Shown in pieces: positions 1-64,000 of a stretch of DNA of 64,000 nt. The position numbers and the translations under genes were made by a program. The stretch's first letter is position 1. Every line of letters starts with the position of its first letter. Below the pieces are notes generated by a model. The model saw only the letters and a list, made by a program, of their open reading frames with translations, was not told the origin of the DNA and did not search any database. The stretch is from Flavipsychrobacter sp. (GTDB taxonomy: Bacteria > Bacteroidota > Bacteroidia > Chitinophagales > Chitinophagaceae), in NCBI GenBank assembly GCA_031292525.1, contig JARLGY010000018.1:186001-250000 (forward strand), read 5' to 3'.

Positions 1-109
1 AAAAAGGTGAAAAATAAGCCACCCAATTACAATCATAAATTTAAATAAAGCCACAAAAGCTTTACTGTATTGCTTTTAGTTCGCTTTTATTTGTTCATCT
101 TTAACTACT

Positions 110-1477
110 TCACTTTCCTATACAGAACTTACTAAAGATGTAATCCAGCTTATCCTCTGTGGTTACTTCGCCGGTTATGTCGCCGAGGTAGTGGAGGGAG
201 CGGCGGATATCGAGAGTAACTAAGTCGCCGGGGAGGTTGTTGTCCATGCCAGCTTTTACATCTTGTAATGACGCCAAAACATCTTGCAGGGCACCATAGT
301 GGCGCGCATTGGTAACGAGGGTGTCTTCGGGATTTACGCCGCCGGCAATTACTTTTTGATAGAGCAGATCTTTGAGCTTGTGGATGTTGTCTTTATTTTT
401 TGCAGAGATATACACTACATCGTCGCCAAACTTTTGCTTTGCCTGCAGTATGCCTGCAGCATCTACCTTATTTCCTGCCATTATGTACTGCATGCCATTA
501 GCTTCGAACGTAGCTTTTTGCTGCGATACCTGCTGAGGGTCGCTGGTCATGACATCGAAGAGGTACACCACAATATCGGCCTGCTCCATTGCAGTTTTAC
601 TGCGCTCCATGCCTATGTTTTCAATTATATCTATACTGTGATCGCGGATGCCGGCGGTGTCTATGAGGCGGAAAAGTATGCCATCGATATTGAGTGTTTC
701 TTCTATGGTATCGCGGGTGGTACCGGCGATGTCGCTTACTATGGCGCGCTCTTCATCGAGCAGGGTATTGAGCAGAGTACTTTTGCCTGTATTGGGCTTG
801 CCTATGATGGCTACGCTGACCCCGTTCTTGACGATATTGCCCAGTTTGAAGGACTGCAATAAGGCAGTGGTGGTATCGGTAAGATCGGCCACCAAGGAGT
901 ATAGCTGGGGACGATCGGCAAAGGTTACATCTTCCTCGCTAAAGTCTAGCTCCAACTCTATGAGTGCGCTGAACTTTATGAGTTCTTCGCGCATAGCTTT
1001 GAGCCGCGCACTGAACCCACCCCGGAGGTTGTTGATAGCAGCACGGTGCGCTGCCCCACTATGACTGGCAATAAGATCGGCAACGGCCTCGGCCTGGGCG
1101 AGATCCATCTTGCCCTTAAGAAAGGCACGCAGGGTGAACTCTCCGGGCTTGGCCAGGCGGGCACCCCGACTAAGGCATAGGCTGGTAACCTGCTGCAGAA
1201 CGTATTGCGAACCATGGCAACTGATCTCCACAATATTTTCGCCTGTATAACTATGGGGTGCGCAAAAAAGGGTAACGACAACTTCATCAATTACACGTGT
1301 GCCGTCTTTGATCTTGCCAAAGTGAGCTGTGTGGCTTTTTTGTTCTTTGAGTGGCTTGCCGGAAAATATACCGGCCACTATATCGACAGCATCGGTACCG
1401 CTGAGGCGAATGATGCCGAGGGCGCCCTCGCCGGGAGGGGTGGCGGGGGCTACAATAGTATCGTTAATGGTGTACAT
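110..1477 (-). CDS. mnmE: tRNA modification GTPase MnmE (TrmE)
   Basis: MnmE acts with MnmG in the cytoplasm to add a carboxymethylaminomethyl-type group to U34 of certain tRNAs. The protein is about 455 residues, normal for the family. The N-terminal folate-binding part has the opening MYTINDTIVA and the segment GEGALGIIRLSG. The G domain sits inside the helical domain, with the P-loop GKPNTGKST near residue 225, then DTAGIRD and NKVD. The protein ends in FCIGK, the conserved C-terminal CxGK motif whose Cys is needed for modification. The frame stays open for 50 codons further upstream, but that part is unconserved. It also contains a repeat and a promoter-like TACATTTG, so the ATG at 1477 is preferred. 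Certain as to family. Confidence 0.96.
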   Translation of the reverse strand: MYTINDTIVAPATPPGEGALGIIRLSGTDAVDIVAGIFSGKPLKEQKSHTAHFGKIKDGTRVIDEVVVTLFCAPHSYTGENIVEISCHGSQYVLQQVTSLCLSRGARLAKPGEFTLRAFLKGKMDLAQAEAVADLIASHSGAAHRAAINNLRGGFSARLKAMREELIKFSALIELELDFSEEDVTFADRPQLYSLVADLTDTTTALLQSFKLGNIVKNGVSVAIIGKPNTGKSTLLNTLLDEERAIVSDIAGTTRDTIEETLNIDGILFRLIDTAGIRDHSIDIIENIGMERSKTAMEQADIVVYLFDVMTSDPQQVSQQKATFEANGMQYIMAGNKVDAAGILQAKQKFGDDVVYISAKNKDNIHKLKDLLYQKVIAGGVNPEDTLVTNARHYGALQDVLASLQDVKAGMDNNLPGDLVTLDIRRSLHYLGDITGEVTTEDKLDYIFSKFCIGK

Positions 1478-1498
1478 ATCTGGTGATTGAACGAGCTG

Positions 1499-1506
1499 CA
1501 AATGTA
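1499..1506 (-). promoter_or_regulatory. Bacteroidota -7 element for mnmE
   Basis: On the minus strand this reads TACATTTG, a full match to TAnnTTTG. It lies about 22 bases before the mnmE ATG at 1477, the expected distance for a short leader. I saw no good -33 TTG at standard spacing, so confidence is moderate. Confidence 0.45.
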
Positions 1507-1603
1507 AGCAGGCATCTGTATATGCGGGAAACAATAAAATCGGGCCCGGGAATGGCATGTTTTCCGTTTTGTTTTTCTTATTACGAGAACCTTCATTTCT
1601 TTT

Positions 1604-1670
1604 GGGCGGCCAAAGAAACAGAAGCAAAGAAAAGGCCGCCCCTATGCCAATCGCTCAGCGGGCATAGGGG
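1604..1670. repeat. Intergenic inverted-repeat (REP-like) element
   Basis: Two nested inverted repeats are seen. GGGCGGCC (1604-1611) is matched by GGCCGCCC (1634-1641), and CCCCTATGCC (1639-1648) is perfectly complementary to GGCATAGGGG (1661-1670) with a 12-base loop. The intervening sequence is A-rich (AAAGAAACAGAAGC). Similar motifs (GGCGGCC followed by AAAGAAAC) recur between genes in many Bacteroidota, from memory. The element lies between the divergent genes mnmE and dtd, so it is unlikely to be only a terminator. Confidence 0.5.
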
Positions 1671-1834
1671 TAGCTATGCATTGGTTTTTTGCAGGCGATG
1701 AAAAATCGCTGCGAAAAGGTGGCGGAATATGGGTTCAGCTTTTTATATAGAACCGACACATCATTTGGCATCATCACATCAGAAACTCACATAACCGAGT
1801 GGCTTTGTATATTCACGGAAAAAAAACAGACTAA

Positions 1835-2287
1835 ATGCGTGTAGTGATACAACGGGTGAAAGGTGCCAGTGTAACGATAGACGGGGTGGTAACTGCAAAT
1901 ATAAGACATGGCTACCTGGTACTGCTGGGTGTTGAGGCTGCTGATACTGAAGCAGAGGGTGACTGGCTGGCCCGCAAAATAGTGCAACTACGTGTGATGG
2001 CCGATGAGGCTGGACATATGAATAAAGACATACTGGAAACGGGGGGTGATATACTTGTGGTGAGCCAGTTTACGCTGATGGCTGCGTATAAGAAGGGTAA
2101 CAGACCATCATTCATAAGGGCAGCGAGACCAGAACAGGCTATACCACTGTATGAAGATTTTGTTGGCAAACTAACGGTGTTACTGGGCAAGCCTGTGCAG
2201 ACGGGTACTTTTGGTGCGGATATGCAGGTGGCTCTGGTAAATGATGGGCCTGTAACTATATGCATGGATACAGCGAATAAAGAGTAG
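1835..2287 (+). CDS. dtd: D-aminoacyl-tRNA deacylase (DTD)
   Basis: DTD hydrolyses D-amino acids from mischarged tRNAs, a cytoplasmic proofreading step. The 150-residue length and the opening MRVVIQRVKGASVTIDG are typical. The two active-site signatures are present: SQFTLMA with the catalytic Thr (residue about 80), and the Gly-cisPro motif as NDGPVTI near the C-terminus. Most family members have NSGPVT; Asp at this place is a small variation. It starts on ATG at 1835 as a single gene, divergent from mnmE. Family assignment is secure. Confidence 0.95.
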   Translation: MRVVIQRVKGASVTIDGVVTANIRHGYLVLLGVEAADTEAEGDWLARKIVQLRVMADEAGHMNKDILETGGDILVVSQFTLMAAYKKGNRPSFIRAARPEQAIPLYEDFVGKLTVLLGKPVQTGTFGADMQVALVNDGPVTICMDTANKE

Positions 2288-2332
2288 TGAGAGGGTTGTA
2301 TCTTAAATAAAATAAAACACAATATAAAAAAA

Positions 2333-2368
2333 ATGAAGACAATGAAACAATTTAAACCTTGCGATTGA
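2333..2368 (+). other. 11-codon open frame before the 2370 gene
   Basis: ATG at 2333 opens a short frame (MKTMKQFKPCD) that ends at a TGA one base before the ATG of the next gene. It could be a translated leader that couples translation to the 139-codon gene, or chance in an AT-rich gap. Nothing else supports it. Confidence 0.15.
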
Positions 2369-2369
2369 A

Positions 2370-2789
2370 ATGGCTTATAAGTATGTTGTGCATACAGAAA
2401 TAATGGATGCGAAAAATTTCTTGAATGAGGTTGAGGTAGTAATAACTGTTCTCAAGAAAAATGCTATTGAGCAGGTAGATATGCTTTATGGATGGTCGTG
2501 GGGTGATTGGAAGCCATTTAAAATTGGAGTAAGTGATATAGTTAGCCACATAAAAAAGCAAGAATATACAACGCAAAAAGGCTTTGTTGGAAATGATGTT
2601 TATTTGGTATTAACTAACCCTGAAATAGAAGTTCTATTCTGCCACGAAGAGGATATACACATTTCTTTTAGTGAAGCAAATAAAATAACCGATGATATTA
2701 TAGACGGCTGGAAGGGAAAGAGATTAATGCATAGTGTAAAAGAAAATGATGAGGACATCCCTTGGGAAAACCATAATAAGTCGGACTAA
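2370..2789 (+). CDS. Hypothetical protein, 139 residues
   Basis: I do not recognise this family. The product is soluble with no signal peptide or membrane segment. It is rich in acidic residues at the C-terminus (KENDEDIPWENHNKSD) and has aromatic-rich blocks such as LYGWSWGDWKPF and a WKGKR segment. Base composition is more AT-rich than dtd and tadA on either side, which suggests an acquired or fast-evolving gene. It sits alone between them in the same direction. The start is the ATG at 2370; an 11-codon frame ends one base before it. A lineage-specific accessory or immunity-type protein is possible, but no motif supports this. Confidence 0.6.
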   Translation: MAYKYVVHTEIMDAKNFLNEVEVVITVLKKNAIEQVDMLYGWSWGDWKPFKIGVSDIVSHIKKQEYTTQKGFVGNDVYLVLTNPEIEVLFCHEEDIHISFSEANKITDDIIDGWKGKRLMHSVKENDEDIPWENHNKSD

Positions 2790-2819
2790 TAAATTCGTAT
2801 CTATTCGCTCAATCAACTC

Positions 2820-2827
2820 TAACTTTG
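2820..2827 (+). promoter_or_regulatory. -7 element for tadA
   Basis: TAACTTTG matches TAnnTTTG exactly and ends six bases before the tadA ATG at 2834. If used, transcription would start almost at the start codon, giving a leaderless or near-leaderless mRNA. No clear -33 motif is seen. Confidence 0.4.
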
Positions 2828-2833
2828 CCTGCT

Positions 2834-3274
2834 ATGTTTGATGACGAATATTTTATGCGGCAAGCACTGAGGCAGGCACAACTGGCTTATGATGCCGGTG
2901 AGGTACCTGTGGGCGCTGTGGTGGTTTGGGGCGAAAAAATACTTGCTAAAGGTCACAACCAAGTGGAGCAACTGAATGATAGTACTGCCCATGCTGAAAT
3001 GATAGCCATGACATCTGCATTTAATACACTAGGCAGTAAGTATTTGCCAGAGGCAGTGCTATATGTGACCGTGGAGCCTTGCCTGATGTGCTGCGGCGCT
3101 ATGTACTGGAGCAAACTATCGCGCATAGTATATGGAACGCATGACGTGAAAAACGGGTATAAAAAAACAACAGGCAGTAATTGGCCCTTTCACCCAAAGG
3201 CAACCCTGACAGATGGCGTGCTGGCAGAGGAATGTGCGGAACTGATGCGCAATTTTTTTATTGCCAAACGATAG
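2834..3274 (+). CDS. tadA: tRNA-specific adenosine deaminase TadA
   Basis: TadA converts A34 of tRNA-Arg(ACG) to inosine using a zinc-activated water. The 146-residue protein has the deaminase signature HAE (His53, Glu55) and PCLMCCGA (Cys83, Cys86) supplying the zinc ligands and the proton-shuttle Glu. The opening FMRQALRQAQLAYDAGEVPVG is typical. A TTG three codons upstream could extend it, but the ATG at 2834 gives the usual N-terminus. The Rieske gene follows five bases downstream and probably shares the transcript. Family secure; guanine deaminase is less likely given the sequence pattern. Confidence 0.93.
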   Translation: MFDDEYFMRQALRQAQLAYDAGEVPVGAVVVWGEKILAKGHNQVEQLNDSTAHAEMIAMTSAFNTLGSKYLPEAVLYVTVEPCLMCCGAMYWSKLSRIVYGTHDVKNGYKKTTGSNWPFHPKATLTDGVLAEECAELMRNFFIAKR

Positions 3275-3279
3275 CATCT

Positions 3280-3630
3280 ATGATATATACCTGGTACCCT
3301 GCACCAATACCAATAGCGGAGCTGAACGAAAACATAATGCGAGAGGTTGAAGTTGCCGGCAAACGGATTGGACTACTAAAAACGGCCAATGCCATTTATG
3401 CCTTCGCGGCTACATGTCCACACTCTGGGGCTGCGCTGTGCGAGGGCTGGCTTGATGCAAGGGGGCGTATAGTATGCCCGTTGCACAAGTACAAGTTTGA
3501 CCCGAAGAATGGACACAATACAACGGGAGAAGGTTACAAACTACGTACCTACATGGTTGATGTACGTGAAGATGTTATATTTATAGGATTAATTGCAGAT
3601 AGCTATGATGAAAGCACCACCCTACCTTAA
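3280..3630 (+). CDS. Rieske [2Fe-2S] ferredoxin-like protein
   Basis: A 116-residue single-domain Rieske protein. The cluster-binding pattern is intact: CPHSG (Cys and His) followed 20 residues later by CPLHKYKFD (Cys and His). It lacks a signal peptide, so it is a soluble cytoplasmic electron carrier or reductase subunit similar to nitrite-reductase small subunits or dioxygenase ferredoxins. It starts on ATG at 3280, five bases after tadA. Its 3' end overlaps the ldcA-like gene by 26 bases in another frame, so the three genes are probably co-transcribed. The redox partner is unknown; no oxygenase is nearby. Confidence 0.85.
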   Translation: MIYTWYPAPIPIAELNENIMREVEVAGKRIGLLKTANAIYAFAATCPHSGAALCEGWLDARGRIVCPLHKYKFDPKNGHNTTGEGYKLRTYMVDVREDVIFIGLIADSYDESTTLP

Positions 3631-4513
3631 GCCCGGATCAGTAATTGGTATTACCTGCCCATCGGGATATGTATCAGAAGCACGGGTAGCCTATGCTATA
3701 AAGGTCTTGCAGAATTGGGGGTTTAAGGTGAAGCCGGGCAAAACCATAGGTACCGAGTATCACTATTTTTCGGGCGATGATGCGCATAGGCTTGCCGACC
3801 TGCAAGATATGCTGGATGATGAAGAGGTAGATGCCATATTGATGGGAAGGGGCGGATATGGTATGTCGCGCATTATTGATGATATTGACTTTACACAGTT
3901 TAATAAAAAACCAAAATGGGTATGCGGGTTCAGCGATATAACGGTGCTGCTGAACCACCTGCAGGCACGCTATAACATGGCTGGTATGCATAGCCCCATG
4001 TGCGGGGCTTTTAAGCCTGAAACAGAACAGGCAGATTACCTGCTTAGCTTTCGTGCTGCGGTTATGGGGGAGTCGCTTAGCTATACTACTCCTGCATCAA
4101 TATACAATAGGACTGGTAATGCAGAAGGGATACTTACGGGTGGTAACCTTGCTATACTGGCGCACCTTACAGGTTCGGCATCGGAAGTGGACACGAAGGG
4201 CAAGATATTTTTTATAGAAGACATTGGCGAACACCTGTATAATATAGATCGCCTACTGCTGAACTTAAAGCGAGCAGGGAAATTAGATTCTATTGCCGGG
4301 CTGGTACTGGGAGGCTTTACCGACATGCAGGACACAGAACGACCTTTTGGACAAACCATAGAAGAGATCATAAGCGATAAGGTGAAGGAGTATGACTATC
4401 CTGTTTGTTTCAATTTTCCTTGCGGGCACCAGGATGTGAATTATACTTTACGGCTGGGAATGAAGCACCGGCTTATGGTGGGGGATGATGGGGGGAAGTT
4501 GATGAGTGCATAG
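3605..4513 (+). CDS. LD-carboxypeptidase (peptidase family S66)
   Basis: S66 enzymes cleave the L,D bond of the terminal D-Ala in murein tetrapeptides during peptidoglycan recycling, in the cytoplasm. The protein is about 302 residues. The nucleophile Ser lies in CGFSD (about residue 110 from the second ATG), the conserved Glu in FIEDIGEHLY, and the His in FPCGHQDVNYTL, together the Ser-Glu-His triad. GRGGYGMSRI and GGNLAIL are further family motifs. Two adjacent ATG codons (3605 and 3608) can serve as start; both overlap the Rieske gene. A microcin-C-resistance type (MccF) function is a possible alternative within the family. Confidence 0.9.
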   Translation: MMKAPPYLKPGSVIGITCPSGYVSEARVAYAIKVLQNWGFKVKPGKTIGTEYHYFSGDDAHRLADLQDMLDDEEVDAILMGRGGYGMSRIIDDIDFTQFNKKPKWVCGFSDITVLLNHLQARYNMAGMHSPMCGAFKPETEQADYLLSFRAAVMGESLSYTTPASIYNRTGNAEGILTGGNLAILAHLTGSASEVDTKGKIFFIEDIGEHLYNIDRLLLNLKRAGKLDSIAGLVLGGFTDMQDTERPFGQTIEEIISDKVKEYDYPVCFNFPCGHQDVNYTLRLGMKHRLMVGDDGGKLMSA

Positions 4514-4539
4514 TAGAAATGTCGTTGATCGTCTAATTC

Positions 4540-4742
4540 GAAAGCGGACGCTTCCGGTGTTTTTAGGACGAAGCAAACGCTTCGACCAGTAGGAAAAAAG
4601 GAGAGGAACCTGCGAGTGGGGTGTCCTGTCCGATTTAAAAATGAAAACCGGACAGGGGTAGGGTTATGGTGCGTTGAAATAGGCTGTGATAGCTGATATG
4701 TATTTATTTCCAACTGTCTGACCTGTCCGATACCGGACAGGT
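4540..4742. repeat. Cluster of intergenic inverted repeats
   Basis: This gap of about 390 bases (4514-4900) has no convincing gene but several hairpins. GAAGC-AAAC-GCTTC lies near 4573. CCTGTCCG (4625-4632) is matched by CGGACAGG (4649-4656). ACCTGTCCG (4721-4729) and CGGACAGGT (4734-4742) form a 9-bp stem with a 4-base loop. The same CCTGTCCG half-site therefore occurs in two separate palindromes 96 bases apart. This looks more like paired operators or a repeat family than terminators, since no T-run follows. Confidence 0.5.
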
Positions 4743-4900
4743 GAATGTGGTTTTGGGGTTGAGCAGAAATATTGTTTGATGTGTACTGATGCATGGTTTA
4801 CAGGTTTATGCGGCAGCAATATACTATGCATGAATGTACCTGCAAAAAGATGATATCCACCGTTCCACAGGTTGCAATGTTCCACGATGTAATCAATTTT

Positions 4901-5110
4901 TCACCTAGCATTTACATCCCTTATTTTGTTGGCTATGAGCCAGTCGTGGAAGGTGAGTGAGTTTTGTGGGTGGTGATGGATAACGTTGCCGTCTTTGAGG
5001 GCAATGATAAAATAATGGGTATCGGCGAGGTAGGCCGATAGCTGGCCCGCATGGTATGGAAAATCGGGGTAGGTGCTGTATACTTTTTTTGCTTTAGAGA
5101 AGCGCCACAT
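4901..5110 (-). CDS. Hypothetical protein, 69 residues
   Basis: I do not recognise this family. The start ATG at 5110 gives a small soluble protein (MWRFSKAKKVYSTYP...) with a mix of strands and a final helix, and a HHHP run in the middle. The amino-acid make-up is credible for a folded protein (HYFIIALKDGNVIHHHP resembles a two-strand hairpin). It is a lone minus-strand gene. The inverted-repeat element starting at 5121 sits directly upstream, so the leader of this gene would include that structure if transcribed through. Confidence 0.45.
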   Translation of the reverse strand: MWRFSKAKKVYSTYPDFPYHAGQLSAYLADTHYFIIALKDGNVIHHHPQNSLTFHDWLIANKIRDVNAR

Positions 5111-5120
5111 AATAAACTGG

Positions 5121-5319
5121 TTTAAGTGTGAGCGCAGGGCATAAAACAGGCGTGAAACCTAAACATCTCTTTCCAGGTACTTGCAATACCTCTCCGAGAA
5201 TGAATAAGCACACGCCATGCCGGCGCGTCTTACATCAGTTTTCTCGGAGTTGAAGTTTGCAAGTTTCGGAAAGAGAAAAAGCTGTAGACAGCTAAATATG
5301 TATATGTGTCACACTTAAA
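5121..5319. mobile_element. MITE-like element with terminal inverted repeats
   Basis: Perfect 11-bp inverted repeats TTTAAGTGTGA (5121-5131) and TCACACTTAAA (5309-5319) bound a 199-bp segment without a gene. Inside it, two arms of about 35 bases (5166-5200 and 5241-5276) pair with few interruptions; the innermost block is CTCCGAGAA against TTCTCGGAG. A 40-base loop with a GC-rich core separates them. Terminal repeats plus internal symmetry fit a miniature inverted-repeat transposable element. A structured RNA in the leader of the 69-residue gene is the alternative. No clear target-site duplication is visible. Confidence 0.5.
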
Positions 5320-5455
5320 TTATATCATGCGCAAAATTTGGTTTCAGCACAAAGATACAAATTTGATTTATAGTGTTAAGTGTAGGATTTTCTTGGGGTG
5401 GGGGTAGTTGGGGAGCGTAATAATAGACTGAATCTGAGATTGCCGAGCTAGTTAT

Positions 5456-5477
5456 GGCGTAGTCTGAAGACTACGCC
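5456..5477. repeat. Palindromic hairpin GGCGTAGTC-TGAA-GACTACGCC
   Basis: A perfect 9-bp stem closed by a TGAA tetraloop, with no T-run after it. It lies in the gene-poor gap 5320-5762, which is otherwise AT-rich and holds nothing else I can support. It resembles REP-type palindromes common in Bacteroidota intergenic DNA. Confidence 0.4.
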
Positions 5478-5762
5478 GAGCGAGGTTTAATCAAACTTTT
5501 CAGGTAAAAAGTGACCAGAAAATTATAACATTATAGGGTATACCCATCTGCTGTGATATGTAATTCTAGAGTGGTAGTGCATTTACGGATCAATTGGAGA
5601 ATCTAATAAAATAGATTTAAAAGTCAAGGGTATTTTTCACGTAAAAAAAAATTATTAATACTTTGCAAATTAAAATATGACTTTGTATATTTACTTAGTT
5701 AATGCATAAAAAGAAGATGACCTTTGCGTTACCATAGCATATTTAAAATTCATTTAAGATTT

Positions 5763-7739
5763 ATGGCTAGGAAGAAGATATTCCAATTTTTATACGGTTT
5801 AGTAATTTTGATAACCTTATGCAATGGATGCCTAGCACAGGTTACTACTGACAACGATACCGCATTTTTATACATTAATCCAATTCAGCTTAATAAAAAC
5901 CTTACTGAAAAAGAAAAAAGTATTGTATTAGATGCGCTAATTAAATATAATGTCAGAAATAGTGTTACAACAACTATACAAGTTCAACCCAATGATAATA
6001 TATATTCTATAATAAACAAAAATTTTAATTTTTCAGATAGTAAAGATTATTATTCTGCTAAAGTCATTTCAGACAATATAAAAAAATTAAATAACATAGA
6101 TGGAGGTAATAAAATATATTCTGGTGACATTTTAACAATACCACAATTCCCATCCAAACCAGGAAAATTATCTTCAGTAACCTATACACAACTGGTCAGC
6201 AATAATTCAAATCATATAATTACCTATAAAACAGAAGACGTAGTTCATAATAATATGAGCTATAATGAACCGATGGAACAAACGGCAGCTCAAAGCCAGG
6301 CCTCCTTATGGGCTATTAAAGCATCAGAATCTCAAATCCAAGAAATCTTCGACTCCATACCTTCGGAAATTTTATCCAAAATATATGGTCCAGCCATTTT
6401 AGAATTTACACAGCCACATAATATAAACGTCAAATTTCCTGATACTTCAAAAAGTATTGACATTGAGAGTTTTAAAATGGGGGAGGTCGAAAAAGTAGTA
6501 GATAGTCAAATATCGAAAATAGATCCTCAATATTTCGGCAAATATTATGTACTGGATTATTTTGGTGAAAGCTGTTCACATGGAAATAAAGTTTACAATG
6601 TTATACAGCAAATTTTTAAAGATTATAATATCGAAATCCCAAAAGAAAAGATTGTGTTAGTTCCAATTAACTATTATCAAAATAAAGAGGCTTCATTGTC
6701 CTTTTTAAAGAGCTATTACTCAAACATGAACGATAATGGCGACAGTGAGCTTAAGTTGAAAAAACTTGATGGATTAAGCACGGTTGAAAACCTAAAGAGA
6801 ATGAACACCCCTTCGGATGAAAGTGCAATACCAGAGAAATATTTAAGTGCTCGAATAAATACATGTTATGATTCAACTCCCGATGTAATTTCTGCATCAT
6901 TCTATGCAACAGTATACGAAGCTGATGTAATGCCTAAATACATTAATAGTTCAACTAACTTCGTTGTCGCAGGGTTGGATGAAGAAGGGAAAATAATTGA
7001 AGATCTAAGTTTTAGAACTCCTTCACCACATACAAAGATCGGCAATATAGAACCTTTATATACATGTTATACCCAATACACTATATTAGGATCAATCATT
7101 GTTGGATGTTTAATGAATGACAGCTCTTTTTTTGGTATATATTCTAAAAATGGGGATAGGGTTACAACTTTAGGAACTGGCATCGGCTGGGGGAATAATG
7201 AATTTAATTGTATTTTATCGAAAGATTACGGGACAAGTTTTGCCACACCCGAAATTGCCGCTAAACTTTTTATTGCAAAGGCTTTTTGGCGATCTAAACA
7301 ACAAACTATAGACCCCAAAGAAGCTAGAATTAGACTACTCCTAGCCTCAGACATCAAACCAAAACTAATAGGAAAATTTGCTTCTGGAGGTGTGGTGAAT
7401 CTTTCCAAATTAATACAAATAAAAAATGGTTTTACCGAGACTAACTCTGGGATAATATCATCTTCTACTATTATGCCAGGTTCCTATATACAATACGAAA
7501 ATAGTTGTACCCTACTCTTTCAGAGGTTAAAACATAATGACCCTAGTTCGATCTGTGGGATATACTTTTCGGATAATTCTTCATACTGCTTTATAGAATC
7601 ATCTATGATTTGGGAAAAAATGGACATCCTTAATATAAAAATTATTTTAAAAAGTGGGGAGTTTATTGATACGCTTAATTCTGTTTCTGAAATAAAAAAT
7701 AAATATAGAGAAATAATTTCTTTGTCTAATCCTAATTAA
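5763..7739 (+). CDS. Secreted LysM-like plus divergent subtilase-like protein
   Basis: About 658 residues. A signal peptide (ILITLCNGCLAQ) starts the protein; the Cys could also make it a lipoprotein. Residues about 70-127 look like a LysM module (VQPNDNIYSI ... IYSGDILTIP). The C-terminal half resembles an S8 subtilase: Asp265 in YYVLDYF, His273 in CSHGNKV, Ser492 in GTSFATPEIAAK. Oddities: Asp and His are only eight residues apart (about 30 in subtilisin). The usual AAGN oxyanion segment reads VVAGLDEEG, so the Asn is missing. Activity is therefore uncertain. The ATG at 5763 is chosen over an upstream TTG because it begins the signal peptide. The next secreted gene starts 14 bases on, forming a two-gene operon in an AT-rich island. 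Confidence 0.7.
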   Translation: MARKKIFQFLYGLVILITLCNGCLAQVTTDNDTAFLYINPIQLNKNLTEKEKSIVLDALIKYNVRNSVTTTIQVQPNDNIYSIINKNFNFSDSKDYYSAKVISDNIKKLNNIDGGNKIYSGDILTIPQFPSKPGKLSSVTYTQLVSNNSNHIITYKTEDVVHNNMSYNEPMEQTAAQSQASLWAIKASESQIQEIFDSIPSEILSKIYGPAILEFTQPHNINVKFPDTSKSIDIESFKMGEVEKVVDSQISKIDPQYFGKYYVLDYFGESCSHGNKVYNVIQQIFKDYNIEIPKEKIVLVPINYYQNKEASLSFLKSYYSNMNDNGDSELKLKKLDGLSTVENLKRMNTPSDESAIPEKYLSARINTCYDSTPDVISASFYATVYEADVMPKYINSSTNFVVAGLDEEGKIIEDLSFRTPSPHTKIGNIEPLYTCYTQYTILGSIIVGCLMNDSSFFGIYSKNGDRVTTLGTGIGWGNNEFNCILSKDYGTSFATPEIAAKLFIAKAFWRSKQQTIDPKEARIRLLLASDIKPKLIGKFASGGVVNLSKLIQIKNGFTETNSGIISSSTIMPGSYIQYENSCTLLFQRLKHNDPSSICGIYFSDNSSYCFIESSMIWEKMDILNIKIILKSGEFIDTLNSVSEIKNKYREIISLSNPN

Positions 7740-7753
7740 AAAACAAACCAAAA

Positions 7754-8611
7754 ATGAAAAAAGTAACATCGTTGATTACCGCATTTATTCTTCTGGTATC
7801 TTACCAACAATGCCTAGCCCAAAACTACAATAGGATTATGGGTAGAGCAATAAAACGTGCCGTTGGTAAAGATTTAAGAGGATTCCAAACGTTTAGTTAT
7901 CCTACAGATAATTTTGGACTAATTACCTCTTATGTAAATTCTGTTTCACCTGAAAATTTTATTTGTGATATGTGGAATTGCATAGGAGTCAATTCAACGG
8001 CTGGATTATCAAGCATTGAATGGCTAAAAATGAAGGATTTTGCTGGTGTTGGCTCAGGTGGGGCAATTACTCTATCACAACAACGTAAAACAAAGTTGGC
8101 TATAAACGTTCTACTACCTAAAATATATGATGTAATCGGTATAACTGGTGGGTTCAGTGCCGAGAGAACTACAAATATCACAATTTCAATCGGGCAGGCT
8201 TATTTTCGAAATCTAAGAAAAGATCCAATGACTTCCTATATTAACGGTCTAGATAACTCTTCGTCCCTAAAGAAGGCATATCTTAATGGTAATTTAGTGT
8301 TAATAGTGTCAGATTGTGTCATCGAAGATTTGTCAGTATCGGTAACAGTTAATAGCGAAGATTCTGCAAAAATTAATGCAAAGTTTGGGGACGCTGCTAC
8401 GTCTAAGATTTTTTCAGACGCTTCTCTATCAGTAGAAGTTGACAGGTCATCGACTGGAACATATACATTTAAAGTTTCCCATCCGATCATATTTGCTCGC
8501 TTGGCTAAGAAACAGCCGAGTGCTGGAACGCTAGGAGCCGAAAATAATTTCGACAGTTGGAAAAGTATCGTGGTTACTGAAGATCCAAGTAAATTAAAGA
8601 GACATAATTAA
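7754..8611 (+). CDS. Secreted protein of unknown function paired with the subtilase-like gene
   Basis: 285 residues with a clear signal peptide ending LVSYQQCLAQ, the same final residues (CLAQ) as the preceding gene. I do not recognise the family. The middle has a glycine-rich stretch (AGVGSGGAITLSQQRK) and the second half alternates in a beta-rich way (LVLIVSDCVIEDLSVSVTV ... TYTFKVSHPIIFARL). A loose resemblance to the strand order of gasdermin-type pore-forming domains can be imagined, but the export signal argues against it and no diagnostic motif is present. Position 14 bases after the protease-like gene suggests substrate, inhibitor or partner. A terminator-like hairpin follows. Confidence 0.65.
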   Translation: MKKVTSLITAFILLVSYQQCLAQNYNRIMGRAIKRAVGKDLRGFQTFSYPTDNFGLITSYVNSVSPENFICDMWNCIGVNSTAGLSSIEWLKMKDFAGVGSGGAITLSQQRKTKLAINVLLPKIYDVIGITGGFSAERTTNITISIGQAYFRNLRKDPMTSYINGLDNSSSLKKAYLNGNLVLIVSDCVIEDLSVSVTVNSEDSAKINAKFGDAATSKIFSDASLSVEVDRSSTGTYTFKVSHPIIFARLAKKQPSAGTLGAENNFDSWKSIVVTEDPSKLKRHN

Positions 8612-8644
8612 ATTATTCTTGCGGGGGGCTGACTAAAAGTAAAT

Positions 8645-8671
8645 GGTTGCCTTTAGACAACCCCTTTTTTT
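8645..8671 (+). terminator. Rho-independent terminator after the secreted pair
   Basis: GGTTG (8645-8649) pairs with CAACC (8658-8662); the inner stem has one mismatch. Seven T residues follow. It closes the 5763-8611 operon and separates it from the SMEK-like gene. Confidence 0.6.
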
Positions 8672-8977
8672 GTTTAATAATTGGCAATACCTTATATCAT
8701 ACCCAGTATTGGAGCCGTACGAGTTGATTTGTCTGATTCTGATTTATTAAAAGCGTCTGAGGAGAAAATTAAGGACGAAGTATTGCTTCAATACAACAAC
8801 AAACAATTACTTGGATGGACAGAATATGATAAAGACTGCAAAGAAATAAAAACACATCCTACATCGAGCCAAGGCAATAGAATATTTATTGTTGGAGTGA
8901 TTTGTTTTGTTCTATGGTTATTGAGTAGATTAGTGAAAAGAAAAAAAGAAAAATTCTTAGATAGTAAATTAGACCGT

Positions 8978-9355
8978 ATGCTTTCACGAGGGATAATTTT
9001 TGGAAAAATTGTTGACGATTTGGGGCTTTTACAATTTCAAGTTAAAGAAAGGAATAAACTTGGACAGTTCGATCTTACTAAAGTTTGCGAAGAGTTTTTT
9101 AGAGAAGTCCTTTCATTAACGTATAAGTTCTCATTAAAAAACCTTAATCAGAATCGAAGTAACGAACCTGGGCTTGATTTAGGTAGCATTAAGGATAGAA
9201 TTGCGTATCAAGCTACGTCTCAAAAAAAGTCAGATAAAGTAAATAGTATTCTTGCAGCAATAACCGAAGAACAAGCAGCAGCTTATAGCACTATAAATGT
9301 TTTTATTATTGGAGAAAAGCAAAGTAGCTATACATTGAACCCCGAATTATCTTAA
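8978..9355 (+). CDS. SMEK-like N-terminal domain (5' half of the split gene)
   Basis: From ATG 8978 the product is 125 residues. The key blocks are QVKERNKLGQFDLTKVCEEF, FSLKNLNQNRSNEPGLDLGS and RIAYQATSQKKSDKVNS, ending with VFIIGEKQSSYTL. The D-L-G ... I-A-Y-Q-x-T-S arrangement resembles the restriction-nuclease-like core of SMEK domains, which are linked to conflict systems (from memory of the family). The frame is open upstream to 8681 (TTG, straight after a stop). That 99-codon extension encodes IFIVGVICFVLWLLSRLV, a possible membrane helix; it is not expected in the family and follows a terminator, so I do not favour it. Confidence 0.5.
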   Translation: MLSRGIIFGKIVDDLGLLQFQVKERNKLGQFDLTKVCEEFFREVLSLTYKFSLKNLNQNRSNEPGLDLGSIKDRIAYQATSQKKSDKVNSILAAITEEQAAAYSTINVFIIGEKQSSYTLNPELS

Positions 9356-9385
9356 AAATACTCTTTTAGCGAAGAGAATAATATT

Positions 9386-10012
9386 TTGGATATAACATCT
9401 CTTTTAAGAGATATTATAACATTGGATTTAGATGACTTAGAGCCTATTTATACTTTATTTGTAAAGGAATTTAGACAGATTAAAATCGAATTAGAACCGA
9501 TAGATGTAAATGGAAATTTCGAAAGCTCTTATTATAATATACTTGAGAAAAAACCATCGTCACCTCCATTAAATGCACAAAAATTCTTAGGAGAGCCCGA
9601 TGATAATGATTATGACAGTGCAATGGCGAAGCTACTAAATATTTATGAAAAACTGGCAGCAGTACCAAGGGTTACGAGAGAAATCTTAGCAATAATTGTA
9701 GACAGAGGTAGAGTTAACCAAATGCATGAGTTAAGAGATCAATACACAATCCTACCAAAAACTTTGGAAAAGATAATGCGTATTGGTCAAGAAGAATTAT
9801 TTACTGAGATTGATATTCTCGAAGATGCAGGTTTAGCATCGCTCAGGGAAGCTCATATAGACGACAGGAAAATTTATTATTTAGCCGTTAAGGGGGAACA
9901 GTTGAACTATCTGTTATCATGGTTGGTTGAACAAAAAATTTCCGTTCGTACATTCCTCAATACAATGGATTTCACCGTTCTTGACGAAAAAATTATAGAT
10001 GGTAGCATATAA
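9386..10012 (+). CDS. Winged-helix-like C-terminal part (3' half of the split SMEK gene)
   Basis: 208 codons if a TTG at 9386 is used; no ATG is available until well inside. The first third is acidic (DIITLDLDDLEPIYTLF). The last third looks like a winged helix: TLEKIMRIGQEELFTEIDIL as helix-turn-helix and DDRKIYYLAVKGEQL as the wing. By itself it would be a start-less fragment, which supports its being the tail of the upstream SMEK frame. It could regulate or target the nuclease-like domain. No partner gene is obvious; the next gene is on the opposite strand. Confidence 0.45.
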   Translation: MDITSLLRDIITLDLDDLEPIYTLFVKEFRQIKIELEPIDVNGNFESSYYNILEKKPSSPPLNAQKFLGEPDDNDYDSAMAKLLNIYEKLAAVPRVTREILAIIVDRGRVNQMHELRDQYTILPKTLEKIMRIGQEELFTEIDILEDAGLASLREAHIDDRKIYYLAVKGEQLNYLLSWLVEQKISVRTFLNTMDFTVLDEKIIDGSI

Positions 10013-10145
10013 ATATCTCTATGCGCTATTTAATAGAATATTTTCTTTCGATTGCTTCGTATTCTATCAACCATTTTGTTGCATATTTGTTGGCAAAAAG
10101 CTCTAAATAGCCTATAAATAAAGATTATTACTTTCTGTATAGGAG

Positions 10146-10448
10146 TTATTTCAACTCTTTCCATGCTTTCATGCCGCCGTTTAGGTTATAGATGTTGTGA
10201 TAACCTGCCTGTTCTAGTCGCTGAATTGTAATGGTGCTGCGGATGCCTTTCTCGCAGTACATGACTACGTCTTTGGTTGTGGGGATATCTGTAAGCTGAG
10301 ATGGAACGTTGCCCATGGGTATGTGCATCCCCCCAATGTTAAAAGCATCGCGTTCCCAATCTTCCCGTATGTCTATAAGCAAAAAGTCTTTTTTTGCACT
10401 TATCCATTCGCGCAGTTGTTGCGGTGTTATTTGTAGCATTTCAAACAT
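10146..10448 (-). CDS. Rhodanese-like domain protein
   Basis: 100 residues forming a single rhodanese domain. The active-site loop is YCEKGIRS, with the catalytic Cys as in the CxxGxRS pattern, and LLIDIREDWERDAFNIGGMHIPMG is the conserved Asp/Arg region. It is likely a cytoplasmic sulfurtransferase or persulfide carrier. No signal peptide. The start is ATG at 10448. It lies just downstream of a TMEM175-type gene on the same strand (23-base gap). The exact sulfur acceptor cannot be inferred. Confidence 0.9.
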   Translation of the reverse strand: MFEMLQITPQQLREWISAKKDFLLIDIREDWERDAFNIGGMHIPMGNVPSQLTDIPTTKDVVMYCEKGIRSTITIQRLEQAGYHNIYNLNGGMKAWKELK

Positions 10449-10471
10449 TTGGTAGTAAAGATAGGAAAGGG

Positions 10472-11119
10472 CTACTTCTCGGCGACAGGCTTTGCGACAT
10501 CAAAGCGCGTCTTTACGCCATCTGGGATGAAAAACATGGCAGGCAGCACCATAAAGCAAGCGTAAGCTATATATACCGATACATAGGACATGGGTATAGA
10601 AACGATGTATGCTGCGATACCTATGAGGTTTTTGACCTTTACACGGTTATTTACCTCATCTACTGCGCTGTTGCGCTGCTCTTCATTTTCCTTGTACATG
10701 AGCTCATGCTTAATAATGTGCATCCTTATAATGCGGAAAGCCAGGGCATTCATTAGCATTACCACTCCGTACATCATACAGGCCTGCGGCAGGAACGGAT
10801 TGTCTCCCAACATGGCTGTAGGAAAAGGTATAAGGCTCATCCAGAACAGCATATGCAGGTTGAGCCACAGCAATTTTTCATCTACCTTTTGTATGAGGTG
10901 AAACATGTGGTGGTGATTGACCCACATTACCCCAATGACCACGAAACTGACTACGTAAGCTATAAAATGGGGGATGAGTGGTATCAGATTGTGCCATACA
11001 TCGTGCTGGGTAAACTGAGCATTGAGCCGAGGGAAACGCAATTGAAATACCATGATGGTAATGATAATACCAATGACATTATCGCTAAATGATTCAACAC
11101 GCTTTGAAGAAATGGTCAT
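10472..11119 (-). CDS. TMEM175-family (DUF1211) potassium-channel-like membrane protein
   Basis: 215 residues with about six membrane segments. The N-terminal KRVESFSDNVIGIIITIMVF matches the RxxxFSD signature of the TMEM175 family, whose bacterial members are tetrameric potassium channels. The HHHMFH segment and paired Trp residues between the middle helices also fit. Bacterial proteins of this length carry a single six-helix repeat, as here. Start ATG at 11119. The downstream rhodanese gene is on the same strand and may be co-transcribed. Ion selectivity is inferred from the family only. Confidence 0.88.
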   Translation of the reverse strand: MTISSKRVESFSDNVIGIIITIMVFQLRFPRLNAQFTQHDVWHNLIPLIPHFIAYVVSFVVIGVMWVNHHHMFHLIQKVDEKLLWLNLHMLFWMSLIPFPTAMLGDNPFLPQACMMYGVVMLMNALAFRIIRMHIIKHELMYKENEEQRNSAVDEVNNRVKVKNLIGIAAYIVSIPMSYVSVYIAYACFMVLPAMFFIPDGVKTRFDVAKPVAEK

Positions 11120-11186
11120 TATAGAACAACTTTAAATAATGTTGCTGCAAATACCATGCACGGATTATAATTCAATGTAAATTAAA

Positions 11187-11615
11187 TCAACCTTTTAGCA
11201 TGCTGAGGCCATACATGATGATATCTTCGTGGTCGAAAGCTATGGCAGGCAGTTCTTTCAAATCAAACCATTGAGCATCTTCAGCATCATCGCTGGCTTG
11301 CAGCGGGTGGCTAGCCTGTTCTATTATAGCACTGTAAACAACTGATACTGTGCGGAAGCGTTCATCCCGACCAGGAGTTCCTACGGTTACTAACTGCTGC
11401 ATTGTACCTAGTGGGAGTATTATACCTGTTTCTTCTTCCAGTTCCCTTACGGCTGCCGGCTCCAGATCTTCATCGTCTTCTACAAAACCACCGGGTAGCG
11501 CCCATTTGCCTATTCCCGGTTCATTCAGCCTCTGTATAAGCAATACCTGCAGATCCAAGCCATCCCTACTAAATAGCAGTGCATCTACGGTTACTTTTAT
11601 ATCCTGTTTCAGCAT
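11187..11615 (-). CDS. Nudix hydrolase
   Basis: 142 residues. The Nudix box is complete, GGFVEDDEDLEPAAVRELEE followed by ETGI, giving the divalent-metal-binding Glu residues. The opening VTVDALLFSRDGLDLQVLLIQR and the TPGRDERFRTVSVVY segment resemble ADP-ribose pyrophosphatase-like members and the N-terminal domain of NrtR-type regulators. There is no DNA-binding C-terminal part here, so a stand-alone pyrophosphohydrolase is likely. Substrate is undefined. Start ATG at 11615; monocistronic. Confidence 0.9.
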   Translation of the reverse strand: MLKQDIKVTVDALLFSRDGLDLQVLLIQRLNEPGIGKWALPGGFVEDDEDLEPAAVRELEEETGIILPLGTMQQLVTVGTPGRDERFRTVSVVYSAIIEQASHPLQASDDAEDAQWFDLKELPAIAFDHEDIIMYGLSMLKG

Positions 11616-11707
11616 AATTATACGTATTTATAATAACTACTGCACATGATAAAAAACATTTGCCAACAAAGCCAGCACCACTACAGATTTATCAAACCTA
11701 CAACACA

Positions 11708-13096
11708 TTATTTTTTAAATAGCCTAAATATGTCGAGTCCGTTTGCGTAAAGCATAACACCGAGCAACAGTACAAGCCCAACAGTTGTTGCAAACTCCAT
11801 TACCTTCTCATTCACCTTACGACCACTTATCATTTCGAATAGCAGGAAGATGACATAGCCACCATCCAAACCCGGTATAGGTAAGAGGTTCATAAACGCT
11901 AGTATAATGGATATGAATGCAGTAAGTGTAAGGAAAGAATACCAATCGAACTGAGTAGGGAACAGTTGAGCGAAGGTGATCATACCCCCCAAGCTCTCTG
12001 AGGCTTTAACTTTTGGTGAGAATATGAGTTTGAAATTCTGGATGTATTCTCCAAACTTATCAAAGGTGTATGTGAACCCTTTACCTACAGCCTGAATTGG
12101 ATTGTATGTAATTTTTTCAGTTTTAAAATATCTTGCCGGATTTTGAATACCTATACCCAATATGTGTGTTTCAGGCACGGTGCCCTTCAATGTATCTATT
12201 GCACCGCCATTTCTGGATACTACAACAGTTACTGGCTTAAGGGTAGATGCAATCACCGCTTTTTGAAACTCATCAAAAAACTGAATAGGCTGACCGTTAA
12301 CAGATAATACACTATCGTTTAGCTTGAAACCCATTTTTGCAGCTTCGCTGCCTGCGCTCAACGCGCCTACACTCATAGGTATGCGTGGGGCAATGAATTT
12401 AAGATTTTTGTCCTTCGCACTGCCAATTATACTTTTTATACTGGCATCGGTTACGGGCACATCAACTGCTGCACCATTGCGCAAGATATTTATTGTCTTG
12501 GGTGAATTGAGTATAATGTCCTTCGTAATATCATCAAAACGTTCTACCGGTTTGCCATCGAGCGCCACTATCATATCACCATTCTGCAGGCCCATGTTGC
12601 GCGCTATACTATCTGTAGCTATACCATATTTTACATTGCGTGCAGGCAGGTACTCCTCGCCCCAAACGCTGAATATAACCATGTACAACACCATAGCCAC
12701 CAATACGTTTACCATGATACCCCCCAGCATGATGAACATACGCTGCCAAGGTTTTTTAGAGCGGTACTCCCATGGCTGCGGAGGAAGTTTCAGGGCTTCT
12801 TTGTCCATACTTTCATCTACCATACCAGCTATTTTTACATAGCCGCCCAATGGGAACCAACCAATACCATATTCAGTATCGCCTACTTTCTTTTTGAACA
12901 AAGAGAAATTGAGCAACCCGGAAAAAGGGAACAAGAAATCGAAGAAGAGATAAAATTTTTCTACTCTTGTTTTGAAGAGACGGGCAAAGAAAAAGTGACC
13001 AAACTCGTGCAGGGCTATCAGAAAGGATAGTGAAGCCAATATTTGTATGGCTTGCATACCGCCTCCTGAGATCAATAGAACCGTATTAAGTTGCAT
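11708..13096 (-). CDS. rseP: RIP metalloprotease RseP (site-2 protease)
   Basis: 462-residue inner-membrane protease for regulated intramembrane proteolysis, typically cleaving anti-sigma factors or signal-peptide remnants. The zinc motif HEFGH is at residues 30-34 in the first membrane segment, and the second metal site is in LLPIPGLDGGYVIFLLFE near the C-terminus. Two PDZ-like regions occupy the periplasmic middle (NGDMIVALDGKPV and LNDSVLSVNGQPI). Length and layout are standard. It begins 15 bases after dxr on the same strand, an arrangement found in many bacteria, so the two are one operon. Confidence 0.95.
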   Translation of the reverse strand: MQLNTVLLISGGGMQAIQILASLSFLIALHEFGHFFFARLFKTRVEKFYLFFDFLFPFSGLLNFSLFKKKVGDTEYGIGWFPLGGYVKIAGMVDESMDKEALKLPPQPWEYRSKKPWQRMFIMLGGIMVNVLVAMVLYMVIFSVWGEEYLPARNVKYGIATDSIARNMGLQNGDMIVALDGKPVERFDDITKDIILNSPKTINILRNGAAVDVPVTDASIKSIIGSAKDKNLKFIAPRIPMSVGALSAGSEAAKMGFKLNDSVLSVNGQPIQFFDEFQKAVIASTLKPVTVVVSRNGGAIDTLKGTVPETHILGIGIQNPARYFKTEKITYNPIQAVGKGFTYTFDKFGEYIQNFKLIFSPKVKASESLGGMITFAQLFPTQFDWYSFLTLTAFISIILAFMNLLPIPGLDGGYVIFLLFEMISGRKVNEKVMEFATTVGLVLLLGVMLYANGLDIFRLFKK

Positions 13097-13111
13097 GTTG
13101 TAATAATGATA

Positions 13112-14293
13112 TTAGTATATGGACAGTTGGCTTTTTTTCAAAAATTCGGTTGTGTACTTGCGAGCATCTGCATCAGTCTGACGATAATCATCCAGTGTTG
13201 GGTGCTCTATAAAAGTTACACGCTCCATTGTTTTTTCAATCATTTCACTCATCTCCAGGAAACCTACCTTGTTTTGCAGGAAGGCTGCAACCACTACCTC
13301 ATTTGCTGCGTTGAGCACACAAGGTGCATTACCTGCCTTATACAAGGCTTCTTTAGCAATTGCAAGGTTACGGAAAGTTTTATAATCGGGCTGCTCAAAG
13401 GTGAATTTGGAGTAGTCCTTGAAATCGAACTTCTTAAAGTTGTTGGCTAAGCGATTTGGATATGTGAGTGCGTATTGGATAGGCAGCTTCATATCGGGCA
13501 GGCCAAGCTGCGCTTTAAGAGAACCATCAGTAAACTGAACTAATGAGTGAATGATAGATTGTGGATGCACTATCACTTCCATCTGCTCATTCTTCAATCC
13601 AAACAACCATTTTGCTTCAATTACCTCCAGCCCCTTGTTCATAAGAGTGGCGCTGTCGATACTTATTTTTGCCCCCATGGTCCAGTTAGGGTGCTGAAGA
13701 GCATGTGATGCTTTTACATTTACCAGGTAGTTGGGCTTACGGCCCAAAAAAGGACCTCCGGACGCAGTAAGTATCACTTTATCGATAGTGCCCTGGTATT
13801 CACCTGCAAGACATTGGTAAATAGCAGAATGTTCACTATCTACCGGTATTATGCGTACTCCTTTTTCGGCAGCGCGCTGCATTACCAGCTCACCTGCTAC
13901 AACCAGGGTTTCTTTATTGGCTAAAGCTATTGTTTTGCCTGCATCTATGGCTGCGAGAATACTTTCCAAACCCGCAAAACCCAGGATAGCACCCAGCACC
14001 AGGTCTATGCTTTCCCAAGCCACTATCTGCATTAGCGCAGCAGAACCAGCAAACACCTTTACAGGATAAGATGCCAAGGCTTCCTTAACCTGGGCATATT
14101 TGGTCTCGTCTGTTATAACTACTGCATTGGGTTTATAGGCTATAGCCTGCTCTATGAGCAGGTTGGCATTGCCATGAGCACTCAGAACCTCCACCTCAAA
14201 CAAATGAGGATGTGCAGCTACAACTTCAAGGGCCTGCGTGCCTATAGAACCTGTAGCGCCAAGTATGGCTAAACGCTTTTTGTTGTTATTCAT
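13112..14293 (-). CDS. dxr: 1-deoxy-D-xylulose 5-phosphate reductoisomerase
   Basis: Dxr makes 2-C-methyl-D-erythritol 4-phosphate with NADPH, the first committed step of the MEP isoprenoid pathway. The 393-residue protein has the NADPH fold opening LAILGATGSIGTQALEVV, the metal and substrate motifs VDSEHSAIYQ, TASGGPFL and HPNWTMGAKISIDSATLMNK. The frame is open 31 codons upstream, but the ATG at 14293 fits the family start and a TACCTTTG promoter element lies just upstream of it. Followed by rseP. Assignment is certain. Confidence 0.97.
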   Translation of the reverse strand: MNNNKKRLAILGATGSIGTQALEVVAAHPHLFEVEVLSAHGNANLLIEQAIAYKPNAVVITDETKYAQVKEALASYPVKVFAGSAALMQIVAWESIDLVLGAILGFAGLESILAAIDAGKTIALANKETLVVAGELVMQRAAEKGVRIIPVDSEHSAIYQCLAGEYQGTIDKVILTASGGPFLGRKPNYLVNVKASHALQHPNWTMGAKISIDSATLMNKGLEVIEAKWLFGLKNEQMEVIVHPQSIIHSLVQFTDGSLKAQLGLPDMKLPIQYALTYPNRLANNFKKFDFKDYSKFTFEQPDYKTFRNLAIAKEALYKAGNAPCVLNAANEVVVAAFLQNKVGFLEMSEMIEKTMERVTFIEHPTLDDYRQTDADARKYTTEFLKKSQLSIY

Positions 14294-14316
14294 TGTCAAT
14301 TTCTCTGATCCGGGGG

Positions 14317-14324
14317 CAAAGGTA
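14317..14324 (-). promoter_or_regulatory. -7 element for dxr-rseP
   Basis: Minus-strand TACCTTTG, an exact TAnnTTTG match, lies 24 bases before the dxr ATG at 14293. This supports the shorter dxr start. A matching -33 at the right spacing was not found. Confidence 0.45.
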
Positions 14325-14495
14325 CCGAAAATACATGGTCGCGCAGTTGAAAGGGCTACTATGTATTGTAATTGCCTATAGCACAACGAGTAAAATATAT
14401 ACTGCTATACTAATCATTCAAATCTTTTCAAAACTAACTGTTATATCACTATATTCGAATTATAAAAAGGTCTTTTCATAAAATATTAACAAGCC

Positions 14496-15155
14496 ATGCT
14501 ACAGGCTGCAACCATTGATTTTCTTAAAGAAATAGCTATAAATAATAACAAACCATGGTTTGATGCCCATAAGGAAAGTTATGAGGCAGCCAAGCAGGAT
14601 TGGGAAGTGTTTGTTGGGAGTATGCTACAAGCATTGACGCCCATGGAACCTGCACTTGCAGGACAAAAAGCAAAGGATTGCATCTTTAGGATATACCGGG
14701 ATGTGCGATTTGCAAAGGACAAGACCCCTTATAAAGAGAACTTTTCCGCTTACTTTAGTAAGGGTGGTAAGAAGTTTGCCGGGGCAGGTTTTTACCTGCA
14801 CTTGCAGCCTAATGGAAAAAGTATGATTGGGGGAGGATTATGGAACCCCGAAGCGCCTTTATTAAAAGCTGTAAGGCAAGAAATAGATTATGACTTTGAT
14901 GGCTTTAAAAAGATAATAGACCAAAAAGACTTTAAAAAAGCGTTTGGTGAACTGAGGGGTGAACAGCTAAAGAGTGCACCACAAGGCTATGACACAGACA
15001 ACCCGGCCATTGACTATTTGAGAATGAAAAGTTTTGTTGTACACCACAACATAGCAGACAAGGACTGGACAGGCAAAAATATTGTGTCCAAATGCACTGA
15101 AGTCTTCAACACTATGAAACCGCTAGTAGATTTTCTTAATAAGTCTCTCGATTGA
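14496..15155 (+). CDS. DUF2461 (TIGR02453) family protein
   Basis: 219 residues, the usual length. The family signature is clear: FRIYRDVRFAKDKTPYKENF, preceded by NNNKPWFDAHKESYEAAK and followed by GFYLHLQPNGKSMIGGGLW. The function is unknown in bacteria; a fungal relative is involved in DNA-damage or cell-wall phenotypes, so little can be concluded. No signal peptide. It starts on ATG at 14496, divergent from dxr, and ends two bases before a convergent small gene. Confidence 0.9.
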   Translation: MLQAATIDFLKEIAINNNKPWFDAHKESYEAAKQDWEVFVGSMLQALTPMEPALAGQKAKDCIFRIYRDVRFAKDKTPYKENFSAYFSKGGKKFAGAGFYLHLQPNGKSMIGGGLWNPEAPLLKAVRQEIDYDFDGFKKIIDQKDFKKAFGELRGEQLKSAPQGYDTDNPAIDYLRMKSFVVHHNIADKDWTGKNIVSKCTEVFNTMKPLVDFLNKSLD

Positions 15156-15156
15156 T

Positions 15157-15411
15157 CTAGTTACGAAATACAGCAAATTCAAAAGGCCGGTCTGATGATA
15201 TCTCTCCTGGTTTTTTTCTTTTTGCTTTTGACTTCATTTTCTTTTTCCGATACACGTCAAGCACTTCAATTGCGTTGTGCACACGCTTTTCGGTATCTAC
15301 CCTCGTTACTATAGCCATGAGCTCATCTACTTTCTGGTCGAAGTCGTCATGCCATGTGCCGGCAATTTTTGTGATGATCAATAGCTCGCGAGTCTGCTGT
15401 TTCATAAGCAT
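15157..15411 (-). CDS. Small basic hypothetical protein, 84 residues
   Basis: I do not recognise it. The N-terminal half is helical (ELLIITKIAGTWHDDFDQKV) and the C-terminal part carries a very basic run (YRKKKMKSKAKRKKPGE), so nucleic-acid contact is possible. Two ATGs (15411 and 15405) could be used; the first is taken. Its 3' end abuts the DUF2461 gene on the opposite strand. No regulatory signals are obvious. Confidence 0.5.
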   Translation of the reverse strand: MLMKQQTRELLIITKIAGTWHDDFDQKVDELMAIVTRVDTEKRVHNAIEVLDVYRKKKMKSKAKRKKPGEISSDRPFEFAVFRN

Positions 15412-15589
15412 TATTTAAGTGTACTGATGTTCGTTATCAGAAAGTTAAGCTATTTTTTAACTTTAAAGAATAACAGAAAACCATATGTGGGCTATATCCC
15501 CATTGCAATGGCTACCTAAGTGAAAAAATTATTCCACAGGATACACATAAAAATTAACGCTATTTATACACTTTTATTTTAGAAATGTA

Positions 15590-15623
15590 AATGCCCCGCA
15601 CCCGGTAGGAAGTGCGAGGCATT
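15590..15623 (-). terminator. Hairpin after the PID-CTERM gene
   Basis: AATGCCCCGCAC (15590-15601) pairs with GTGCGAGGCATT (15612-15623) with one wobble and a 10-base loop. Read on the minus strand it follows the 72-residue gene and is trailed by a T-rich stretch. Confidence 0.6.
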
Positions 15624-15641
15624 TTATGGTTTGTTTGCAAC

Positions 15642-15860
15642 TTATTTTATTATGACCTCATCTGTAGTTGATCCTGTTTTCTTTTTCTTCATCAAACGTT
15701 TTGCACCGTAGCTAACGCCAGCTACAATAGCTATGCTGAGGCCGCCATCGAGTGGTACAGAGGTATCCGGATCGCCGGGGATAGTGCCTTGTGCGACTGC
15801 CTTTAGAGAAAAAATGCCTGCTATGGCAATGAATAAAAATAATTTCTTACCTGCTTTCAT
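15642..15860 (-). CDS. PID-CTERM-type small exported protein
   Basis: 72 residues: a signal peptide (LFLFIAIAGIFSLKAVAQ), a short linker GDPDTS, then VPLDGGLSIAIVAGVSYGAK followed by RLMKKKK. This layout of P-[IL]-D-G-G, a hydrophobic segment and a basic tail matches the PID-CTERM sorting signal known from Bacteroidota, handled by an exosortase-like enzyme (from memory). Here the sorting signal makes up most of the mature protein. No exosortase is in the window. It begins 22 bases after the adhesin stop codon, so it is likely co-transcribed. A decayed second copy lies at 20630-20788. Confidence 0.75.
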   Translation of the reverse strand: MKAGKKLFLFIAIAGIFSLKAVAQGTIPGDPDTSVPLDGGLSIAIVAGVSYGAKRLMKKKKTGSTTDEVIIK

Positions 15861-15881
15861 TTTATGATTTTGATAGTGCGA

Positions 15882-18800
15882 CTAATTTTTAATGAAACGC
15901 TCCGTAACAGTTTTGCTATTAACAACGGTCTTGATCATATACACTCCGTTCGCCATATCGCTTATGGGTATAGTAATAGCCTGATCGGCTGTAGTTATCT
16001 GCCTTACCACCTGCCCCACTATATTGATGATGCTGATGTCTTTAGCACCACTGTAAATACTGCTGTAGTTAACATTGATGTTTGATGTAGCAGGGTTGGG
16101 TACTACAACTATTCCAGATGCATGATTGGCCACATTACTTATGCCCGTATTGCTGCTGATATCATTAAATAAAAGCTCCAGTCTCTGGCCTTGAGAGGTA
16201 GCATCTGCATTTACTGTAAACGGATAGCTGACCCCATTGGTTATAAGCGTGTAAGTATTGATGTACTTATCGTGCAGGTAAACTGTTTTGTTGGCGGGTA
16301 GGCTGTATTTGCTTACTGTAAGTGTATATGTGTTAGGCACGGAACTAATGCCCAGGCCCATCACATAGCCATCGGTTATATCGCTTTCATCGCGCGCATC
16401 CCAAGCCAGTGTTTTATTGTCTGTACTTGTTGAGCTGATATTGAACTGCGCATTTGCCATTTTATTCAGATCGCCATCTTCGCCCGCATTGCCACTTGCA
16501 CCCGGTCTTAACGACATCTCCCAACTATCCCAGAAGCTGCTGCCTTTATATACAGAAAGCTCTAGTGACGGATATACGCTGGTTGTCTTCAGAATGCCAG
16601 TGGTGGGTGTGCCATTGTTTTTGCTGCTCTCATGGAAGGTAAGCGCAATATCTGACCCGGAAGTATTGTTGGCCAGGAAGGCGCCATTGATGGGTAGTAT
16701 ATAGCTACTGGATGCTGCATAGTAAGAGGATCCATTGGTATAAGTATTACCGCCGTTTTGCTGGCCCGGTTGCACTACAAGTATGGCATTAAGGCTACTT
16801 ATATTGGTAACGGAACTGAGCAATACCTGGGATGGATACGGATTGGATATGAGGTTCCAGCCATTGGCAGGAACTGTTTCTACAATGTCGCCAGTATTGA
16901 CGGATGACGCGGTTGTAAAGGTAATATTGGACGGAGGAGTGGTACCGCTGGTAGTGCAATCCTGCCCTTTGGCCCCCCTGATGAAAGCAAGGATACCGTT
17001 GGATACGCTGCTGCCGGACTGTGCTGCGGGAAAGGCTGCTGTGCCATTGGTGATACCAGTATAACCACCAGTACCAGCAGTGTACCTGAATACAGATGGG
17101 TTAGTATTAACGCAACCAGAACCTGCACCTGAAATGCCAGTAACATCGAAAGAAGCTTCGAGTGAAGTCAGGTCTAAGTTAGTGGTATATGGATGGCCTA
17201 AAAGGCGGTAGCCGCGCTGACCAGGTATAAAACGCTGTATGTTCACATTCCCGATTATTTTGCCCGACACTGTACCTATATGCCCTGTACCATTGGCATC
17301 GCTGATAAGTGTGAGATTGCCATTAGCATTCAGTGTATCGCCTGATGCAACTGTTACTATACCGGGAGTAGTGCCACCTGGGATATTTAAAGTATTGCCC
17401 AGGGTAGCATTGCCGTTTACAGTGAGTGTGTCCAGGCTGGATGTAGCGGTAGAAGTTTGATCGAAATAGAGTGACCCAGTTGTATTGCCATTGATGATAA
17501 GACCTGATGTTGCAGAACCTGTAATGGCGCTGGACGGGCTGGAACCAGAAATGCTGTTTACAGTAATTGTATGACCATTCAGGTTAAGGTTACCGCTACT
17601 CATCATTAGTGTACCATTTACGGTAGTGTTTGCAGAGATAGTAGTAGGCGATGAGACCTGTAGATTGGGGAAAGTAGTTTGACTGGAAGGTATATTATTG
17701 GACGTACCGCCATACTTGATAGTGGCAGTAGGATCGAGCACTCCCAAAATAGGGTAAGTGCTGTTATTGATGGTAAGTGTACGGCCAGGGCCAACATTGA
17801 TGGTAGCATTAATAGGCTGTGTCGAATTAATGGTCAGGTCGGTTGACTGGTCTACAGATATTGAAGAACCTGTACCTGAAACCGTCCAGCTGCTGCCGCT
17901 GATGGTACCTGCGCTACTACTGTCTATGTGAAAGACCTGGTTGTTTGCGGTGAACGAAGACGCAGTACTACCTGCATTAGGATATAGTTTTGTGTACCAT
18001 GTGCCGGTAACATCGAGGTTGCCGCTTGCGCCTGAATAATAATCAGTATAAGGATATAATGTGGATGCAACTATTTCGCCACCTGTAATCTGCGTGGCCG
18101 TATAGTAGTTGGTACCATTGTAGAACAATATTTGTGCTAATTGTGATGCGGAAAGATCGCCTGCAGAAGACCCTACGTAGATGCGGCCGGTAGTGCCTGC
18201 GGTACCGTTGTAGCCACCTGTCCAGCCGGTTATCACCAGTTTTTTACCGCTTGTCCATGTTACCCCGCTGCTGGCAGCAAAAGATATGGAATGTGCATTG
18301 GTACCATCCAGTATGATAACACTATGATCAGTAACCGTAAGGGTATTGAACAGGATAGCTGTGCTTGCGGCTATGGATGTGGTGCTCAGGTTACCGCCGT
18401 TCATCGTCAATGTCGGTGCGCTTGAAGTGGAAGGACCGAACACATTGCTGGTGCCAGGGTTAAGTGTCAACGTACCCGCTGCTATATTCAGTACTCCGGT
18501 AAATGAGCTTGCTGCCGATCCATTGAGCAGCAACGTACCTGCACCTGTTTTTACCAGGCCCCCGGTGCCACCATTATTGATGAATTTACCCCCATAAGTG
18601 AGCGTAGTGCCCGATGCGGTGTTGATGGTATCATTATTACTTGTGCCCGATGTTGGGCCCAATGCTATGGTGCGGTTGCTGTTCATGGTGAAGCTTGCTG
18701 TTGTGTACAGTGTGCCGCCATTGATAGTGATGTTGGTAGTGGCCGATCCGGGCACACCGCCCAGTCTGCTGTCTGTGTTTACTGATATGCCACCGCTATT

Positions 18801-20048
18801 GATCTTGATGCCGCCGGTAAATGTGTTAGCGACACTCAGTGTGAGCGTACCTGTACCGGAACGCACCAGGCCAAGAGAGAACGTTGCGCCATCTGTAATA
18901 GGCAATGTGAAATTAGTGGAAGATGCCCCGCTGATAGTGAGCACAGATGCTGCAGCCTGGCTGTTGTTGGTGAGTGTGGAGGTGGCGCCGTTGGTAACAG
19001 AGCCAACATGAGAGCCTGAGGATGCCAGTGATGCGATCTCCTGGTTGTACCCGTTAAGCGCGAATACACCTCCTGAGGTAGAAGATGAAGAGCTGCCCAG
19101 TACTACATTTGTGGTAGTAGGCAAGGCATTATTTGTGCCCAATTTTAGTTTTTGGGTCCCAGTGCTGCTCCCGTCTATATAGGTATTGCCGGTATAGGTA
19201 TTATTGTTGTTGAGCACTACCGCCCCTGCGCCTGTGCCCGGGCCATCGCAGATGTGCAGATCGGCTGTGCCTGAGATAACACCTGCATAATATAAATTTG
19301 AGGTTGTGGTAGTAGTACCCAATGCTGTAGGCATGGTAGTGTTATTGATAATGTTCCCTGTTATCGTGTCATTCACTGTGCCGCTTGATGGGGCTACCAC
19401 CAGCCCCGCAACATTGGTATTGCCCGAAACTGTAGTGGAAGATATGTAGATGGGGGCAGATATGTTTAAGGCGCTGGCGGTAAACTGAATAACATATGCT
19501 TTACCGGGAGTATTGGCTCCCTGCACTCCGTTAAACATAACAACTGAACCAGTTGAACCATTAATTCCGTTAGGATAATGCTGTAACCCACCTACGCTAG
19601 ACAACTTAATGCCACCTCCTGTCGCCGCACTCGGGTTGGTGGAGATATTAATTGTATCATTACTGGCTATGGTAATACCATAGAGACTCACCAGGTTGGT
19701 AGAAGTGGTAGCTAAAGTATAGCCCGATACATTAAAAAAGTTTTGGGCAAAAGCACTGCCGCTCACGGTAACAGTGCCTGCTGTGCCCTGATACACGCAA
19801 GTATCAATTGAGCTTTGGGGAGGATTGGTTGGCGCTGAACTGGTAGCCGTAGGGCTCCTCCAGTTACCTGCGGTCAAAAATGTGCCGCTGCCACCGGCGG
19901 CAGGAGAGGCTGATGGGTTGCCACCATTCCAGTAATAAGTTTGCGCAGAAGCGGTATTACCTAGTCCTAACAGGATGCATATGAAGCATATGCTTAAACG
20001 GTTTGTTCCCATTCTCTTTGATGTCTGTAACTGCATAGTATAATGCAT
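15882..20048 (-). CDS. Large T9SS-exported adhesin with autotransporter-type beta repeats
   Basis: 1388 residues. After a signal peptide (FICILLGLGNTASAQ) come long Ser/Thr/Asn/Gly-rich beta-helix-type repeats. Several fit the autotransporter-associated strand pattern, such as LVRSGTGTLTLSVANTFTGG and LVKTGAGTLLLNGSAASS with TLTLNPG. The last 85 residues are a type A T9SS sorting domain (VVVPNPATSNINV, then MANGVYMIKTVVNSKTVTERFIKN split over the end), so export is through T9SS and not a beta-barrel autotransporter. Role: probably surface adhesion. ATGs at 20048, 20036 and 20012 are possible starts. GC-rich codons differ from the AT-rich flank. The PID-CTERM gene follows by 22 bases. Confidence 0.85.
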   Translation of the reverse strand: MHYTMQLQTSKRMGTNRLSICFICILLGLGNTASAQTYYWNGGNPSASPAAGGSGTFLTAGNWRSPTATSSAPTNPPQSSIDTCVYQGTAGTVTVSGSAFAQNFFNVSGYTLATTSTNLVSLYGITIASNDTINISTNPSAATGGGIKLSSVGGLQHYPNGINGSTGSVVMFNGVQGANTPGKAYVIQFTASALNISAPIYISSTTVSGNTNVAGLVVAPSSGTVNDTITGNIINNTTMPTALGTTTTTSNLYYAGVISGTADLHICDGPGTGAGAVVLNNNNTYTGNTYIDGSSTGTQKLKLGTNNALPTTTNVVLGSSSSSTSGGVFALNGYNQEIASLASSGSHVGSVTNGATSTLTNNSQAAASVLTISGASSTNFTLPITDGATFSLGLVRSGTGTLTLSVANTFTGGIKINSGGISVNTDSRLGGVPGSATTNITINGGTLYTTASFTMNSNRTIALGPTSGTSNNDTINTASGTTLTYGGKFINNGGTGGLVKTGAGTLLLNGSAASSFTGVLNIAAGTLTLNPGTSNVFGPSTSSAPTLTMNGGNLSTTSIAASTAILFNTLTVTDHSVIILDGTNAHSISFAASSGVTWTSGKKLVITGWTGGYNGTAGTTGRIYVGSSAGDLSASQLAQILFYNGTNYYTATQITGGEIVASTLYPYTDYYSGASGNLDVTGTWYTKLYPNAGSTASSFTANNQVFHIDSSSAGTISGSSWTVSGTGSSISVDQSTDLTINSTQPINATINVGPGRTLTINNSTYPILGVLDPTATIKYGGTSNNIPSSQTTFPNLQVSSPTTISANTTVNGTLMMSSGNLNLNGHTITVNSISGSSPSSAITGSATSGLIINGNTTGSLYFDQTSTATSSLDTLTVNGNATLGNTLNIPGGTTPGIVTVASGDTLNANGNLTLISDANGTGHIGTVSGKIIGNVNIQRFIPGQRGYRLLGHPYTTNLDLTSLEASFDVTGISGAGSGCVNTNPSVFRYTAGTGGYTGITNGTAAFPAAQSGSSVSNGILAFIRGAKGQDCTTSGTTPPSNITFTTASSVNTGDIVETVPANGWNLISNPYPSQVLLSSVTNISSLNAILVVQPGQQNGGNTYTNGSSYYAASSSYILPINGAFLANNTSGSDIALTFHESSKNNGTPTTGILKTTSVYPSLELSVYKGSSFWDSWEMSLRPGASGNAGEDGDLNKMANAQFNISSTSTDNKTLAWDARDESDITDGYVMGLGISSVPNTYTLTVSKYSLPANKTVYLHDKYINTYTLITNGVSYPFTVNADATSQGQRLELLFNDISSNTGISNVANHASGIVVVPNPATSNINVNYSSIYSGAKDISIINIVGQVVRQITTADQAITIPISDMANGVYMIKTVVNSKTVTERFIKN

Positions 20049-20371
20049 TAAATAATTAAGTAATCTTATATAGTTGAGGCCAAAAGCAAGTTAACTAAAC
20101 ATTAACAAAAATAGCAATGATTTTAATCATTAGCAATTTCTTAATATTTGTATTGCTCTTTATAATAATCTGTAATGAAATATATAATTATGGTAACTGA
20201 TTTTTATTAAAAAGAAGCAAAATTAAAATAAAAAAATAGAGAGTCAATAGACTTTCTTAGATTGAAATATTATTTATGTCAATATCTAGCAATACCGGGG
20301 GCAGCATTGTAGCAAATTGTTCATATGACTTGGCAACTGACAAGCGTAAACATCTAAGATGCATATACCAA

Positions 20372-20405
20372 TACTTATTGACTACTGTTACTTATTGACT
20401 ACTGT
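20372..20405. repeat. 17-bp perfect tandem duplication
   Basis: TACTTATTGACTACTGT occurs twice back to back (20372-20388 and 20389-20405). It lies in the AT-rich 20049-20577 gap upstream of the adhesin; apart from a weak AGCCGA...TCGGCT hairpin near 20504 I see nothing else there. Confidence 0.6.
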
Positions 20406-20577
20406 TCATAAACATGGGGGTGTTATTATATTTTTAATCACTTAATATTTCTGGATTTCTGGAATAAATATTTGCTTTAAAAAATGGTATAAAAAAGAAT
20501 CAGCCGAAAAATAAGGGTTTCCCCTACCATCGGCTAAATAAATAGCGTTTAAAAACCAAGTATTTAATAATATTTAA

Positions 20578-20612
20578 AAAAAAGCCAGCATTTTTAAAAA
20601 TGCTGGCTTTTC
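20578..20612 (-). terminator. Perfect palindromic terminator after the PID-CTERM remnant
   Basis: AAAGCCAGCATTTTT (20581-20595) pairs fully with AAAAATGCTGGCTTT (20596-20610), flanked by A-runs and T-runs, so it can act on either strand. It sits where the terminator of the intact PID-CTERM gene would be expected. Confidence 0.75.
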
Positions 20613-20629
20613 TATCATGTAATTTCTAT

Positions 20630-20788
20630 TTAACCGAGAGTGTCTTTCTTTTTCTTCATTAAACGTTTTCACCGTAGCTAACACCAGCTACAATAGCTAT
20701 GCTAAGACCGCCATCGAGTGGTACAGAGGTATCAGGGTCGCCGCGGATGATGCCTTGTGCGACAGCCTTTAGAGAAAAAATGCCTGCT
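20630..20788 (-). pseudogene. Decayed duplicate of the PID-CTERM gene
   Basis: The minus strand encodes AGIFSLKAVAQG, then GDPDTSVPLDGGLSIAIVAG and VSYG, almost identical in DNA and protein to the 15642-15860 gene. Two lesions are visible. The first ten or so codons including the start are missing. One base is deleted after VSYG (GGTGAAAACG where the intact copy has GGTGCAAAACG), which shifts the frame into ENV-stop. The basic tail RLMKKKK remains in the other frame. The 5' break falls at a TTAG directly after a stop codon, and the adhesin tail ATTAAAAATTAG is also seen there, suggesting that an adhesin-tail/PID-CTERM unit was duplicated and then deleted. Confidence 0.8.
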
Positions 20789-21026
20789 AATTTTTAATCA
20801 GGGTGTTGCCATATTTTTGCAGATTCAGGAAGGTTAGCATTAACTCTAACCCTGCAGGATTGTGTATGAGGTGCTTAAGTTGAAAAATAGGCGTGGAGTA
20901 TGCCTCTACAGAAATAGCAAATGGAACTTCATACGATAGAATGAGCGCGTCCACCAGAAGGAACATGTTATGGTCGGAAGCATTAGTAGGAGTTATATGC
21001 GGGAGTTTTTCAGAAGCAGGAGACAA
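20787..21026 (-). pseudogene. Possible gene remnant, up to 79 codons
   Basis: An open frame with only a TTG start that ends in NTLIKN-stop, sharing the last 12 bases (ATTAAAAATTAG) with the adhesin's end. The rest (FLLVDALILSYEVPFAISVE...) matches nothing I know and has no signal peptide. It may be the remnant of whatever preceded the duplicated PID-CTERM gene, or non-coding. Low confidence. Confidence 0.2.
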
Positions 21027-21055
21027 AGAAATCTATTTTTAGTTTGTCTCCTGCT
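21015..21055 (-). terminator. Hairpin downstream of ridA
   Basis: AGCAGGAGACAAA (21015-21027) and TTTGTCTCCTGCT (21043-21055) form a 13-bp perfect stem with a 15-base loop, 20 bases after the ridA stop. It lacks a T-run but is the natural 3' end for that gene. Confidence 0.5.
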
Positions 21056-21074
21056 CTTGAACATTATTCTGTGG

Positions 21075-21452
21075 CTAAACAACAGCGATAACAGATATTT
21101 CAACATTTACACCTTTGGGCAAACCTGAGACCTGCACAGTTTCGCGGGCAGGGGCATCGGTAGCGAAGTAGGTACCATATATTTCATTTACCTGTGCAAA
21201 CTGCCCCATATCCATGAGGAATATAGTGGTCTTTACAATATTGCTGAATCCTAAACCAGCTTCAGATAGTATGGCGCTAATATTCTCCATAACAAGGCGG
21301 GTTTCTACTTGTATATCACCTGTGATGAGATTACCAGTTGCAGGATCGATGGCTATCTGGCCGGATACGAACAAAAAGTTGCCTGCCATTACGGCCTGGT
21401 TATATGGCCCTATTGGCGCAGGGGCGTTGTTGGTGCGGATTATCTTCTTCAT
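21075..21452 (-). CDS. ridA: RidA family enamine/imine deaminase
   Basis: 125 residues of the YjgF/YER057c/UK114 family, which hydrolyses reactive 2-aminoacrylate-type enamines formed by PLP enzymes. Signatures: APAPIGPYNQAV at the N-terminus, LFVSGQIAIDPATG, and the catalytic Arg in ARETVQVSGLPKGVNVEI. Length is typical. The start ATG at 21452 is only five bases after a TACTTTTG element, suggesting a leaderless transcript. Divergent from tsaB. Secure at family level. Confidence 0.93.
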   Translation of the reverse strand: MKKIIRTNNAPAPIGPYNQAVMAGNFLFVSGQIAIDPATGNLITGDIQVETRLVMENISAILSEAGLGFSNIVKTTIFLMDMGQFAQVNEIYGTYFATDAPARETVQVSGLPKGVNVEISVIAVV

Positions 21453-21456
21453 ACCA

Positions 21457-21464
21457 CAAAAGTA
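21457..21464 (-). promoter_or_regulatory. -7 element for ridA
   Basis: Minus-strand TACTTTTG, an exact TAnnTTTG match, ends five bases before the ridA ATG. As with tadA this would give a leaderless mRNA. Confidence 0.4.
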
Positions 21465-21516
21465 AGGAACGTTGCTATGGTTCTTAATATGCTGCTTACA
21501 TTTGCATACAATTATT

Positions 21517-22176
21517 ATGGCTTACATTTTACATATAGACACATCGGGCAGTACAGGTACAATAGCCCTAGCCAAAGAAGGTGCAATAATTAGCAGTGTG
21601 AGTACAGATGAGGCCCGTAATCAGGCTTCAACCATTAACCTGATGATAGACCACGTGCTTCAGCAGGGGGGTATTAAAACCGGGCAGCTGGAAGCTATAG
21701 CAGTATGCGGAGGGCCGGGGTCGTACACAGGGCTACGCATAGGGCTAGCTACGGCAAAGGGGCTTTGCTACGCACTAAGCATACCATTGCTTATGGCTAA
21801 TAAGCTTAGCTTGTTAGCTAGCAATAAACAAGATCTGCATAAGTCTGCATATCCATTTTACATTACTTTACTCACGGCAAGAACCCAGGAATACTTTATT
21901 ACTGTGATTGATGCTGTGGGGGCAGTCATCTTGGAACCGCAGCATATAATGGAAGCTGACCTGCAATTGCAGCAATTTGAACAAGGTTACTTTGTAACTG
22001 ATACAGCAGCGGACACTCCAAACGTATTTAATGAAAATACCATTATTGATAATGGCGTATCAATTGATGCTAATTACTGGGCAAAAGCCGCAAAAGAGTC
22101 ATTTTTTCTCAAAAAATTTACAAACATCGCTACAGCCGAGCCTTTTTATCTAAAAGAAGTTTATACCCATAAGTAA
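21517..22176 (+). CDS. tsaB: tRNA threonylcarbamoyladenosine protein TsaB
   Basis: TsaB is the non-catalytic partner of TsaD in making t6A37 on ANN-decoding tRNAs. The 219-residue protein opens with AYILHIDTSGSTGTIALAKE and carries ICVCGGPGSYTGLRIG-type sequence (AVCGGPGSYTGLRIGLATAK), the classic family signature. The C-terminal half is variable, as is usual. The frame is open 15 codons upstream, but the ATG at 21517 matches the family start. No tsaD or tsaE is in the window. Confidence 0.92.
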   Translation: MAYILHIDTSGSTGTIALAKEGAIISSVSTDEARNQASTINLMIDHVLQQGGIKTGQLEAIAVCGGPGSYTGLRIGLATAKGLCYALSIPLLMANKLSLLASNKQDLHKSAYPFYITLLTARTQEYFITVIDAVGAVILEPQHIMEADLQLQQFEQGYFVTDTAADTPNVFNENTIIDNGVSIDANYWAKAAKESFFLKKFTNIATAEPFYLKEVYTHK

Positions 22177-22259
22177 CTGCCAATCAACGTATTAACATAG
22201 TTATGTGGATAAAAATATTACTTTTTAACTCCAAATTAACAGTTTTGTTGAATATGTAG

Positions 22260-22290
22260 TTGATTCATATCTCCATATTAGGTATGTTTG
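22260..22290 (+). promoter_or_regulatory. Promoter of the ArsR-type gene
   Basis: TTG at 22260-22262 and TATGTTTG at 22283-22290 are separated by 20 bases, the full Bacteroidota -33/-7 arrangement. The 5' leader would be about 75 bases. This is the best promoter match in the window. Confidence 0.6.
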
Positions 22291-22371
22291 CATAGTGTAT
22301 GAGTAGTTTCCACTACACCAAACACAAAAAGCAAGCAAACAATATCAATTTAACAACGTAAAATTAAATTA

Positions 22372-22734
22372 ATGGAAACAACTGTGTCAGCAAACACACT
22401 GGTTATTCGCAAAAACGAAGGCGCCAGCGATCAGATCAAGTTAGACTACGTAGCGGTGAAGAATGCGGCTATGACGTTGAGGGCAATTAACCACAAACTC
22501 CGCCAGCAGATCGTAAAGTTGCTGGAAGAGAACAAGCGCATGAATGTTACCGACATTTATGTGAAACTGCGTTTGGAGCAGTCAGTAGCGTCACAGCACC
22601 TGGCTATCCTGCGTCGTGCGAACATCGTGATCACTGAACGTGATGGTAAATTCATTCACTACGCATTGAACCATGCGCGCATAGCATCTGTTGCTAAGTT
22701 CGTAATGGAACTGGTAAATTCTGATGAAGGATAA
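22372..22734 (+). CDS. ArsR-family winged-helix regulator
   Basis: 120 residues. The winged helix-turn-helix is clear: LRQQIVKLLEENKRMNVTDI as the first helices, LEQSVASQHLAILRRANIVI as the recognition region, and ERDGKFIHYALN as the wing. No Cys pairs in the helices are seen, so metal sensing of the classic ArsR type is unlikely. It stands alone with its own promoter and terminator; the target genes are unknown. Base composition is unusually GC-rich relative to the flank, consistent with high expression. Confidence 0.88.
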   Translation: METTVSANTLVIRKNEGASDQIKLDYVAVKNAAMTLRAINHKLRQQIVKLLEENKRMNVTDIYVKLRLEQSVASQHLAILRRANIVITERDGKFIHYALNHARIASVAKFVMELVNSDEG

Positions 22735-22771
22735 TTCATAATATTCCTTTAATCTTCCATCTCAAACAAGA

Positions 22772-22802
22772 AATTGGCCTGCATGATAAGTGCAGGCCAA
22801 TT
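22772..22802. terminator. Terminator between arsR-type gene and paaY-like gene
   Basis: AATTGGCCTGCA (22772-22783) and TGCAGGCCAATT (22791-22802) form a perfect 12-bp stem with a 7-base loop and T residues after it. It lies between convergent genes and probably serves both. Confidence 0.8.
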
Positions 22803-22827
22803 TTGCATTAAGGACTTTAGGCTGAGT

Positions 22828-23424
22828 TTATTTAGCTTTTATACTATTCCAGGTTGTATATAATGATTCCTGCGCTGGTCTGTTTTCGGGCATTTCAAAT
22901 AAAGGCTGACATGCTATCAGGCTATCATAACAATCTGCAGGCAGGGACTGGTATAGCTGGGTGCCTTTTGTTTTCCAGGCTATCATTTCATCGCTTACTT
23001 CTTTTATTATCTTATATGGATTGCCTACAACTAATGAGCGGCGTGGTATTTTGGCATTTGCGTTTATAAACGATAATGCCCCTATAATACATTCATCCCC
23101 TATTTCTACCTCGTCCATTATCACGCTGTTCATACCTACCATTACATTGCGGCCAATGGTACCACCATGCACTATAGCGCCATGGCCTATATGGGCACCT
23201 TCTTTCAGCAACACAGTAACACCCGGGAACATGTGTATAGTACAATTTTCCTGCACATTGCAGCCATCTTCTATAACTATACCACCCCAGTCGCCACGTA
23301 GGGCTGCACCAGGACCTATATATACATCTTTACCTATAATTACATTGCCCGTAACCACAGCCTGCGGATGAACAAAAGCTGACGGATGGACAACTGGGAT
23401 GAAACCTTTGAATGAGTAGAACAT
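22828..23424 (-). CDS. PaaY-like left-handed beta-helix (gamma-carbonic-anhydrase-type) protein
   Basis: 198 residues of hexapeptide repeats. It resembles PaaY throughout: FIPVVHPSAFVHPQAVVTG, IGPGAALRGDWGGIVIEDG, NVQENCTIHMFPG, HIGHGAIVHG, and a C-terminal helix IAWKTKGTQLYQSL. The His residues in IHMF, HIGH and VHGG form the metal site expected for this fold. PaaY is a hydroxyacyl-CoA thioesterase of phenylacetate degradation, but no other paa genes are here, so the substrate is open. Start ATG at 23424. Confidence 0.85.
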   Translation of the reverse strand: MFYSFKGFIPVVHPSAFVHPQAVVTGNVIIGKDVYIGPGAALRGDWGGIVIEDGCNVQENCTIHMFPGVTVLLKEGAHIGHGAIVHGGTIGRNVMVGMNSVIMDEVEIGDECIIGALSFINANAKIPRRSLVVGNPYKIIKEVSDEMIAWKTKGTQLYQSLPADCYDSLIACQPLFEMPENRPAQESLYTTWNSIKAK

Positions 23425-23486
23425 AGCTCAAGAATTGAGCAGCAAATGTAAATAGCTTTGGAGTAACAATATAATAATTACACTCC

Positions 23487-23708
23487 TTACGGTACCGGGT
23501 CGTAGCCATGCCCCCCCCAGGGATTGCAGGAGAGGAAACGCTTAAAAGTAAGCCAGCCACCTTTTAATGGGCCATATTTCTTTATGGCTTCTACACCATA
23601 TTGGCTACAGGTGGGGGTATAACGGCATTTAGCCCCCAGTAGCGGAGATATAAACGCCTGGTAGAGGCGTATGAAACCAATAAAAAGAAATGATAATAAC
23701 TTACGCAT
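23487..23708 (-). CDS. yidD: Membrane protein insertion efficiency factor YidD
   Basis: 73 residues. [20 protein letters not shown], then [15 protein letters not shown] and [13 protein letters not shown] are the diagnostic blocks with three conserved Cys. YidD is a membrane-associated helper of YidC-dependent insertion. Its start overlaps the rnpA stop by eight bases, and rpmH lies just upstream, the classic rpmH-rnpA-yidD order. Confidence 0.95.
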
Positions 23709-24099
23709 TGGGCTGCACCTCGGGCAGTGTACCAGTAAGCTTTGTAATGCCTTTCACCACTAAAGGTTCAACCAGAGCATAGTTGGGCATTTTATTATCT
23801 GTAAACATAATGAACAGATGCAGTTGCAAGTGCGGGGGCACATGTGCATATAAGAGGTGTTTGTGCAAGCGCCAGCTCTCGAAAATAAGGCGGCGAACGC
23901 GGTGCCGGTGCACACTGCTGCGGAATTTCTTTTTAGGAATGGAGAAGCCCACCCGCGCCGGCGCGGTTCCAGCTTCGCGCGGCAGCCACTTATACATGAA
24001 CCTGACCGGAAAAAAAGAAAACGCTTTCCCGGTCAGGAAAAGCGTATTAATATGTTGCTCGCGCTTCAGCCGCTCGTCTGCTGTGAAAGTATAACGAAT
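23701..24099 (-). CDS. rnpA: Ribonuclease P protein component, apparent ATT start
   Basis: RnpA binds the RNase P RNA and helps mature tRNA 5' ends. The conserved parts are [19 protein letters not shown], the hydrophobic strand region and the RNR-type motif in [19 protein letters not shown]. The N-terminal block extends 33 codons above the only ATG (23997), which lies inside the domain. Between the upstream in-frame TAA (24121-24123) and the YTF block there is no ATG, GTG or TTG. ATT at 24097-24099 gives (M)[11 protein letters not shown], the usual family start; ATC codons at 24103-24108 are alternatives. The product is about 132 residues. rpmH ends 28 bases upstream and yidD overlaps downstream. 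Confidence 0.85.
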
Positions 24100-24127
24100 G
24101 GTGATGATCGATCTATTTAATTAAAAA

Positions 24128-24283
24128 TTATTTCAGGCGGCTTTCGTCTGATACAGTTAGCTTATGACGGCCTTTTGCACGGCGTGATGCTAATACTTTG
24201 CGGCCATTCGCTGATTCCATACGCTTACGGAAACCATGAACTGTTTTACGGCTTTTGCGATGCGGTTGGTATGTACGTTTCAT
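24128..24283 (-). CDS. rpmH: 50S ribosomal protein L34
   Basis: 51 residues. [38 protein letters not shown] and GRHKLTVS are diagnostic for L34, a small basic protein of the large subunit. Bacteroidota L34 often carries a few extra C-terminal residues such as the SDESRLK here. It starts on ATG at 24283 and heads the rpmH-rnpA-yidD cluster. Confidence 0.97.
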
Positions 24284-24394
24284 ATTTATACAGTTTGCCC
24301 TTTTGCAAGGGGATAATAATTAAAGGAGTGCAAAGGTAAGTAAATAATTTAATTAGCCAACTTTAAAAACAGAAAAATAAAAGTCTTTTGCCAT

Positions 24395-25159
24395 CTATGC
24401 CGTCTGTTTCTGTCCGCCCTGCCTGGTAGCCTGGCAAAGATCGCGTATCAGCAGTGGATCTCGCTCTATTGCATTACCCACTACAATTATGTTTGCCCCA
24501 GCCTGGCAATTAGCATATACCTTCTCGGGCGTATGTATGCCGCCGCCCACTATCAAGGGGATATCGGTATGCATGCTCACCTTTTTAATCATTTCAGCAG
24601 ACACCGGATTGAGCGCACCACTACCAGCATCCATATACAAAACATGTTTGCCCTGCATTTCGGCAGCCCAGGCTGTGCACAAGGCAATTTCTGGTTTGTT
24701 GGCAGGTATAGGCATAGCATTGCTCATGTAAGAAACGGTGGTTTGTACCCCCCCATCAATTATCATGTAACCAGTTGAGATCACCTCAAGGCCACTAGCC
24801 TTCACTACCGGGGCCGATACTACATGCTGACCTATGAGCAACTCTGCATTGCGCCCAGATACTACCGAAAGGTAAAGTAATGCATCAGCATAGGGTGTAA
24901 CCTGTGCGGGACTGCCTGGAAAAAGTATTACGGGAATATCGCTCTCTGCCTTGAAGCTTTGTATGGACGCATCCAATTGATGGGCCATTAATAAGCTACC
25001 ACCAATAAAGAGAAAATTGACGCCTGCATCATTACACAATTCTGCCAGGTACCGCATATCGCTGGTAGATATCTTGTCAGGATCAGCCAGTACGGCAAAC
25101 GCACTGTCGCCCTTTTTTTTAAGGTTGCATAGATCCTGATGTATTTTTCCCGTAGCCAT
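24395..25159 (-). CDS. Geranylgeranylglyceryl phosphate synthase-type TIM-barrel prenyltransferase
   Basis: 254 residues of the GGGPS/PcrB family, which joins a polyprenyl diphosphate to sn-glycerol 1-phosphate. Signatures: FAVLADPDK near the N-terminus, FLFIGGSLL, and the phosphate-binding LYMDAGSGA and PLIVGGGIHTPEK with GANIIVVGNAIE. This group is known from archaea and, as a distinct class, from Bacteroidota, where the lipid product is uncertain. No G1P dehydrogenase was seen here. mscL is 36 bases upstream on the same strand. Confidence 0.9.
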   Translation of the reverse strand: MATGKIHQDLCNLKKKGDSAFAVLADPDKISTSDMRYLAELCNDAGVNFLFIGGSLLMAHQLDASIQSFKAESDIPVILFPGSPAQVTPYADALLYLSVVSGRNAELLIGQHVVSAPVVKASGLEVISTGYMIIDGGVQTTVSYMSNAMPIPANKPEIALCTAWAAEMQGKHVLYMDAGSGALNPVSAEMIKKVSMHTDIPLIVGGGIHTPEKVYANCQAGANIIVVGNAIERDPLLIRDLCQATRQGGQKQTA

Positions 25160-25195
25160 ATCGCGTATTTACTCCGGTGCAAAATTGCACTCTTT

Positions 25196-25651
25196 TTACG
25201 AGGGTTTATTATTTTTTAACTCGTCGCGTATTTCCATCAGTAATTTGTCGGTAGATGATATAGCAGGAGGTGGAGCACCAGCTGCTGCTTCCCTGTCTAA
25301 CCTCTTCCTCATATTAGCAATAAGCTGAATGAAAATAAATATACTAAAGGCTATGATTAGAAAATTAACGATGGTCTGTATAAAATCGCCATAAGCAAGC
25401 ACATTTGCACCAGCAGTTTTTGCCTGAGCCAATGATTTGAACTCGGTTTCGCCAGCTTTGCCGGGTTTTAGGACAAAAAACTTGTCTGTAAAGCTTTCTC
25501 CTTTCCCAACCATGCCCACTAAAGGCATAATCATATCTTCAACCAGCGCTGTAACTATTTTACCAAAGGCTCCGCCAATGATAACACCCACTGCGAGGTC
25601 CATAACATTACCTTTTACTGCAAAAGCTTTAAAATCGCTCCAGAAACTCAT
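25196..25651 (-). CDS. mscL: Large-conductance mechanosensitive channel MscL
   Basis: 151-residue pentameric membrane channel that opens under membrane tension during hypo-osmotic shock. The N-terminal FKAFAVKGNVMDLAVGVIIG with AFGKIVTALVEDMIMP is the TM1 pore signature. TM2 is NFLIIAFSIFIFIQLI, and the C-terminal helical bundle is LLMEIRDELKN. The linker is slightly long. Start ATG at 25651. Secure. Confidence 0.96.
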   Translation of the reverse strand: MSFWSDFKAFAVKGNVMDLAVGVIIGGAFGKIVTALVEDMIMPLVGMVGKGESFTDKFFVLKPGKAGETEFKSLAQAKTAGANVLAYGDFIQTIVNFLIIAFSIFIFIQLIANMRKRLDREAAAGAPPPAISSTDKLLMEIRDELKNNKPS

Positions 25652-25740
25652 GATTATAATTTGGGAGTAAACATAATAAAAATCGCCCTATTCTGCTGCT
25701 AATAAATAGCTAATTCCACAATTGATAAAAATAAAATACC

Positions 25741-25779
25741 ATGGAAACGATTATTATACAAAATGTTTCCATAGTTTTG
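25741..25779 (+). promoter_or_regulatory. Inverted-repeat operator and -7 element of the efflux operon
   Basis: ATGGAAAC (25741-25748) and GTTTCCAT (25765-25772) are perfect inverted repeats 16 bases apart. The second arm touches TAGTTTTG (25772-25779), a TAnnTTTG match. A TetR dimer here would cover the promoter, giving autorepression of tetR and the RND genes. The overlap also argues that the true tetR start is the ATG at 25789 and not the one at 25741. Confidence 0.6.
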
Positions 25780-25788
25780 CATGACAAT

Positions 25789-26403
25789 ATGGAACCATTA
25801 ACTAAAATATTGAGTGCCTCCAGTGAATTGTTTAAACAGTATGGGTTTAAAACAATTACGATGGATGATATAGCGCGCAGGGCCGGCATCTCTAAAAAAA
25901 CACTTTATCAGCATTTTGCCAATAAGGATGAGGTGGTGCATGAAACAATGGTGTCTTATGATGATGACAAGAAGAACAAATGCTACCAGGTAGTAGAGGG
26001 TGCAGTAGATGCTGTGGAGGCTATGGTGAAAATGATGGTAATGATGGATAGCATGTTTAAAGAGATAAACCCGATGGCGATGTTTGAGCTACGCCGTTTT
26101 TATCCTGATACGTACACATTATTTAAAGACCGCCTGGAAAAGGACGACGTAGGCATGATGCGGGAAATGATAAACAGAGGGATAAGCGAAGGACTGTTTC
26201 GCAAGGAAATAAACCCAGACCTGATGGCGAGACTAAGACTGGAAACAGCCATGATGGTATTACAACCCAACTTACTTGTAAATGAGCGTAATGACCTGCT
26301 ATCTGTAAGCCTGGAAATAACCGAACATTTCCTATATGGCATAATGAATGCCAAAGGAATAGAATTATACTGCCAATACAAACAACAATACTTAAGCAAA
26401 TAG
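25789..26403 (+). CDS. TetR/AcrR-family repressor of the efflux operon
   Basis: 204 residues from ATG 25789. The N-terminal helix-turn-helix is standard: ILSASSELFKQYGFKTITMD, then DIARRAGISKKTLYQHFANK. The C-terminal ligand domain is divergent and Met-rich, as in AcrR-type regulators of drug efflux. It starts downstream of an inverted-repeat operator and ends seven bases before the TolC-type gene, so it is the first gene of a four-gene operon. An earlier in-frame ATG (25741) falls inside the operator and is rejected. Confidence 0.88.
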   Translation: MEPLTKILSASSELFKQYGFKTITMDDIARRAGISKKTLYQHFANKDEVVHETMVSYDDDKKNKCYQVVEGAVDAVEAMVKMMVMMDSMFKEINPMAMFELRRFYPDTYTLFKDRLEKDDVGMMREMINRGISEGLFRKEINPDLMARLRLETAMMVLQPNLLVNERNDLLSVSLEITEHFLYGIMNAKGIELYCQYKQQYLSK

Positions 26404-26410
26404 TAAACAG

Positions 26411-27757
26411 ATGAGATATACACTTGCACTTATACTTCTAGCCTTGCTGGCTACAAACGTGCCCAGCAAAGCACAAGACGCCCCGGTACCACTAAGCCTA
26501 GATGACTGTATGGCCTATGCTATGAAACATAACTACACAGTTAAAAACTCTCGGCTGGATGTACTGATACAGGATGCACAAAATAAACAAACCATATCTG
26601 CAGCCTACCCACATATTAGCGCTAAGGCAGAGCTGGATGACTATTTGAATCCCCAGCAATCGCTTGTGGATGTAAATAGCTTCTTAGGGAAAACACCACC
26701 TTTGATAGAAAAGATCTCATTTACATTGCCTTATGGCGGTACAGGATCTGTAAATGGATCTCAAATATTATTTGACGGCAGTGTACTGGTAGCACTGCAG
26801 GCGCAAAAAACAATATTGGAATATGCCAGGCTGAATGGAGAAGTGAGCAATGAGACAATACGCTATAATGTTTATAAAGCATACAACTCACTGGTGATAG
26901 CATACAGGCAATATGACATCATTAAAAGCTCCCTACAATATGCACGGCAGGTGGAGCATGATATAACAGTGACCCAACAAAGTGGATTTGCAGAACGCAT
27001 AGATGTGGAACGCACAAGTGTGCAGGTGAACAACCTGAGCACAGACAGTATAAAAGTGAGCAACATGCTGAATGTGTCTGAAAAAGTGCTGAAGTACCAA
27101 ATGGGTATGGACATAAATACGCCGATAGTACTTATAGATACCAACGTAGAAGCAAACAAGAATGAAGTAGCCGGATTACTAGATGAGGATGAAGATTATA
27201 GTCGTGTGCCGGAATATAACTTCTTCAATACTCAATTAAAGCTGAATAACTACAATGTAAAAAGATATCAGTATGCTGCTTTACCAACCTTAAACCTTTT
27301 TGCAGCTGCGGGTATGAACTACGCTGCTTATCGCCTTACGGATATGTTCACCCCAAACAGCTACCTGTTCAACTCGGTTGTAGGCTTGCAACTAAACGTT
27401 CCAATCTTCAATGGTTTTATGCGCCACAACCAGGTTAGAGAAGCTCGGCTAAATGTTGAGAAATCGAAAAACAATATCAGCAATATAAAACTGACTATTG
27501 ATTTCCAGGTAGCACAGTCGCGGACGACATTAAAAAATACTGTATTGGAAACCCGTAATCAACATCGTAACCTGGAACTAGCCAATGATGTACTGGACCT
27601 TGCCCAGAGAAAATACAAAGCAGGCGTGGGTAGCAACCTTGAAGTAACACAAGCGCAGACTGACCAATTGACCGCCCAGAATAACTACTTCAACGCCCTG
27701 CTTGATCTTATAAATGCAGAAGCAGACCTTAAAAAAGCATTAGGACTTTTAAAATAA
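26411..27757 (+). CDS. TolC-family outer-membrane efflux protein
   Basis: 448 residues. A signal peptide (LALILLALLATNVPSKAQ) is followed by two copies of the OEP repeat: LSLDDCMAYAMKHNYTVKNS at the start, and a matching helical region with RKYKAGVGSNLEVTQAQTDQ near the C-terminus. This forms a trimeric channel across the outer membrane and periplasm. It sits seven bases after tetR and 33 before the adaptor gene, completing a tripartite pump. Confidence 0.92.
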   Translation: MRYTLALILLALLATNVPSKAQDAPVPLSLDDCMAYAMKHNYTVKNSRLDVLIQDAQNKQTISAAYPHISAKAELDDYLNPQQSLVDVNSFLGKTPPLIEKISFTLPYGGTGSVNGSQILFDGSVLVALQAQKTILEYARLNGEVSNETIRYNVYKAYNSLVIAYRQYDIIKSSLQYARQVEHDITVTQQSGFAERIDVERTSVQVNNLSTDSIKVSNMLNVSEKVLKYQMGMDINTPIVLIDTNVEANKNEVAGLLDEDEDYSRVPEYNFFNTQLKLNNYNVKRYQYAALPTLNLFAAAGMNYAAYRLTDMFTPNSYLFNSVVGLQLNVPIFNGFMRHNQVREARLNVEKSKNNISNIKLTIDFQVAQSRTTLKNTVLETRNQHRNLELANDVLDLAQRKYKAGVGSNLEVTQAQTDQLTAQNNYFNALLDLINAEADLKKALGLLK

Positions 27758-27790
27758 ACACAAACAATAATAAACACAAACATATAAAGC

Positions 27791-28882
27791 ATGAAACGTC
27801 TTTTCTATCTGATCATACCCACACTTTTACTTGCTGCGTGCGGTGGTAAACATACCGACAAAACAAAAGAACTCAATGACCTTAAGAAACAAAAGTCTGA
27901 CATAGATGTAAAGATACATGCACTAGAAGCTGCAGGTGGAGACTCGTCTAAAAAAGCTACTCCGGTTGTAGTGATGCAGGTGCAAAAAACCGACTTCATC
28001 AGTTACGTACAAGTACAAAGCGTCATTACCGGCGACCAGAACGTTTATGCCAGTCCACAAGCTGGTGGCATAGTAAGCCAGGTTTTGGTACGCGTAGGCC
28101 AGCACGTAAGTAAAGGACAAGTACTTGCTAAGCTTGATGCTGCTGCAGCCGAACAGCAAATTTTGGGACAAGATGCCCAACTAGGCCTTACTAAAACACT
28201 GTATGAAAAACAACAGCAGTTATGGGCACAGAATATAGGTACGCAAGTACAGCTACTGCAAGCAAAAGCAAATTATGAATATGCACAAAAGCAAAAGGCA
28301 GCTTTGGTTGCTCAGCGCAATATGTACAACATAACATCACCTATAGATGGTGTAGTGGATATGGTGACGCTGAAGGCAGGGGATGCTACGCAGCCAGGCA
28401 GCCAGAGCATACGTGTTGTAAATACTACCCAACTTAAAGCAGAAGCCAACCTTGGCGAGAACTACCTGGGCAAAATACATGAAGGCAATATGGTGAAACT
28501 TATATTCCCTGACCAGGGTGATTCCATAAAGACCAAGCTTACTTATGTATCAGAAGCTATTGATCCATCATCGCGCACATTTTTAGTACAGGTGAAAATA
28601 AGTGGTACAAGATTGCACCCCAATATGAGCTGCATTATGAAAATAGCCAACTATGAGAATAGCAATGCACTTACAGTACCGGTATCTGTAATACAAAAGA
28701 CCAGCAAAGGCGACCTGCTATACATAAACGAAGGTAATAAAGCCAAGGCTGTATATGTAACTACGGGTGAGAGCAATGATGGCCAGGTTGAAATAAAAAA
28801 TGGGTTGAAAGCAGGCGACCAGGTTATAGTGACCGGGTATGACAACCTGGATAATGGCGACCCCATCAGCGTAGGACAATAG
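27791..28882 (+). CDS. RND efflux periplasmic adaptor (membrane fusion protein)
   Basis: 363 residues. The lipobox LLLAAC predicts a lipid-anchored protein. The order is a short coiled coil (KTKELNDLKKQKSDIDVK), a lipoyl-type half motif (GGIVSQVLVRVGQHVSKGQV), an alpha hairpin, the second lipoyl half (NITSPIDGVVDMVTLKAGD) and a beta-barrel. It links the TolC-type protein with the RND pump. Translation is probably coupled with its neighbours at 33 and 36 bases. Confidence 0.93.
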   Translation: MKRLFYLIIPTLLLAACGGKHTDKTKELNDLKKQKSDIDVKIHALEAAGGDSSKKATPVVVMQVQKTDFISYVQVQSVITGDQNVYASPQAGGIVSQVLVRVGQHVSKGQVLAKLDAAAAEQQILGQDAQLGLTKTLYEKQQQLWAQNIGTQVQLLQAKANYEYAQKQKAALVAQRNMYNITSPIDGVVDMVTLKAGDATQPGSQSIRVVNTTQLKAEANLGENYLGKIHEGNMVKLIFPDQGDSIKTKLTYVSEAIDPSSRTFLVQVKISGTRLHPNMSCIMKIANYENSNALTVPVSVIQKTSKGDLLYINEGNKAKAVYVTTGESNDGQVEIKNGLKAGDQVIVTGYDNLDNGDPISVGQ

Positions 28883-28918
28883 TATTTCATCACCAGGTAA
28901 TTCTGAAAAAGAAAACAC

Positions 28919-31900
28919 ATGAAAGACGCATTCAAAGAGTTTAAACCGTCTAGCTGGTCTATAGACAACCGGACGGCTATATATATCATTACGCTGCTGC
29001 TCAGTATTGCGGGTTACTCTGCATACAACAGCCTGCCTAAAGAGCAGTTCCCAGATATTAAGATACCACAGATCATTGTGCAGACGGCATACCCAGGCAC
29101 ATCTCCAGAAAACATGGAGAACCTGGTGACCAAGCACATTGAGAAACAATTAAAGAACCTGACAGGTATAAAAAAAGTAACCAGCAATTCATTCCAGGAT
29201 TATTCTGTAGTGATAGCCGAGTTCAATACCAATGTGCAGATAGATAAGGCTAAACAGGATGTAAAAGATGCGGTGGACAAGGCCAAGACCGACCTGCCTA
29301 AGAACCTGCCTAACCAGCCAGAAATAAAGGATATTGACTTATCGGAAGTACCTATACTTTACCTTAATATATCTGGCAACTTCGACCTGAACAAGCTGAA
29401 GAAATATGCTGACCGTATAAAGGACAACATAGAGGCGATGAAGGAGATAAAGCGTGTGGATATAGTAGGTGCGTTGGACAGGGAAATACAGATAAACGTA
29501 GATCTCTTTAAAATGCAAGCTGCCGGTCTTACGTTCACCGACATTGAAAATACGGTTGCTGCTGAAAACGTATCGGCTACTGCAGGACAAGTAGCTATGA
29601 ACAACCAGAAAAGGTTGCTGAGTGTAAAAAACGAATTCAAAAATGCAGACGAGATAGGCAATGTGATAGTAAAGAACCCGCAAGGGAGGGCCATATACCT
29701 GCGCGATATTGCCGATGTAAAAGATGCGTTTGAAGAACAAGCAAGTTATGCCCGCCTGAACGGAAAGAATGTGATCACCCTGAACGTGATAAAAGCAAAA
29801 GGTGAGAATCTGATAGCAGCGTCGGACAAAATAAATGAGCTTATAGTACAGATGCAGAAAGATGAACTGCCTAAAGACCTGAGCATAGTAATAACCGGCG
29901 ACCAGAGCGACAAAACCCGCTCTACCCTTACAGACCTGATCAATACTATCATAATTGGTTTCATACTGGTTACAGTCATCCTCATGTTCTTCATGGGTGT
30001 TACCAACGCATTGTTTGTGGCCATGTCAGTACCATTATCTTGCGCCATAGCATTTCTGGTACTACCCGTAGTTGGGTTCACACTCAATATGATCGTGCTC
30101 TTCTCCTTCCTGCTGGCGCTGGGTATAGTAGTGGATGATGCCATTGTGGTAATAGAAAACACTCACCGTATTTTTGATAACGGGAAGATGCCGATAAAGC
30201 AAGCAGCCAAGATAGCCACGGGCGAGGTATTCATGCCTGTACTATCAGGTACAGCTACCACATTGATGCCATTTATACCGCTGGTATTTATGCCGGGCAT
30301 TGTGGGTAGTTTTCTTAAGTATCTGCCTATCACCCTTATCATTACCCTGGTTGCCTCACTGATAGTAGCGTACATTATTAATCCTGTGTTTGCGGTCGAC
30401 TTTATGAAAGTGGAAGACCACGACCATGATATGGACAAACCTAAGTTTACTAAAAAAGACAGGGTAATGATGTTCATATTCATTGGTATCATTCTTCTGT
30501 TTTATGTCTTCGGCTCATTTGGTGCAGGCAACTTCATCTTGTTTATTTACGGGTTCGTGCTTCTGGAGAAGTTTGTGTTTGCAAGGTGGATACACATCTT
30601 CCAGAACAGAACATGGCCGGCCTTCCAGGACTGGTACACTAAATGGTTAAAGAAATCGCTGGCACATACCGGCACTATAATACTTCTTACATTTTTGATC
30701 GTTATATTTTCAGTAGTGCTCGTAGCAGTACGTGGCCCTAAGGTGGTCTTCTTCCCAGAGTCCGATCCAAACTTTACCTACGTATATCTAAACTTACCGG
30801 TGGGTACAGATCAGGCTTATACTAATGAAATATTGAAAAAACTGGAACTGGACGTAGATAAAGCCCTGGGTATAGATCCTAAAACCGGGCTGGGCAACCC
30901 CATAGTAAAGTCTGTAATTGCTAACGTAACCGTAGGCGCTGTGGACCCTAACAGTGGTGAGATAGGCGATTTCCCAAACAAAGGCCGTATAACTGTAGCC
31001 TATGTAGAGTTTGCACAACGTAAAGGCATATCCAGCACTGATATGATGGAAAAGGTGCGTAACGCGGTACAGGGAGTACCCGGCGCGGAAGTAACAGTAG
31101 ATAAAGAAAGCTCGGGACCACCACTGGCCAAACCGGTAGTAATAGAAATGACCGGCGATAACCTGGATACACTGGTAAGCTCTTCTGAAAGGTTACAACG
31201 CTTTTTAGCTAACCAGCAGATAGCGGGCTTAGAACAGTTGCGCAGCGACTTCCAGGCACGCAACCCCGAAATCGTATTCGACCTGGACAGGGAGCATATG
31301 AACAGCGAGGGTATAACAACCGGCACAGTAGTAAACAGCCTGCGTACCGCGGTTTTTGGCAAAGAAATTTCCAGGTTCCGCGACCAAAACGACGATTACA
31401 AAATAACACTTCGGTTGAACGAGGCACAACGTGGCGATATAGGCGCAGTACGCAATATGCCTATTGTATTCCGCGACATGGGGATGGGCGGTATAGTGCG
31501 CACCGTGCCTATCAGTGCTTTTGCAGATGTAAAGTATGCTACTACCTATGGGGGCATCAAGCGCAAAAACCAAAAGCGTATCATCACCCTGTCGTCAAAC
31601 GTTATCAATGGGTTTAATGCAAACGAAGTTGTAGCAGCCGTTAACCAACAGTTGAAGGAATTTAAACCACCTGTGGGCATTACTGTACGCATGGGCGGCC
31701 AGCAGGAAGACCAGATTGAAATGATGAACTTCCTGGGCAAGGCATTTGGTATAGCTATAGCTATGATATTCCTGATATTGATGCTGTTGTTCAACTCTAT
31801 CAGTAAAACCGTCATTATACTCAGTGAAGTAGTATTTAGTGTGGTGGGGGTATTGCTTGGGTTGGGTATATTTAAAACAGGATTCTCTATAGCGTTGAGT

Positions 31901-32317
31901 GGAATAGGTATAGTGGCCCTGGCAGGTGTGGTGGTACGTAACGGTATATTGCTAGTAGAATTTATGGACATGATGCTGGCAGAAGGCATGAGCGAAATAG
32001 ATGCCATTATAGAAGCAGGCCGCACCCGTATGACACCCGTGTTGCTTACCGCAACAGCAGCTATACTCGGTTTGATACCGCTGGCAGTTGGTATGAACAT
32101 TGACTTTGCCGGATTGTTCCAGCACCTGAAACCAAACATCTTCTTTGGTGGCGACAGCGCCGCCTTCTGGGCACCACTGGCCTGGACCATGATCTATGGT
32201 TTGAGCTTTGCAACATTCCTTACTTTGATACTGGTACCTGTGCTTTGCCTGATGAGTTTCCGCTTTAAAAGGTGGGTGAAGAAAATAGGCGGGAAGGTTA
32301 AAACCGCTGTTGAATAA
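28919..32317 (+). CDS. RND-family efflux pump
   Basis: 1132 residues with the 12-helix resistance-nodulation-division layout. The N-terminal periplasmic opening (PKEQFPDIKIPQIIVQTAYP then GTSPENMENLV) and the TM4 motif LGIVVDDAIVVIEN with the proton-relay Asp pair are present, as is the second-half GIVALAGVVVRNGILLVEF. It is longer than AcrB because of an inserted membrane-adjacent loop around residues 495-560 (DHDHDMDKPKFTKK). It probably exports drugs or other small molecules, not metals, but the substrate cannot be read from sequence. A strong terminator follows. Confidence 0.94.
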   Translation: MKDAFKEFKPSSWSIDNRTAIYIITLLLSIAGYSAYNSLPKEQFPDIKIPQIIVQTAYPGTSPENMENLVTKHIEKQLKNLTGIKKVTSNSFQDYSVVIAEFNTNVQIDKAKQDVKDAVDKAKTDLPKNLPNQPEIKDIDLSEVPILYLNISGNFDLNKLKKYADRIKDNIEAMKEIKRVDIVGALDREIQINVDLFKMQAAGLTFTDIENTVAAENVSATAGQVAMNNQKRLLSVKNEFKNADEIGNVIVKNPQGRAIYLRDIADVKDAFEEQASYARLNGKNVITLNVIKAKGENLIAASDKINELIVQMQKDELPKDLSIVITGDQSDKTRSTLTDLINTIIIGFILVTVILMFFMGVTNALFVAMSVPLSCAIAFLVLPVVGFTLNMIVLFSFLLALGIVVDDAIVVIENTHRIFDNGKMPIKQAAKIATGEVFMPVLSGTATTLMPFIPLVFMPGIVGSFLKYLPITLIITLVASLIVAYIINPVFAVDFMKVEDHDHDMDKPKFTKKDRVMMFIFIGIILLFYVFGSFGAGNFILFIYGFVLLEKFVFARWIHIFQNRTWPAFQDWYTKWLKKSLAHTGTIILLTFLIVIFSVVLVAVRGPKVVFFPESDPNFTYVYLNLPVGTDQAYTNEILKKLELDVDKALGIDPKTGLGNPIVKSVIANVTVGAVDPNSGEIGDFPNKGRITVAYVEFAQRKGISSTDMMEKVRNAVQGVPGAEVTVDKESSGPPLAKPVVIEMTGDNLDTLVSSSERLQRFLANQQIAGLEQLRSDFQARNPEIVFDLDREHMNSEGITTGTVVNSLRTAVFGKEISRFRDQNDDYKITLRLNEAQRGDIGAVRNMPIVFRDMGMGGIVRTVPISAFADVKYATTYGGIKRKNQKRIITLSSNVINGFNANEVVAAVNQQLKEFKPPVGITVRMGGQQEDQIEMMNFLGKAFGIAIAMIFLILMLLFNSISKTVIILSEVVFSVVGVLLGLGIFKTGFSIALSGIGIVALAGVVVRNGILLVEFMDMMLAEGMSEIDAIIEAGRTRMTPVLLTATAAILGLIPLAVGMNIDFAGLFQHLKPNIFFGGDSAAFWAPLAWTMIYGLSFATFLTLILVPVLCLMSFRFKRWVKKIGGKVKTAVE

Positions 32318-32335
32318 GTCTTAATTTTTTGCAAT

Positions 32336-32367
32336 AAAAAAACCGCCTTGAAAGGGCGGTTTTTTTA
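32336..32367 (+). terminator. Terminator of the efflux operon
   Basis: CCGCC (32343-32347) with flanking A residues pairs with GGCGG (32355-32359) followed by T7. It ends the tetR-tolC-adaptor-RND transcript and may also act on the convergent DUF805 gene. Confidence 0.85.
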
Positions 32368-32390
32368 TTTACAGTCACACTGCATCGTAT

Positions 32391-32798
32391 CTATGCTTTA
32401 TCATCATCAGTAACAGGAACCACGCCTGGTATGGGTGGAGGAAAAGTACCCGGTTGTGAATTGTCAAAATTCTGCGCTTCAAAATCCCAACTCATTTGTA
32501 CGGGATCTTTAGGATTGAGTCCATAAGCATTCTCATATTTATCGCCCTCCTTGAACAACATCCAAAAGATATAAAACGGTATGAGTTGGTAAGCTCCATG
32601 CCTGTCAATATCGTGGCATCTTTTGGTACCCTGTGCAAGCATTATCCATATCATAGGTATAAGCAGCAGGTACAATACACCAGGCTGACCATCTGATAAG
32701 GAGAACATTATAAAATACGCCACATAGTATAGAACCACCGTTATCCCGTAGTCTCGTCTCCTTATTCTGCCATTAAACGAAAAAATATTTCTGATCAT
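32391..32798 (-). CDS. DUF805 family membrane protein
   Basis: 135 residues. The N-terminal IFSFNGRIRRRDYGITVVLY is the DUF805 hallmark (F-GRxxRxxYW type), followed by three hydrophobic segments and TKRCHDIDRHGAY, the conserved RxHDxxxxG region. The C-terminal tail is Pro-rich (GTFPPPIPGVVPVTDDDKA) and likely cytoplasmic. The function of the family is unknown. Start ATG at 32798. Confidence 0.88.
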   Translation of the reverse strand: MIRNIFSFNGRIRRRDYGITVVLYYVAYFIMFSLSDGQPGVLYLLLIPMIWIMLAQGTKRCHDIDRHGAYQLIPFYIFWMLFKEGDKYENAYGLNPKDPVQMSWDFEAQNFDNSQPGTFPPPIPGVVPVTDDDKA

Positions 32799-32930
32799 GC
32801 TACATTATTATAGCAGTAAATATAATTAATGAAATTTACCATTCAAGTTAAATACACCATTATCAAAATTTCAGTATTATACCCCCTATTTAGCATACTG
32901 GTTATAGAGCGAAGGGACAGGCACCAAATA

Positions 32931-32962
32931 AAAAACCATGCTGACACGACGGCAGCATGGTT
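32931..32962 (-). terminator. Terminator of the 29-residue peptide gene
   Basis: AACCATGCTG (32934-32943) pairs with CAGCATGGTT (32953-32962). On the minus strand the stem is followed by TTTTATTTG. It lies 82 bases after the small ORF at 33044-33133. Confidence 0.65.
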
Positions 32963-33043
32963 ATGTATCCTTTAATATATAAGGGCAAATTTTCCTCTTT
33001 CTCTACAAGAGGATGTTTTTGTGAAAAGATCGAATAAAACTAG

Positions 33044-33133
33044 TTAACTCACAGCAAGGACTACACAAACTATGATAGCTGCAAAAACTGAGCTCTTTAT
33101 TGCTGTAGCGTACTGTATCATTAATGCTTCCAT
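33044..33133 (-). CDS. 29-residue hydrophobic membrane peptide
   Basis: MEALMIQYATAIKSS followed by VFAAIIVCVVLAVS: a short helix then one membrane segment to the very end. No family is recognised. Three things support it. A near-match -7 element (CATCTTTG, 33160-33167) is placed about 27 bases before the ATG. The frame is compact. A clear terminator lies 82 bases downstream on the same strand. The 32799-33301 gap is otherwise empty. It could be a small stress or membrane-complex subunit or a type I toxin; no antisense RNA is obvious. Confidence 0.4.
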   Translation of the reverse strand: MEALMIQYATAIKSSVFAAIIVCVVLAVS

Positions 33134-33159
33134 TTGTATCGTATTTTTTAATTACCATA

Positions 33160-33167
33160 CAAAGATG
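33160..33167 (-). promoter_or_regulatory. Possible -7 element of the 29-residue gene
   Basis: Minus-strand CATCTTTG matches TAnnTTTG at seven of eight positions and is placed to give a leader of about 20 bases. Confidence 0.3.
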
Positions 33168-33301
33168 AAGTACTACAGCACATTTTCATACTAATGAAGC
33201 CTGCTTAACACTGGCTTTAAAACAAGTTAACAACCCCTTCAAAGCAGGTTAACAAGCGTTTAGGAAGAAAGAAATGCAGAGTTAACAATACACGATGCAC
33301 C

Positions 33302-33751
33302 TTATAGCACCTCTATAATATTGTATTGCAGATTATTAAAGCTGAATGCATCATTTGCACTAAGGCCGGCCATTGCTTTGCCAATAGGTGAAGCCGATGA
33401 TATGGTGTAGTATTTTTTACCATTGTACGGAAAAGCTCCTGCACTGGCAGCCACATAGTAATTGCCACGATTGGTATGCACTACGCTACCCTGCCCTATA
33501 GTATTTGTAACAGCAGCCGTGGAAGTATGATCTAGTACTGCTTTTATTTTATTGAGTTCGTTGAGGTTGGCCTGGTGCAAATTAAGCTCTTGCTGCAGCA
33601 TTTCGCGCCCAGTTTCATATTTATCTCCCGCGCTGCTCTTGGTTTCGTTGGCCATGGCATCGTGCACCTGTGCCATGGCGGCGTGTACATCATTTATTCG
33701 GGCTGCAATATGGTTGTAGCACAACCGGTGCAGCTCCTGGCGCAGACTCAT
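33302..33751 (-). CDS. GreA/GreB C-terminal-domain-like protein
   Basis: 149 residues. The N-terminal half is a helical hairpin (ARINDVHAAMAQVHDAMANE and GREMLQQELNLHQANLNELN), as in Gre factors. The C-terminal part has ASPIGKAMAGLSANDAFSF, the GreA/B SP-G-K-ALLG-motif. Bacteroidota carry several such proteins, often mislabelled as 3-oxoacyl-ACP synthase. It probably binds RNA polymerase. The acidic tip residues of the hairpin that promote cleavage (usually DE) are not obvious; KSSAGDKYE is at the tip. A small lipoprotein gene lies 15 bases upstream. Confidence 0.75.
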   Translation of the reverse strand: MSLRQELHRLCYNHIAARINDVHAAMAQVHDAMANETKSSAGDKYETGREMLQQELNLHQANLNELNKIKAVLDHTSTAAVTNTIGQGSVVHTNRGNYYVAASAGAFPYNGKKYYTISSASPIGKAMAGLSANDAFSFNNLQYNIIEVL

Positions 33752-33766
33752 TAAAGATCAGCGCTA

Positions 33767-33949
33767 CTAATAGTTAGGATAGTGATAATGCAAGTATTTG
33801 CGCGGGTGGTACCGACCATGATCTACATCATCGTACATTCTTTGACGCGGATAGTAATACCCCCTGCGAGGATATGGTGATAACCTGCAGCTGCTAAATT
33901 CTATCAGGATGAGGGTTAACATTACTAAGGTCAAAAGCATTTTTTTCAT
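33767..33949 (-). CDS. Small lipoprotein, 60 residues
   Basis: A signal peptide with lipobox (LILIEFSSC) gives a mature chain of 40 residues rich in Tyr, Arg, Pro and His (RGYYYPRQRMYDDVDHGRYH). No family is recognised. The Tyr/Arg-rich tail suggests a surface or periplasmic binding role. It is followed 15 bases on by the GreA/B-like gene on the same strand. Confidence 0.6.
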   Translation of the reverse strand: MKKMLLTLVMLTLILIEFSSCRLSPYPRRGYYYPRQRMYDDVDHGRYHPRKYLHYHYPNY

Positions 33950-34060
33950 GAAAGCTCAAATTTTACATGCAATTGTTAAAACTAATAATTTAATTCAAAA
34001 GAATTAGCATGTTGTGCTATAAAAATATAAAATCTCTGCGTATTTCAATACAAACAGCAA

Positions 34061-34079
34061 AAGCTGCCTGTGGCAGCTT
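34061..34079 (-). terminator. Hairpin after the 79-residue lipoprotein gene
   Basis: AAGCTGCC (34061-34068) and GGCAGCTT (34072-34079) form an 8-bp stem with a 3-base loop. Read on the minus strand it is followed by TTTGCTGTTTG, a moderate T-tract. Confidence 0.5.
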
Positions 34080-34101
34080 GCATATTCTTGCTTATCCTTT
34101 T

Positions 34102-34341
34102 CTATTTGGCTGTTACAATGATCTGGTATGTAGGCTGCTGTGCGGGTACATGTTGCCATGGTACGCGTGTAGCACTTACAGTATTGTAATGATCCGCATT
34201 CCAACCGGTATTAGCAGTATAGCTATCGTTAGTTAGTGGGGCCAATTGTGCCTCAAGTGGAGTATAATTCTGATAAGTGCAGGAAGCTAAACCTATTAAA
34301 AGGAATGCTGAGAGTAGGTATATTGAGAATAGCTTTTTCAT
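34102..34341 (-). CDS. Small lipoprotein, 79 residues
   Basis: Signal peptide with lipobox LLIGLASC, then a short polar mature part (TYQNYTPLEAQLAPLTNDSY...). No family is recognised. It is a lone minus-strand gene with a hairpin after it. The lipobox and good composition support coding. Confidence 0.6.
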   Translation of the reverse strand: MKKLFSIYLLSAFLLIGLASCTYQNYTPLEAQLAPLTNDSYTANTGWNADHYNTVSATRVPWQHVPAQQPTYQIIVTAK

Positions 34342-34592
34342 AAGTCACGTTTTTCTGTTAACACTGGCAGCGATAATATTATTTAAAAAACCATGCCAGC
34401 ATAGTGCACAAAACAGATTCCACACCTATTAAACAACTATACTTCTGCCGCTTAAAAACAATGGTTTGTGTATGGCATAAATAATTATTCCCCTGAGTGA
34501 TAAACTTTAAAAGGCCCGCCTAGTCAAGTATAAGGAGTATTTCCACAAACCAGCTGGTATGTTTTTAGTGCCAGCTAAACAAATCTACCATC

Positions 34593-35726
34593 ATGAAAAA
34601 AACATTATTATCACTACTGGCATTGTGTGCCGGTTTTGCAGTTTTCGCGCAGCGCGTTGAGCCAGGCACCACAAAGCCCACATCATCTTTAACCCGTGCA
34701 CATGCAACATCTTTGATGAGCAGGAATAACAATTTGACTGCGGCCAAAACAACCTATGTAAATACGGCTGACACCTTTTACCTGTACAATAATTATGACA
34801 GCCTTCTTTTTGATTCCTCAGCTTTATATGCTTATGGAGTGAACAGCCCAGCCGACAGCGGGTATGTATTTGGGACCAACGCATATGGCGATAACGGTTT
34901 TGCAGAATATTTTTATGGAGGATACGGAGCGGATACCAGCATTGATATTATTGGGGTATATAGTGACTGGGGAGGAACCGTAAACCCTAACAGTACTAAC
35001 AGTATCACATTCAACTTATGGACTATTGATACTAGTCTTAATCAACTTTCACAAAATAGTTATTTGACAGGCCTGCCAGGCAGCATATTTGCATCGAGTC
35101 AGTCGGTACCTCTTACAGCGCTTAATTTAAATAACCCTGCTGCAGGTACCCTCACCTTTTTTACTAACCCAATACCTAACCTTCAGCGTGATTTCTTCCT
35201 GGGATACACGATCACCTATTCGCCAATAGCACTAAATGGTGACCTGATTGGCCTCCGCTCAACACCAGATGGTACCGGTTATGGTCCAGGCGCTTATTCG
35301 ATAGATAACCAAGGCGATACTATCATCTTTTCGCAAAATGCGATATTGAATAGCGGCCAATGGTATGACAGCTATGAATACCTGTACAAAGATGTAAACC
35401 TGTCTTTATTGCCCATTTATTTGATAGACCCCACAACCAGCGTAAAAGGTGTGACCCGCAGTAACCTAACTGTATTTGGTTGTGCACCAAACCCATCTGT
35501 GAACAGCACCAATATCAATTTTAGCCTGCAGCAAAATGCGGATGTGACTATACAGGTACTAGATGCAACCGGCCGCGTAATGACCACCGTTCAACAACCT
35601 GGGTTAGCTACCGGAACACATGTGGTAAATATATCAACAGAAAGCTGGCCTGCAGGTAACTATGTATATATAGCACGCACGAGTACAGGGGCTGCAATAG
35701 CCAGCCAGCTTACCGTTATTAAGTAA
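34593..35726 (+). CDS. T9SS-exported secreted protein
   Basis: 377 residues. Signal peptide (LLALCAGFAVFAQ), a beta-rich domain of about 260 residues with no family I recognise (Tyr, Asn, Gly-rich), and a C-terminal type A T9SS sorting domain from about residue 300: VFGCAPNPSVNSTNINF, then VTIQVLDATGRVMTTV and WPAGNYVYIARTSTGA. It is therefore secreted or surface-attached by T9SS. Role unknown. A strong terminator follows. It stands alone between divergent and convergent small genes; 34342-34592 upstream contains nothing else clear. Confidence 0.8.
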   Translation: MKKTLLSLLALCAGFAVFAQRVEPGTTKPTSSLTRAHATSLMSRNNNLTAAKTTYVNTADTFYLYNNYDSLLFDSSALYAYGVNSPADSGYVFGTNAYGDNGFAEYFYGGYGADTSIDIIGVYSDWGGTVNPNSTNSITFNLWTIDTSLNQLSQNSYLTGLPGSIFASSQSVPLTALNLNNPAAGTLTFFTNPIPNLQRDFFLGYTITYSPIALNGDLIGLRSTPDGTGYGPGAYSIDNQGDTIIFSQNAILNSGQWYDSYEYLYKDVNLSLLPIYLIDPTTSVKGVTRSNLTVFGCAPNPSVNSTNINFSLQQNADVTIQVLDATGRVMTTVQQPGLATGTHVVNISTESWPAGNYVYIARTSTGAAIASQLTVIK

Positions 35727-35750
35727 TATTTACGTTGATTTATGTGTAAG

Positions 35751-35777
35751 AGCCACCTGTACGGGTGGCTTTTTTTA
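35751..35777 (+). terminator. Terminator of the T9SS protein gene
   Basis: AGCCACC (35751-35757) pairs with GGTGGCT (35764-35770) followed by T7. It may also serve the convergent PspC gene. Confidence 0.85.
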
Positions 35778-35794
35778 TTTTATGTAATCTCTAT

Positions 35795-36481
35795 CTACTT
35801 TTTCTTACCAAAAAAATCTTTCAGCTCACGGCTCATTGCCTCACCTCGTTTTTTAAGGTCGTTCAGTTCGGTGTGTACATTACGGGTAATGTCATGAAAT
35901 GTCATTGGGTTACCACCCGTCATATAGCTCAACTCTTCGGGGGTGCGCGCAAGCGGTATTACCGCCCACGCTATTATGTATGCAAACAGCCCCATACCAA
36001 AGGTTAAGAAAAGTACTACAAAAATGAGGCGAATGATAACAGGATCTATATCAAAATAAACGGCCAGGCCACTGCATACACCACCCAATACTTTGTCATT
36101 AGGATTACGGTACAGGCGGTCGCGGGTATAATCTGCCTTACTATAGCTTTGATTGCTGGTTTTTTGTTTAGCTGCCGGCACATACGGGATCATGCTTTTA
36201 TCCTGATACATACCGTTACCATCATTTAGCTCGCTTGCAGGGCCCAGAGTATCTATAACCTTGGTTACATCACTGCGCAGTATGCTGTGTGCACCAGCTT
36301 CAAGCCTTATATAAAACAACTCGGCTATCCTGCTTTCTATATCGCTGATAATTTCGTCGTTGCCTTCTTCACCTGCAAACTGGCGCTCAAGAGCAGTCAG
36401 GTAATCCTTAAGCATCAGGTAAGCGTCTTCTTCAATGGGTATGAGACGACCGGCAATGTTTATCTGAATAATGCGTTGCAT
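35795..36481 (-). CDS. PspC-domain protein
   Basis: 228 residues. An N-terminal soluble region of about 115 residues (ISDIESRIAELFYIRLEAG) precedes a PspC domain: LYRNPNDKVLGGVCSGLAVY, then FDIDPVIIRLIFVVLFL, and a second membrane segment ending in WAVIPLA. The tail is charged (LNDLKKRGEAMSRELKDFFG). PspC proteins sit in the inner membrane and are tied to envelope-stress sensing. It is 19 bases after padR, so the pair forms a regulator/effector operon common in Bacteroidota. Confidence 0.9.
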   Translation of the reverse strand: MQRIIQINIAGRLIPIEEDAYLMLKDYLTALERQFAGEEGNDEIISDIESRIAELFYIRLEAGAHSILRSDVTKVIDTLGPASELNDGNGMYQDKSMIPYVPAAKQKTSNQSYSKADYTRDRLYRNPNDKVLGGVCSGLAVYFDIDPVIIRLIFVVLFLTFGMGLFAYIIAWAVIPLARTPEELSYMTGGNPMTFHDITRNVHTELNDLKKRGEAMSRELKDFFGKKK

Positions 36482-36500
36482 AAAAAAGTGGTTTTGTTGT

Positions 36501-36836
36501 TTATAAAAGTGAAGTGGTTAAATAATTTACTGCATTGCTCAACTCATCCCAGGTGGCACGCAGGTGTGCGTAAAACTTTATACCGTCGCGAGTGAGGCTG
36601 TAGTATTTTCTTGGTGGGCCCGACGGTGACTCCTCCCACCGGTAGTTAAGTAAGCCTGCATTTTTTAACCGGGTAAGTAATGGATACAATGTGCCCTCCA
36701 GTACTACCAGTTTTGCTTCTTTAAGCTGTGTGAGTATGTCACTGGGATAAACTTCCTTCTGGCTGAATATAATACCCAGTATGCAGAGTTCCAGCAACCC
36801 TTTGCGCATCTGCGATTCTGTATTATCTATGGTCAT
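36501..36836 (-). CDS. PadR-family transcriptional regulator
   Basis: 111 residues from ATG 36836 (a GTG two codons earlier is also possible). The winged helix is typical: QMRKGLLELCILGIIF, VYPSDILTQLKEAK, VVLEGTLYPLLTRLKNAGLL, and PPRKYYSLTRDG as the wing. PadR proteins repress neighbouring envelope or efflux genes and themselves. An inverted repeat 29 bases upstream is a good operator candidate. It precedes the PspC gene in one operon. Confidence 0.93.
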   Translation of the reverse strand: MTIDNTESQMRKGLLELCILGIIFSQKEVYPSDILTQLKEAKLVVLEGTLYPLLTRLKNAGLLNYRWEESPSGPPRKYYSLTRDGIKFYAHLRATWDELSNAVNYLTTSLL

Positions 36837-36864
36837 GTTCACTGTATTTTCAAATCAAAGATAC

Positions 36865-36888
36865 GTATTGCACAGTATTATGCAATAC
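36865..36888. promoter_or_regulatory. Likely PadR operator
   Basis: GTATTGCA (36865-36872) and TGCAATAC (36881-36888) are perfect arms with an 8-base spacer, the geometry seen for PadR dimers. It lies 29 bases before the padR ATG. Inference from geometry and position. Confidence 0.55.
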
Positions 36889-36892
36889 ATAG

Positions 36893-36949
36893 TACTGTAT
36901 TTTTCAAATATTTTTAATTTTAAATTAAAAATATTTGAAAAATACAGTA
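36893..36949. repeat. 57-bp near-perfect AT-rich palindrome
   Basis: Arms of 28 bases (36893-36920 and 36922-36949) are fully complementary around a single central T. The outer part is TACTGTATTTTTCAAAT and the core is TTTTTAATTT-T-AAATTAAAAA. It lies between the divergent padR and glcD genes, so a terminator role is unlikely. It may be a regulatory or cruciform-forming site, or a remnant of a mobile element end-to-end junction. Confidence 0.8.
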
Positions 36950-37005
36950 TAATTATCTAGGCTGAATGTTGTTATAATTATCCTGCATAAACAATAACAT
37001 TATTA

Positions 37006-37013
37006 TAGTTTTG
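37006..37013 (+). promoter_or_regulatory. -7 element for glcD-like gene
   Basis: TAGTTTTG, an exact TAnnTTTG match, 23 bases before the ATG at 37037. No standard -33 was recognised; the upstream palindrome ends at 36949. Confidence 0.4.
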
Positions 37014-37036
37014 TTACACCATAATAGCCTGTAAAA

Positions 37037-38437
37037 ATGAATTACAAGATCGTGCAACCTATAGATGTGGCTTACTTTAAAAGTATAGCTGGTTGCAGTA
37101 CTTATACTGATGAGGAGCAACTGCAACGTTGTGCCTCAGACCAAACAGAAGATTTGCACTATATGCCCGAAGTAGTGATGCAACCTACCGATACAGAAGG
37201 AGTAAGCGCCATATTGAAATACTGCAACGAACAGCAAATACCTGTAACACCACGTGGTGCAGGCACAGGCCTTAGCGGGGGTGCACTGCCTGTAAGAGGT
37301 GGTGTGGTGCTGGATATGCGCCGGTTTGATAAGATACTGAATGTGGACACACGCAATTTTCAGGTGACAACGCAACCCGGGGTGATAACACAGGTACTGC
37401 AGGAACATGTAAGGGGGTATGGATTGTTTTATCCACCTGACCCGGCCAGTAAGGGATCATGCTTTATAGGTGGTAATGTATCTGAAAACTCAGGTGGGCC
37501 ACGGGCGGTAAAATATGGGGTTGTAAAAGATTACGTGCTAAACCTTGAAGTGGTAATGCCTAACGGAGATGTGATGTGGACAGGCGCCAATGTGCTGAAG
37601 AATGCTACAGGCTATAACTTAACACAACTAGTAGTGGGCAGTGAGGGTACGCTGTGCGTGATCACCAAAATAGTATTACGGCTTATACCTGCTGTAACGG
37701 AGAACATGCTGCTGCTGGTACCCTTTCGCAGAGCGGTGGAAGCTTGTGCTGCGGTAAACGACATATTCCTTAAAGGTTATACGCCATCGGCACTGGAGTT
37801 TATGGAACGGGATGCGTTGGAATGGAGCATGCGCTACGTGGCATCTACAGGCATTTCCCTGCCCGATGATATAGCGGCCCATCTATTGATAGAGGTAGAT
37901 GGTAATAATAAGGAACAACTATATAAAGATGCTGAAGCTATTGCAGAGATAGTGCAAGCCTATGATATAGACGAGATACTATTTGCCGATACCCACGAAC
38001 AAAAAGAAATGCTGTGGACACTGCGCCGCAAGGTAGGTGAAGCCGTGAAGAGCAATAGTATATACAAGGAAGAAGACACGGTAGTACCGCGTGCTGAACT
38101 ACCGGAATTGCTTGCCATAATAAAAAGTATTGGCGCTGAATATGGTTTTAAATCGGTGTGCTATGGACATGCGGGTGATGGCAACCTGCATGTGAACATT
38201 GTAAAGGCTGACATGAGCGACGATGACTGGAACAACAAACTACCGCTGGGTATACGCAAACTGTTTACAGAAGTGGTACGCATAGGCGGCACCATAAGCG
38301 GCGAGCACGGCATAGGCCTGGTGCAGAAAGACTATATGGACATAGCCTTTAACAAGGCACAGCTAACATTGATGAAGCAGATAAAGGAGGTATTTGACCC
38401 GAATGGGATATTGAACCCCGGGAAGATATTTGCGTAA
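37037..38437 (+). CDS. FAD-linked oxidase, GlcD/D-lactate dehydrogenase type
   Basis: 466 residues. The N-terminal FAD-binding PCMH domain has VTPRGAGTGLSGGALPVRGG and GGNVSENSGGPRAVKYGVVK. The C-terminal domain carries CYGHAGDGNLHVNI and GGTISGEHGIGLVQK, with DPNGILNPGKIF at the end. This matches glycolate oxidase subunit GlcD and related D-2-hydroxyacid dehydrogenases. No glcE or glcF is beside it, so a stand-alone D-lactate or 2-hydroxyacid dehydrogenase is equally possible. Single gene. Confidence 0.9.
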   Translation: MNYKIVQPIDVAYFKSIAGCSTYTDEEQLQRCASDQTEDLHYMPEVVMQPTDTEGVSAILKYCNEQQIPVTPRGAGTGLSGGALPVRGGVVLDMRRFDKILNVDTRNFQVTTQPGVITQVLQEHVRGYGLFYPPDPASKGSCFIGGNVSENSGGPRAVKYGVVKDYVLNLEVVMPNGDVMWTGANVLKNATGYNLTQLVVGSEGTLCVITKIVLRLIPAVTENMLLLVPFRRAVEACAAVNDIFLKGYTPSALEFMERDALEWSMRYVASTGISLPDDIAAHLLIEVDGNNKEQLYKDAEAIAEIVQAYDIDEILFADTHEQKEMLWTLRRKVGEAVKSNSIYKEEDTVVPRAELPELLAIIKSIGAEYGFKSVCYGHAGDGNLHVNIVKADMSDDDWNNKLPLGIRKLFTEVVRIGGTISGEHGIGLVQKDYMDIAFNKAQLTLMKQIKEVFDPNGILNPGKIFA

Positions 38438-38527
38438 GGAACATAGCTAAATTGACTTTGTAAGGGGTTATTATAATGGGATTACGAAAGCCGAAAAAGG
38501 ATCTAATTAGCATTTAACACATATACA

Positions 38528-39001
38528 ATGCCCAAACAACACAACTACCCAGTTACTGTAAAATGGACCGGCAACAATGGCACTGGCACATCGGCTTACG
38601 ATGCTTATGAAAGGAGCCATACGATAAGCATTGCAAACAAACCAGACCTCCCAGGTTCTGCGGATACTCCTTTTCGTGGGGATAAGACTAGGTACAACCC
38701 GGAAGATATGCTGGTGGCATCGCTGAGCACATGCCATATGCTATGGTACCTGCATTTATGTGCCGATGCAGGCATTATTGTAACCGGGTATGAAGATAAT
38801 GCAACTGGTATAATGGTACAGCCCGATAATGGACCGGGACATTTTACAGAAGTGACGCTACACCCCACAGTAACAGTAACAGACGACCATATGATAGACA
38901 AAGCAAACGAATTGCACAATAAAGCACACGATTGTTGTTTTATTGCCAACTCAGTGAATTTTCCAGTTCATCATAAGCCCGTATGCAAAACAGGAATATA
39001 A
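38528..39001 (+). CDS. OsmC-family peroxiredoxin-like protein
   Basis: 157 residues. The two redox Cys motifs are in LVASLSTCHMLWYLHLCADA and HDCCFIANSVNF, the OsmC/Ohr arrangement, and the N-terminal YERSHTISIANKPDLPGSA is typical of the YhfA/OsmC subgroup. It probably reduces organic hydroperoxides in the cytoplasm. Start ATG at 38528. It is 90 bases after the glcD-like gene; co-transcription is possible but not shown. Confidence 0.9.
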   Translation: MPKQHNYPVTVKWTGNNGTGTSAYDAYERSHTISIANKPDLPGSADTPFRGDKTRYNPEDMLVASLSTCHMLWYLHLCADAGIIVTGYEDNATGIMVQPDNGPGHFTEVTLHPTVTVTDDHMIDKANELHNKAHDCCFIANSVNFPVHHKPVCKTGI

Positions 39002-39051
39002 TACAAGGCCAATGGAGTGACGCTTTAAAGTTATTTGATGCAGAATTGAGG

Positions 39052-39471
39052 CTAGCTTTTCTTATACACGTTCCATGTATAAATACCACCGGCGGTATCT
39101 TTTAGAATAAGCTGCGAATTGGAGATCAAATCAATATGGAAAATAATGGCACTGTTTGTTGTGTCTATTATTCTCAAATAAGTATTGTCTGTACTCACCG
39201 CCCATTGAAAGGGTATAGGATAATTGCCCAAATCAGCACCGATATCAGAACCGCTGCCATCTGAGTTAAAAACTCTATAGTTGTTTAGGGAATCGGTATG
39301 GGTAACCTCATTACTGTCGAGAATACCATTGCCATTTTTGTCAATGCCAGTCTCTTCAGATTTCCATCTTGCTTCCAGCATGCCTTTTACGCCGCCAGAT
39401 GAAGATTTCTTACAGGATATAAACAGGCAAAAGGCCGCTGCTATAATTGAGAGGGATAAAATGTACTTCAT
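39052..39471 (-). CDS. Lipocalin-like lipoprotein
   Basis: 139 residues. The lipobox is LFISC followed by KKSSSGG. The mature part opens with LEARWKSEETGIDKNGNG, has the FNSDGSGSD strand turn and ends in a strand pair (SQLILKDTAGGIYTWNVY), similar to the lipocalin-like lipoproteins frequent in Bacteroidota. The DKNGNGILDSNE segment looks like a calcium-binding loop. Function unknown. Start ATG at 39471. Confidence 0.7.
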   Translation of the reverse strand: MKYILSLSIIAAAFCLFISCKKSSSGGVKGMLEARWKSEETGIDKNGNGILDSNEVTHTDSLNNYRVFNSDGSGSDIGADLGNYPIPFQWAVSTDNTYLRIIDTTNSAIIFHIDLISNSQLILKDTAGGIYTWNVYKKS

Positions 39472-39521
39472 AACTCGGGATAATACTAACCCAAATTACA
39501 TCATTTTGCGGTGTAAATAAA

Positions 39522-40211
39522 TTATTCAGCTGTGCCTACAGGTAAGTTTCCTACAGGTATGTTATTGAGCGCTATGTAACCCGCTTTTATAGCATACACT
39601 ACAATAGATGCCCTGTTGTAAACTTTGAATTTCTGGAATAAAATATCGCGATAGCCATCAACAGTACGAACGTTAACGTTCATTTTCTCAGCTATCTGGT
39701 GATAGTTAAGATCTGTACAGCAATAGCCTAAAAATTCTACCTGGCGAGCAGTTATACCCAGCAAGGTCACTTCTCTCTTCTTTACTTGATTAAGCACATC
39801 TTCAGGGAAGATATCAGAAAAGTAATAGCCTTTGGTGGCGATTTCCCTAATAGCACGAATCAGTTCGTCTGGTTCGCTATTATAAAGTACATATCCACTT
39901 ACCCCATTAGCCATCATACGCAGCACGCTATGCCTGGTATTTAGTGGCGATAATATGAGGATCTTCATTTTAGGAAACTCTTTCTTTATTTTCCTGCACA
40001 ACTCATAGCTGGTAAGCTTTTGCATATTAATGTCAATAATGCAAATATCCGGCAGCTTGTCCGCAGCTTCAAGATTGTAGAAGTATTGTTTTGTGTTATC
40101 GAAGTCGAAATCGATCACAATGTCTTCCGCTTTTTGTAACAACATGCCGATACCATTACGCACTAAAGTGTTTGTATCTGCAAGAGCAACATGTATAGGA
40201 TAACCGATCAT
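39522..40211 (-). CDS. NarL/LuxR-type response regulator
   Basis: 229 residues. The receiver domain starts IHVALADTNTLVRNGIGMLL, with the phosphorylation Asp in ICIIDINMQ (about residue 59) and Lys/Pro-loop region ending GYVLYNSEPDELIRAI. The LuxR helix-turn-helix is LGITARQVEFLGYCCTDLNY, then HQIAEKMNVNVRTVDGYRDI. No sensor kinase is adjacent; a PAS protein without an ATPase domain lies 3.2 kb away. It may influence the polyketide operon upstream, but that is inference. Confidence 0.9.
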   Translation of the reverse strand: MIGYPIHVALADTNTLVRNGIGMLLQKAEDIVIDFDFDNTKQYFYNLEAADKLPDICIIDINMQKLTSYELCRKIKKEFPKMKILILSPLNTRHSVLRMMANGVSGYVLYNSEPDELIRAIREIATKGYYFSDIFPEDVLNQVKKREVTLLGITARQVEFLGYCCTDLNYHQIAEKMNVNVRTVDGYRDILFQKFKVYNRASIVVYAIKAGYIALNNIPVGNLPVGTAE

Positions 40212-40390
40212 AATTAAAAAGATAAGTAAGTAAATTTATTTCTTATAGAGGTACTAATTTGTTTACGAATTGTTAATGTAAAAATATTGTTGTCACATTT
40301 ATAGAAATACAATAATACATAAAATACTAACAAACAACGCAAAGTAAACAAAATAAGTTCTGTAAATGTTTAAATAAAATATAAAAATTA

Positions 40391-41527
40391 TTAAAATGGC
40401 CTTCCAGACGTAAGGTTAATAACAGGTTGGTGCAAGAAACCCAGTTTTTTAAATATACTTAAGAACATGTTACCTGCAAGCTGTTTTTCAAAAATACGTT
40501 GTAATACCCTTCCTGCAAAAATACGAAAATAGAAATTCTTACACCATTCTTTGTTATATACGTATTCCATCTGCTTACGGTTGCCCGATACAAAGAAATT
40601 ATCTACTGCTCTAAAAGCTATTTTAGCGGTATGCAAGGCAATGCTCATCCCATTTCCACACAAAGGAGTGATCATACCTGCAGCATCTCCAAGCAGCAAT
40701 ACATGGTTCAGCACAGTCCCCTTCTTCCTAAAGCTGATTTGCGATATGGTAACCGGGGCATCATAAAGGAATTCGGCTTCTGAAAATATCTTTCCTAGTG
40801 CGGGATTTTTCATTAATACATTCCGTTCCATTTCAGCAATATCGTTACCGTTCTGCTTAAGAGTTGCAGCCGTAGTAAGATAACAGAGACAACATTTCTC
40901 GTCTTCAATACGCGATATACCGCAGTAGCCACCATTAAAATTATGCATGGCTATCAGATTATCGGCCCATGGCAGTCGTACGTGATACTTTACACCTATA
41001 TAATTATCCAGTCCCTTTTGCTTTTCTATAATAAATGGGCGGTGCCATTTCACATCCATGTTAGCACGCTTGCCCCAGGCCCCGCACACTATTTTTGCAG
41101 AATATTTCTTCCCATCAGCAAGTACAGTGAAGGTATCACCATCAAACAACACATCATCAACACGGGTTTTTACATTAAGCACAACACCACATGCTACTGC
41201 TCTTTTTGCCAACAGATCGTCTAGCATATAACGGCTGATACCAAAGCCACCCTGAGGTAAATCAGTAAACATCTCATTGCCATGTACGTCGGTAAGCAAC
41301 AGCTTGCTAATGACGGGCAATTGCATATCAGAAAGGGGAATGCCCAGCTGCTCCAGGAAAGGGAAACTTTCCATACTTATATATTCACCACAAACTTTGT
41401 GTCGGGGATAATCATCTTTTTCAAATACAGTGACCATACGGTGTTGCTGAGCCAGCAAAATAGACAATGCCAGGCCTGCCAGGCCACCACCAATAATAAT
41501 AACATCTGATCCTGTACTATTTATCAT
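40391..41527 (-). CDS. FAD-dependent oxidoreductase of the type III PKS operon
   Basis: 378 residues from ATG 41527 (GTG 41536 possible). The Rossmann motif DVIIIGGGLAGLALSILLAQ, then PRHKVCGEYIS and the second FAD motif LLLGDAAGMITPLCGNGMSI, match geranylgeranyl-reductase/halogenase-type flavoproteins. It likely oxidises or hydroxylates the polyketide product. Its start overlaps the end of the methyltransferase gene by 11 bases, so it is the third gene of the operon. The KxxP of tryptophan halogenases is absent. Confidence 0.85.
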   Translation of the reverse strand: MINSTGSDVIIIGGGLAGLALSILLAQQHRMVTVFEKDDYPRHKVCGEYISMESFPFLEQLGIPLSDMQLPVISKLLLTDVHGNEMFTDLPQGGFGISRYMLDDLLAKRAVACGVVLNVKTRVDDVLFDGDTFTVLADGKKYSAKIVCGAWGKRANMDVKWHRPFIIEKQKGLDNYIGVKYHVRLPWADNLIAMHNFNGGYCGISRIEDEKCCLCYLTTAATLKQNGNDIAEMERNVLMKNPALGKIFSEAEFLYDAPVTISQISFRKKGTVLNHVLLLGDAAGMITPLCGNGMSIALHTAKIAFRAVDNFFVSGNRKQMEYVYNKEWCKNFYFRIFAGRVLQRIFEKQLAGNMFLSIFKKLGFLHQPVINLTSGRPF

Positions 41528-42230
41528 GATTGACACAAACTAGGTAGCGAAAAGCCCACTCGTGAGACAGTAAGTATGCCGGAATGCCAGCTTTTTGTAA
41601 AAGAATTTTCCACTCCGGCTTTGTGAAAGCGCGCTTTACAGAAAGAGGACCATCATTCTTCACATATTTTGATGAAGAGAAAATTGATGTCAATACTTTT
41701 ATAGAATAGTATGCAACAGGATGACGTTGCAAGTCATTAATAAAAAAACCAAGCTTGCTGTTGTCCCCTAACCATATTAATTGCTCATTCAATTGTGCAT
41801 TTGTAAAATGATGGCAGAAGAGTGATGAAAATATAACATCGGGCTTTATATCATTAGGCCACTTTGTTTGCCTGTAGTCGCAACATATCCATACAGTATC
41901 CAGGTCGCGCACTTTTCTTGCTGCATACATGGTGCATTCAGGTTTTATATCTACACCTATAAGCCTGTATTTTATGCCCCTCTCCTGTAGTACTTTACGT
42001 ATGGCTGAGAGGTTATCACCACCTCCACATCCTATTTCTGCTATCACTACAGGCCTATCCCAATCTTTGTATTTATCCAGAAAATGCTGTAAACCTTTTT
42101 TAGTAATGCTATGGCCACCAAGTAAAGTATTTATTATATCCAGCTCTGCCAGGTTAAGATGCATGTCGCTGTATGGTATATTATCAGCATCAAGTAGCTC
42201 AGGAGTATTATCGCGGTATTTAAAGCTCAT
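41517..42230 (-). CDS. SAM-dependent methyltransferase of the type III PKS operon
   Basis: 237 residues. The class I methyltransferase core has motif I as VIAEIGCGGGDNLSAIR and the acidic motif IGVDIKPEC, with CDYRQTKWPNDIKPDVIFSS as motif IV. It is probably the O- or C-methyltransferase that tailors the polyketide made by the gene just two bases upstream. It overlaps the oxidoreductase gene downstream by 11 bases. Substrate inferred from context only. Confidence 0.87.
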   Translation of the reverse strand: MSFKYRDNTPELLDADNIPYSDMHLNLAELDIINTLLGGHSITKKGLQHFLDKYKDWDRPVVIAEIGCGGGDNLSAIRKVLQERGIKYRLIGVDIKPECTMYAARKVRDLDTVWICCDYRQTKWPNDIKPDVIFSSLFCHHFTNAQLNEQLIWLGDNSKLGFFINDLQRHPVAYYSIKVLTSIFSSSKYVKNDGPLSVKRAFTKPEWKILLQKAGIPAYLLSHEWAFRYLVCVNHDK

Positions 42231-42232
42231 GT

Positions 42233-43327
42233 TTATACTATTGTCAAAATCATACTCTCCATAGTTAGTCCGGGACCAAATGCGGCTCCAAATATATGTG
42301 CACCTTTTTCGGCATTATGCTCCTTCCATATTTCGTTGAGTACAAAGAGGATGGTTGGCGACGACATATTGCCATAGTTGCGCAATATCTGATAGGAATA
42401 TTTTACATCTTCTTCGGTAAGCTCAAGCCCTGCTGCCAGACACTCTAAAATACGTTTACCACCAGGGTGGATACTCCAGTACTTTATATCATCTTCTTTC
42501 AACCCTGCTTTTTGCAGCGCCCGTTTTTTAAGCGGCACAATATCGGCTTTGAAAATATCAGGAACTTCGCCCGAAAGTGTCATTACAAATCCGGTTGAAG
42601 ATATATTCCAGGTCATATCATTTTTTGAATCCTTTACCACCTCTGCATAAAAGCTATTGAGTTGTATGCCTGGATTGGGATCGCTATCTGCAGATACTAA
42701 AACCGCTGCACAACCATCGGCAAAAAGTATAGGTGAGAGTATAGCCTCTGGAGTGTAGGTTTTCTGAAAATGCAGGGTACATAATTCAACGCATACCATT
42801 AATACTTTTGCTTCAGGGTGCGCCAGCACTATATCGTTTGCTTGTTTAAGTCCATGTACTGCCGCATAGCAACCCATAAAATTGACTGTGCTGCGGTTTA
42901 CAGAGGCTGGTAATTGCAGGGCATGCATCAATGCCAGTTCAAGCCCTGGTGCACTAATGCCTGTGCAACTTACAGTGATAAGATGTGCAATATCGCCCAC
43001 CGCTGCTATACCCTCAAGACATTTAAGTGAGGCTTCGAGCGCCAGCCCGCAGGCATGACGTTCAAACCATGCCATCCGCTGCTCGACACTGGGAAAAGGT
43101 TCCATGCCAATAGTTCTAGGATAGAATTCCCATTCGTCCATCTCCAGTGAATAATCCTTTATTACCGAGTAACGATTCTCTATCCCACTTTTATTATAAA
43201 GAAATTTTAACACCCGTCTTTCATTATCACCAATGTCACTATAAGCCAGGTTCATAAAACGGCATATCCCGTCCTGATTGTGCTTATACGGCGGTACCAC
43301 AGTAGCAATTGATGTTATTTTGGCCAC
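42233..43327 (-). CDS. Type III polyketide synthase (chalcone/stilbene synthase-like)
   Basis: 364 residues, thiolase fold. The catalytic triad is present: Cys153 in VNFMGCYAAVHGLK, His287 in WSIHPGGKRIL and Asn320 in LRNYGNMSSPT. The C-terminal GAAFGPGLTMESM is the standard GFGPG loop variant. These enzymes condense malonyl-CoA units on a CoA starter; related bacterial members give alkylpyrones or resorcinols. The start is a GTG at 43327 (MAKITSIATVVPPY), as no ATG is nearby. First gene of a three-gene operon with a methyltransferase and an FAD oxidoreductase. The product is unknown. Confidence 0.92.
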   Translation of the reverse strand: MAKITSIATVVPPYKHNQDGICRFMNLAYSDIGDNERRVLKFLYNKSGIENRYSVIKDYSLEMDEWEFYPRTIGMEPFPSVEQRMAWFERHACGLALEASLKCLEGIAAVGDIAHLITVSCTGISAPGLELALMHALQLPASVNRSTVNFMGCYAAVHGLKQANDIVLAHPEAKVLMVCVELCTLHFQKTYTPEAILSPILFADGCAAVLVSADSDPNPGIQLNSFYAEVVKDSKNDMTWNISSTGFVMTLSGEVPDIFKADIVPLKKRALQKAGLKEDDIKYWSIHPGGKRILECLAAGLELTEEDVKYSYQILRNYGNMSSPTILFVLNEIWKEHNAEKGAHIFGAAFGPGLTMESMILTIV

Positions 43328-43452
43328 GAATTTTCAATATTATTGTAAAAGGATAAACCCAATATTTAGTTACAGATTCCTATTATGGCCATCTGTTTCC
43401 TTAAATACAGTAAATTTCGTGCCTGCTTTATTTTAAAGTGGTAATAACTATA

Positions 43453-45156
43453 TTATTCTATTTCTTTTGCTTTATTTACAATTTCCTTAATTACTTCATC
43501 CAGGTATTGAGCAGTTTCCTTTATTCCTTCCAACACGGTCTGATTGGTTTCGTCGTGAGGCTGCTGTATGTTGAAGAGTTGCGCTAATCCTAATATTGTT
43601 GAGACCGGACCTCTAACTTTATGCGATTGTATCCATGCTATTTCTCGCATCTTTTGGTTTTGCTGTTCGATTTTGGTCAGATGTTCCCTTGTACTCGTAA
43701 TATCTCTTGAAAAGCACGATACGCCAACTACATTATTGTCTGCATCGCGGATGGGATTCATACTGATCTCTGAAAAGCTCACCCCAAGAAGCCCACTATA
43801 TGCTTCTACTAATTTAAAAGAGGAACCGGCAAACGCACGCGCATAAATTGTTTCCCAATAGCCTACGGTTTGTGTACCAAAAATATCTGCCGTTATTTTT
43901 GTGCCTAGATCCTCCCTTGATTTTCTTTGTGATTTTGTAACAGTCTCCCAGAATGCCTCATTTCCCAACAGTATGTTCATGTCTCTGTCCACAGACCAAA
44001 TGACATCGGACGTGGCATTTATAATAGATAATAAGTTTTGTCGGTCAGTAAATACTTTGTCCTCCAACTCCTTCCGCTTACTAATGTCTTTGAGAAATAC
44101 AGTAAGCCCATTACTATTAGGATAAGCCGTAGTATATACCCATTTGTTTATGTTGGGTGAAAAGTACTCTGACGCTATTACCCTCTTTTCCTGCATTGCC
44201 AGGTGATAATTAGTGTACATCTCCGTATCCTTTCCGCGCGGAAACAGATCCCAAATATTTTTGCCTAACAATTGAGAACGATCTACATTAAAAGTGCGTT
44301 CCGTAGCCGGATTTAGATAGGTGAAATTCCAATCTTTATCAACACTGTATAGGCAATAACTGGTAGATTCAAGTATATCTTCAATCTCCCTGGCTCTTTC
44401 CCTAACATCAGCTTCAGATGTTACCAGGGTTGTGATATCTACAGTTATACCTGTAATGAGGTCTTTACCTTCATTACCTTTCACCCTTATACCTCTTCCT
44501 TTTAAATGTCTCCAACTGCCAGATCCGTGCTGGAAACGAAACGCGTATTCCTGCAGGTTGTTTGTATCTTTCATTTGTTGAAAGGCATGCAAATACCCCC
44601 CACGATCATCTGGATGTATGTTGTCTATAAAAAGAGAATGGTCTCGAACAAGCTCTTCACGATTGTAACCAAAAACGATTTCGCAGGCGTCATTAATATA
44701 TTCCAGCGTAAAATCTTCTGTATTCTTACACCAAATCACTTCGTTGAGCGCGGTAAGCATCAGTTCATAAGCCTCTCCCTTACTATAATTAGTCAATAGT
44801 CGTTTACCTGCAACGTTCTTACGAGTCAATATCTTTTTAATGGCAATGGTGAAGTCTTTATTGGATTGCGACAGAAGAATATAATCGTCTGCACCTGTTT
44901 GTATGGCCTGCATACCCTGTTCATCAGTGTGCACTGCAGACAAGAGTGGATAACCACTTGCTGTGGACAAAGAAATATGTTCTTGCAAGCTATCTGCAAA
45001 AACAATAATTAATGAAAGCTTCGGAGTATCAATATGATTTGTAAAAAGCCCTCCTTCGATGGTATGGACCATACACGACGGATAACTATTTTTTAGGATC
45101 TCGGCAGCACGGTCACATTGTTCCGTACTACTTGGTATAACTAAAAAATGCTCCAT
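43453..45156 (-). CDS. Multi-PAS sensor protein with histidine-containing helix but no ATPase domain
   Basis: 567 residues. The first 120 resemble a degenerate receiver (LIIVFADSLQEH at the Asp position, GADDYILLSQSNKDF). Then come three PAS domains, the first ending YAFRFQHGSGSWRHLKGRGI with a PAC motif, then SVDKDWNFTYLNPATERTFN and SVDRDMNILLGNEAFWETVT. The end is a dimerisation-like helix, REIAWIQSHKVRGPVSTILG, with a candidate phospho-His. The protein stops 40-50 residues later, where a HATPase domain would begin. It may need a partner kinase, act as a phosphotransfer hub, or be a truncated kinase. Confidence 0.8.
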   Translation of the reverse strand: MEHFLVIPSSTEQCDRAAEILKNSYPSCMVHTIEGGLFTNHIDTPKLSLIIVFADSLQEHISLSTASGYPLLSAVHTDEQGMQAIQTGADDYILLSQSNKDFTIAIKKILTRKNVAGKRLLTNYSKGEAYELMLTALNEVIWCKNTEDFTLEYINDACEIVFGYNREELVRDHSLFIDNIHPDDRGGYLHAFQQMKDTNNLQEYAFRFQHGSGSWRHLKGRGIRVKGNEGKDLITGITVDITTLVTSEADVRERAREIEDILESTSYCLYSVDKDWNFTYLNPATERTFNVDRSQLLGKNIWDLFPRGKDTEMYTNYHLAMQEKRVIASEYFSPNINKWVYTTAYPNSNGLTVFLKDISKRKELEDKVFTDRQNLLSIINATSDVIWSVDRDMNILLGNEAFWETVTKSQRKSREDLGTKITADIFGTQTVGYWETIYARAFAGSSFKLVEAYSGLLGVSFSEISMNPIRDADNNVVGVSCFSRDITSTREHLTKIEQQNQKMREIAWIQSHKVRGPVSTILGLAQLFNIQQPHDETNQTVLEGIKETAQYLDEVIKEIVNKAKEIE

Positions 45157-45313
45157 TTTTGTTTATTTAATATTGATATTCTATATATACATTCCTAAAC
45201 CAGGAATTTGCCAAACTATAATAATTTCTCTAATTTATGCTAATTTTTTAAGCTCGATTTATTCCAGCTCATAATTTTTTACAGCAATTATATGCACACT
45301 AAGTTATATGCAA

Positions 45314-46393
45314 TTAAAACCCTGATAACCACCTATCAATAACAGGTACAAATTGGCTGAACTCCGTATCGTTTATTATACGATTAAACGGAAACTCTGT
45401 TACAGCGCCCAAAGCATCATCAATATTGAAGCCTTTTTGTGGCGTGGTAAAAAAAAGGTTTTTACTGTACAAGTAATTACCCAAATATTCCTGTTCAGTC
45501 TGGCCGGGGGTAGGTATTAAGATTGCTTTTTTATTTAGCCTTATAATATCCATAATTGTTGAATAACCGGAACGGCAAATAACCATAGCAGCCTGCTCAG
45601 CCAGCTGTTGCAACATAGCATTATTCACCTGGGCATACCAAGTAATATGTGCAGGAATCTCTTTGCGAGTTTTACCTGCATTTCCCTCTATAAAAATAAC
45701 TTTACCCGTGTGTTTATGTGTTTGCTTCCATAGTAAATCTGCAAGTATTGTTCTTTGTGGTTCAGGGCCAGAGAGTAGTATAAGGAGTGCACTGCCTTCT
45801 GCTGCATTTTCCGGCTTTCTCAGTTGCGATAAAAGCCCTATATAATAAGAATAGGAAGGGATGTGAGCAGGATGGCTTAATTGTCCCGCAAGTCCATTGC
45901 CTGGCACATCAACAATCCACCGTTCACTAAAGCGATTTAGAAACCTATAGTGCAGGTATTGTAGTAAACTATCTGCGAGATTACCCCATCCTGTTTGTAT
46001 GCGGAGTTGGTGGGTCATTATTACCGACGGTATGCCTGCGTAATACATGCCATAACGATTATCTGACACGATTCCATCAAATTGTCTTATACTTAGTAAA
46101 CTATCCAGCCATTGCTTTTCCTTTTTTATTGCCAGCAATATTTTAGGAACCTGTAGCAGCAGATGTGCAGAGAAAGTGCTGCCTCTTTTACTGTATGTAA
46201 TATTATAACCTTCAAGATAAATAGTTTCTACCTGCAGATTTTCCTTAATGAGCGCACATTGGCTATCATTGCCTGCAAACGTAATATGATGACCTATAGA
46301 TTGTAAATACCTGATTAATGGAATAGAGCGTGTAGTATGCCCCATACCCCAATCGAGCGGGGCAAATAACAATTTCTTTGCTTTTTTTACCAT
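45314..46393 (-). CDS. MurG/GT28-like glycosyltransferase
   Basis: 359 residues with a GT-B fold pattern: N-terminal LLFAPLDWGMGHTTRSIPLI and C-terminal RSGYSTIMDIIRLNKKAILI followed by PTPGQTEQEYLG, the nucleotide-sugar-binding region of the GT28/MurG group. No signal peptide. The acceptor is unknown; lipid or cell-surface glycan is likely. It starts on ATG 46393, divergent from the small lipoprotein gene 34 bases away. Confidence 0.85.
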   Translation of the reverse strand: MVKKAKKLLFAPLDWGMGHTTRSIPLIRYLQSIGHHITFAGNDSQCALIKENLQVETIYLEGYNITYSKRGSTFSAHLLLQVPKILLAIKKEKQWLDSLLSIRQFDGIVSDNRYGMYYAGIPSVIMTHQLRIQTGWGNLADSLLQYLHYRFLNRFSERWIVDVPGNGLAGQLSHPAHIPSYSYYIGLLSQLRKPENAAEGSALLILLSGPEPQRTILADLLWKQTHKHTGKVIFIEGNAGKTRKEIPAHITWYAQVNNAMLQQLAEQAAMVICRSGYSTIMDIIRLNKKAILIPTPGQTEQEYLGNYLYSKNLFFTTPQKGFNIDDALGAVTEFPFNRIINDTEFSQFVPVIDRWLSGF

Positions 46394-46427
46394 TAAAATC
46401 TCTTATTTTTACAATACAAGTAAAAAA

Positions 46428-46589
46428 ATGCAGTTGTCGAAGAAAAACAAAATTATACTTTGTACGTTAATAATGTCGGTAGGTGTGTTGATGGCACAAA
46501 GTTGTAAGGTAGTTCCATCGAGTAAGAAGTGTGGTTGTGGCGCTGATATAAACAGAATGTACAACCCAAGAACCAGAAGAAGCTATTAA
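46428..46589 (+). CDS. Small Cys-rich lipoprotein, 53 residues
   Basis: Signal peptide with lipobox LMAQSC, then a mature chain of 28 residues, CKVVPSSKKCGCGADINRMY and NPRTRRSY. The CGCG and RMYNPRTRRSY tail gives a Cys/Arg-rich motif. I have no named family. It is the first of two small genes: the 80-residue gene starts 12 bases after its stop. It is too short for most gene finders but the lipobox and operon position make it credible. Confidence 0.6.
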   Translation: MQLSKKNKIILCTLIMSVGVLMAQSCKVVPSSKKCGCGADINRMYNPRTRRSY

Positions 46590-46601
46590 AACATATATAT
46601 T

Positions 46602-46844
46602 ATGTGGAGCGGGCAAGATAAGGTTTGGTTACATTATGTAAAGGATATTATTGCTGCAGATGTATATTCAGCAGTATTCCTGGCATCTTACCTGCGATAT
46701 ATGGGGCTTAACAAGTCGCATGTTTCTTTTCTGGAGGTTATAGACCTGCAAAAATATAAAGTGATAAAGCAAAAACATAAAGTACGGGCAGCCATAAAAG
46801 AACGGGCTAATATACCGTTTGTATTCGTGGTTTGCAGAAACTGA
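46602..46844 (+). CDS. Hypothetical protein, 80 residues
   Basis: Soluble, helical, no signal peptide. MWSGQDKVWLHYVKDIIAAD then a strand/helix mix ending IPFVFVVCRN. No family is recognised. It lies 12 bases after the Cys-rich lipoprotein gene and before an 18-bp hairpin terminator, so the two form a small operon. The role is unknown. Confidence 0.55.
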   Translation: MWSGQDKVWLHYVKDIIAADVYSAVFLASYLRYMGLNKSHVSFLEVIDLQKYKVIKQKHKVRAAIKERANIPFVFVVCRN

Positions 46845-46860
46845 TAATATAGAACGTTTT

Positions 46861-46900
46861 ATGAAAACGGCTTGCGCAAATATGCGCAAGCCGTTTTCAT
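46861..46900 (+). terminator. 18-bp perfect hairpin after the small operon
   Basis: ATGAAAACGGCTTGCGCA (46861-46878) and TGCGCAAGCCGTTTTCAT (46883-46900) are exact complements with an AATA loop. It ends the 46428-46844 transcript. Confidence 0.8.
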
Positions 46901-46939
46901 AAGTGGGCAACACCGCCGGACACGCAACACCGCAGGCAA

Positions 46940-46973
46940 AAAAAATTGCCGGACTCCCGGCCGGCAATTTTTT
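46940..46973 (-). terminator. Terminator of tatA
   Basis: AAAAAATTGCCGG (46940-46952) pairs with CCGGCAATTTTTT (46961-46973), 13 bp with an 8-base loop. On the minus strand it is followed by a T-run and lies just after the tatA stop. Confidence 0.8.
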
Positions 46974-46996
46974 AACCATTCAATCTTAAAATCGTT

Positions 46997-47221
46997 CTAT
47001 ACTTTTGATGCTTCTTCTTTATCTTTTGCCCCAGCTTCAATTTCTGATTTTATTCCGTTTTTTGCGTCATTGAATTCACGCATCCCTTTGCCAATCCCTT
47101 TTGCCAATTCGGGTATTTTTTTACCGCCAAACAACACAACTACTGCAAGCAGTATCCACACCCATTGATCGCCACCCGGCATGTGCAACAAGAGTTCTGG
47201 CTTTATCATCAATAATGTCAT
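46997..47221 (-). CDS. tatA: Twin-arginine translocase subunit TatA/TatE
   Basis: 74 residues: short N-terminus, one membrane segment WVWILLAVVVLFGGKKIPEL with the FGGKKIPELAKGIGKG hinge, then an amphipathic helix and charged tail. This forms the Tat protein-export pore. No tatC is in the window. Start ATG 47221, single gene with its own terminator. Confidence 0.93.
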   Translation of the reverse strand: MTLLMIKPELLLHMPGGDQWVWILLAVVVLFGGKKIPELAKGIGKGMREFNDAKNGIKSEIEAGAKDKEEASKV

Positions 47222-47358
47222 GACCTCACTTTTAAAATTTGCTAATTAATAATGAATATTGTGCTTACCGCACATGCAAATATATGATATCCAGCGTTTC
47301 CAGCTTCTTTGACTGTTGCTTGAATTGCAAGTTTAAAAAATAAAAACAAATGAAAATG

Positions 47359-49800
47359 TTAAACCGGATCTACATCAAACAGAACCTGCAGACTATTCAA
47401 TCCCCGGGTGCCGGTAATGATCTGTTTTTGTTCTTTAAGAAATGCCTTTACGTTATCTAGAAGTTTGCCATCGCGCGGGCATTTTATCCAAATTTCCATG
47501 ATATACATGTTGCGTACACGGGGTACTATAGCCGGACCAGGACCTTGCACTGTTAAACCATCGAGAGTGGTTAATGCTTTAGCCATGAGCTCAGCACCGA
47601 TAGTAGCCTTCTGTTCATCGGCGTGTTTAAACGTTATTTTTATAAGCCTGCTGAAAGGAGGGTAACCAAAGTATTGCCGGTACTGTATCTCATTGCTGTA
47701 GAAGGTGTGTACGTCGTGTGCTTGTACCCATTCGAGTACGGGGTGTTTTAAGTTGTAAGCCTGTATGAGTACGCGGCCCGCGCCATCGGTGCGGCCCGCA
47801 CGACCGCTTACCTGTTCCATCAACTGGAAGGCGCGTTCGTTTACCCTGAAATCGGGGAAGGATAAGAGGTTGTCTGCATTTAGAATACCTACCAATGATA
47901 CACCTGCAAAGTCGAGCCCCTTTACTACCATTTGTGTACCTACTAGGATATCTATTTTGCGGGCATCGAGTTTTGTAAGCAGGTCGGTCATGCTTTTTTT
48001 ACCGCGCATACTGTCTACATCCATACGGGCAACACGGGCCTCGGGGAAGATCTGTTTTACTTCTTCTTCAATTTTTTCGGTACCGAAACTTTTGCTGGTG
48101 AGGCGGTTGCTGCCACACGACGGGCAGGTATGGATTACCGATGCCTTCATGCCGCAATAGTGGCAATGCATTTTATCGGTACTCTTGTGGTAGGTGAGCG
48201 ATACTGCACAGTTTTTGCATTGCGGTACCCAACCACATACGGTGCATATCTGGAAAGGAGCATAGCCCCTGCGGTTCTGAAACAAAATGACCTGCCTGCG
48301 ATTTTGCAGCGCCTCTATTATAGCCTGCTGCAAGGGTGGGGTTATCATTTGTCCGCCATAGGGGACACCGGCTGCAGGCTGTGCGTTCACCAGTTCTATA
48401 ACCGGCATTTTTACACCCAGGTAGCGTTCTTTAAGCGGCACATACGCATACTTATTGTGTTGCACATTGTACAGGCTTTCTACAGATGGTGTAGCCGAAC
48501 CTAGTATCACTTTAGCACCATGCAAGCCTGCAAGATATATAGCGGCATCGCGCGCATGGAAACGTGGGGCCGGGTCTTTCTGTTTGTACGAGCCATCGTG
48601 TTCTTCATCGGCAATGATGAGCCCTATATCACTGTAGGGAAGCCATAGTGCAGAGCGGGGACCGAGGACTAACTTGTAATCGCCCTTGCGTACCTTTTCC
48701 CATATCTCTACCCGTTCGTTATTGCTGAAGTGAGAGTGGTAGACACCCATCTCTTCCCCAAAATGCGCCATCAGCCTGCTTACCAATTGAGTGGTGAGCG
48801 CGATCTCGGGCAACAGGAATACTGCCTGCTTACCAGTGGCCAGGCATTCTTTTATCTTCTGTATGTATAGCAAGGTTTTACCGCTGCCGGTTACACCATG
48901 CAGTAGAGCTACATTCTTTTCCTCTAGCCCCTGCTGCAGCTTGGTGTAGGCTTCTGCTTGTGCGGGAGTGAATAGTATATCTATATTTTGTTGTTTGCCG
49001 GTATAAAGGAGGCGGTCGGCCTGCCTGTCTTCCAATACAAAAATTCCTTTCTCGGCCAACGCTTTTACCTGTGCTGCTGTACTGCCAGTACGCTCCATAA
49101 GGTCTTGCCGACGCACGAAGCCGTTCTTTATAGACAACTCTGTATAAGCCATTAATAATTGCAACTGCTTGGGTGCTCGTTCCAGTTCGTTGAATAGCTT
49201 TATTATTGCTGCTTCTTCCTGGTAGGCAGGTGTAAGCGTTACTATCTTTTCCTTCTTGATGGAATAGGTAGATTCCAGGCTGTCGTTGATGAGCACCGCC
49301 TGTTTTTCTATAAGCTCGTTGAGGACCTGCGCAAAAAAGCGCAAACCTACAATACCCCTGAGATCGCTGAGGGTAATTTCTTTGCGTTGTTCCAGTGCAA
49401 AAACGGCTTCGCTAGCGGCTTCGCTCCATTCATAAAGCACATCAAGCTCGCCACACCACACAAGGCTGGTTTCAGCCATTAACTTCAGGTGAGCGGGTAA
49501 TGCGGCTTGCATCACCTCACCGGGTGCAGCTATGTAGTACTGACCTATCCAGCGCCAGAAGGTGAGCTGGATCTCGTTGACTACCGGGTGCTCGTCCAGT
49601 ACGTTCTTTATAGGCTTTACCGAATACAATTCAGGTGCGCGATCGTGCAGTTTGTCTATAATGCCCGCATATTGCTTGTTCCGGCCCAGCGATACTTCAA
49701 CCCGCATACCTGGCTGCAGGGTACCCTGCAATTGTTCGGGTATGCCATAGGTAAGTACCTGTGGCAGGTTAAGGGGGATTATCACATCGGCAAAACGCAT
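47359..49800 (-). CDS. priA: Primosomal protein N' (helicase PriA)
   Basis: 813 residues. PriA restarts stalled replication forks. The N-terminal DNA-binding part begins FADVIIPLNLPQVLTYGIPE. The helicase has Walker A LLHGVTGSGKTLLYI (about residue 301) and the DEEH box IIADEEHDGSYKQKDP (about 397). Zinc-binding Cys lie in CTVCGWVPQCKNCAV and CHYCGMKASVIHTCPSCGS (about 519-560). Motifs V/VI follow (GTQMVVKGLDFAGVSLVG, QVSGRAGRTDGAG). Length is normal. Start ATG at 49800. Confidence 0.97.
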   Translation of the reverse strand: MRFADVIIPLNLPQVLTYGIPEQLQGTLQPGMRVEVSLGRNKQYAGIIDKLHDRAPELYSVKPIKNVLDEHPVVNEIQLTFWRWIGQYYIAAPGEVMQAALPAHLKLMAETSLVWCGELDVLYEWSEAASEAVFALEQRKEITLSDLRGIVGLRFFAQVLNELIEKQAVLINDSLESTYSIKKEKIVTLTPAYQEEAAIIKLFNELERAPKQLQLLMAYTELSIKNGFVRRQDLMERTGSTAAQVKALAEKGIFVLEDRQADRLLYTGKQQNIDILFTPAQAEAYTKLQQGLEEKNVALLHGVTGSGKTLLYIQKIKECLATGKQAVFLLPEIALTTQLVSRLMAHFGEEMGVYHSHFSNNERVEIWEKVRKGDYKLVLGPRSALWLPYSDIGLIIADEEHDGSYKQKDPAPRFHARDAAIYLAGLHGAKVILGSATPSVESLYNVQHNKYAYVPLKERYLGVKMPVIELVNAQPAAGVPYGGQMITPPLQQAIIEALQNRRQVILFQNRRGYAPFQICTVCGWVPQCKNCAVSLTYHKSTDKMHCHYCGMKASVIHTCPSCGSNRLTSKSFGTEKIEEEVKQIFPEARVARMDVDSMRGKKSMTDLLTKLDARKIDILVGTQMVVKGLDFAGVSLVGILNADNLLSFPDFRVNERAFQLMEQVSGRAGRTDGAGRVLIQAYNLKHPVLEWVQAHDVHTFYSNEIQYRQYFGYPPFSRLIKITFKHADEQKATIGAELMAKALTTLDGLTVQGPGPAIVPRVRNMYIMEIWIKCPRDGKLLDNVKAFLKEQKQIITGTRGLNSLQVLFDVDPV

Positions 49801-49880
49801 TTATATCTTTATACTTATTTTTATGGGTAAGACAATGCAAGATACATTAGGACCTTACCTGTTTCCAAATAACTGATATT

Positions 49881-50420
49881 ATGGCCGATGCGAAAATATT
49901 TATGGAAACAGAACGGTTGCTACTACGAGAGCTGGTTCCTGAAGACGCGGGAGGCATGTTTGAACTGGACAGTGACGCTGAAGTACACCGTTACATAGGC
50001 AAAAACCCAGTGAAAAATATAGAGCGAAGCAGGGAGGTAATAGATATAATAAGGGAACAATACATAACTAACGGTATAGGTAGGTGGGCGGTAATAGAGA
50101 AAGAAACCGGGCTGTTTATTGGCTGGAGCGGCTTAAAACTGACTACTTCGCTAACCAATGGGCATATTAACTATTATGACCTTGGATACAGATTCATAAA
50201 AAAACATTGGGGTAAGGGGTATGCTACAGAGACTGCCGTGGCATCTGTAGACTATGGCTTCAACCACATGGGGCTTACTGAAATATACGGCATGGCTGAC
50301 ATTGGTAATATTGCTTCGCAAAACGTATTACAAAAAGCCGGGCTGCAATATGTGAAAACATTTGAATTTGATGGCGCAATACATAAATGGTATAAGGCTA
50401 TAAGCAGCAACAGGCTGTAA
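49881..50420 (+). CDS. GNAT acetyltransferase, RimJ/RimL type
   Basis: 179 residues. METERLLLRELVPEDAGGMF is the RimJ-like N-terminus, and FIKKHWGKGYATETAVASVD carries the acetyl-CoA loop (Gly-Lys-Gly-Tyr-Ala). NIASQNVLQKAGLQYVKTFE is the C-terminal signature. Probably acetylates a protein N-terminus or small amine; the substrate is unknown. Divergent from priA, 60 bases before the clpX gene. Confidence 0.9.
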   Translation: MADAKIFMETERLLLRELVPEDAGGMFELDSDAEVHRYIGKNPVKNIERSREVIDIIREQYITNGIGRWAVIEKETGLFIGWSGLKLTTSLTNGHINYYDLGYRFIKKHWGKGYATETAVASVDYGFNHMGLTEIYGMADIGNIASQNVLQKAGLQYVKTFEFDGAIHKWYKAISSNRL

Positions 50421-50445
50421 ACCATTTAAATAGCGCAGGTATCCT

Positions 50446-50453
50446 TACCTTTG
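50446..50453 (+). promoter_or_regulatory. -7 element for clpX
   Basis: TACCTTTG, exact TAnnTTTG, 29 bases before the clpX ATG at 50482, with a TTTAAA stretch about 18 bases upstream as a weak -33. Confidence 0.45.
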
Positions 50454-50481
50454 CAGTGAAATTAATATATCAAATACAAGA

Positions 50482-51726
50482 ATGGCAAAACAAACAGGAA
50501 GGAAATGTTCTTTTTGTGACCGTGCTGAGAGTGATGTGAACATCCTTTTTACGGGCATAAAGGGCAATATCTGCGACCAATGTATAGAAAACGCCCACGT
50601 ACTACTACAGGAAGCAAACGGCGATACTAAAATAAAGAAAGAACCTAAACACGGACTTGAGCAGCACAAAATGCACAAACCCCGTGAGGTAAAAGAATTC
50701 CTGGATCAATACGTAATTGGACAGGATGACGCTAAGAAAATAATGTCTGTAGCCATATACAACCACTACAAAAGGCTGATGATGCCAATTGTGGATGAGG
50801 TTGAGATCGAAAAATCAAACATTATAATGGTAGGCGAAACCGGTACGGGTAAAACCTTATTGGCTAAAAGCATTGCCAAGCTGCTGCAGGTTCCATTTGC
50901 AATTGTAGATGCTACCGTGTTTACTGAAGCAGGCTATGTGGGTGAAGATGTGGAAAGCATATTATCTCGCCTGTTACAGAACTGCAACTTTGATGTAAGC
51001 CTGGCAGAAAGGGGCATTGTGTATATAGATGAAATGGATAAGATAGGCCGCAAGAGCGACAACCCATCTATAACCCGTGATGTAAGTGGCGAAGGTGTGC
51101 AGCAGGCATTGCTAAAACTGCTGGAAGGCAGCGAAGTAATGGTACCTCCGCAAGGTGGTCGCAAGCATCCTGAGCAGAAGATGGTGAAGGTAAATACCCA
51201 GAACATCCTGTTTATATGCGGTGGCGCTTTTGAAGGCATTGATAAGATGATTGCCCGCAGGGTACAAACATCTGCTATTGGCTATAACGCTATTAAAAGT
51301 GCAAAGGACCTGGATCGTGGCAATTTGCTGCAATACGTAAACGCACAAGACCTGCGTGCATTCGGTTTGATACCTGAGCTGCTGGGCCGTTTACCTATTG
51401 TTACCTACCTGAACCCGCTGGACCCACCTGCACTGAAACGTATACTTACAGAGCCTAAGAATGCACTGATCAAGCAATATACCCGCTTATTTGAGTACGA
51501 AGGTATAAAACTGAAAGTGGATGATGCAGCACTGGACTACATGGTAGAGAAGGCGATACAGTTTAAACTGGGTGGCCGTGGCCTGCGTGCCATCTGCGAG
51601 ATGATACTTACGGACGCCATGTTCGACCTGCCGTCTGAAGAACATAACGGCGTGTTTCACCTGACTGCCGAGTATGCACACCAGATGCTGGACCATAGTA
51701 AACTAAGCGTACTGAAGGCCGCATAA
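50482..51726 (+). CDS. clpX: ATP-dependent Clp protease ATP-binding subunit ClpX
   Basis: 414 residues. ClpX unfolds tagged substrates for ClpP. The zinc-binding domain has CSFCDRAE and CDQCIE, followed by the AAA+ core with [20 protein letters not shown] (Walker A), YIDEMDKIG (Walker B), the pore loop [12 protein letters not shown] and [14 protein letters not shown]. The C-terminus reads [19 protein letters not shown]. No clpP is nearby. Followed by a 57-residue conserved-looking small gene. Confidence 0.97.
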
Positions 51727-51759
51727 AAAACTGATCTTAAAGCCATACATAAGTAACAC

Positions 51760-51933
51760 ATGGAAGACCTGGTAGAACAACTGAAAGATAAAGCTGGCCT
51801 TACTGAAGAGCAGGCTATAAAAACGATACAGACCATTAAGGATTATATAACGTCTAAACTGCCGCCTATGTTTAGCGGTATGGTTGATAACTTCTTAGGA
51901 ACAGCAGCGGCTGAAGAAGACCACCTGGATTAG
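51760..51933 (+). CDS. Small helical protein, 57 residues, downstream of clpX
   Basis: MEDLVEQLKDKAGLTEEQAI, KTIQTIKDYITSKLPPMFSG, MVDNFLGTAAAEEDHLD. Two amphipathic helices and a short loop PPMFSGM, all soluble. Similar small proteins occur in Bacteroidota from memory, with no known function. It starts 33 bases after clpX in the same direction and is closed by a strong terminator, so it is likely the last gene of that transcript. Confidence 0.65.
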   Translation: MEDLVEQLKDKAGLTEEQAIKTIQTIKDYITSKLPPMFSGMVDNFLGTAAAEEDHLD

Positions 51934-51958
51934 TAGTCTATTTATAAATTAAGATAAG

Positions 51959-51990
51959 GAGGTTGTCACTGAATGGTGACAACCTCTTTT
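51959..51990 (+). terminator. Terminator of the clpX transcript
   Basis: GAGGTTGTCAC (51959-51969) pairs exactly with GTGACAACCTC (51976-51986), 6-base loop, then TTTT. Confidence 0.85.
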
Positions 51991-52016
51991 CAATAACAGT
52001 GCCTTTAACTTACCCA

Positions 52017-53738
52017 ATGCCCCCAACCATAGACCATATAGAACTGGATGAAAACAATGCGGAGTTTAACTACGCTATGCAGTTTGTGCAGCATACCAAC
52101 CGGCTTATATACCTTACAGGGAAGGCAGGCACTGGTAAGACCACGTTTTTAAAATACCTGAAACAAACCACCAAGAAAAGCGTTGCCATTGTTGCGCCTA
52201 CGGGTGTTGCTGCTATTAATGCGGGTGGACAAACGATCCATTCATTTTTCCAGATAAAGCCTGGGGTGTATGTACCGAATGACAAACGATTGAGAAGCCA
52301 TGCCAGTCCGTTTGATACAGATAAGAGCACGGTCTTCAACTACTTTAAATATTCGGAAGAGCAGCGAAAAGTGATACGCGAACTGGACCTGCTGATCATA
52401 GACGAAATATCGATGGTGAGGTGCGACCTGCTGGACGTGATAGATCGGCTGATGCGTGTGTACCGCAACTGGGAGTTTGAACCTTTTGGCGGGGTACAAG
52501 TGATACTAATTGGAGATACGTTTCAGCTGCCCCCAATTGCCGATGGCGAGCAATGGGATATACTGAGTAAGTTTTATGAGAGTCCTTTCTTTTTTAGCTC
52601 TAACGTTATTAAACGGCACCGCCCGGTGTACATAGAACTGAAGAAAATCTATCGTCAAAAGGAACAAGGGTTTATAGATCTGCTGAACAGGGTAAGGACC
52701 AACCAGGTAACACAGAATGAGCTAACGTTACTAAATAGCAAGTACAATCCTACATTCGTACCCCCTGAACATTCTAATTACATCACACTGGCTACCCACA
52801 ACAAAATAGTTGACAGTACCAATGCTACGCGATTGGCAGAGTTAAGTACGGAAATAAAGACATTCAAGGCATCAGTAGATAAAGACTTCCCGGATAACAT
52901 GATGCCTGCGGATAAAGTGTTGCAATTGAAAGAGGGTGCACAGATCATGTTCATCCGTAACAACAGGGCAAAAAAGGTCCATAATGGAAAGATTGCCAAA
53001 ATAAAATCACTCAAAGACGACAAGATAATTGTGGAGATCTCTGAAGGCAACGAGATTACAGTTGAAAAAGAAACTTGGGAAAATATACGCTACAGTTGGA
53101 ACGACACGGACCGTAAAATAGAAGATGAGGTAGTAGGGAGTTTTACACAATACCCTATACGGCTGGCATGGGCAATATCCGTACACAAAAGCCAGGGACT
53201 TACTTTTGATAATGTAATTGCAGACCTGGGTGCGGCCTTTTCATCTGGACAGGTATATGTAGCGCTGAGCCGTTGTACTTCGTTCGATGGACTGGTGCTT
53301 AAAACGCAGATAGACCGGGGCGCTATAAAAACAGACACACGAGTGATCAGGTTTGCACAAAATGAAACACCTGATACGCTAATAGTACAGGAGCTGAATG
53401 CAGGCAAGGCAGACCACTACTATAAGAAAGCAAGAGAAGCTGCAAAAGCAAAAGATATGCACACCGCTCTGCAACAGTTTATAAAAGCTATTGAATTCAG
53501 GAACGACGTGGATACCGACCTATTTAAACGCTATGCCACAGTGCTTCACTCCAGGTTGACCAACCGTAAAGAGATGCGAGTAACGCTACCTGCTGCGGTA
53601 GCGCTACTGAAGAAACAGTATGCCAAAAAAGAAAGCGTAGGTGCTCCGCTGGTCGTTACCAAAGAACAGAATAAGTCTATAGGTTTCTGGATAGAAAAAC
53701 TTACTGAGTTTGCACGTTTGAAAGGAATTAATAAATAA
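52017..53738 (+). CDS. Pif1/RecD-like SF1B DNA helicase
   Basis: 573 residues from ATG 52017. Helicase motifs: LTGKAGTGKTTFLKYL (Walker A, about residue 37), APTGVAAINAGGQTIHSFF (Ia), LLIIDEISMVRCDLLDVID (II), VQVILIGDTFQLPP (III) and SVHKSQGLTFDNVIADLGAA (V/VI with VYVALSRCTSFDGL). The C-terminal part adds a basic helical region and a short end (NKSIGFWIEKLTEFARLKG). Likely resolves unusual DNA structures or acts in recombination. An upstream extension would run into the terminator and is rejected. Convergent with the UvrD-like helicase, only two bases apart. Confidence 0.9.
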   Translation: MPPTIDHIELDENNAEFNYAMQFVQHTNRLIYLTGKAGTGKTTFLKYLKQTTKKSVAIVAPTGVAAINAGGQTIHSFFQIKPGVYVPNDKRLRSHASPFDTDKSTVFNYFKYSEEQRKVIRELDLLIIDEISMVRCDLLDVIDRLMRVYRNWEFEPFGGVQVILIGDTFQLPPIADGEQWDILSKFYESPFFFSSNVIKRHRPVYIELKKIYRQKEQGFIDLLNRVRTNQVTQNELTLLNSKYNPTFVPPEHSNYITLATHNKIVDSTNATRLAELSTEIKTFKASVDKDFPDNMMPADKVLQLKEGAQIMFIRNNRAKKVHNGKIAKIKSLKDDKIIVEISEGNEITVEKETWENIRYSWNDTDRKIEDEVVGSFTQYPIRLAWAISVHKSQGLTFDNVIADLGAAFSSGQVYVALSRCTSFDGLVLKTQIDRGAIKTDTRVIRFAQNETPDTLIVQELNAGKADHYYKKAREAAKAKDMHTALQQFIKAIEFRNDVDTDLFKRYATVLHSRLTNRKEMRVTLPAAVALLKKQYAKKESVGAPLVVTKEQNKSIGFWIEKLTEFARLKGINK

Positions 53739-53740
53739 TA

Positions 53741-56700
53741 CTATTCTTCCCAGTCATCTATTTCTACAGCCTCATCATGGTCTGTTCGTACAAGTTGGTA
53801 CTTACGGGCGAAGTTACACCAGTAGCAATCTTTTCGGCCACAACCTGTATCAAACTCATGGTTCATGATGCGCGCATAGCTATCCTTTAACTGTTGGCGT
53901 ACAGTTTCTTCATCCTGCGCAAAAATGGGCACGTAGTAACGCTTAAATTCGCCGGTTTTACTATTTTTCTGTATGTAGTCAAACATACCCATATTCACCT
54001 TCAGGTGTTTGTCTTCATAGTTTTCTATCAGCAGTTTATAAAACACCATTTGCCGCCAATAATCGCCACCCAAAGGTTCTTTTTCATTTGGCGCTGCGGT
54101 TAGCGCATTACCCCAGCGGTCAGGGTCGCCTGTCTTATAGTCCACTATGGTGCAGCTATCTCCGTTGATCTCTATTTTATCTATTTTCCCGGTTACCGGC
54201 ACACCATCAAGCAGGTATCTGTTCACCTTCCATTCTATCTCCACATTGGTAGGGAACTCATTGATATACCTATCGTAGTACTCACTTAAAATAGTATGGC
54301 CCTGCTCCATCCGTCTATCATACATAACAGTTGTAAACGATGCAGATTCTGCAAACATGCTGGAGTCGAAAACAGCAAGTAATCGTTCTTTATCCGGGAA
54401 TACATTTGTTGCTTTCATCTCTTTAAAGAATCTTTCCAATGCATTATGTACTGCTGTACCAAATGCCAGCGCGTCATTTTTCTGGAAAGGCACACGCAGC
54501 AGGTTCTCATAATAAAAACCCAACGGACAGTAGAGGTACTTGGATAGTGTGGTATAACTCATGGTGAGTTGTTGTAATTGCCGCTCTATCCATTGGCCGT
54601 TGGCCAGCCTTATGCGCACTTCAGGAACGGGCTGCATAGCCAGTTGCAGGTGGTTCAGCACATCGCTCGTTTCTACACTATGCAGAGTACGCTCCGCCGG
54701 GGTACTTATCTCTTCAATAAACACAGAGGCTTCAATACTTTTACCATTGTTATCATTTAGTGCATACGATATATGCAGGTGCTTTTTAGCACGCGTTAAT
54801 GCTACATAAAATAGCCTTCGTGCTACCTCTACTTTATATGTTTTCTCGTGGTCGTCATCTGTTTTGGTAATGGTATCTGGTAGCTTGTATTCAAAGCTAT
54901 TGCCACGGCGGGCTTCCCAATAGTTCTTGGTAGTGCCTATCAAAAACACATGTTCAAACTCATTGCCTTTAGCGCCATGCGCAGTAAAGAAATGTACACC
55001 ATTATCGTTTTGCACTACACGCTGTACAGGGATGGTAATTCCCTCATCATTCATACGTTCTACCTGTCCCAGGAACTCAGCAAGTCTTATACGCGGGTTA
55101 CGACCATGTAGCTCGCGCACGTAGTCGAAGAAGGTATGCAGTACCTGTACATTCCAAATATGATCCGGCTGTTGCAGCAGGTAAGCCACTATACCACTTT
55201 CATACACAATTTTTTCTACCAGTAAAGGCAGAGGCATGCTTGTTTGTGTGCGTGCCCACTCTTCCATATTCCGCCCCATTCTTATCAGCGCCTTTGCAGA
55301 GGGCAACTCCAATGATTCCAGCAACAAACTCTTAGTGAGCAGGAAACGCCAGTAGCCGAGGCTTTTATCCTTAGCACGATTGCCTTGTATATACAGGCTC
55401 AGCAAGGCTATATCGGTAGGGGCAATTTCGTAGTAGGGCGCATGCAATATTTCAAAGAGTAGTGCTTCGCCACTAAATGGTTCCTTACGTTCCATCTCTA
55501 GGTAGCGCAATACATTCAGCACTTGCTGTATCAATGGGAGGTCCAGTATGTTTACCGGTTTCTTTACATTATATGGAATGCCCTTGCGCTCCATGAGCGC
55601 TATTATATTGTCTGCTTGCTTGTGTTGTGCGTACAATATAGCTACATGGTTCAATGGCACTCCGGCTTGCTGCAGGCGCTCCACCTGCAGCATGATATCG
55701 GTCTCTTCCTGCAGCACGTTGCTGTACACCTTTATTATGGGCGTTACTACCTCTGCACCTTCCTGGAAACGTTTAGCAGCTGCTTTAATATTCTTGTCCA
55801 GCTTCAGGTGTTCGAGCTGGTATATGAGCCGTTGTTTGTTGTTTACAATAGTTGTCGTTGCTTTGTCCAGTATGTGTTGTGACGAGCGGTAGTTTTGCGA
55901 CAGGATGATGATCTTTATTGCATCCTTGTACCGCTCGTAAAAATCTATAATGTTGCGGATGCGGGCACCCTGGAATTCGTAGATGGACTGGTCGTCATCG
56001 CCCACCACAAAAATATTGGGATCGTCCCAAAAACGGGTGAGTAAGTTCAGTAGTTGATTCTGCGATCCGTTGGTATCCTGGAACTCATCTACCAATATAA
56101 ACTGGTGGCGCTCCTGGTAGCTTTGCAGCAAGGTAGGGCTTTCTTCAAACGCATCAAGTACCCATATGATCATGTCATTAAAGTCATAGCGGCCGGCTTC
56201 CTTCATTCTTGCTACATAGGTATCAAATAGCTCTGCCGCAGCCGCGGTACTTGCCATCCGTCTTGCCTCTTCGTCTATTTCATTTTGCTTCAGGTCGCCC
56301 TTTACGTACCCGTTTCCTTTCCTTTTATATACGTAGGCTTCGCGGTTGGGGAGGTCGTTTATATATTCAGTTATAGCAGCAATAATTTCGGGATAGCGCA
56401 TGTTCTCCCGCTTCATAAATTCGAACAGGCGATTCAGCTTACCAGCATCGTAATATATGTTCCCACTCAGCTTGCGCAGTATATGTCCAGAGGGTAGTTT
56501 CTCCAAAATATCATACAACAGGTCGGTACGCTCCAGGTCGCTTATAGGCTGTAAAGCACGTTGGCTAAAGACTTCACTATTACTCTGTATTACGTTATTG
56601 CAAAAAGCATGGAATGTAGCAATATTAACCTTGTGAGCAGCAGGGCCTATTACCTGCACCAGTCTGCGGCGCATGGCATTGGTAGCCTCTTCTGTATAGG

Positions 56701-56899
56701 TGAGGCACAATATTTCCGACGGTTGTACCTGTGCTTCACTGCGCAGCAGATTAGCTATGCGCAAGGCAAGTACTTCAGTCTTGCCGGTACCTGGTCCTGC
56801 TATTACCATCACAGGGCCATAGATGGTATCTACTGCTTCTTTCTGCTGAGTATTCAGATCGTTATAACGCTGTAGAAAAAGATCTTCGTTGATGATCAT
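53741..56899 (-). CDS. UvrD/AddA-type helicase fused to PD-(D/E)XK nuclease with Cys cluster
   Basis: 1052 residues. Helicase motifs: AGPGTGKTEVLALRIANLL (I), CLTYTEEATNAMRRR (Ia), ILVDEFQDTNGSQNQLL (II), VVGDDDQSIYEFQGAR (III), SQNYRSSQHIL (IV) and LFYVALTRAKKHLHISY (VI). The C-terminal nuclease has LAFGTAVHNALERFF and GKIDKIEINGDSCTIVDYKT. A Cys in YLYCPLGFYY plus CGRKDCYWC near the end could bind a 4Fe-4S cluster, as in AddB/RecB-type nucleases. It combines helicase and nuclease in one chain and may process DNA ends. No separate partner subunit is adjacent. Confidence 0.92.
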   Translation of the reverse strand: MIINEDLFLQRYNDLNTQQKEAVDTIYGPVMVIAGPGTGKTEVLALRIANLLRSEAQVQPSEILCLTYTEEATNAMRRRLVQVIGPAAHKVNIATFHAFCNNVIQSNSEVFSQRALQPISDLERTDLLYDILEKLPSGHILRKLSGNIYYDAGKLNRLFEFMKRENMRYPEIIAAITEYINDLPNREAYVYKRKGNGYVKGDLKQNEIDEEARRMASTAAAAELFDTYVARMKEAGRYDFNDMIIWVLDAFEESPTLLQSYQERHQFILVDEFQDTNGSQNQLLNLLTRFWDDPNIFVVGDDDQSIYEFQGARIRNIIDFYERYKDAIKIIILSQNYRSSQHILDKATTTIVNNKQRLIYQLEHLKLDKNIKAAAKRFQEGAEVVTPIIKVYSNVLQEETDIMLQVERLQQAGVPLNHVAILYAQHKQADNIIALMERKGIPYNVKKPVNILDLPLIQQVLNVLRYLEMERKEPFSGEALLFEILHAPYYEIAPTDIALLSLYIQGNRAKDKSLGYWRFLLTKSLLLESLELPSAKALIRMGRNMEEWARTQTSMPLPLLVEKIVYESGIVAYLLQQPDHIWNVQVLHTFFDYVRELHGRNPRIRLAEFLGQVERMNDEGITIPVQRVVQNDNGVHFFTAHGAKGNEFEHVFLIGTTKNYWEARRGNSFEYKLPDTITKTDDDHEKTYKVEVARRLFYVALTRAKKHLHISYALNDNNGKSIEASVFIEEISTPAERTLHSVETSDVLNHLQLAMQPVPEVRIRLANGQWIERQLQQLTMSYTTLSKYLYCPLGFYYENLLRVPFQKNDALAFGTAVHNALERFFKEMKATNVFPDKERLLAVFDSSMFAESASFTTVMYDRRMEQGHTILSEYYDRYINEFPTNVEIEWKVNRYLLDGVPVTGKIDKIEINGDSCTIVDYKTGDPDRWGNALTAAPNEKEPLGGDYWRQMVFYKLLIENYEDKHLKVNMGMFDYIQKNSKTGEFKRYYVPIFAQDEETVRQQLKDSYARIMNHEFDTGCGRKDCYWCNFARKYQLVRTDHDEAVEIDDWEE

Positions 56900-56967
56900 G
56901 CCTGAATTTTAAGGGATATTTATGAAGATAGGAAAGGTAGTATAATTAGAAAAAGAAACCATTATCT

Positions 56968-56975
56968 TACATTTG
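56968..56975 (+). promoter_or_regulatory. -7 element for the thioredoxin-like gene
   Basis: TACATTTG, exact TAnnTTTG, 31 bases before the ATG at 57006. Confidence 0.4.
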
Positions 56976-57005
56976 TAGCTACTCATCTCAATCAAATATT
57001 AAAAA

Positions 57006-57539
57006 ATGAAAAAATTATTACTCCTTACTGCCCTCATTTTCGGCATGCTGCAGACTGCAACCGTTAGCGCACAAGAGAAAAAGAACGAAAATAAAAACAT
57101 AGACTCCTTATTACCCTACCAGAAAAACCATTCACTGCCCACTTTCAACATATTGGAAATGGATAGCTCTACCATATTTGTAACTAACAAGATACCTATG
57201 GGCAAGCCCAGCCTTATTATGTTCTTTGGTCCTGACTGCGACCATTGCAAACACCAGATGGAAGAGATGGTAAAAGGTATGGACTCACTTAAAGATCTTC
57301 AATTTTACTTATGTACGTTTGGCAACCCTACTGCTATAAAAGGGTTTTATGAAAAGTTTCATCTTGAAAACTATCCTAACGTAAAAGTTGTCGGTAAAGA
57401 CGTTGATTACTTCTTCACATCTTTCTTCGGCGCACGCTTTGTACCTTATCTTGCAGTGTACGACAAACACAAGAAATTTGTAAAGAAATTTGAAGGCCAT
57501 GCCAGCGTTAAAGAACTATATGAGGCATCGAGAAAATAA
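57006..57539 (+). CDS. TlpA/thioredoxin-like periplasmic protein
   Basis: 177 residues. Signal peptide LLLLTALIFGMLQTATVSAQ, then a thioredoxin-fold domain with the CxxC active site in FFGPDCDHCKHQMEEM. The cis-Pro is in FGARFVPYLAVYD. Likely a periplasmic disulfide reductase or a cytochrome-maturation-type helper; the CDHC dipeptide is unusual. Single gene with promoter-like element and terminator. Confidence 0.85.
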   Translation: MKKLLLLTALIFGMLQTATVSAQEKKNENKNIDSLLPYQKNHSLPTFNILEMDSSTIFVTNKIPMGKPSLIMFFGPDCDHCKHQMEEMVKGMDSLKDLQFYLCTFGNPTAIKGFYEKFHLENYPNVKVVGKDVDYFFTSFFGARFVPYLAVYDKHKKFVKKFEGHASVKELYEASRK

Positions 57540-57562
57540 AATCATAAAAGTCAATTTTAACC

Positions 57563-57599
57563 ATAGGGTCGGCACTAATATTGCCGACCCTATTTTTTT
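57563..57599 (+). terminator. Terminator of the thioredoxin-like gene
   Basis: ATAGGGTCGGCA (57563-57574) pairs with TGCCGACCCTAT (57582-57593), followed by a T-run. Confidence 0.85.
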
Positions 57600-57616
57600 A
57601 GAGAAAGTAAAATTTT

Positions 57617-58342
57617 ATGGATAGTAAGCGCAACGCCAGAGCCCTGAATTCTTTCGAAGAATTATATATTAACGCACGCGAAAAAGAGCAACGGATATAT
57701 ACGGATGCGCAGCTCCTCTTGTTGCCAGATATAGCTCCATCTCACCCGCATTATAAAGAATGGCTGGTAAGAAAACATTCCAGCGTACGACTTATAAAAT
57801 ACCTAAAAAGCAAACGAAGACCATTAAGCATTCTTGAAATCGGCTGTGGTAATGGCTGGCTATCTGCAAGACTATCTGAAATAGAAAATGCCACAGTTAC
57901 CGGATTGGATATAAACCAGGCAGAGCTTACACAGGCAAGTACTGTATTTAAAAAAAGCAACTTGCAGTTTATTTATGGCAACATTGCGGACAATATTTTT
58001 CCGGCCCAGAAGTTTGACGTGGTGGTATTTGCCGCATCGTTGCAATACTTCCCATCATTAACAATATTCAATTCCATATTTCCTATTCTATGTCCACAAG
58101 GAGCGATACACATTATAGATACCCCTTTTTATAAACCGGGATTGGTTGCAGCTGCTAGAGAACGTACACGGGCTTATTACACTGCATTGCATGTACCTGA
58201 AATGGCAGATCGTTACTACCATCATTCGGTTGATGAACTAAAAAAAATGGACCATACTTTTTTGTATGATCCCAATTCTTTTATCAATAAACTGCTAAAA
58301 CGCAACCATCCCTTTCCCTGGGTAGTAGTACGCTGCCAATAG
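57617..58342 (+). CDS. Class I SAM-dependent methyltransferase
   Basis: 241 residues. Motif I ILEIGCGNGWLSARLSEIEN and the acidic GLDINQAELTQA are clear, with FDVVVFAASLQYFPSL as motif IV and a HIIDTPFYKP motif VI. Target unknown. It ends six bases before the convergent GT2 gene. A role in glycan or lipid methylation is possible given the glycosyltransferases beside it. Confidence 0.88.
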   Translation: MDSKRNARALNSFEELYINAREKEQRIYTDAQLLLLPDIAPSHPHYKEWLVRKHSSVRLIKYLKSKRRPLSILEIGCGNGWLSARLSEIENATVTGLDINQAELTQASTVFKKSNLQFIYGNIADNIFPAQKFDVVVFAASLQYFPSLTIFNSIFPILCPQGAIHIIDTPFYKPGLVAAARERTRAYYTALHVPEMADRYYHHSVDELKKMDHTFLYDPNSFINKLLKRNHPFPWVVVRCQ

Positions 58343-58347
58343 CTTCT

Positions 58348-59307
58348 TTACTTTACGTCACTGTCTTTAATGTCAGTCTGGTCCACTACATAAAGTGGCC
58401 TGTTGCGTACGTTGTTGATGATGCGACTTATATATTCGCCCAATATGCCCAGCGATAGCAGTTGTACACCACCAAGGAATGTGATGCTTATAATGGTAGA
58501 TGCCCAACCCGGCACTGTAGCATGGTTGAAGAAATAAGAATAAACCGCAAACACGCCTATAAGAAACGACATGATACAAACTATGAATCCAAGGCTCGTT
58601 GCCAGCTTTAAGGGAGCATCAGAAAATGCGGTAATACCATTAAACGCCAGCCGCAACATTTTCTTAAAGGGGTAGTTTGTTTTACCAAACTTGCGCTCAT
58701 CGCGCTCAAACATTACATAGGTGTTTCTAAAACCCAGCCATGCTATTTGTCCACGCAGGTATTTGTCATACTCCTTCATTCGCTGCAGGTACTCCAGTAC
58801 GTCGCGGCTTATCATGCGGTAGTCGCCTACATCAAGTGGTATATCAAAAGCTACCAGCCACGCCATCAGCCTGTAAAACATACGGGCGGTTACCCGTTTG
58901 AAAAATGTTTCTCCCTTTCGCTTGGTGCGTTTGGCGTATATCACCTTATAGCCGTTCTGATACTCGGCATACATCTGGCTTATCAGTTCGGGGGGGTCCT
59001 GGAGGTCGCCATCTATAGTTACTATGGCATCCCCGCTTGAATAGTCCATACCAGCCGTAATGGCTATCTGGTGCCCAAAATTGCGACTGAAGCTGATAAA
59101 GTGCAGCCGAGCGTCGTCTTCGCAAAGCGATTTCAGCTTCAGCAGGGTGCCATCCCGGCTGCCATCGTTCACAAAAATGATTTCGTAGGCTTCGGTAATG
59201 CTGGCTGCAACCGCAACCAGGCGGCGCACAAGCTCTTCTATAATGAGCTCCTCATTAAAAACAGGTACTACAATTGATAGCGCTATATTACTACTGCCGT
59301 TTGCCAT
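58348..59307 (-). CDS. GT2 polyprenyl-phosphate glycosyltransferase (GtrB/DPM1 type)
   Basis: 319 residues. LSIVVPVFNEELIIEELVRR, FVNDGSRDGT, DGDLQDPPELI (the DxD-like metal site) and the C-terminal two membrane segments (LGFIVCIMSFLIGVFAVYSY and FLGGVQLLSLGILGEYISR) are typical of undecaprenyl-phosphate sugar transferases. It would supply a lipid-linked sugar that the adjacent GT39-type enzymes can use. It overlaps the upstream GT39 gene by 17 bases. Confidence 0.92.
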   Translation of the reverse strand: MANGSSNIALSIVVPVFNEELIIEELVRRLVAVAASITEAYEIIFVNDGSRDGTLLKLKSLCEDDARLHFISFSRNFGHQIAITAGMDYSSGDAIVTIDGDLQDPPELISQMYAEYQNGYKVIYAKRTKRKGETFFKRVTARMFYRLMAWLVAFDIPLDVGDYRMISRDVLEYLQRMKEYDKYLRGQIAWLGFRNTYVMFERDERKFGKTNYPFKKMLRLAFNGITAFSDAPLKLATSLGFIVCIMSFLIGVFAVYSYFFNHATVPGWASTIISITFLGGVQLLSLGILGEYISRIINNVRNRPLYVVDQTDIKDSDVK

Positions 59308-60751
59308 TTAACCTATAAACAGTTACGTTATAATAAGCTTGCAAGATAGTAGTTTGGTAATGCGTTTCCATATACTTTTTTACGCTGTCCTGGAAAACAA
59401 TGATATTTTCCACGCTATCTGCCTTTTCCAGGTTGTTTTGTATGTCATTTCTATGTCCTAGCGCTTCCAGGTACCAGTTAATATTTGCCTGGTACCCCGT
59501 ATATATTACCACTCGGCCGGTTATGCTTTGCTTACCCTCTAAGGCATTGTGCAGGTATTCGGCCATGTGTTCGTTACCCATCCGCTGGCTGCCTATATTG
59601 GGCAAAGCCGTATTAAGCGCAATGGCTTCCTTATACGGCAGCAAAAAAACAACAGGCAATAACAGGTAAGACAGGACTGCTGTCCACCTTCCCCTTTTTT
59701 GTAACATAGAGAACACGCAATAAATAAACAAACCCACAATAGCACTTAAAAACGGGTACATAGGCATAGCATACCAATACAGCTTTGTTTGTGCAGATGA
59801 TATGACCAGGAAGAACAATGCATTTAGCAGGATGAGGTACACAGTCAAATCGCGATACTTTTTATTATCCATGAACAGTCCGGCCAGCACACCGGGTACA
59901 ATCAACCAGTACCATGGCTTAAACTGGTAAAGCGCCATGTTATGGAAGTAATAAAGAAATGTTCCTTTATTGCCTTCCAGTGCCTGTGAGTAACGTCCGC
60001 CGAGTTCATTTTGCTGTACAGCTTGTATATACCCAGGATTGTAATGCTTGCGCAACAAATAGTAGCCTAAAACGAACAATAAAAAAGTTACGAGACTTAG
60101 ATACAAATGCTTCTCTTTTAGCAATCGTAAAAGACTTTTTTTATATAACGTAAACAACAAGAGAGCTGGAAGGAAGAGTAACGCTGCTACCCCCTTTGTG
60201 AGCACCGCAAGTGTAAGGAATATAAAAGTTAAATACAGAAACTTGGGTTTGCCTTCTTGCAGGTATGCAAAGTAGCTAAAGCAATATGCAGTAGTAAAGA
60301 AAGTAAGCAACGCATCATAATCGCCTGTGCGGCTACAATGCAGTGTTACAAAACCTTGCGAAGTGATGAGCACTAAAACAGCTATAAACCCTGCCAATGG
60401 CGCCTTCTTCCATACCAAGAACAAATACACAATGATACAGGTACAAGTGCTGGCTATAGCGCCCGGCAAACGTGTAGCCCACTCATGCATGCCCCACAGG
60501 TGCATACTTAGCGCTTGCAGCCATACCATTAGCGGCGGCTTCACACTCCACATATCTGGTGCACCGCCGTAATGCACTACCAGCAAATTATGGTTACGCA
60601 TCATTTCCTGTGCGCTTACAGCTATACGGGCTTCATCGAATAATTGAAGTGGCAGTGAGCCAAGGTGCAGGAACAATGGCGGAATTGCTGCTGCCAGCAC
60701 GGCCAATAGTAATACGGCAGGATAAAGCTTTATGTATGGGGCACGGCGCAA
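59291..60751 (-). CDS. GT39/ArnT-like integral-membrane glycosyltransferase (copy 1)
   Basis: 486 residues with about 11-12 membrane segments. The N-terminal LPLQLFDEARIAVSAQEMMR (Asp-Glu motif) and SVKPPLMVWLQALSMHLWGM are ArnT/PMT-family signatures for transfer of sugar from polyprenyl phosphate to an acceptor on the outer face. No ATG lies near the natural start; the frame opens on TTG at 60751 after an in-frame TGA. It overlaps the GT2 gene by 17 bases, so the two are translated together. A close paralogue lies upstream (60853-62328). Confidence 0.88.
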   Translation of the reverse strand: MRRAPYIKLYPAVLLLAVLAAAIPPLFLHLGSLPLQLFDEARIAVSAQEMMRNHNLLVVHYGGAPDMWSVKPPLMVWLQALSMHLWGMHEWATRLPGAIASTCTCIIVYLFLVWKKAPLAGFIAVLVLITSQGFVTLHCSRTGDYDALLTFFTTAYCFSYFAYLQEGKPKFLYLTFIFLTLAVLTKGVAALLFLPALLLFTLYKKSLLRLLKEKHLYLSLVTFLLFVLGYYLLRKHYNPGYIQAVQQNELGGRYSQALEGNKGTFLYYFHNMALYQFKPWYWLIVPGVLAGLFMDNKKYRDLTVYLILLNALFFLVISSAQTKLYWYAMPMYPFLSAIVGLFIYCVFSMLQKRGRWTAVLSYLLLPVVFLLPYKEAIALNTALPNIGSQRMGNEHMAEYLHNALEGKQSITGRVVIYTGYQANINWYLEALGHRNDIQNNLEKADSVENIIVFQDSVKKYMETHYQTTILQAYYNVTVYRLNGKRQ

Positions 60752-60852
60752 TAGAAAGTCTGGTTTTATTATAGATCACTCAACTCCAAAAAATATGCTC
60801 ACTATTATAATTATAGCCTTATTAAAAAGTCAAAGCTATTTGGTTATGTTTT

Positions 60853-62328
60853 TTATTTAAGAGCCACCTTATGCTTTGGACTATCTATATGGTAAGCAAT
60901 AACGGCATTATATGTGTGCAGTATGTGATAGTAGTAGTTTGAGTCTATATACTTTTTTGTGTCGTCCCTGTAGGCTATCACTTTTTTTGCATCCTTAATA
61001 TCGCTGCTGTGTATAAATGTTACGGGTCTGTTGGTGTATGCAAATATGGTACGGTAGCAAAAAATATTTTGGGGGTGGGTTTCCGTTACTGTGAAACCGT
61101 CAATATTCCGTTTTCCGTCAAGCACATCTTTCAGGTACTTGGCCATATCTTCATTGTTGGTATCCCAATATTGGGGATTAGGCGGAGTTAATACAAACGA
61201 TGTGATGGCACAGTAGGGCAAAAGGCAAAAGAAAATAATAAGCGCATAAGGCAAAGGGTTAAAATTAAAGCTATCCTGCAATTTTATCTTCAGTAGCAAC
61301 TGGCATATACAGTAAATGAAGGTGGCAGCTATTATAGACAGGAATGGGTAAATTGGCATGTCGTACCACGGCAATTTTGTACTAGCCGAACTTAATATGT
61401 ACAGGTAGCTAATAACCAGCACCAGTAGAAAAACAGACAAATTTTGCAAACCTTTCAGTTTAGACGCTATCCCCAGCAAAATACCGGGTATTAAAAGCAG
61501 GCACCAGTCTTTAAATTGTGTATCTGCCAACTGGTTTAGGTAAAAATAGTCGCTGCCGGTATGGCTTTCATTTACCTTCAGGTATCTGCCTCCCAGTTCA
61601 TTATCCTGTACAGCCTGTATATAGCCTGGGTTGTAGTGTTCGCGCAGCAGGTAGTACCCCAGCACAAACACACCAAAACCTGCAAGGCCAGCATAAAACC
61701 GTTTATCCTTCAGTAGTACAAACAGCTTCTTTTTGTACAGCGTATATAGCAACAATGCAGGCAATACCATAAGACCTGCAATCCCTTTAGTAAGACAGGC
61801 AAGTATGAGGCACACAATTGTATAGGTGAGATATTTCCCTTTGGCCTCTTCAAGATATAAATAGTAGTAGATGCTGCATGCAGTTATAAACAGGGTAAGC
61901 GTAGAGTCATAATCGGCAGTGCGGGTGCCATGCATTCTTACATATCCGGCGCTAGAGACCAAAATAACACAGCTGATCACTCCCAACCACGGTGCCTTAA
62001 ATTTCTTAGCCAGTAACCAGTATATAATCAGGCAGGTAGCCAATGCCGCCAGTGCAGAGGGTAACCGCACTGCAAGCCCATTCATACCCAGCAATTTTAT
62101 GCATATCACCTGCAGCCATATCAGGAAGGGCGGCTTGGTATTCCACATGTCTGGCTGGCCGGCAAATTTGGTAACTATATAGTTGCCATTGTGGTTCATT
62201 TCCAGCGCATTCTCTATCAGGCGGCTCTCGTCCCACAACTGTATAGGCAACTCATCCAGGTGGCCAAATATAGGCACTGCTACCAGCAGCAACATAATGA
62301 ACAGGCCATGAGAAAACTTTAATTTCAT
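60853..62328 (-). CDS. GT39/ArnT-like integral-membrane glycosyltransferase (copy 2)
   Basis: 491 residues, clearly a paralogue of the previous gene: shared blocks LPIQLWDESRLIENALEMNH, NTKPPFLIWLQVICIKLLGM and YYLLREHYNPGYIQAVQDNE. It has about 11 membrane segments and a soluble C-terminal domain. It starts on ATG 62328. The pair probably arose by tandem duplication with different acceptors or sugars. The 101-base gap between the two holds nothing clear. Confidence 0.88.
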   Translation of the reverse strand: MKLKFSHGLFIMLLLVAVPIFGHLDELPIQLWDESRLIENALEMNHNGNYIVTKFAGQPDMWNTKPPFLIWLQVICIKLLGMNGLAVRLPSALAALATCLIIYWLLAKKFKAPWLGVISCVILVSSAGYVRMHGTRTADYDSTLTLFITACSIYYYLYLEEAKGKYLTYTIVCLILACLTKGIAGLMVLPALLLYTLYKKKLFVLLKDKRFYAGLAGFGVFVLGYYLLREHYNPGYIQAVQDNELGGRYLKVNESHTGSDYFYLNQLADTQFKDWCLLLIPGILLGIASKLKGLQNLSVFLLVLVISYLYILSSASTKLPWYDMPIYPFLSIIAATFIYCICQLLLKIKLQDSFNFNPLPYALIIFFCLLPYCAITSFVLTPPNPQYWDTNNEDMAKYLKDVLDGKRNIDGFTVTETHPQNIFCYRTIFAYTNRPVTFIHSSDIKDAKKVIAYRDDTKKYIDSNYYYHILHTYNAVIAYHIDSPKHKVALK

Positions 62329-62472
62329 AATTGCTGCTTATATTTCCCGAAGAGTAAAAATATTGGTTTAATAATTTTGGTTCGTATTTATGCCAGTATA
62401 TATTATTACCCTGCTTAGACAATGTAGCAAAACTACCCTAAACCTTATTAAATAGTTCTTGTTATATAGTTT

Positions 62473-63774
62473 ATGTCGCAAACAATCTCCATATTCTGGT
62501 TCCGAAGAGATCTTCGCCTGGCCGACAATGCCGGTCTGTATCATGCCCTGCGCTCAGGTAGTCCTGTATTACCTGTTTTTATATTCGATACTGCGATACT
62601 TGATGACCTGAAAGACAAGAAAGACAAACGGGTGGATTTTATATACCGCACACTCGATGCTATGCATAGCCGTTTAAAAGAAATGGGGAGTGGTCTACAT
62701 GTACATTACGGCACCGTCACCGATTGTTACAAACAGCTATTGCAAACCTATACTATATCATCTGTTTACACCAATCACGATTATGAACCCTATGCCCAAA
62801 AGCGCGATGAACAGATTGCTGCGCTTTTAAGTACGCATAATATACCGTTCCACACGTTTAAAGACCAGGTGATATTTGAAAAAGACGAAGTGGTAAAAGA
62901 CAATAAAGAACCCTATACTGTTTATACGCCCTACAGCAGGCGGTGGAAAGAAAGATTAACTGATTTTTACCTGAAGCCTTATCCGACTCAAAAATATTTC
63001 AAAAATTTTTTGCAGTATAAGCCTGTGCCTATTCCAGAGCTTACAGCAATGGGTTTTCAGAAAACAGATTTGCGCCTGACGCCGCCCCGGCTGGATGAGC
63101 ATATTGCAGCCACTTATGACAAAACCCGCGACTACCCAGCCACACACGGCACCACCCGGCTGGGCATACACCTGCGCTTTGGTACCATTAGCATACGTGC
63201 ATTGGTTACCCAGGCAAAAGCACTAAACGCTACCTTACTGAACGAGCTGATATGGCGGGAGTTTTACCAGGCAATATTGTGGCATTTCCCACACGTAGTG
63301 GGACAGAGCTTTAAAAAAGACTATGACAACATACAGTGGCGCAATAACGAAAAAGAATTTGCAGCCTGGTGTAGCGGCGAAACCGGTTTCCCAATTGTAG
63401 ATGCAGGTATGCGGGAATTGAATGCTACCGGGTACATGCACAACCGGGTACGTATGATAACAGCCAGCTTTCTTACTAAAGACCTGTTGATAGACTGGCG
63501 CTGGGGAGAAGCTTACTTTGCCGAAAAGCTATTGGATTATGATCTTGCCGCAAACAACGGTGGCTGGCAGTGGGCAGCGGGTAGCGGGTGCGATGCGGCG
63601 CCATATTTTCGTGTCTTTAACCCAACGTTGCAAACTGAAAAATTTGATCCGAAGCTGGAATACGTAAAACATTGGGTACCAGAATACGATACACTGACCT
63701 ACAAACCTATTGTAGATCATAAAGCCGCCAGGGAAAGGTGTTTAAAGGTATATAAGGCGGCTTTAAGCCAATAA
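62473..63774 (+). CDS. phr: Deoxyribodipyrimidine photolyase (cryptochrome/photolyase family)
   Basis: 433 residues. Photolyase repairs UV-induced pyrimidine dimers using FAD and light. Opening ISIFWFRRDLRLADNAGLYH and C-terminal FAD motifs ELIWREFYQAILWHFPHV, FPIVDAGMRELNATGYMHNR and VRMITASFLTKDLLIDWRWG are diagnostic of class I CPD photolyases. WQWAAGSGCDAAPYFRVFNP is the Trp-rich end. Start ATG 62473. A hairpin follows. Confidence 0.95.
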   Translation: MSQTISIFWFRRDLRLADNAGLYHALRSGSPVLPVFIFDTAILDDLKDKKDKRVDFIYRTLDAMHSRLKEMGSGLHVHYGTVTDCYKQLLQTYTISSVYTNHDYEPYAQKRDEQIAALLSTHNIPFHTFKDQVIFEKDEVVKDNKEPYTVYTPYSRRWKERLTDFYLKPYPTQKYFKNFLQYKPVPIPELTAMGFQKTDLRLTPPRLDEHIAATYDKTRDYPATHGTTRLGIHLRFGTISIRALVTQAKALNATLLNELIWREFYQAILWHFPHVVGQSFKKDYDNIQWRNNEKEFAAWCSGETGFPIVDAGMRELNATGYMHNRVRMITASFLTKDLLIDWRWGEAYFAEKLLDYDLAANNGGWQWAAGSGCDAAPYFRVFNPTLQTEKFDPKLEYVKHWVPEYDTLTYKPIVDHKAARERCLKVYKAALSQ

Positions 63775-63776
63775 AA

Positions 63777-63811
63777 ATCCTCTGCTATCAATGGGAATGA
63801 CGGCAGAGGAT
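63777..63811 (-). terminator. Hairpin between phr and the 63830 gene
   Basis: ATCCTCTGC (63777-63785) pairs with GCAGAGGAT (63803-63811), 17-base loop. On the minus strand a T-run (GGATTTTTATT) follows, so it mainly ends the partial minus-strand gene. Confidence 0.6.
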
Positions 63812-63829
63812 CTTCAATATAAAACCCGA

Positions 63830-64000
63830 TTAATTATTATCTTCTGTCTTTTCTGTTTTGTGCTTGCGGTGTTTTTTAGATTCTACCGGTGCGGGGGCAT
63901 CGTCTTCTTCTTTACCACCATTATCTACATGCCTGTATTCAGAACCAGAAACTGCATCGCTATGATGATGTTTGTGCTTATGCATCATGTGGCAGTTAAA
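63830..64000 (-). CDS. Partial His/Lys-rich protein, cut by the window edge
   Basis: The minus-strand frame runs off the edge. The visible end is FNCHMMHKHKHHHSDAVSGS, a Glu/Asp-rich middle (GGKEEDDAPAPVESKK) and HRKHKTEKTEDNN. It has a His/Lys cluster and an acidic centre, and could bind metals or nucleic acids. ATG codons at about 63986 and 63983 might start a 52-residue protein, or the gene may be longer. No family recognised. Confidence 0.45.
   Translation of the reverse strand, partial: FNCHMMHKHKHHHSDAVSGSEYRHVDNGGKEEDDAPAPVESKKHRKHKTEKTEDNN

What the first reader, a model, noticed from the sequence alone, without database searches (positions are those of the whole stretch)
5763..8611. 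AT-rich secreted pair: LysM plus atypical subtilase, and an unknown partner
Two exported proteins with near-identical signal-peptide ends (CLAQ) lie 14 bases apart with a shared terminator. The first combines a LysM-like domain with an S8-like end where Asp265, His273 and Ser492 are present. The Asp-His spacing is only 8 residues and the oxyanion Asn is missing. The partner is unknown. A protease-partner pair of this kind could be an unrecognised envelope or inter-bacterial system. A resemblance of the partner to pore-forming folds is only a guess.
Basis: partly seen in the sequence, partly recalled or inferred. Interest (0 to 1): 0.6.

Follow-up and report, generated by a model that had tools for sequence, protein, structure and literature searches.

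The report
Exported gasdermin-like protein with its protease
Two neighbouring bacterial genes appear to make a protease and a gasdermin-like pore protein that are both sent out of the cytoplasm, whereas bacterial gasdermins have been described as working from inside the cell.

Summary
In detail: two exported proteins lie 14 bases apart before one terminator-like hairpin. Gene A (5763-7739) has a signal peptide, a LysM domain and a divergent S8 (subtilase)-like domain with Asp265/His273/Ser492. The "unknown partner", gene B (7754-8611), matches the bacterial gasdermin (bGSDM) models of PADLOC (E 1.5e-6) and NCBIfam (E 5.9e-5, well below its cut-off). The three-member B family matches four bGSDMs profile to profile (E 3.4e-6; 0 of 200 shuffles as good). 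A and B are adjacent, in the same order, in 3 of 3 genomes found to hold either (three genera), and 3 of 3 B copies have a signal peptide. Elsewhere in the class a second exported pair was found: a lipoprotein matching bGSDM (E 6.8e-7) beside an exported HExxH protein. Best reading: a periplasmic version of the bGSDM-protease cell-death module, in which the protease cuts B's tail and frees a pore. Shown: genes, export signals, motifs, co-occurrence, remote homology. Inferred: cleavage, pore, trigger. Neither fold was confirmed (pLDDT 49 and 33), and the two relatives of B match no bGSDM library model. The pair is rare (3 of 394 family genomes).

The parts
5662..5693 (+). possible Bacteroidota-type promoter, TTTG - 20 nt - TATATTTA
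   Evidence: read; consensus (TTTG ... TAnnTTTG) recalled, not tested
5763..7739 (+). gene A: exported LysM + S8-like protease, 658 aa
5763..5837 (+). signal peptide of A (residues 1-25, GCLA|Q)
   Evidence: sequence; hydropathy
5979..6143 (+). LysM domain (residues 73-127)
   Evidence: PF01476 E 3.1e-5 on the fragment
6534..7397 (+). S8-like region (about residues 258-545) with D265, H273, S492
   Evidence: invariant residues; profile match E 1.6e-4
7754..8611 (+). gene B: exported gasdermin-like protein, 285 aa
7754..7819 (+). signal peptide of B (residues 1-22, QCLA|Q)
   Evidence: sequence; hydropathy
8147..8497 (+). stretch of B matching prok_gasdermin (residues 132-248)
   Evidence: NF051890 E 5.9e-5; PADLOC bGSDM over 176-248, E 1.5e-6
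8498..8608 (+). C-terminal tail of B (37 residues), candidate inhibitory peptide
   Evidence: what follows the match; role inferred
8645..8662 (+). terminator-like hairpin and T-run

Best explanation
A and B form a two-gene protease-gasdermin module that works outside the cytoplasm. Both carry Sec signal peptides ending in A|Q. With no T9SS tail and no lipobox, they most likely stay in the periplasm. A is held at the cell wall by its LysM domain (in the two relatives by an N-terminal hydrophobic segment). B is made inactive, held by its C-terminal tail. When the envelope is disturbed, for example by phage entry or wall damage, A (an S8-type serine protease) cuts the tail of B. B then oligomerises and perforates the inner or outer membrane from the periplasmic side, killing the cell or making it leak. 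Shown: genes, export signals, LysM, conserved catalytic residues, co-occurrence, remote homology of B to bGSDM. Inferred: activity of A, cleavage of B, the pore, which membrane, the trigger and the benefit.
For: B: PADLOC bGSDM E 1.5e-6; prok_gasdermin E 5.9e-5. B profile (3 rows) against 4 bGSDMs: E 3.4e-6, probability 87.7, score 47.0 against a best of 28.0 in 200 column shuffles. The bGSDM model searched over 296 phylum genomes rang in 3; in this genome the one match is gene B (E 5.1e-4). Pairing: same order, gap +14, overlap 11, gap +6 bases, in 3 of 3 genomes of three genera. Hydrophobic signal segment in 3 of 3 B and 0 of 4 comparison bGSDMs. A: D/H/S invariant in 3 of 3, S8 profile match E 1.6e-4, LysM. 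Second exported pair in L024: lipoprotein matching bGSDM over residues 31-214 against profile 4-198 of 257, E 6.8e-7, 34 bases after an exported HExxH protein. Precedent: bGSDMs are cut about 20 residues from the C-terminus by adjacent proteases (PMC9612521, passages); fungal HET-Q1 is likely cut by the subtilisin-like HET-Q2 (PMC12881547, passages). The G332 pair lies within 6 kb of a patatin effector, a SoFic protein and an HSDR_N protein.
Against: Only 1 of 3 B members matches a bGSDM library model. The NCBIfam score is 22.9 bits against a cut-off of 100, and the matches leave out the N-terminal half. A HMM built from the four bGSDMs gives B only 7-10 bits, and single-sequence phmmer finds nothing. 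The L024 lipoprotein fails against the same four (hhalign E 0.27, probability 0.2; -0.6 bits) and matches the B profile only weakly (E 0.0035, probability 9). The B model is poor (pLDDT 48.7): Foldseek ranks a bacterial gasdermin (7n50) first but at E 0.37, and VIA gives it Z 2.4, row 32 of 50. PDB profile searches found no gasdermin. A: no Pfam S8 match, a competing weak Thioredoxin_8 match (E 0.0009), short Asp-His spacing, Asp at the oxyanion place; a first S8 comparison with two sequences gave only E 0.054. Export rests on sequence reading and hydropathy, not on a trained predictor.
Confidence: 0.55

Rival explanations
1. A and B are an exported weapon: B is a secreted pore-forming toxin against competing cells and A is its activating protease, as in the protease-activated CDC-like toxins of other Bacteroidota.
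For: Both are exported; protease-activated exported pore formers are known in Bacteroidota (PMC11952106, passages).
Against: No T9SS tail on A or B, while a T9SS protein in the same window scores E 1.1e-10. A carries LysM or, in the relatives, an N-terminal hydrophobic anchor, which would hold it in the producer's envelope. An immunity gene was not tested for.
Confidence: 0.2
2. B is not a gasdermin: the model match is a chance or very remote likeness, and A and B are an exported protease with its substrate, inhibitor or folding helper.
For: 2 of 3 B members match no gasdermin model; poor structure model; no PDB profile match.
Against: Two libraries plus a profile-profile test with shuffles agree, and a second exported bGSDM-like protein also sits next to a peptidase-like gene.
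Confidence: 0.2

Closest known systems
Bacterial gasdermin (bGSDM)-protease systems (PADLOC PDLC02986, NCBIfam NF051890)
   Same: gasdermin-like protein of about 260 mature residues with a short C-terminal tail, encoded next to a protease-like gene
   Different: both proteins carry export signals; sequence is far from the curated models; the protease is S8-like with LysM or an N-terminal hydrophobic segment
Fungal HET-Q1 / HET-Q2
   Same: gasdermin acted on by a subtilisin-like serine protease, likely by removing a C-terminal fragment (PMC12881547, passages)
   Different: fungal; the two genes are alternative versions of one locus, not an operon
CDC-like toxins (CDCL) of Elizabethkingia and other Bacteroidota
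   Same: protease-activated giant pore formers in the same phylum (PMC11952106, passages)
   Different: another protein family with two pore components and an activation loop that is cut
Lit peptidase (U41), as a weak match of the partner in L024
   Same: HExxH protein beside a bGSDM-like protein
   Different: not in the window; exported; only E 0.0015 and 0.018

Membership tests
Bacterial gasdermin (bGSDM) | match to the curated NCBIfam model at its cut-off | tested here: not met
   22.9 bits against 100; PADLOC gives E 1.5e-6 but no cut-off
Bacterial gasdermin (bGSDM) | sequence homology to known bGSDMs | tested here: met
   hhalign E 3.4e-6 over 126 columns, 0 of 200 shuffles as good; middle and second half of the domain only
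Bacterial gasdermin (bGSDM) | gasdermin fold | tested here: inconclusive
   pLDDT 48.7; 7n50 first at E 0.37; VIA Z 2.4, rmsd 5.8, 142 residues
Bacterial gasdermin (bGSDM) | protease gene adjacent | tested here: met
   S8-like gene adjacent in 3 of 3 genomes; its activity is inferred
Bacterial gasdermin (bGSDM) | N-terminal cysteine for palmitoylation (in most bGSDMs, PMC9612521) | tested here: not met
   mature B begins QNYNRIMG; not discriminating, as 3 of the 4 comparison bGSDMs also lack it
Bacterial gasdermin (bGSDM) | no signal peptide, cytoplasmic | tested here: not met
   signal segment in 3 of 3 B, 0 of 4 comparison bGSDMs
Bacterial gasdermin (bGSDM) | tail cut by the protease, then pore formation | not testable with these tools
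   37 residues follow the match
Peptidase family S8 | Asp, His, Ser in order with a GTSxAxP serine motif | tested here: met
   3 of 3; serine motif in 0 of 20,000 shuffles
Peptidase family S8 | Pfam PF00082 match | tested here: not met
   none at E up to 5; gene A not among the 7 matches of the own-genome PF00082 search at E up to 10
Peptidase family S8 | profile similarity to S8 domains | tested here: inconclusive
   E 1.6e-4, probability 50, 62 columns at the serine motif, against 5 S8 domains of the same genome; E 0.054 with 2
Peptidase family S8 | subtilase fold | tested here: inconclusive
   pLDDT 32.8
Peptidase family S8 | oxyanion Asn | tested here: not met
   Asp in the window copy; Asn in 2 of 2 relatives
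LysM domain | PF01476 over its cut-off | tested here: met
   24.2 against 20.9 bits on residues 60-136; not reported for the whole protein

The most novel reading that the evidence does not exclude
Gasdermin-protease cell death exists as an extracytoplasmic class in Bacteroidota, built at least twice with different exported proteases (S8-like in Chitinophagaceae, HExxH/Lit-like in another family of the class), so that the pore is opened from the periplasm in answer to damage sensed at the cell wall.
Probability: 0.45. Interest if true: 0.85.

Novelty: new variant of a known kind. Interest (0 to 1): 0.7.

Why it matters
Bacterial gasdermins are described as protease-activated pore formers that act on the cell's own membrane after a signal inside the cell. 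A pair placed outside the cytoplasm would turn the geometry round: it could sense the envelope or cell wall and open a membrane from the periplasm. That would make testable whether bacteria run a pyroptosis-like response to envelope breach, and whether gasdermin pores can form in an outer membrane. It also links a bacterial gasdermin to a subtilase-like protease, the class that HET-Q2 represents in fungi.

Tried and rejected
Thioredoxin reading of A: Pfam Thioredoxin_8 matches residues 259-319 weakly (E 0.0009; 0.0005 on the fragment). I set it aside because the CxxC is not kept and HGxKV and GTSxATPE are invariant in 3 of 3; it is not excluded by a fold.

Lipoprotein reading of A and B: no lipobox at the cysteines before the cleavage site (read by eye). 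T9SS export: no TIGR04183 tail on A or B, with a positive control in the same window.

Further relatives: nothing in genome contigs with B alone, viral contigs with B, A profile, the L024 lipoprotein or B profile, plasmids with A or B, phages with A (B was not run against phages). Genome contigs with the A profile gave only the two relatives already known. The L024 lipoprotein was found in 1 of 70 relatives of its genome, itself. bGSDM L011 and the L024 lipoprotein against plasmids: none. Empty-site test: the flanking S66 gene was not found in the one same-genus genome, 69% complete, so insertion is not shown. Structure: both models too poor; no fold search of A was made. Foldseek and VIA rows other than gasdermin are middling and unrelated. 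L018 and L019 (two pieces of one S8 gene) were dropped from the S8 profile.

Full report
What is there. Gene A (5763-7739, 658 aa) and gene B (7754-8611, 285 aa) are separated by 14 bases and followed by a terminator-like hairpin at 8645-8662. They lie in a stretch of 31-36% GC, against 40-50% on either side. The flanking genes are an S66 LD-carboxypeptidase and a rhodanese. Both proteins begin with a K/R-rich, then hydrophobic segment ending in CLA|Q. This fits the Bacteroidetes Q-rule, in which signal peptidase I exposes an N-terminal Gln (PMC5837995, PMC10653852, search listing with the start of the abstracts). Neither has a T9SS sorting tail, although the window's own protein at 15882-20048 does (TIGR04183 E 1.1e-10). 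Periplasm is therefore the likeliest place; that is inference.

Gene A. Residues 73-127 are a LysM domain. The region 258-545 carries the S8 landmarks in order: Asp265 at the end of a strand-like segment, His273 in HGNKV, PDVISASF, NFVVAGLD at the oxyanion place, and GTSFATPEIAA with Ser492. Asp, His and Ser are invariant in 3 of 3 family members. The oxyanion residue is Asn in the two relatives and Asp here. The Asp-His spacing is 8, 10 and 11, so the shortness is a family trait. A profile of the three against five S8 domains of the same genome gives E 1.6e-4 with probability 50, aligned at the serine motif; an earlier try with two S8 sequences gave E 0.054. Pfam S8 does not match, Thioredoxin_8 matches weakly, and the AlphaFold2 model is useless (pLDDT 32.8). 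That an Asp can replace the oxyanion Asn in an active subtilase (proprotein convertase PC2) is recalled, from no call. A is best called a divergent S8-like protease, likely active, not proven.

Gene B. Its only library matches are to bacterial gasdermin: PADLOC PDLC02986 E 1.5e-6 over residues 176-248 and NCBIfam NF051890 E 5.9e-5 over residues 132-248, the latter far below its curated cut-off. The two relatives match neither. The B profile matches a profile of four bGSDMs (L011, L012, L021, L022, all found with the PADLOC model) at E 3.4e-6, score 47.0 over 126 columns; the best of 200 column-shuffled controls scored 28.0. L011 is tied to solved bGSDMs by phmmer (8sl0 E 1e-5, 7n51 E 1.5e-5) and scores 134 bits on NF051890. 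The B structure model is poor (pLDDT 48.7). Its first Foldseek match is the bacterial gasdermin 7n50, not significant (E 0.37). VIA-align puts 7n50 at Z 2.4, row 32, though with the longest alignment of the 50 rows, 142 residues. After the match, B has a 37-residue tail. Unlike the four bGSDMs, 3 of 3 B copies have a signal segment.

Co-occurrence. Single-sequence searches of 99 relatives found A in 2 and B in 2, the same two genomes. The B profile found 3 of 394 genomes of the family and only the own genome among 395 of the phylum. The A profile found only the own genome among 396 of the order. In 3 of 3 genomes holding either gene, A and B are adjacent in the same order: gap 14, overlap 11, gap 6 bases. 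Two of these are on record as Chitinophagaceae. In the relatives, A has no LysM reported but an N-terminal hydrophobic segment without a cleavage site, probably an anchor. In one, the pair lies 1.8 kb from a tyrosine recombinase. In the other, it lies within 6 kb of a patatin-type effector (PADLOC E 1.7e-81), a SoFic protein and an HSDR_N protein, a defence-island-like setting.

A second exported pair. A search of 249 genomes of another family of the class with the bGSDM model gave 5 hits. One, in G1207, is a protein with a lipobox-like FTGC, matching bGSDM over residues 31-214 (E 6.8e-7) and prok_gasdermin over 39-218 (E 1.8e-4). It starts 34 bases after a protein with a signal segment ending FAQ, an HExxH motif and a weak Lit-peptidase match (E 0.0015). 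It shares the phrase YPxxNFGxGT-like (IPRTDWGAGT) with B. Against it: it does not match my four-sequence bGSDM profile (E 0.27) and matches B only weakly (E 0.0035). It was found in no other of 70 genomes around it.

How it probably works. In known systems a protease encoded next to the bGSDM cuts it after Leu or Arg about 20 residues from the C-terminus and so frees the pore former (PMC9612521, passages; PMC10989679, passages). In fungi the subtilisin-like HET-Q2 likely does this to HET-Q1 (PMC12881547, passages). The simplest reading here is the same reaction moved outside the cytoplasm, with A as both wall-bound sensor and scissors. The rivals are an exported weapon and a false gasdermin match.

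Is it in print? Searches of the held library listed no paper on an exported or signal-peptide-bearing bacterial gasdermin; bGSDM with signal peptide gave 0 papers. I saw listings, and passages of PMC10584675, PMC12881547, PMC10989679, PMC13236601, PMC9612521 and PMC11952106. The primary papers on bGSDM, fungal gasdermin cleavage and CARD-gasdermin systems are not held, so a description there or in their supplements is possible.

Verdict. A real, rare, co-inherited gene pair; probably an exported variant of the gasdermin-protease module; mechanism inferred.

Noticed in passing
window 8681-10012: A second two-gene unit in the same AT-rich stretch: a membrane-segment + SMEK_N protein (Pfam E 2.3e-30; PADLOC Aga_REase-PNTD1-PNTD2 E 5.9e-24) and an unknown 208-aa protein with no Pfam or PADLOC match.
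   Followed up: partly
L024 5912-8249 (-): Exported HExxH protein with a weak Lit-peptidase match followed by a bGSDM-like lipoprotein: a possible second exported gasdermin-protease pair.
   Followed up: partly
L008 1-5941: Patatin-type phospholipase effector, SoFic and HSDR_N genes beside the A/B pair of G332, defence-island-like.
   Followed up: partly
L005 1835-4170 (-): A PatG_D/PatG_C protein and a cysteine-rich Stig1-like protein downstream of the A/B pair of G010.
   Followed up: no
window 15882-20048 (-): 1388-aa protein with autotransporter-type repeats and a T9SS type A sorting tail.
   Followed up: no
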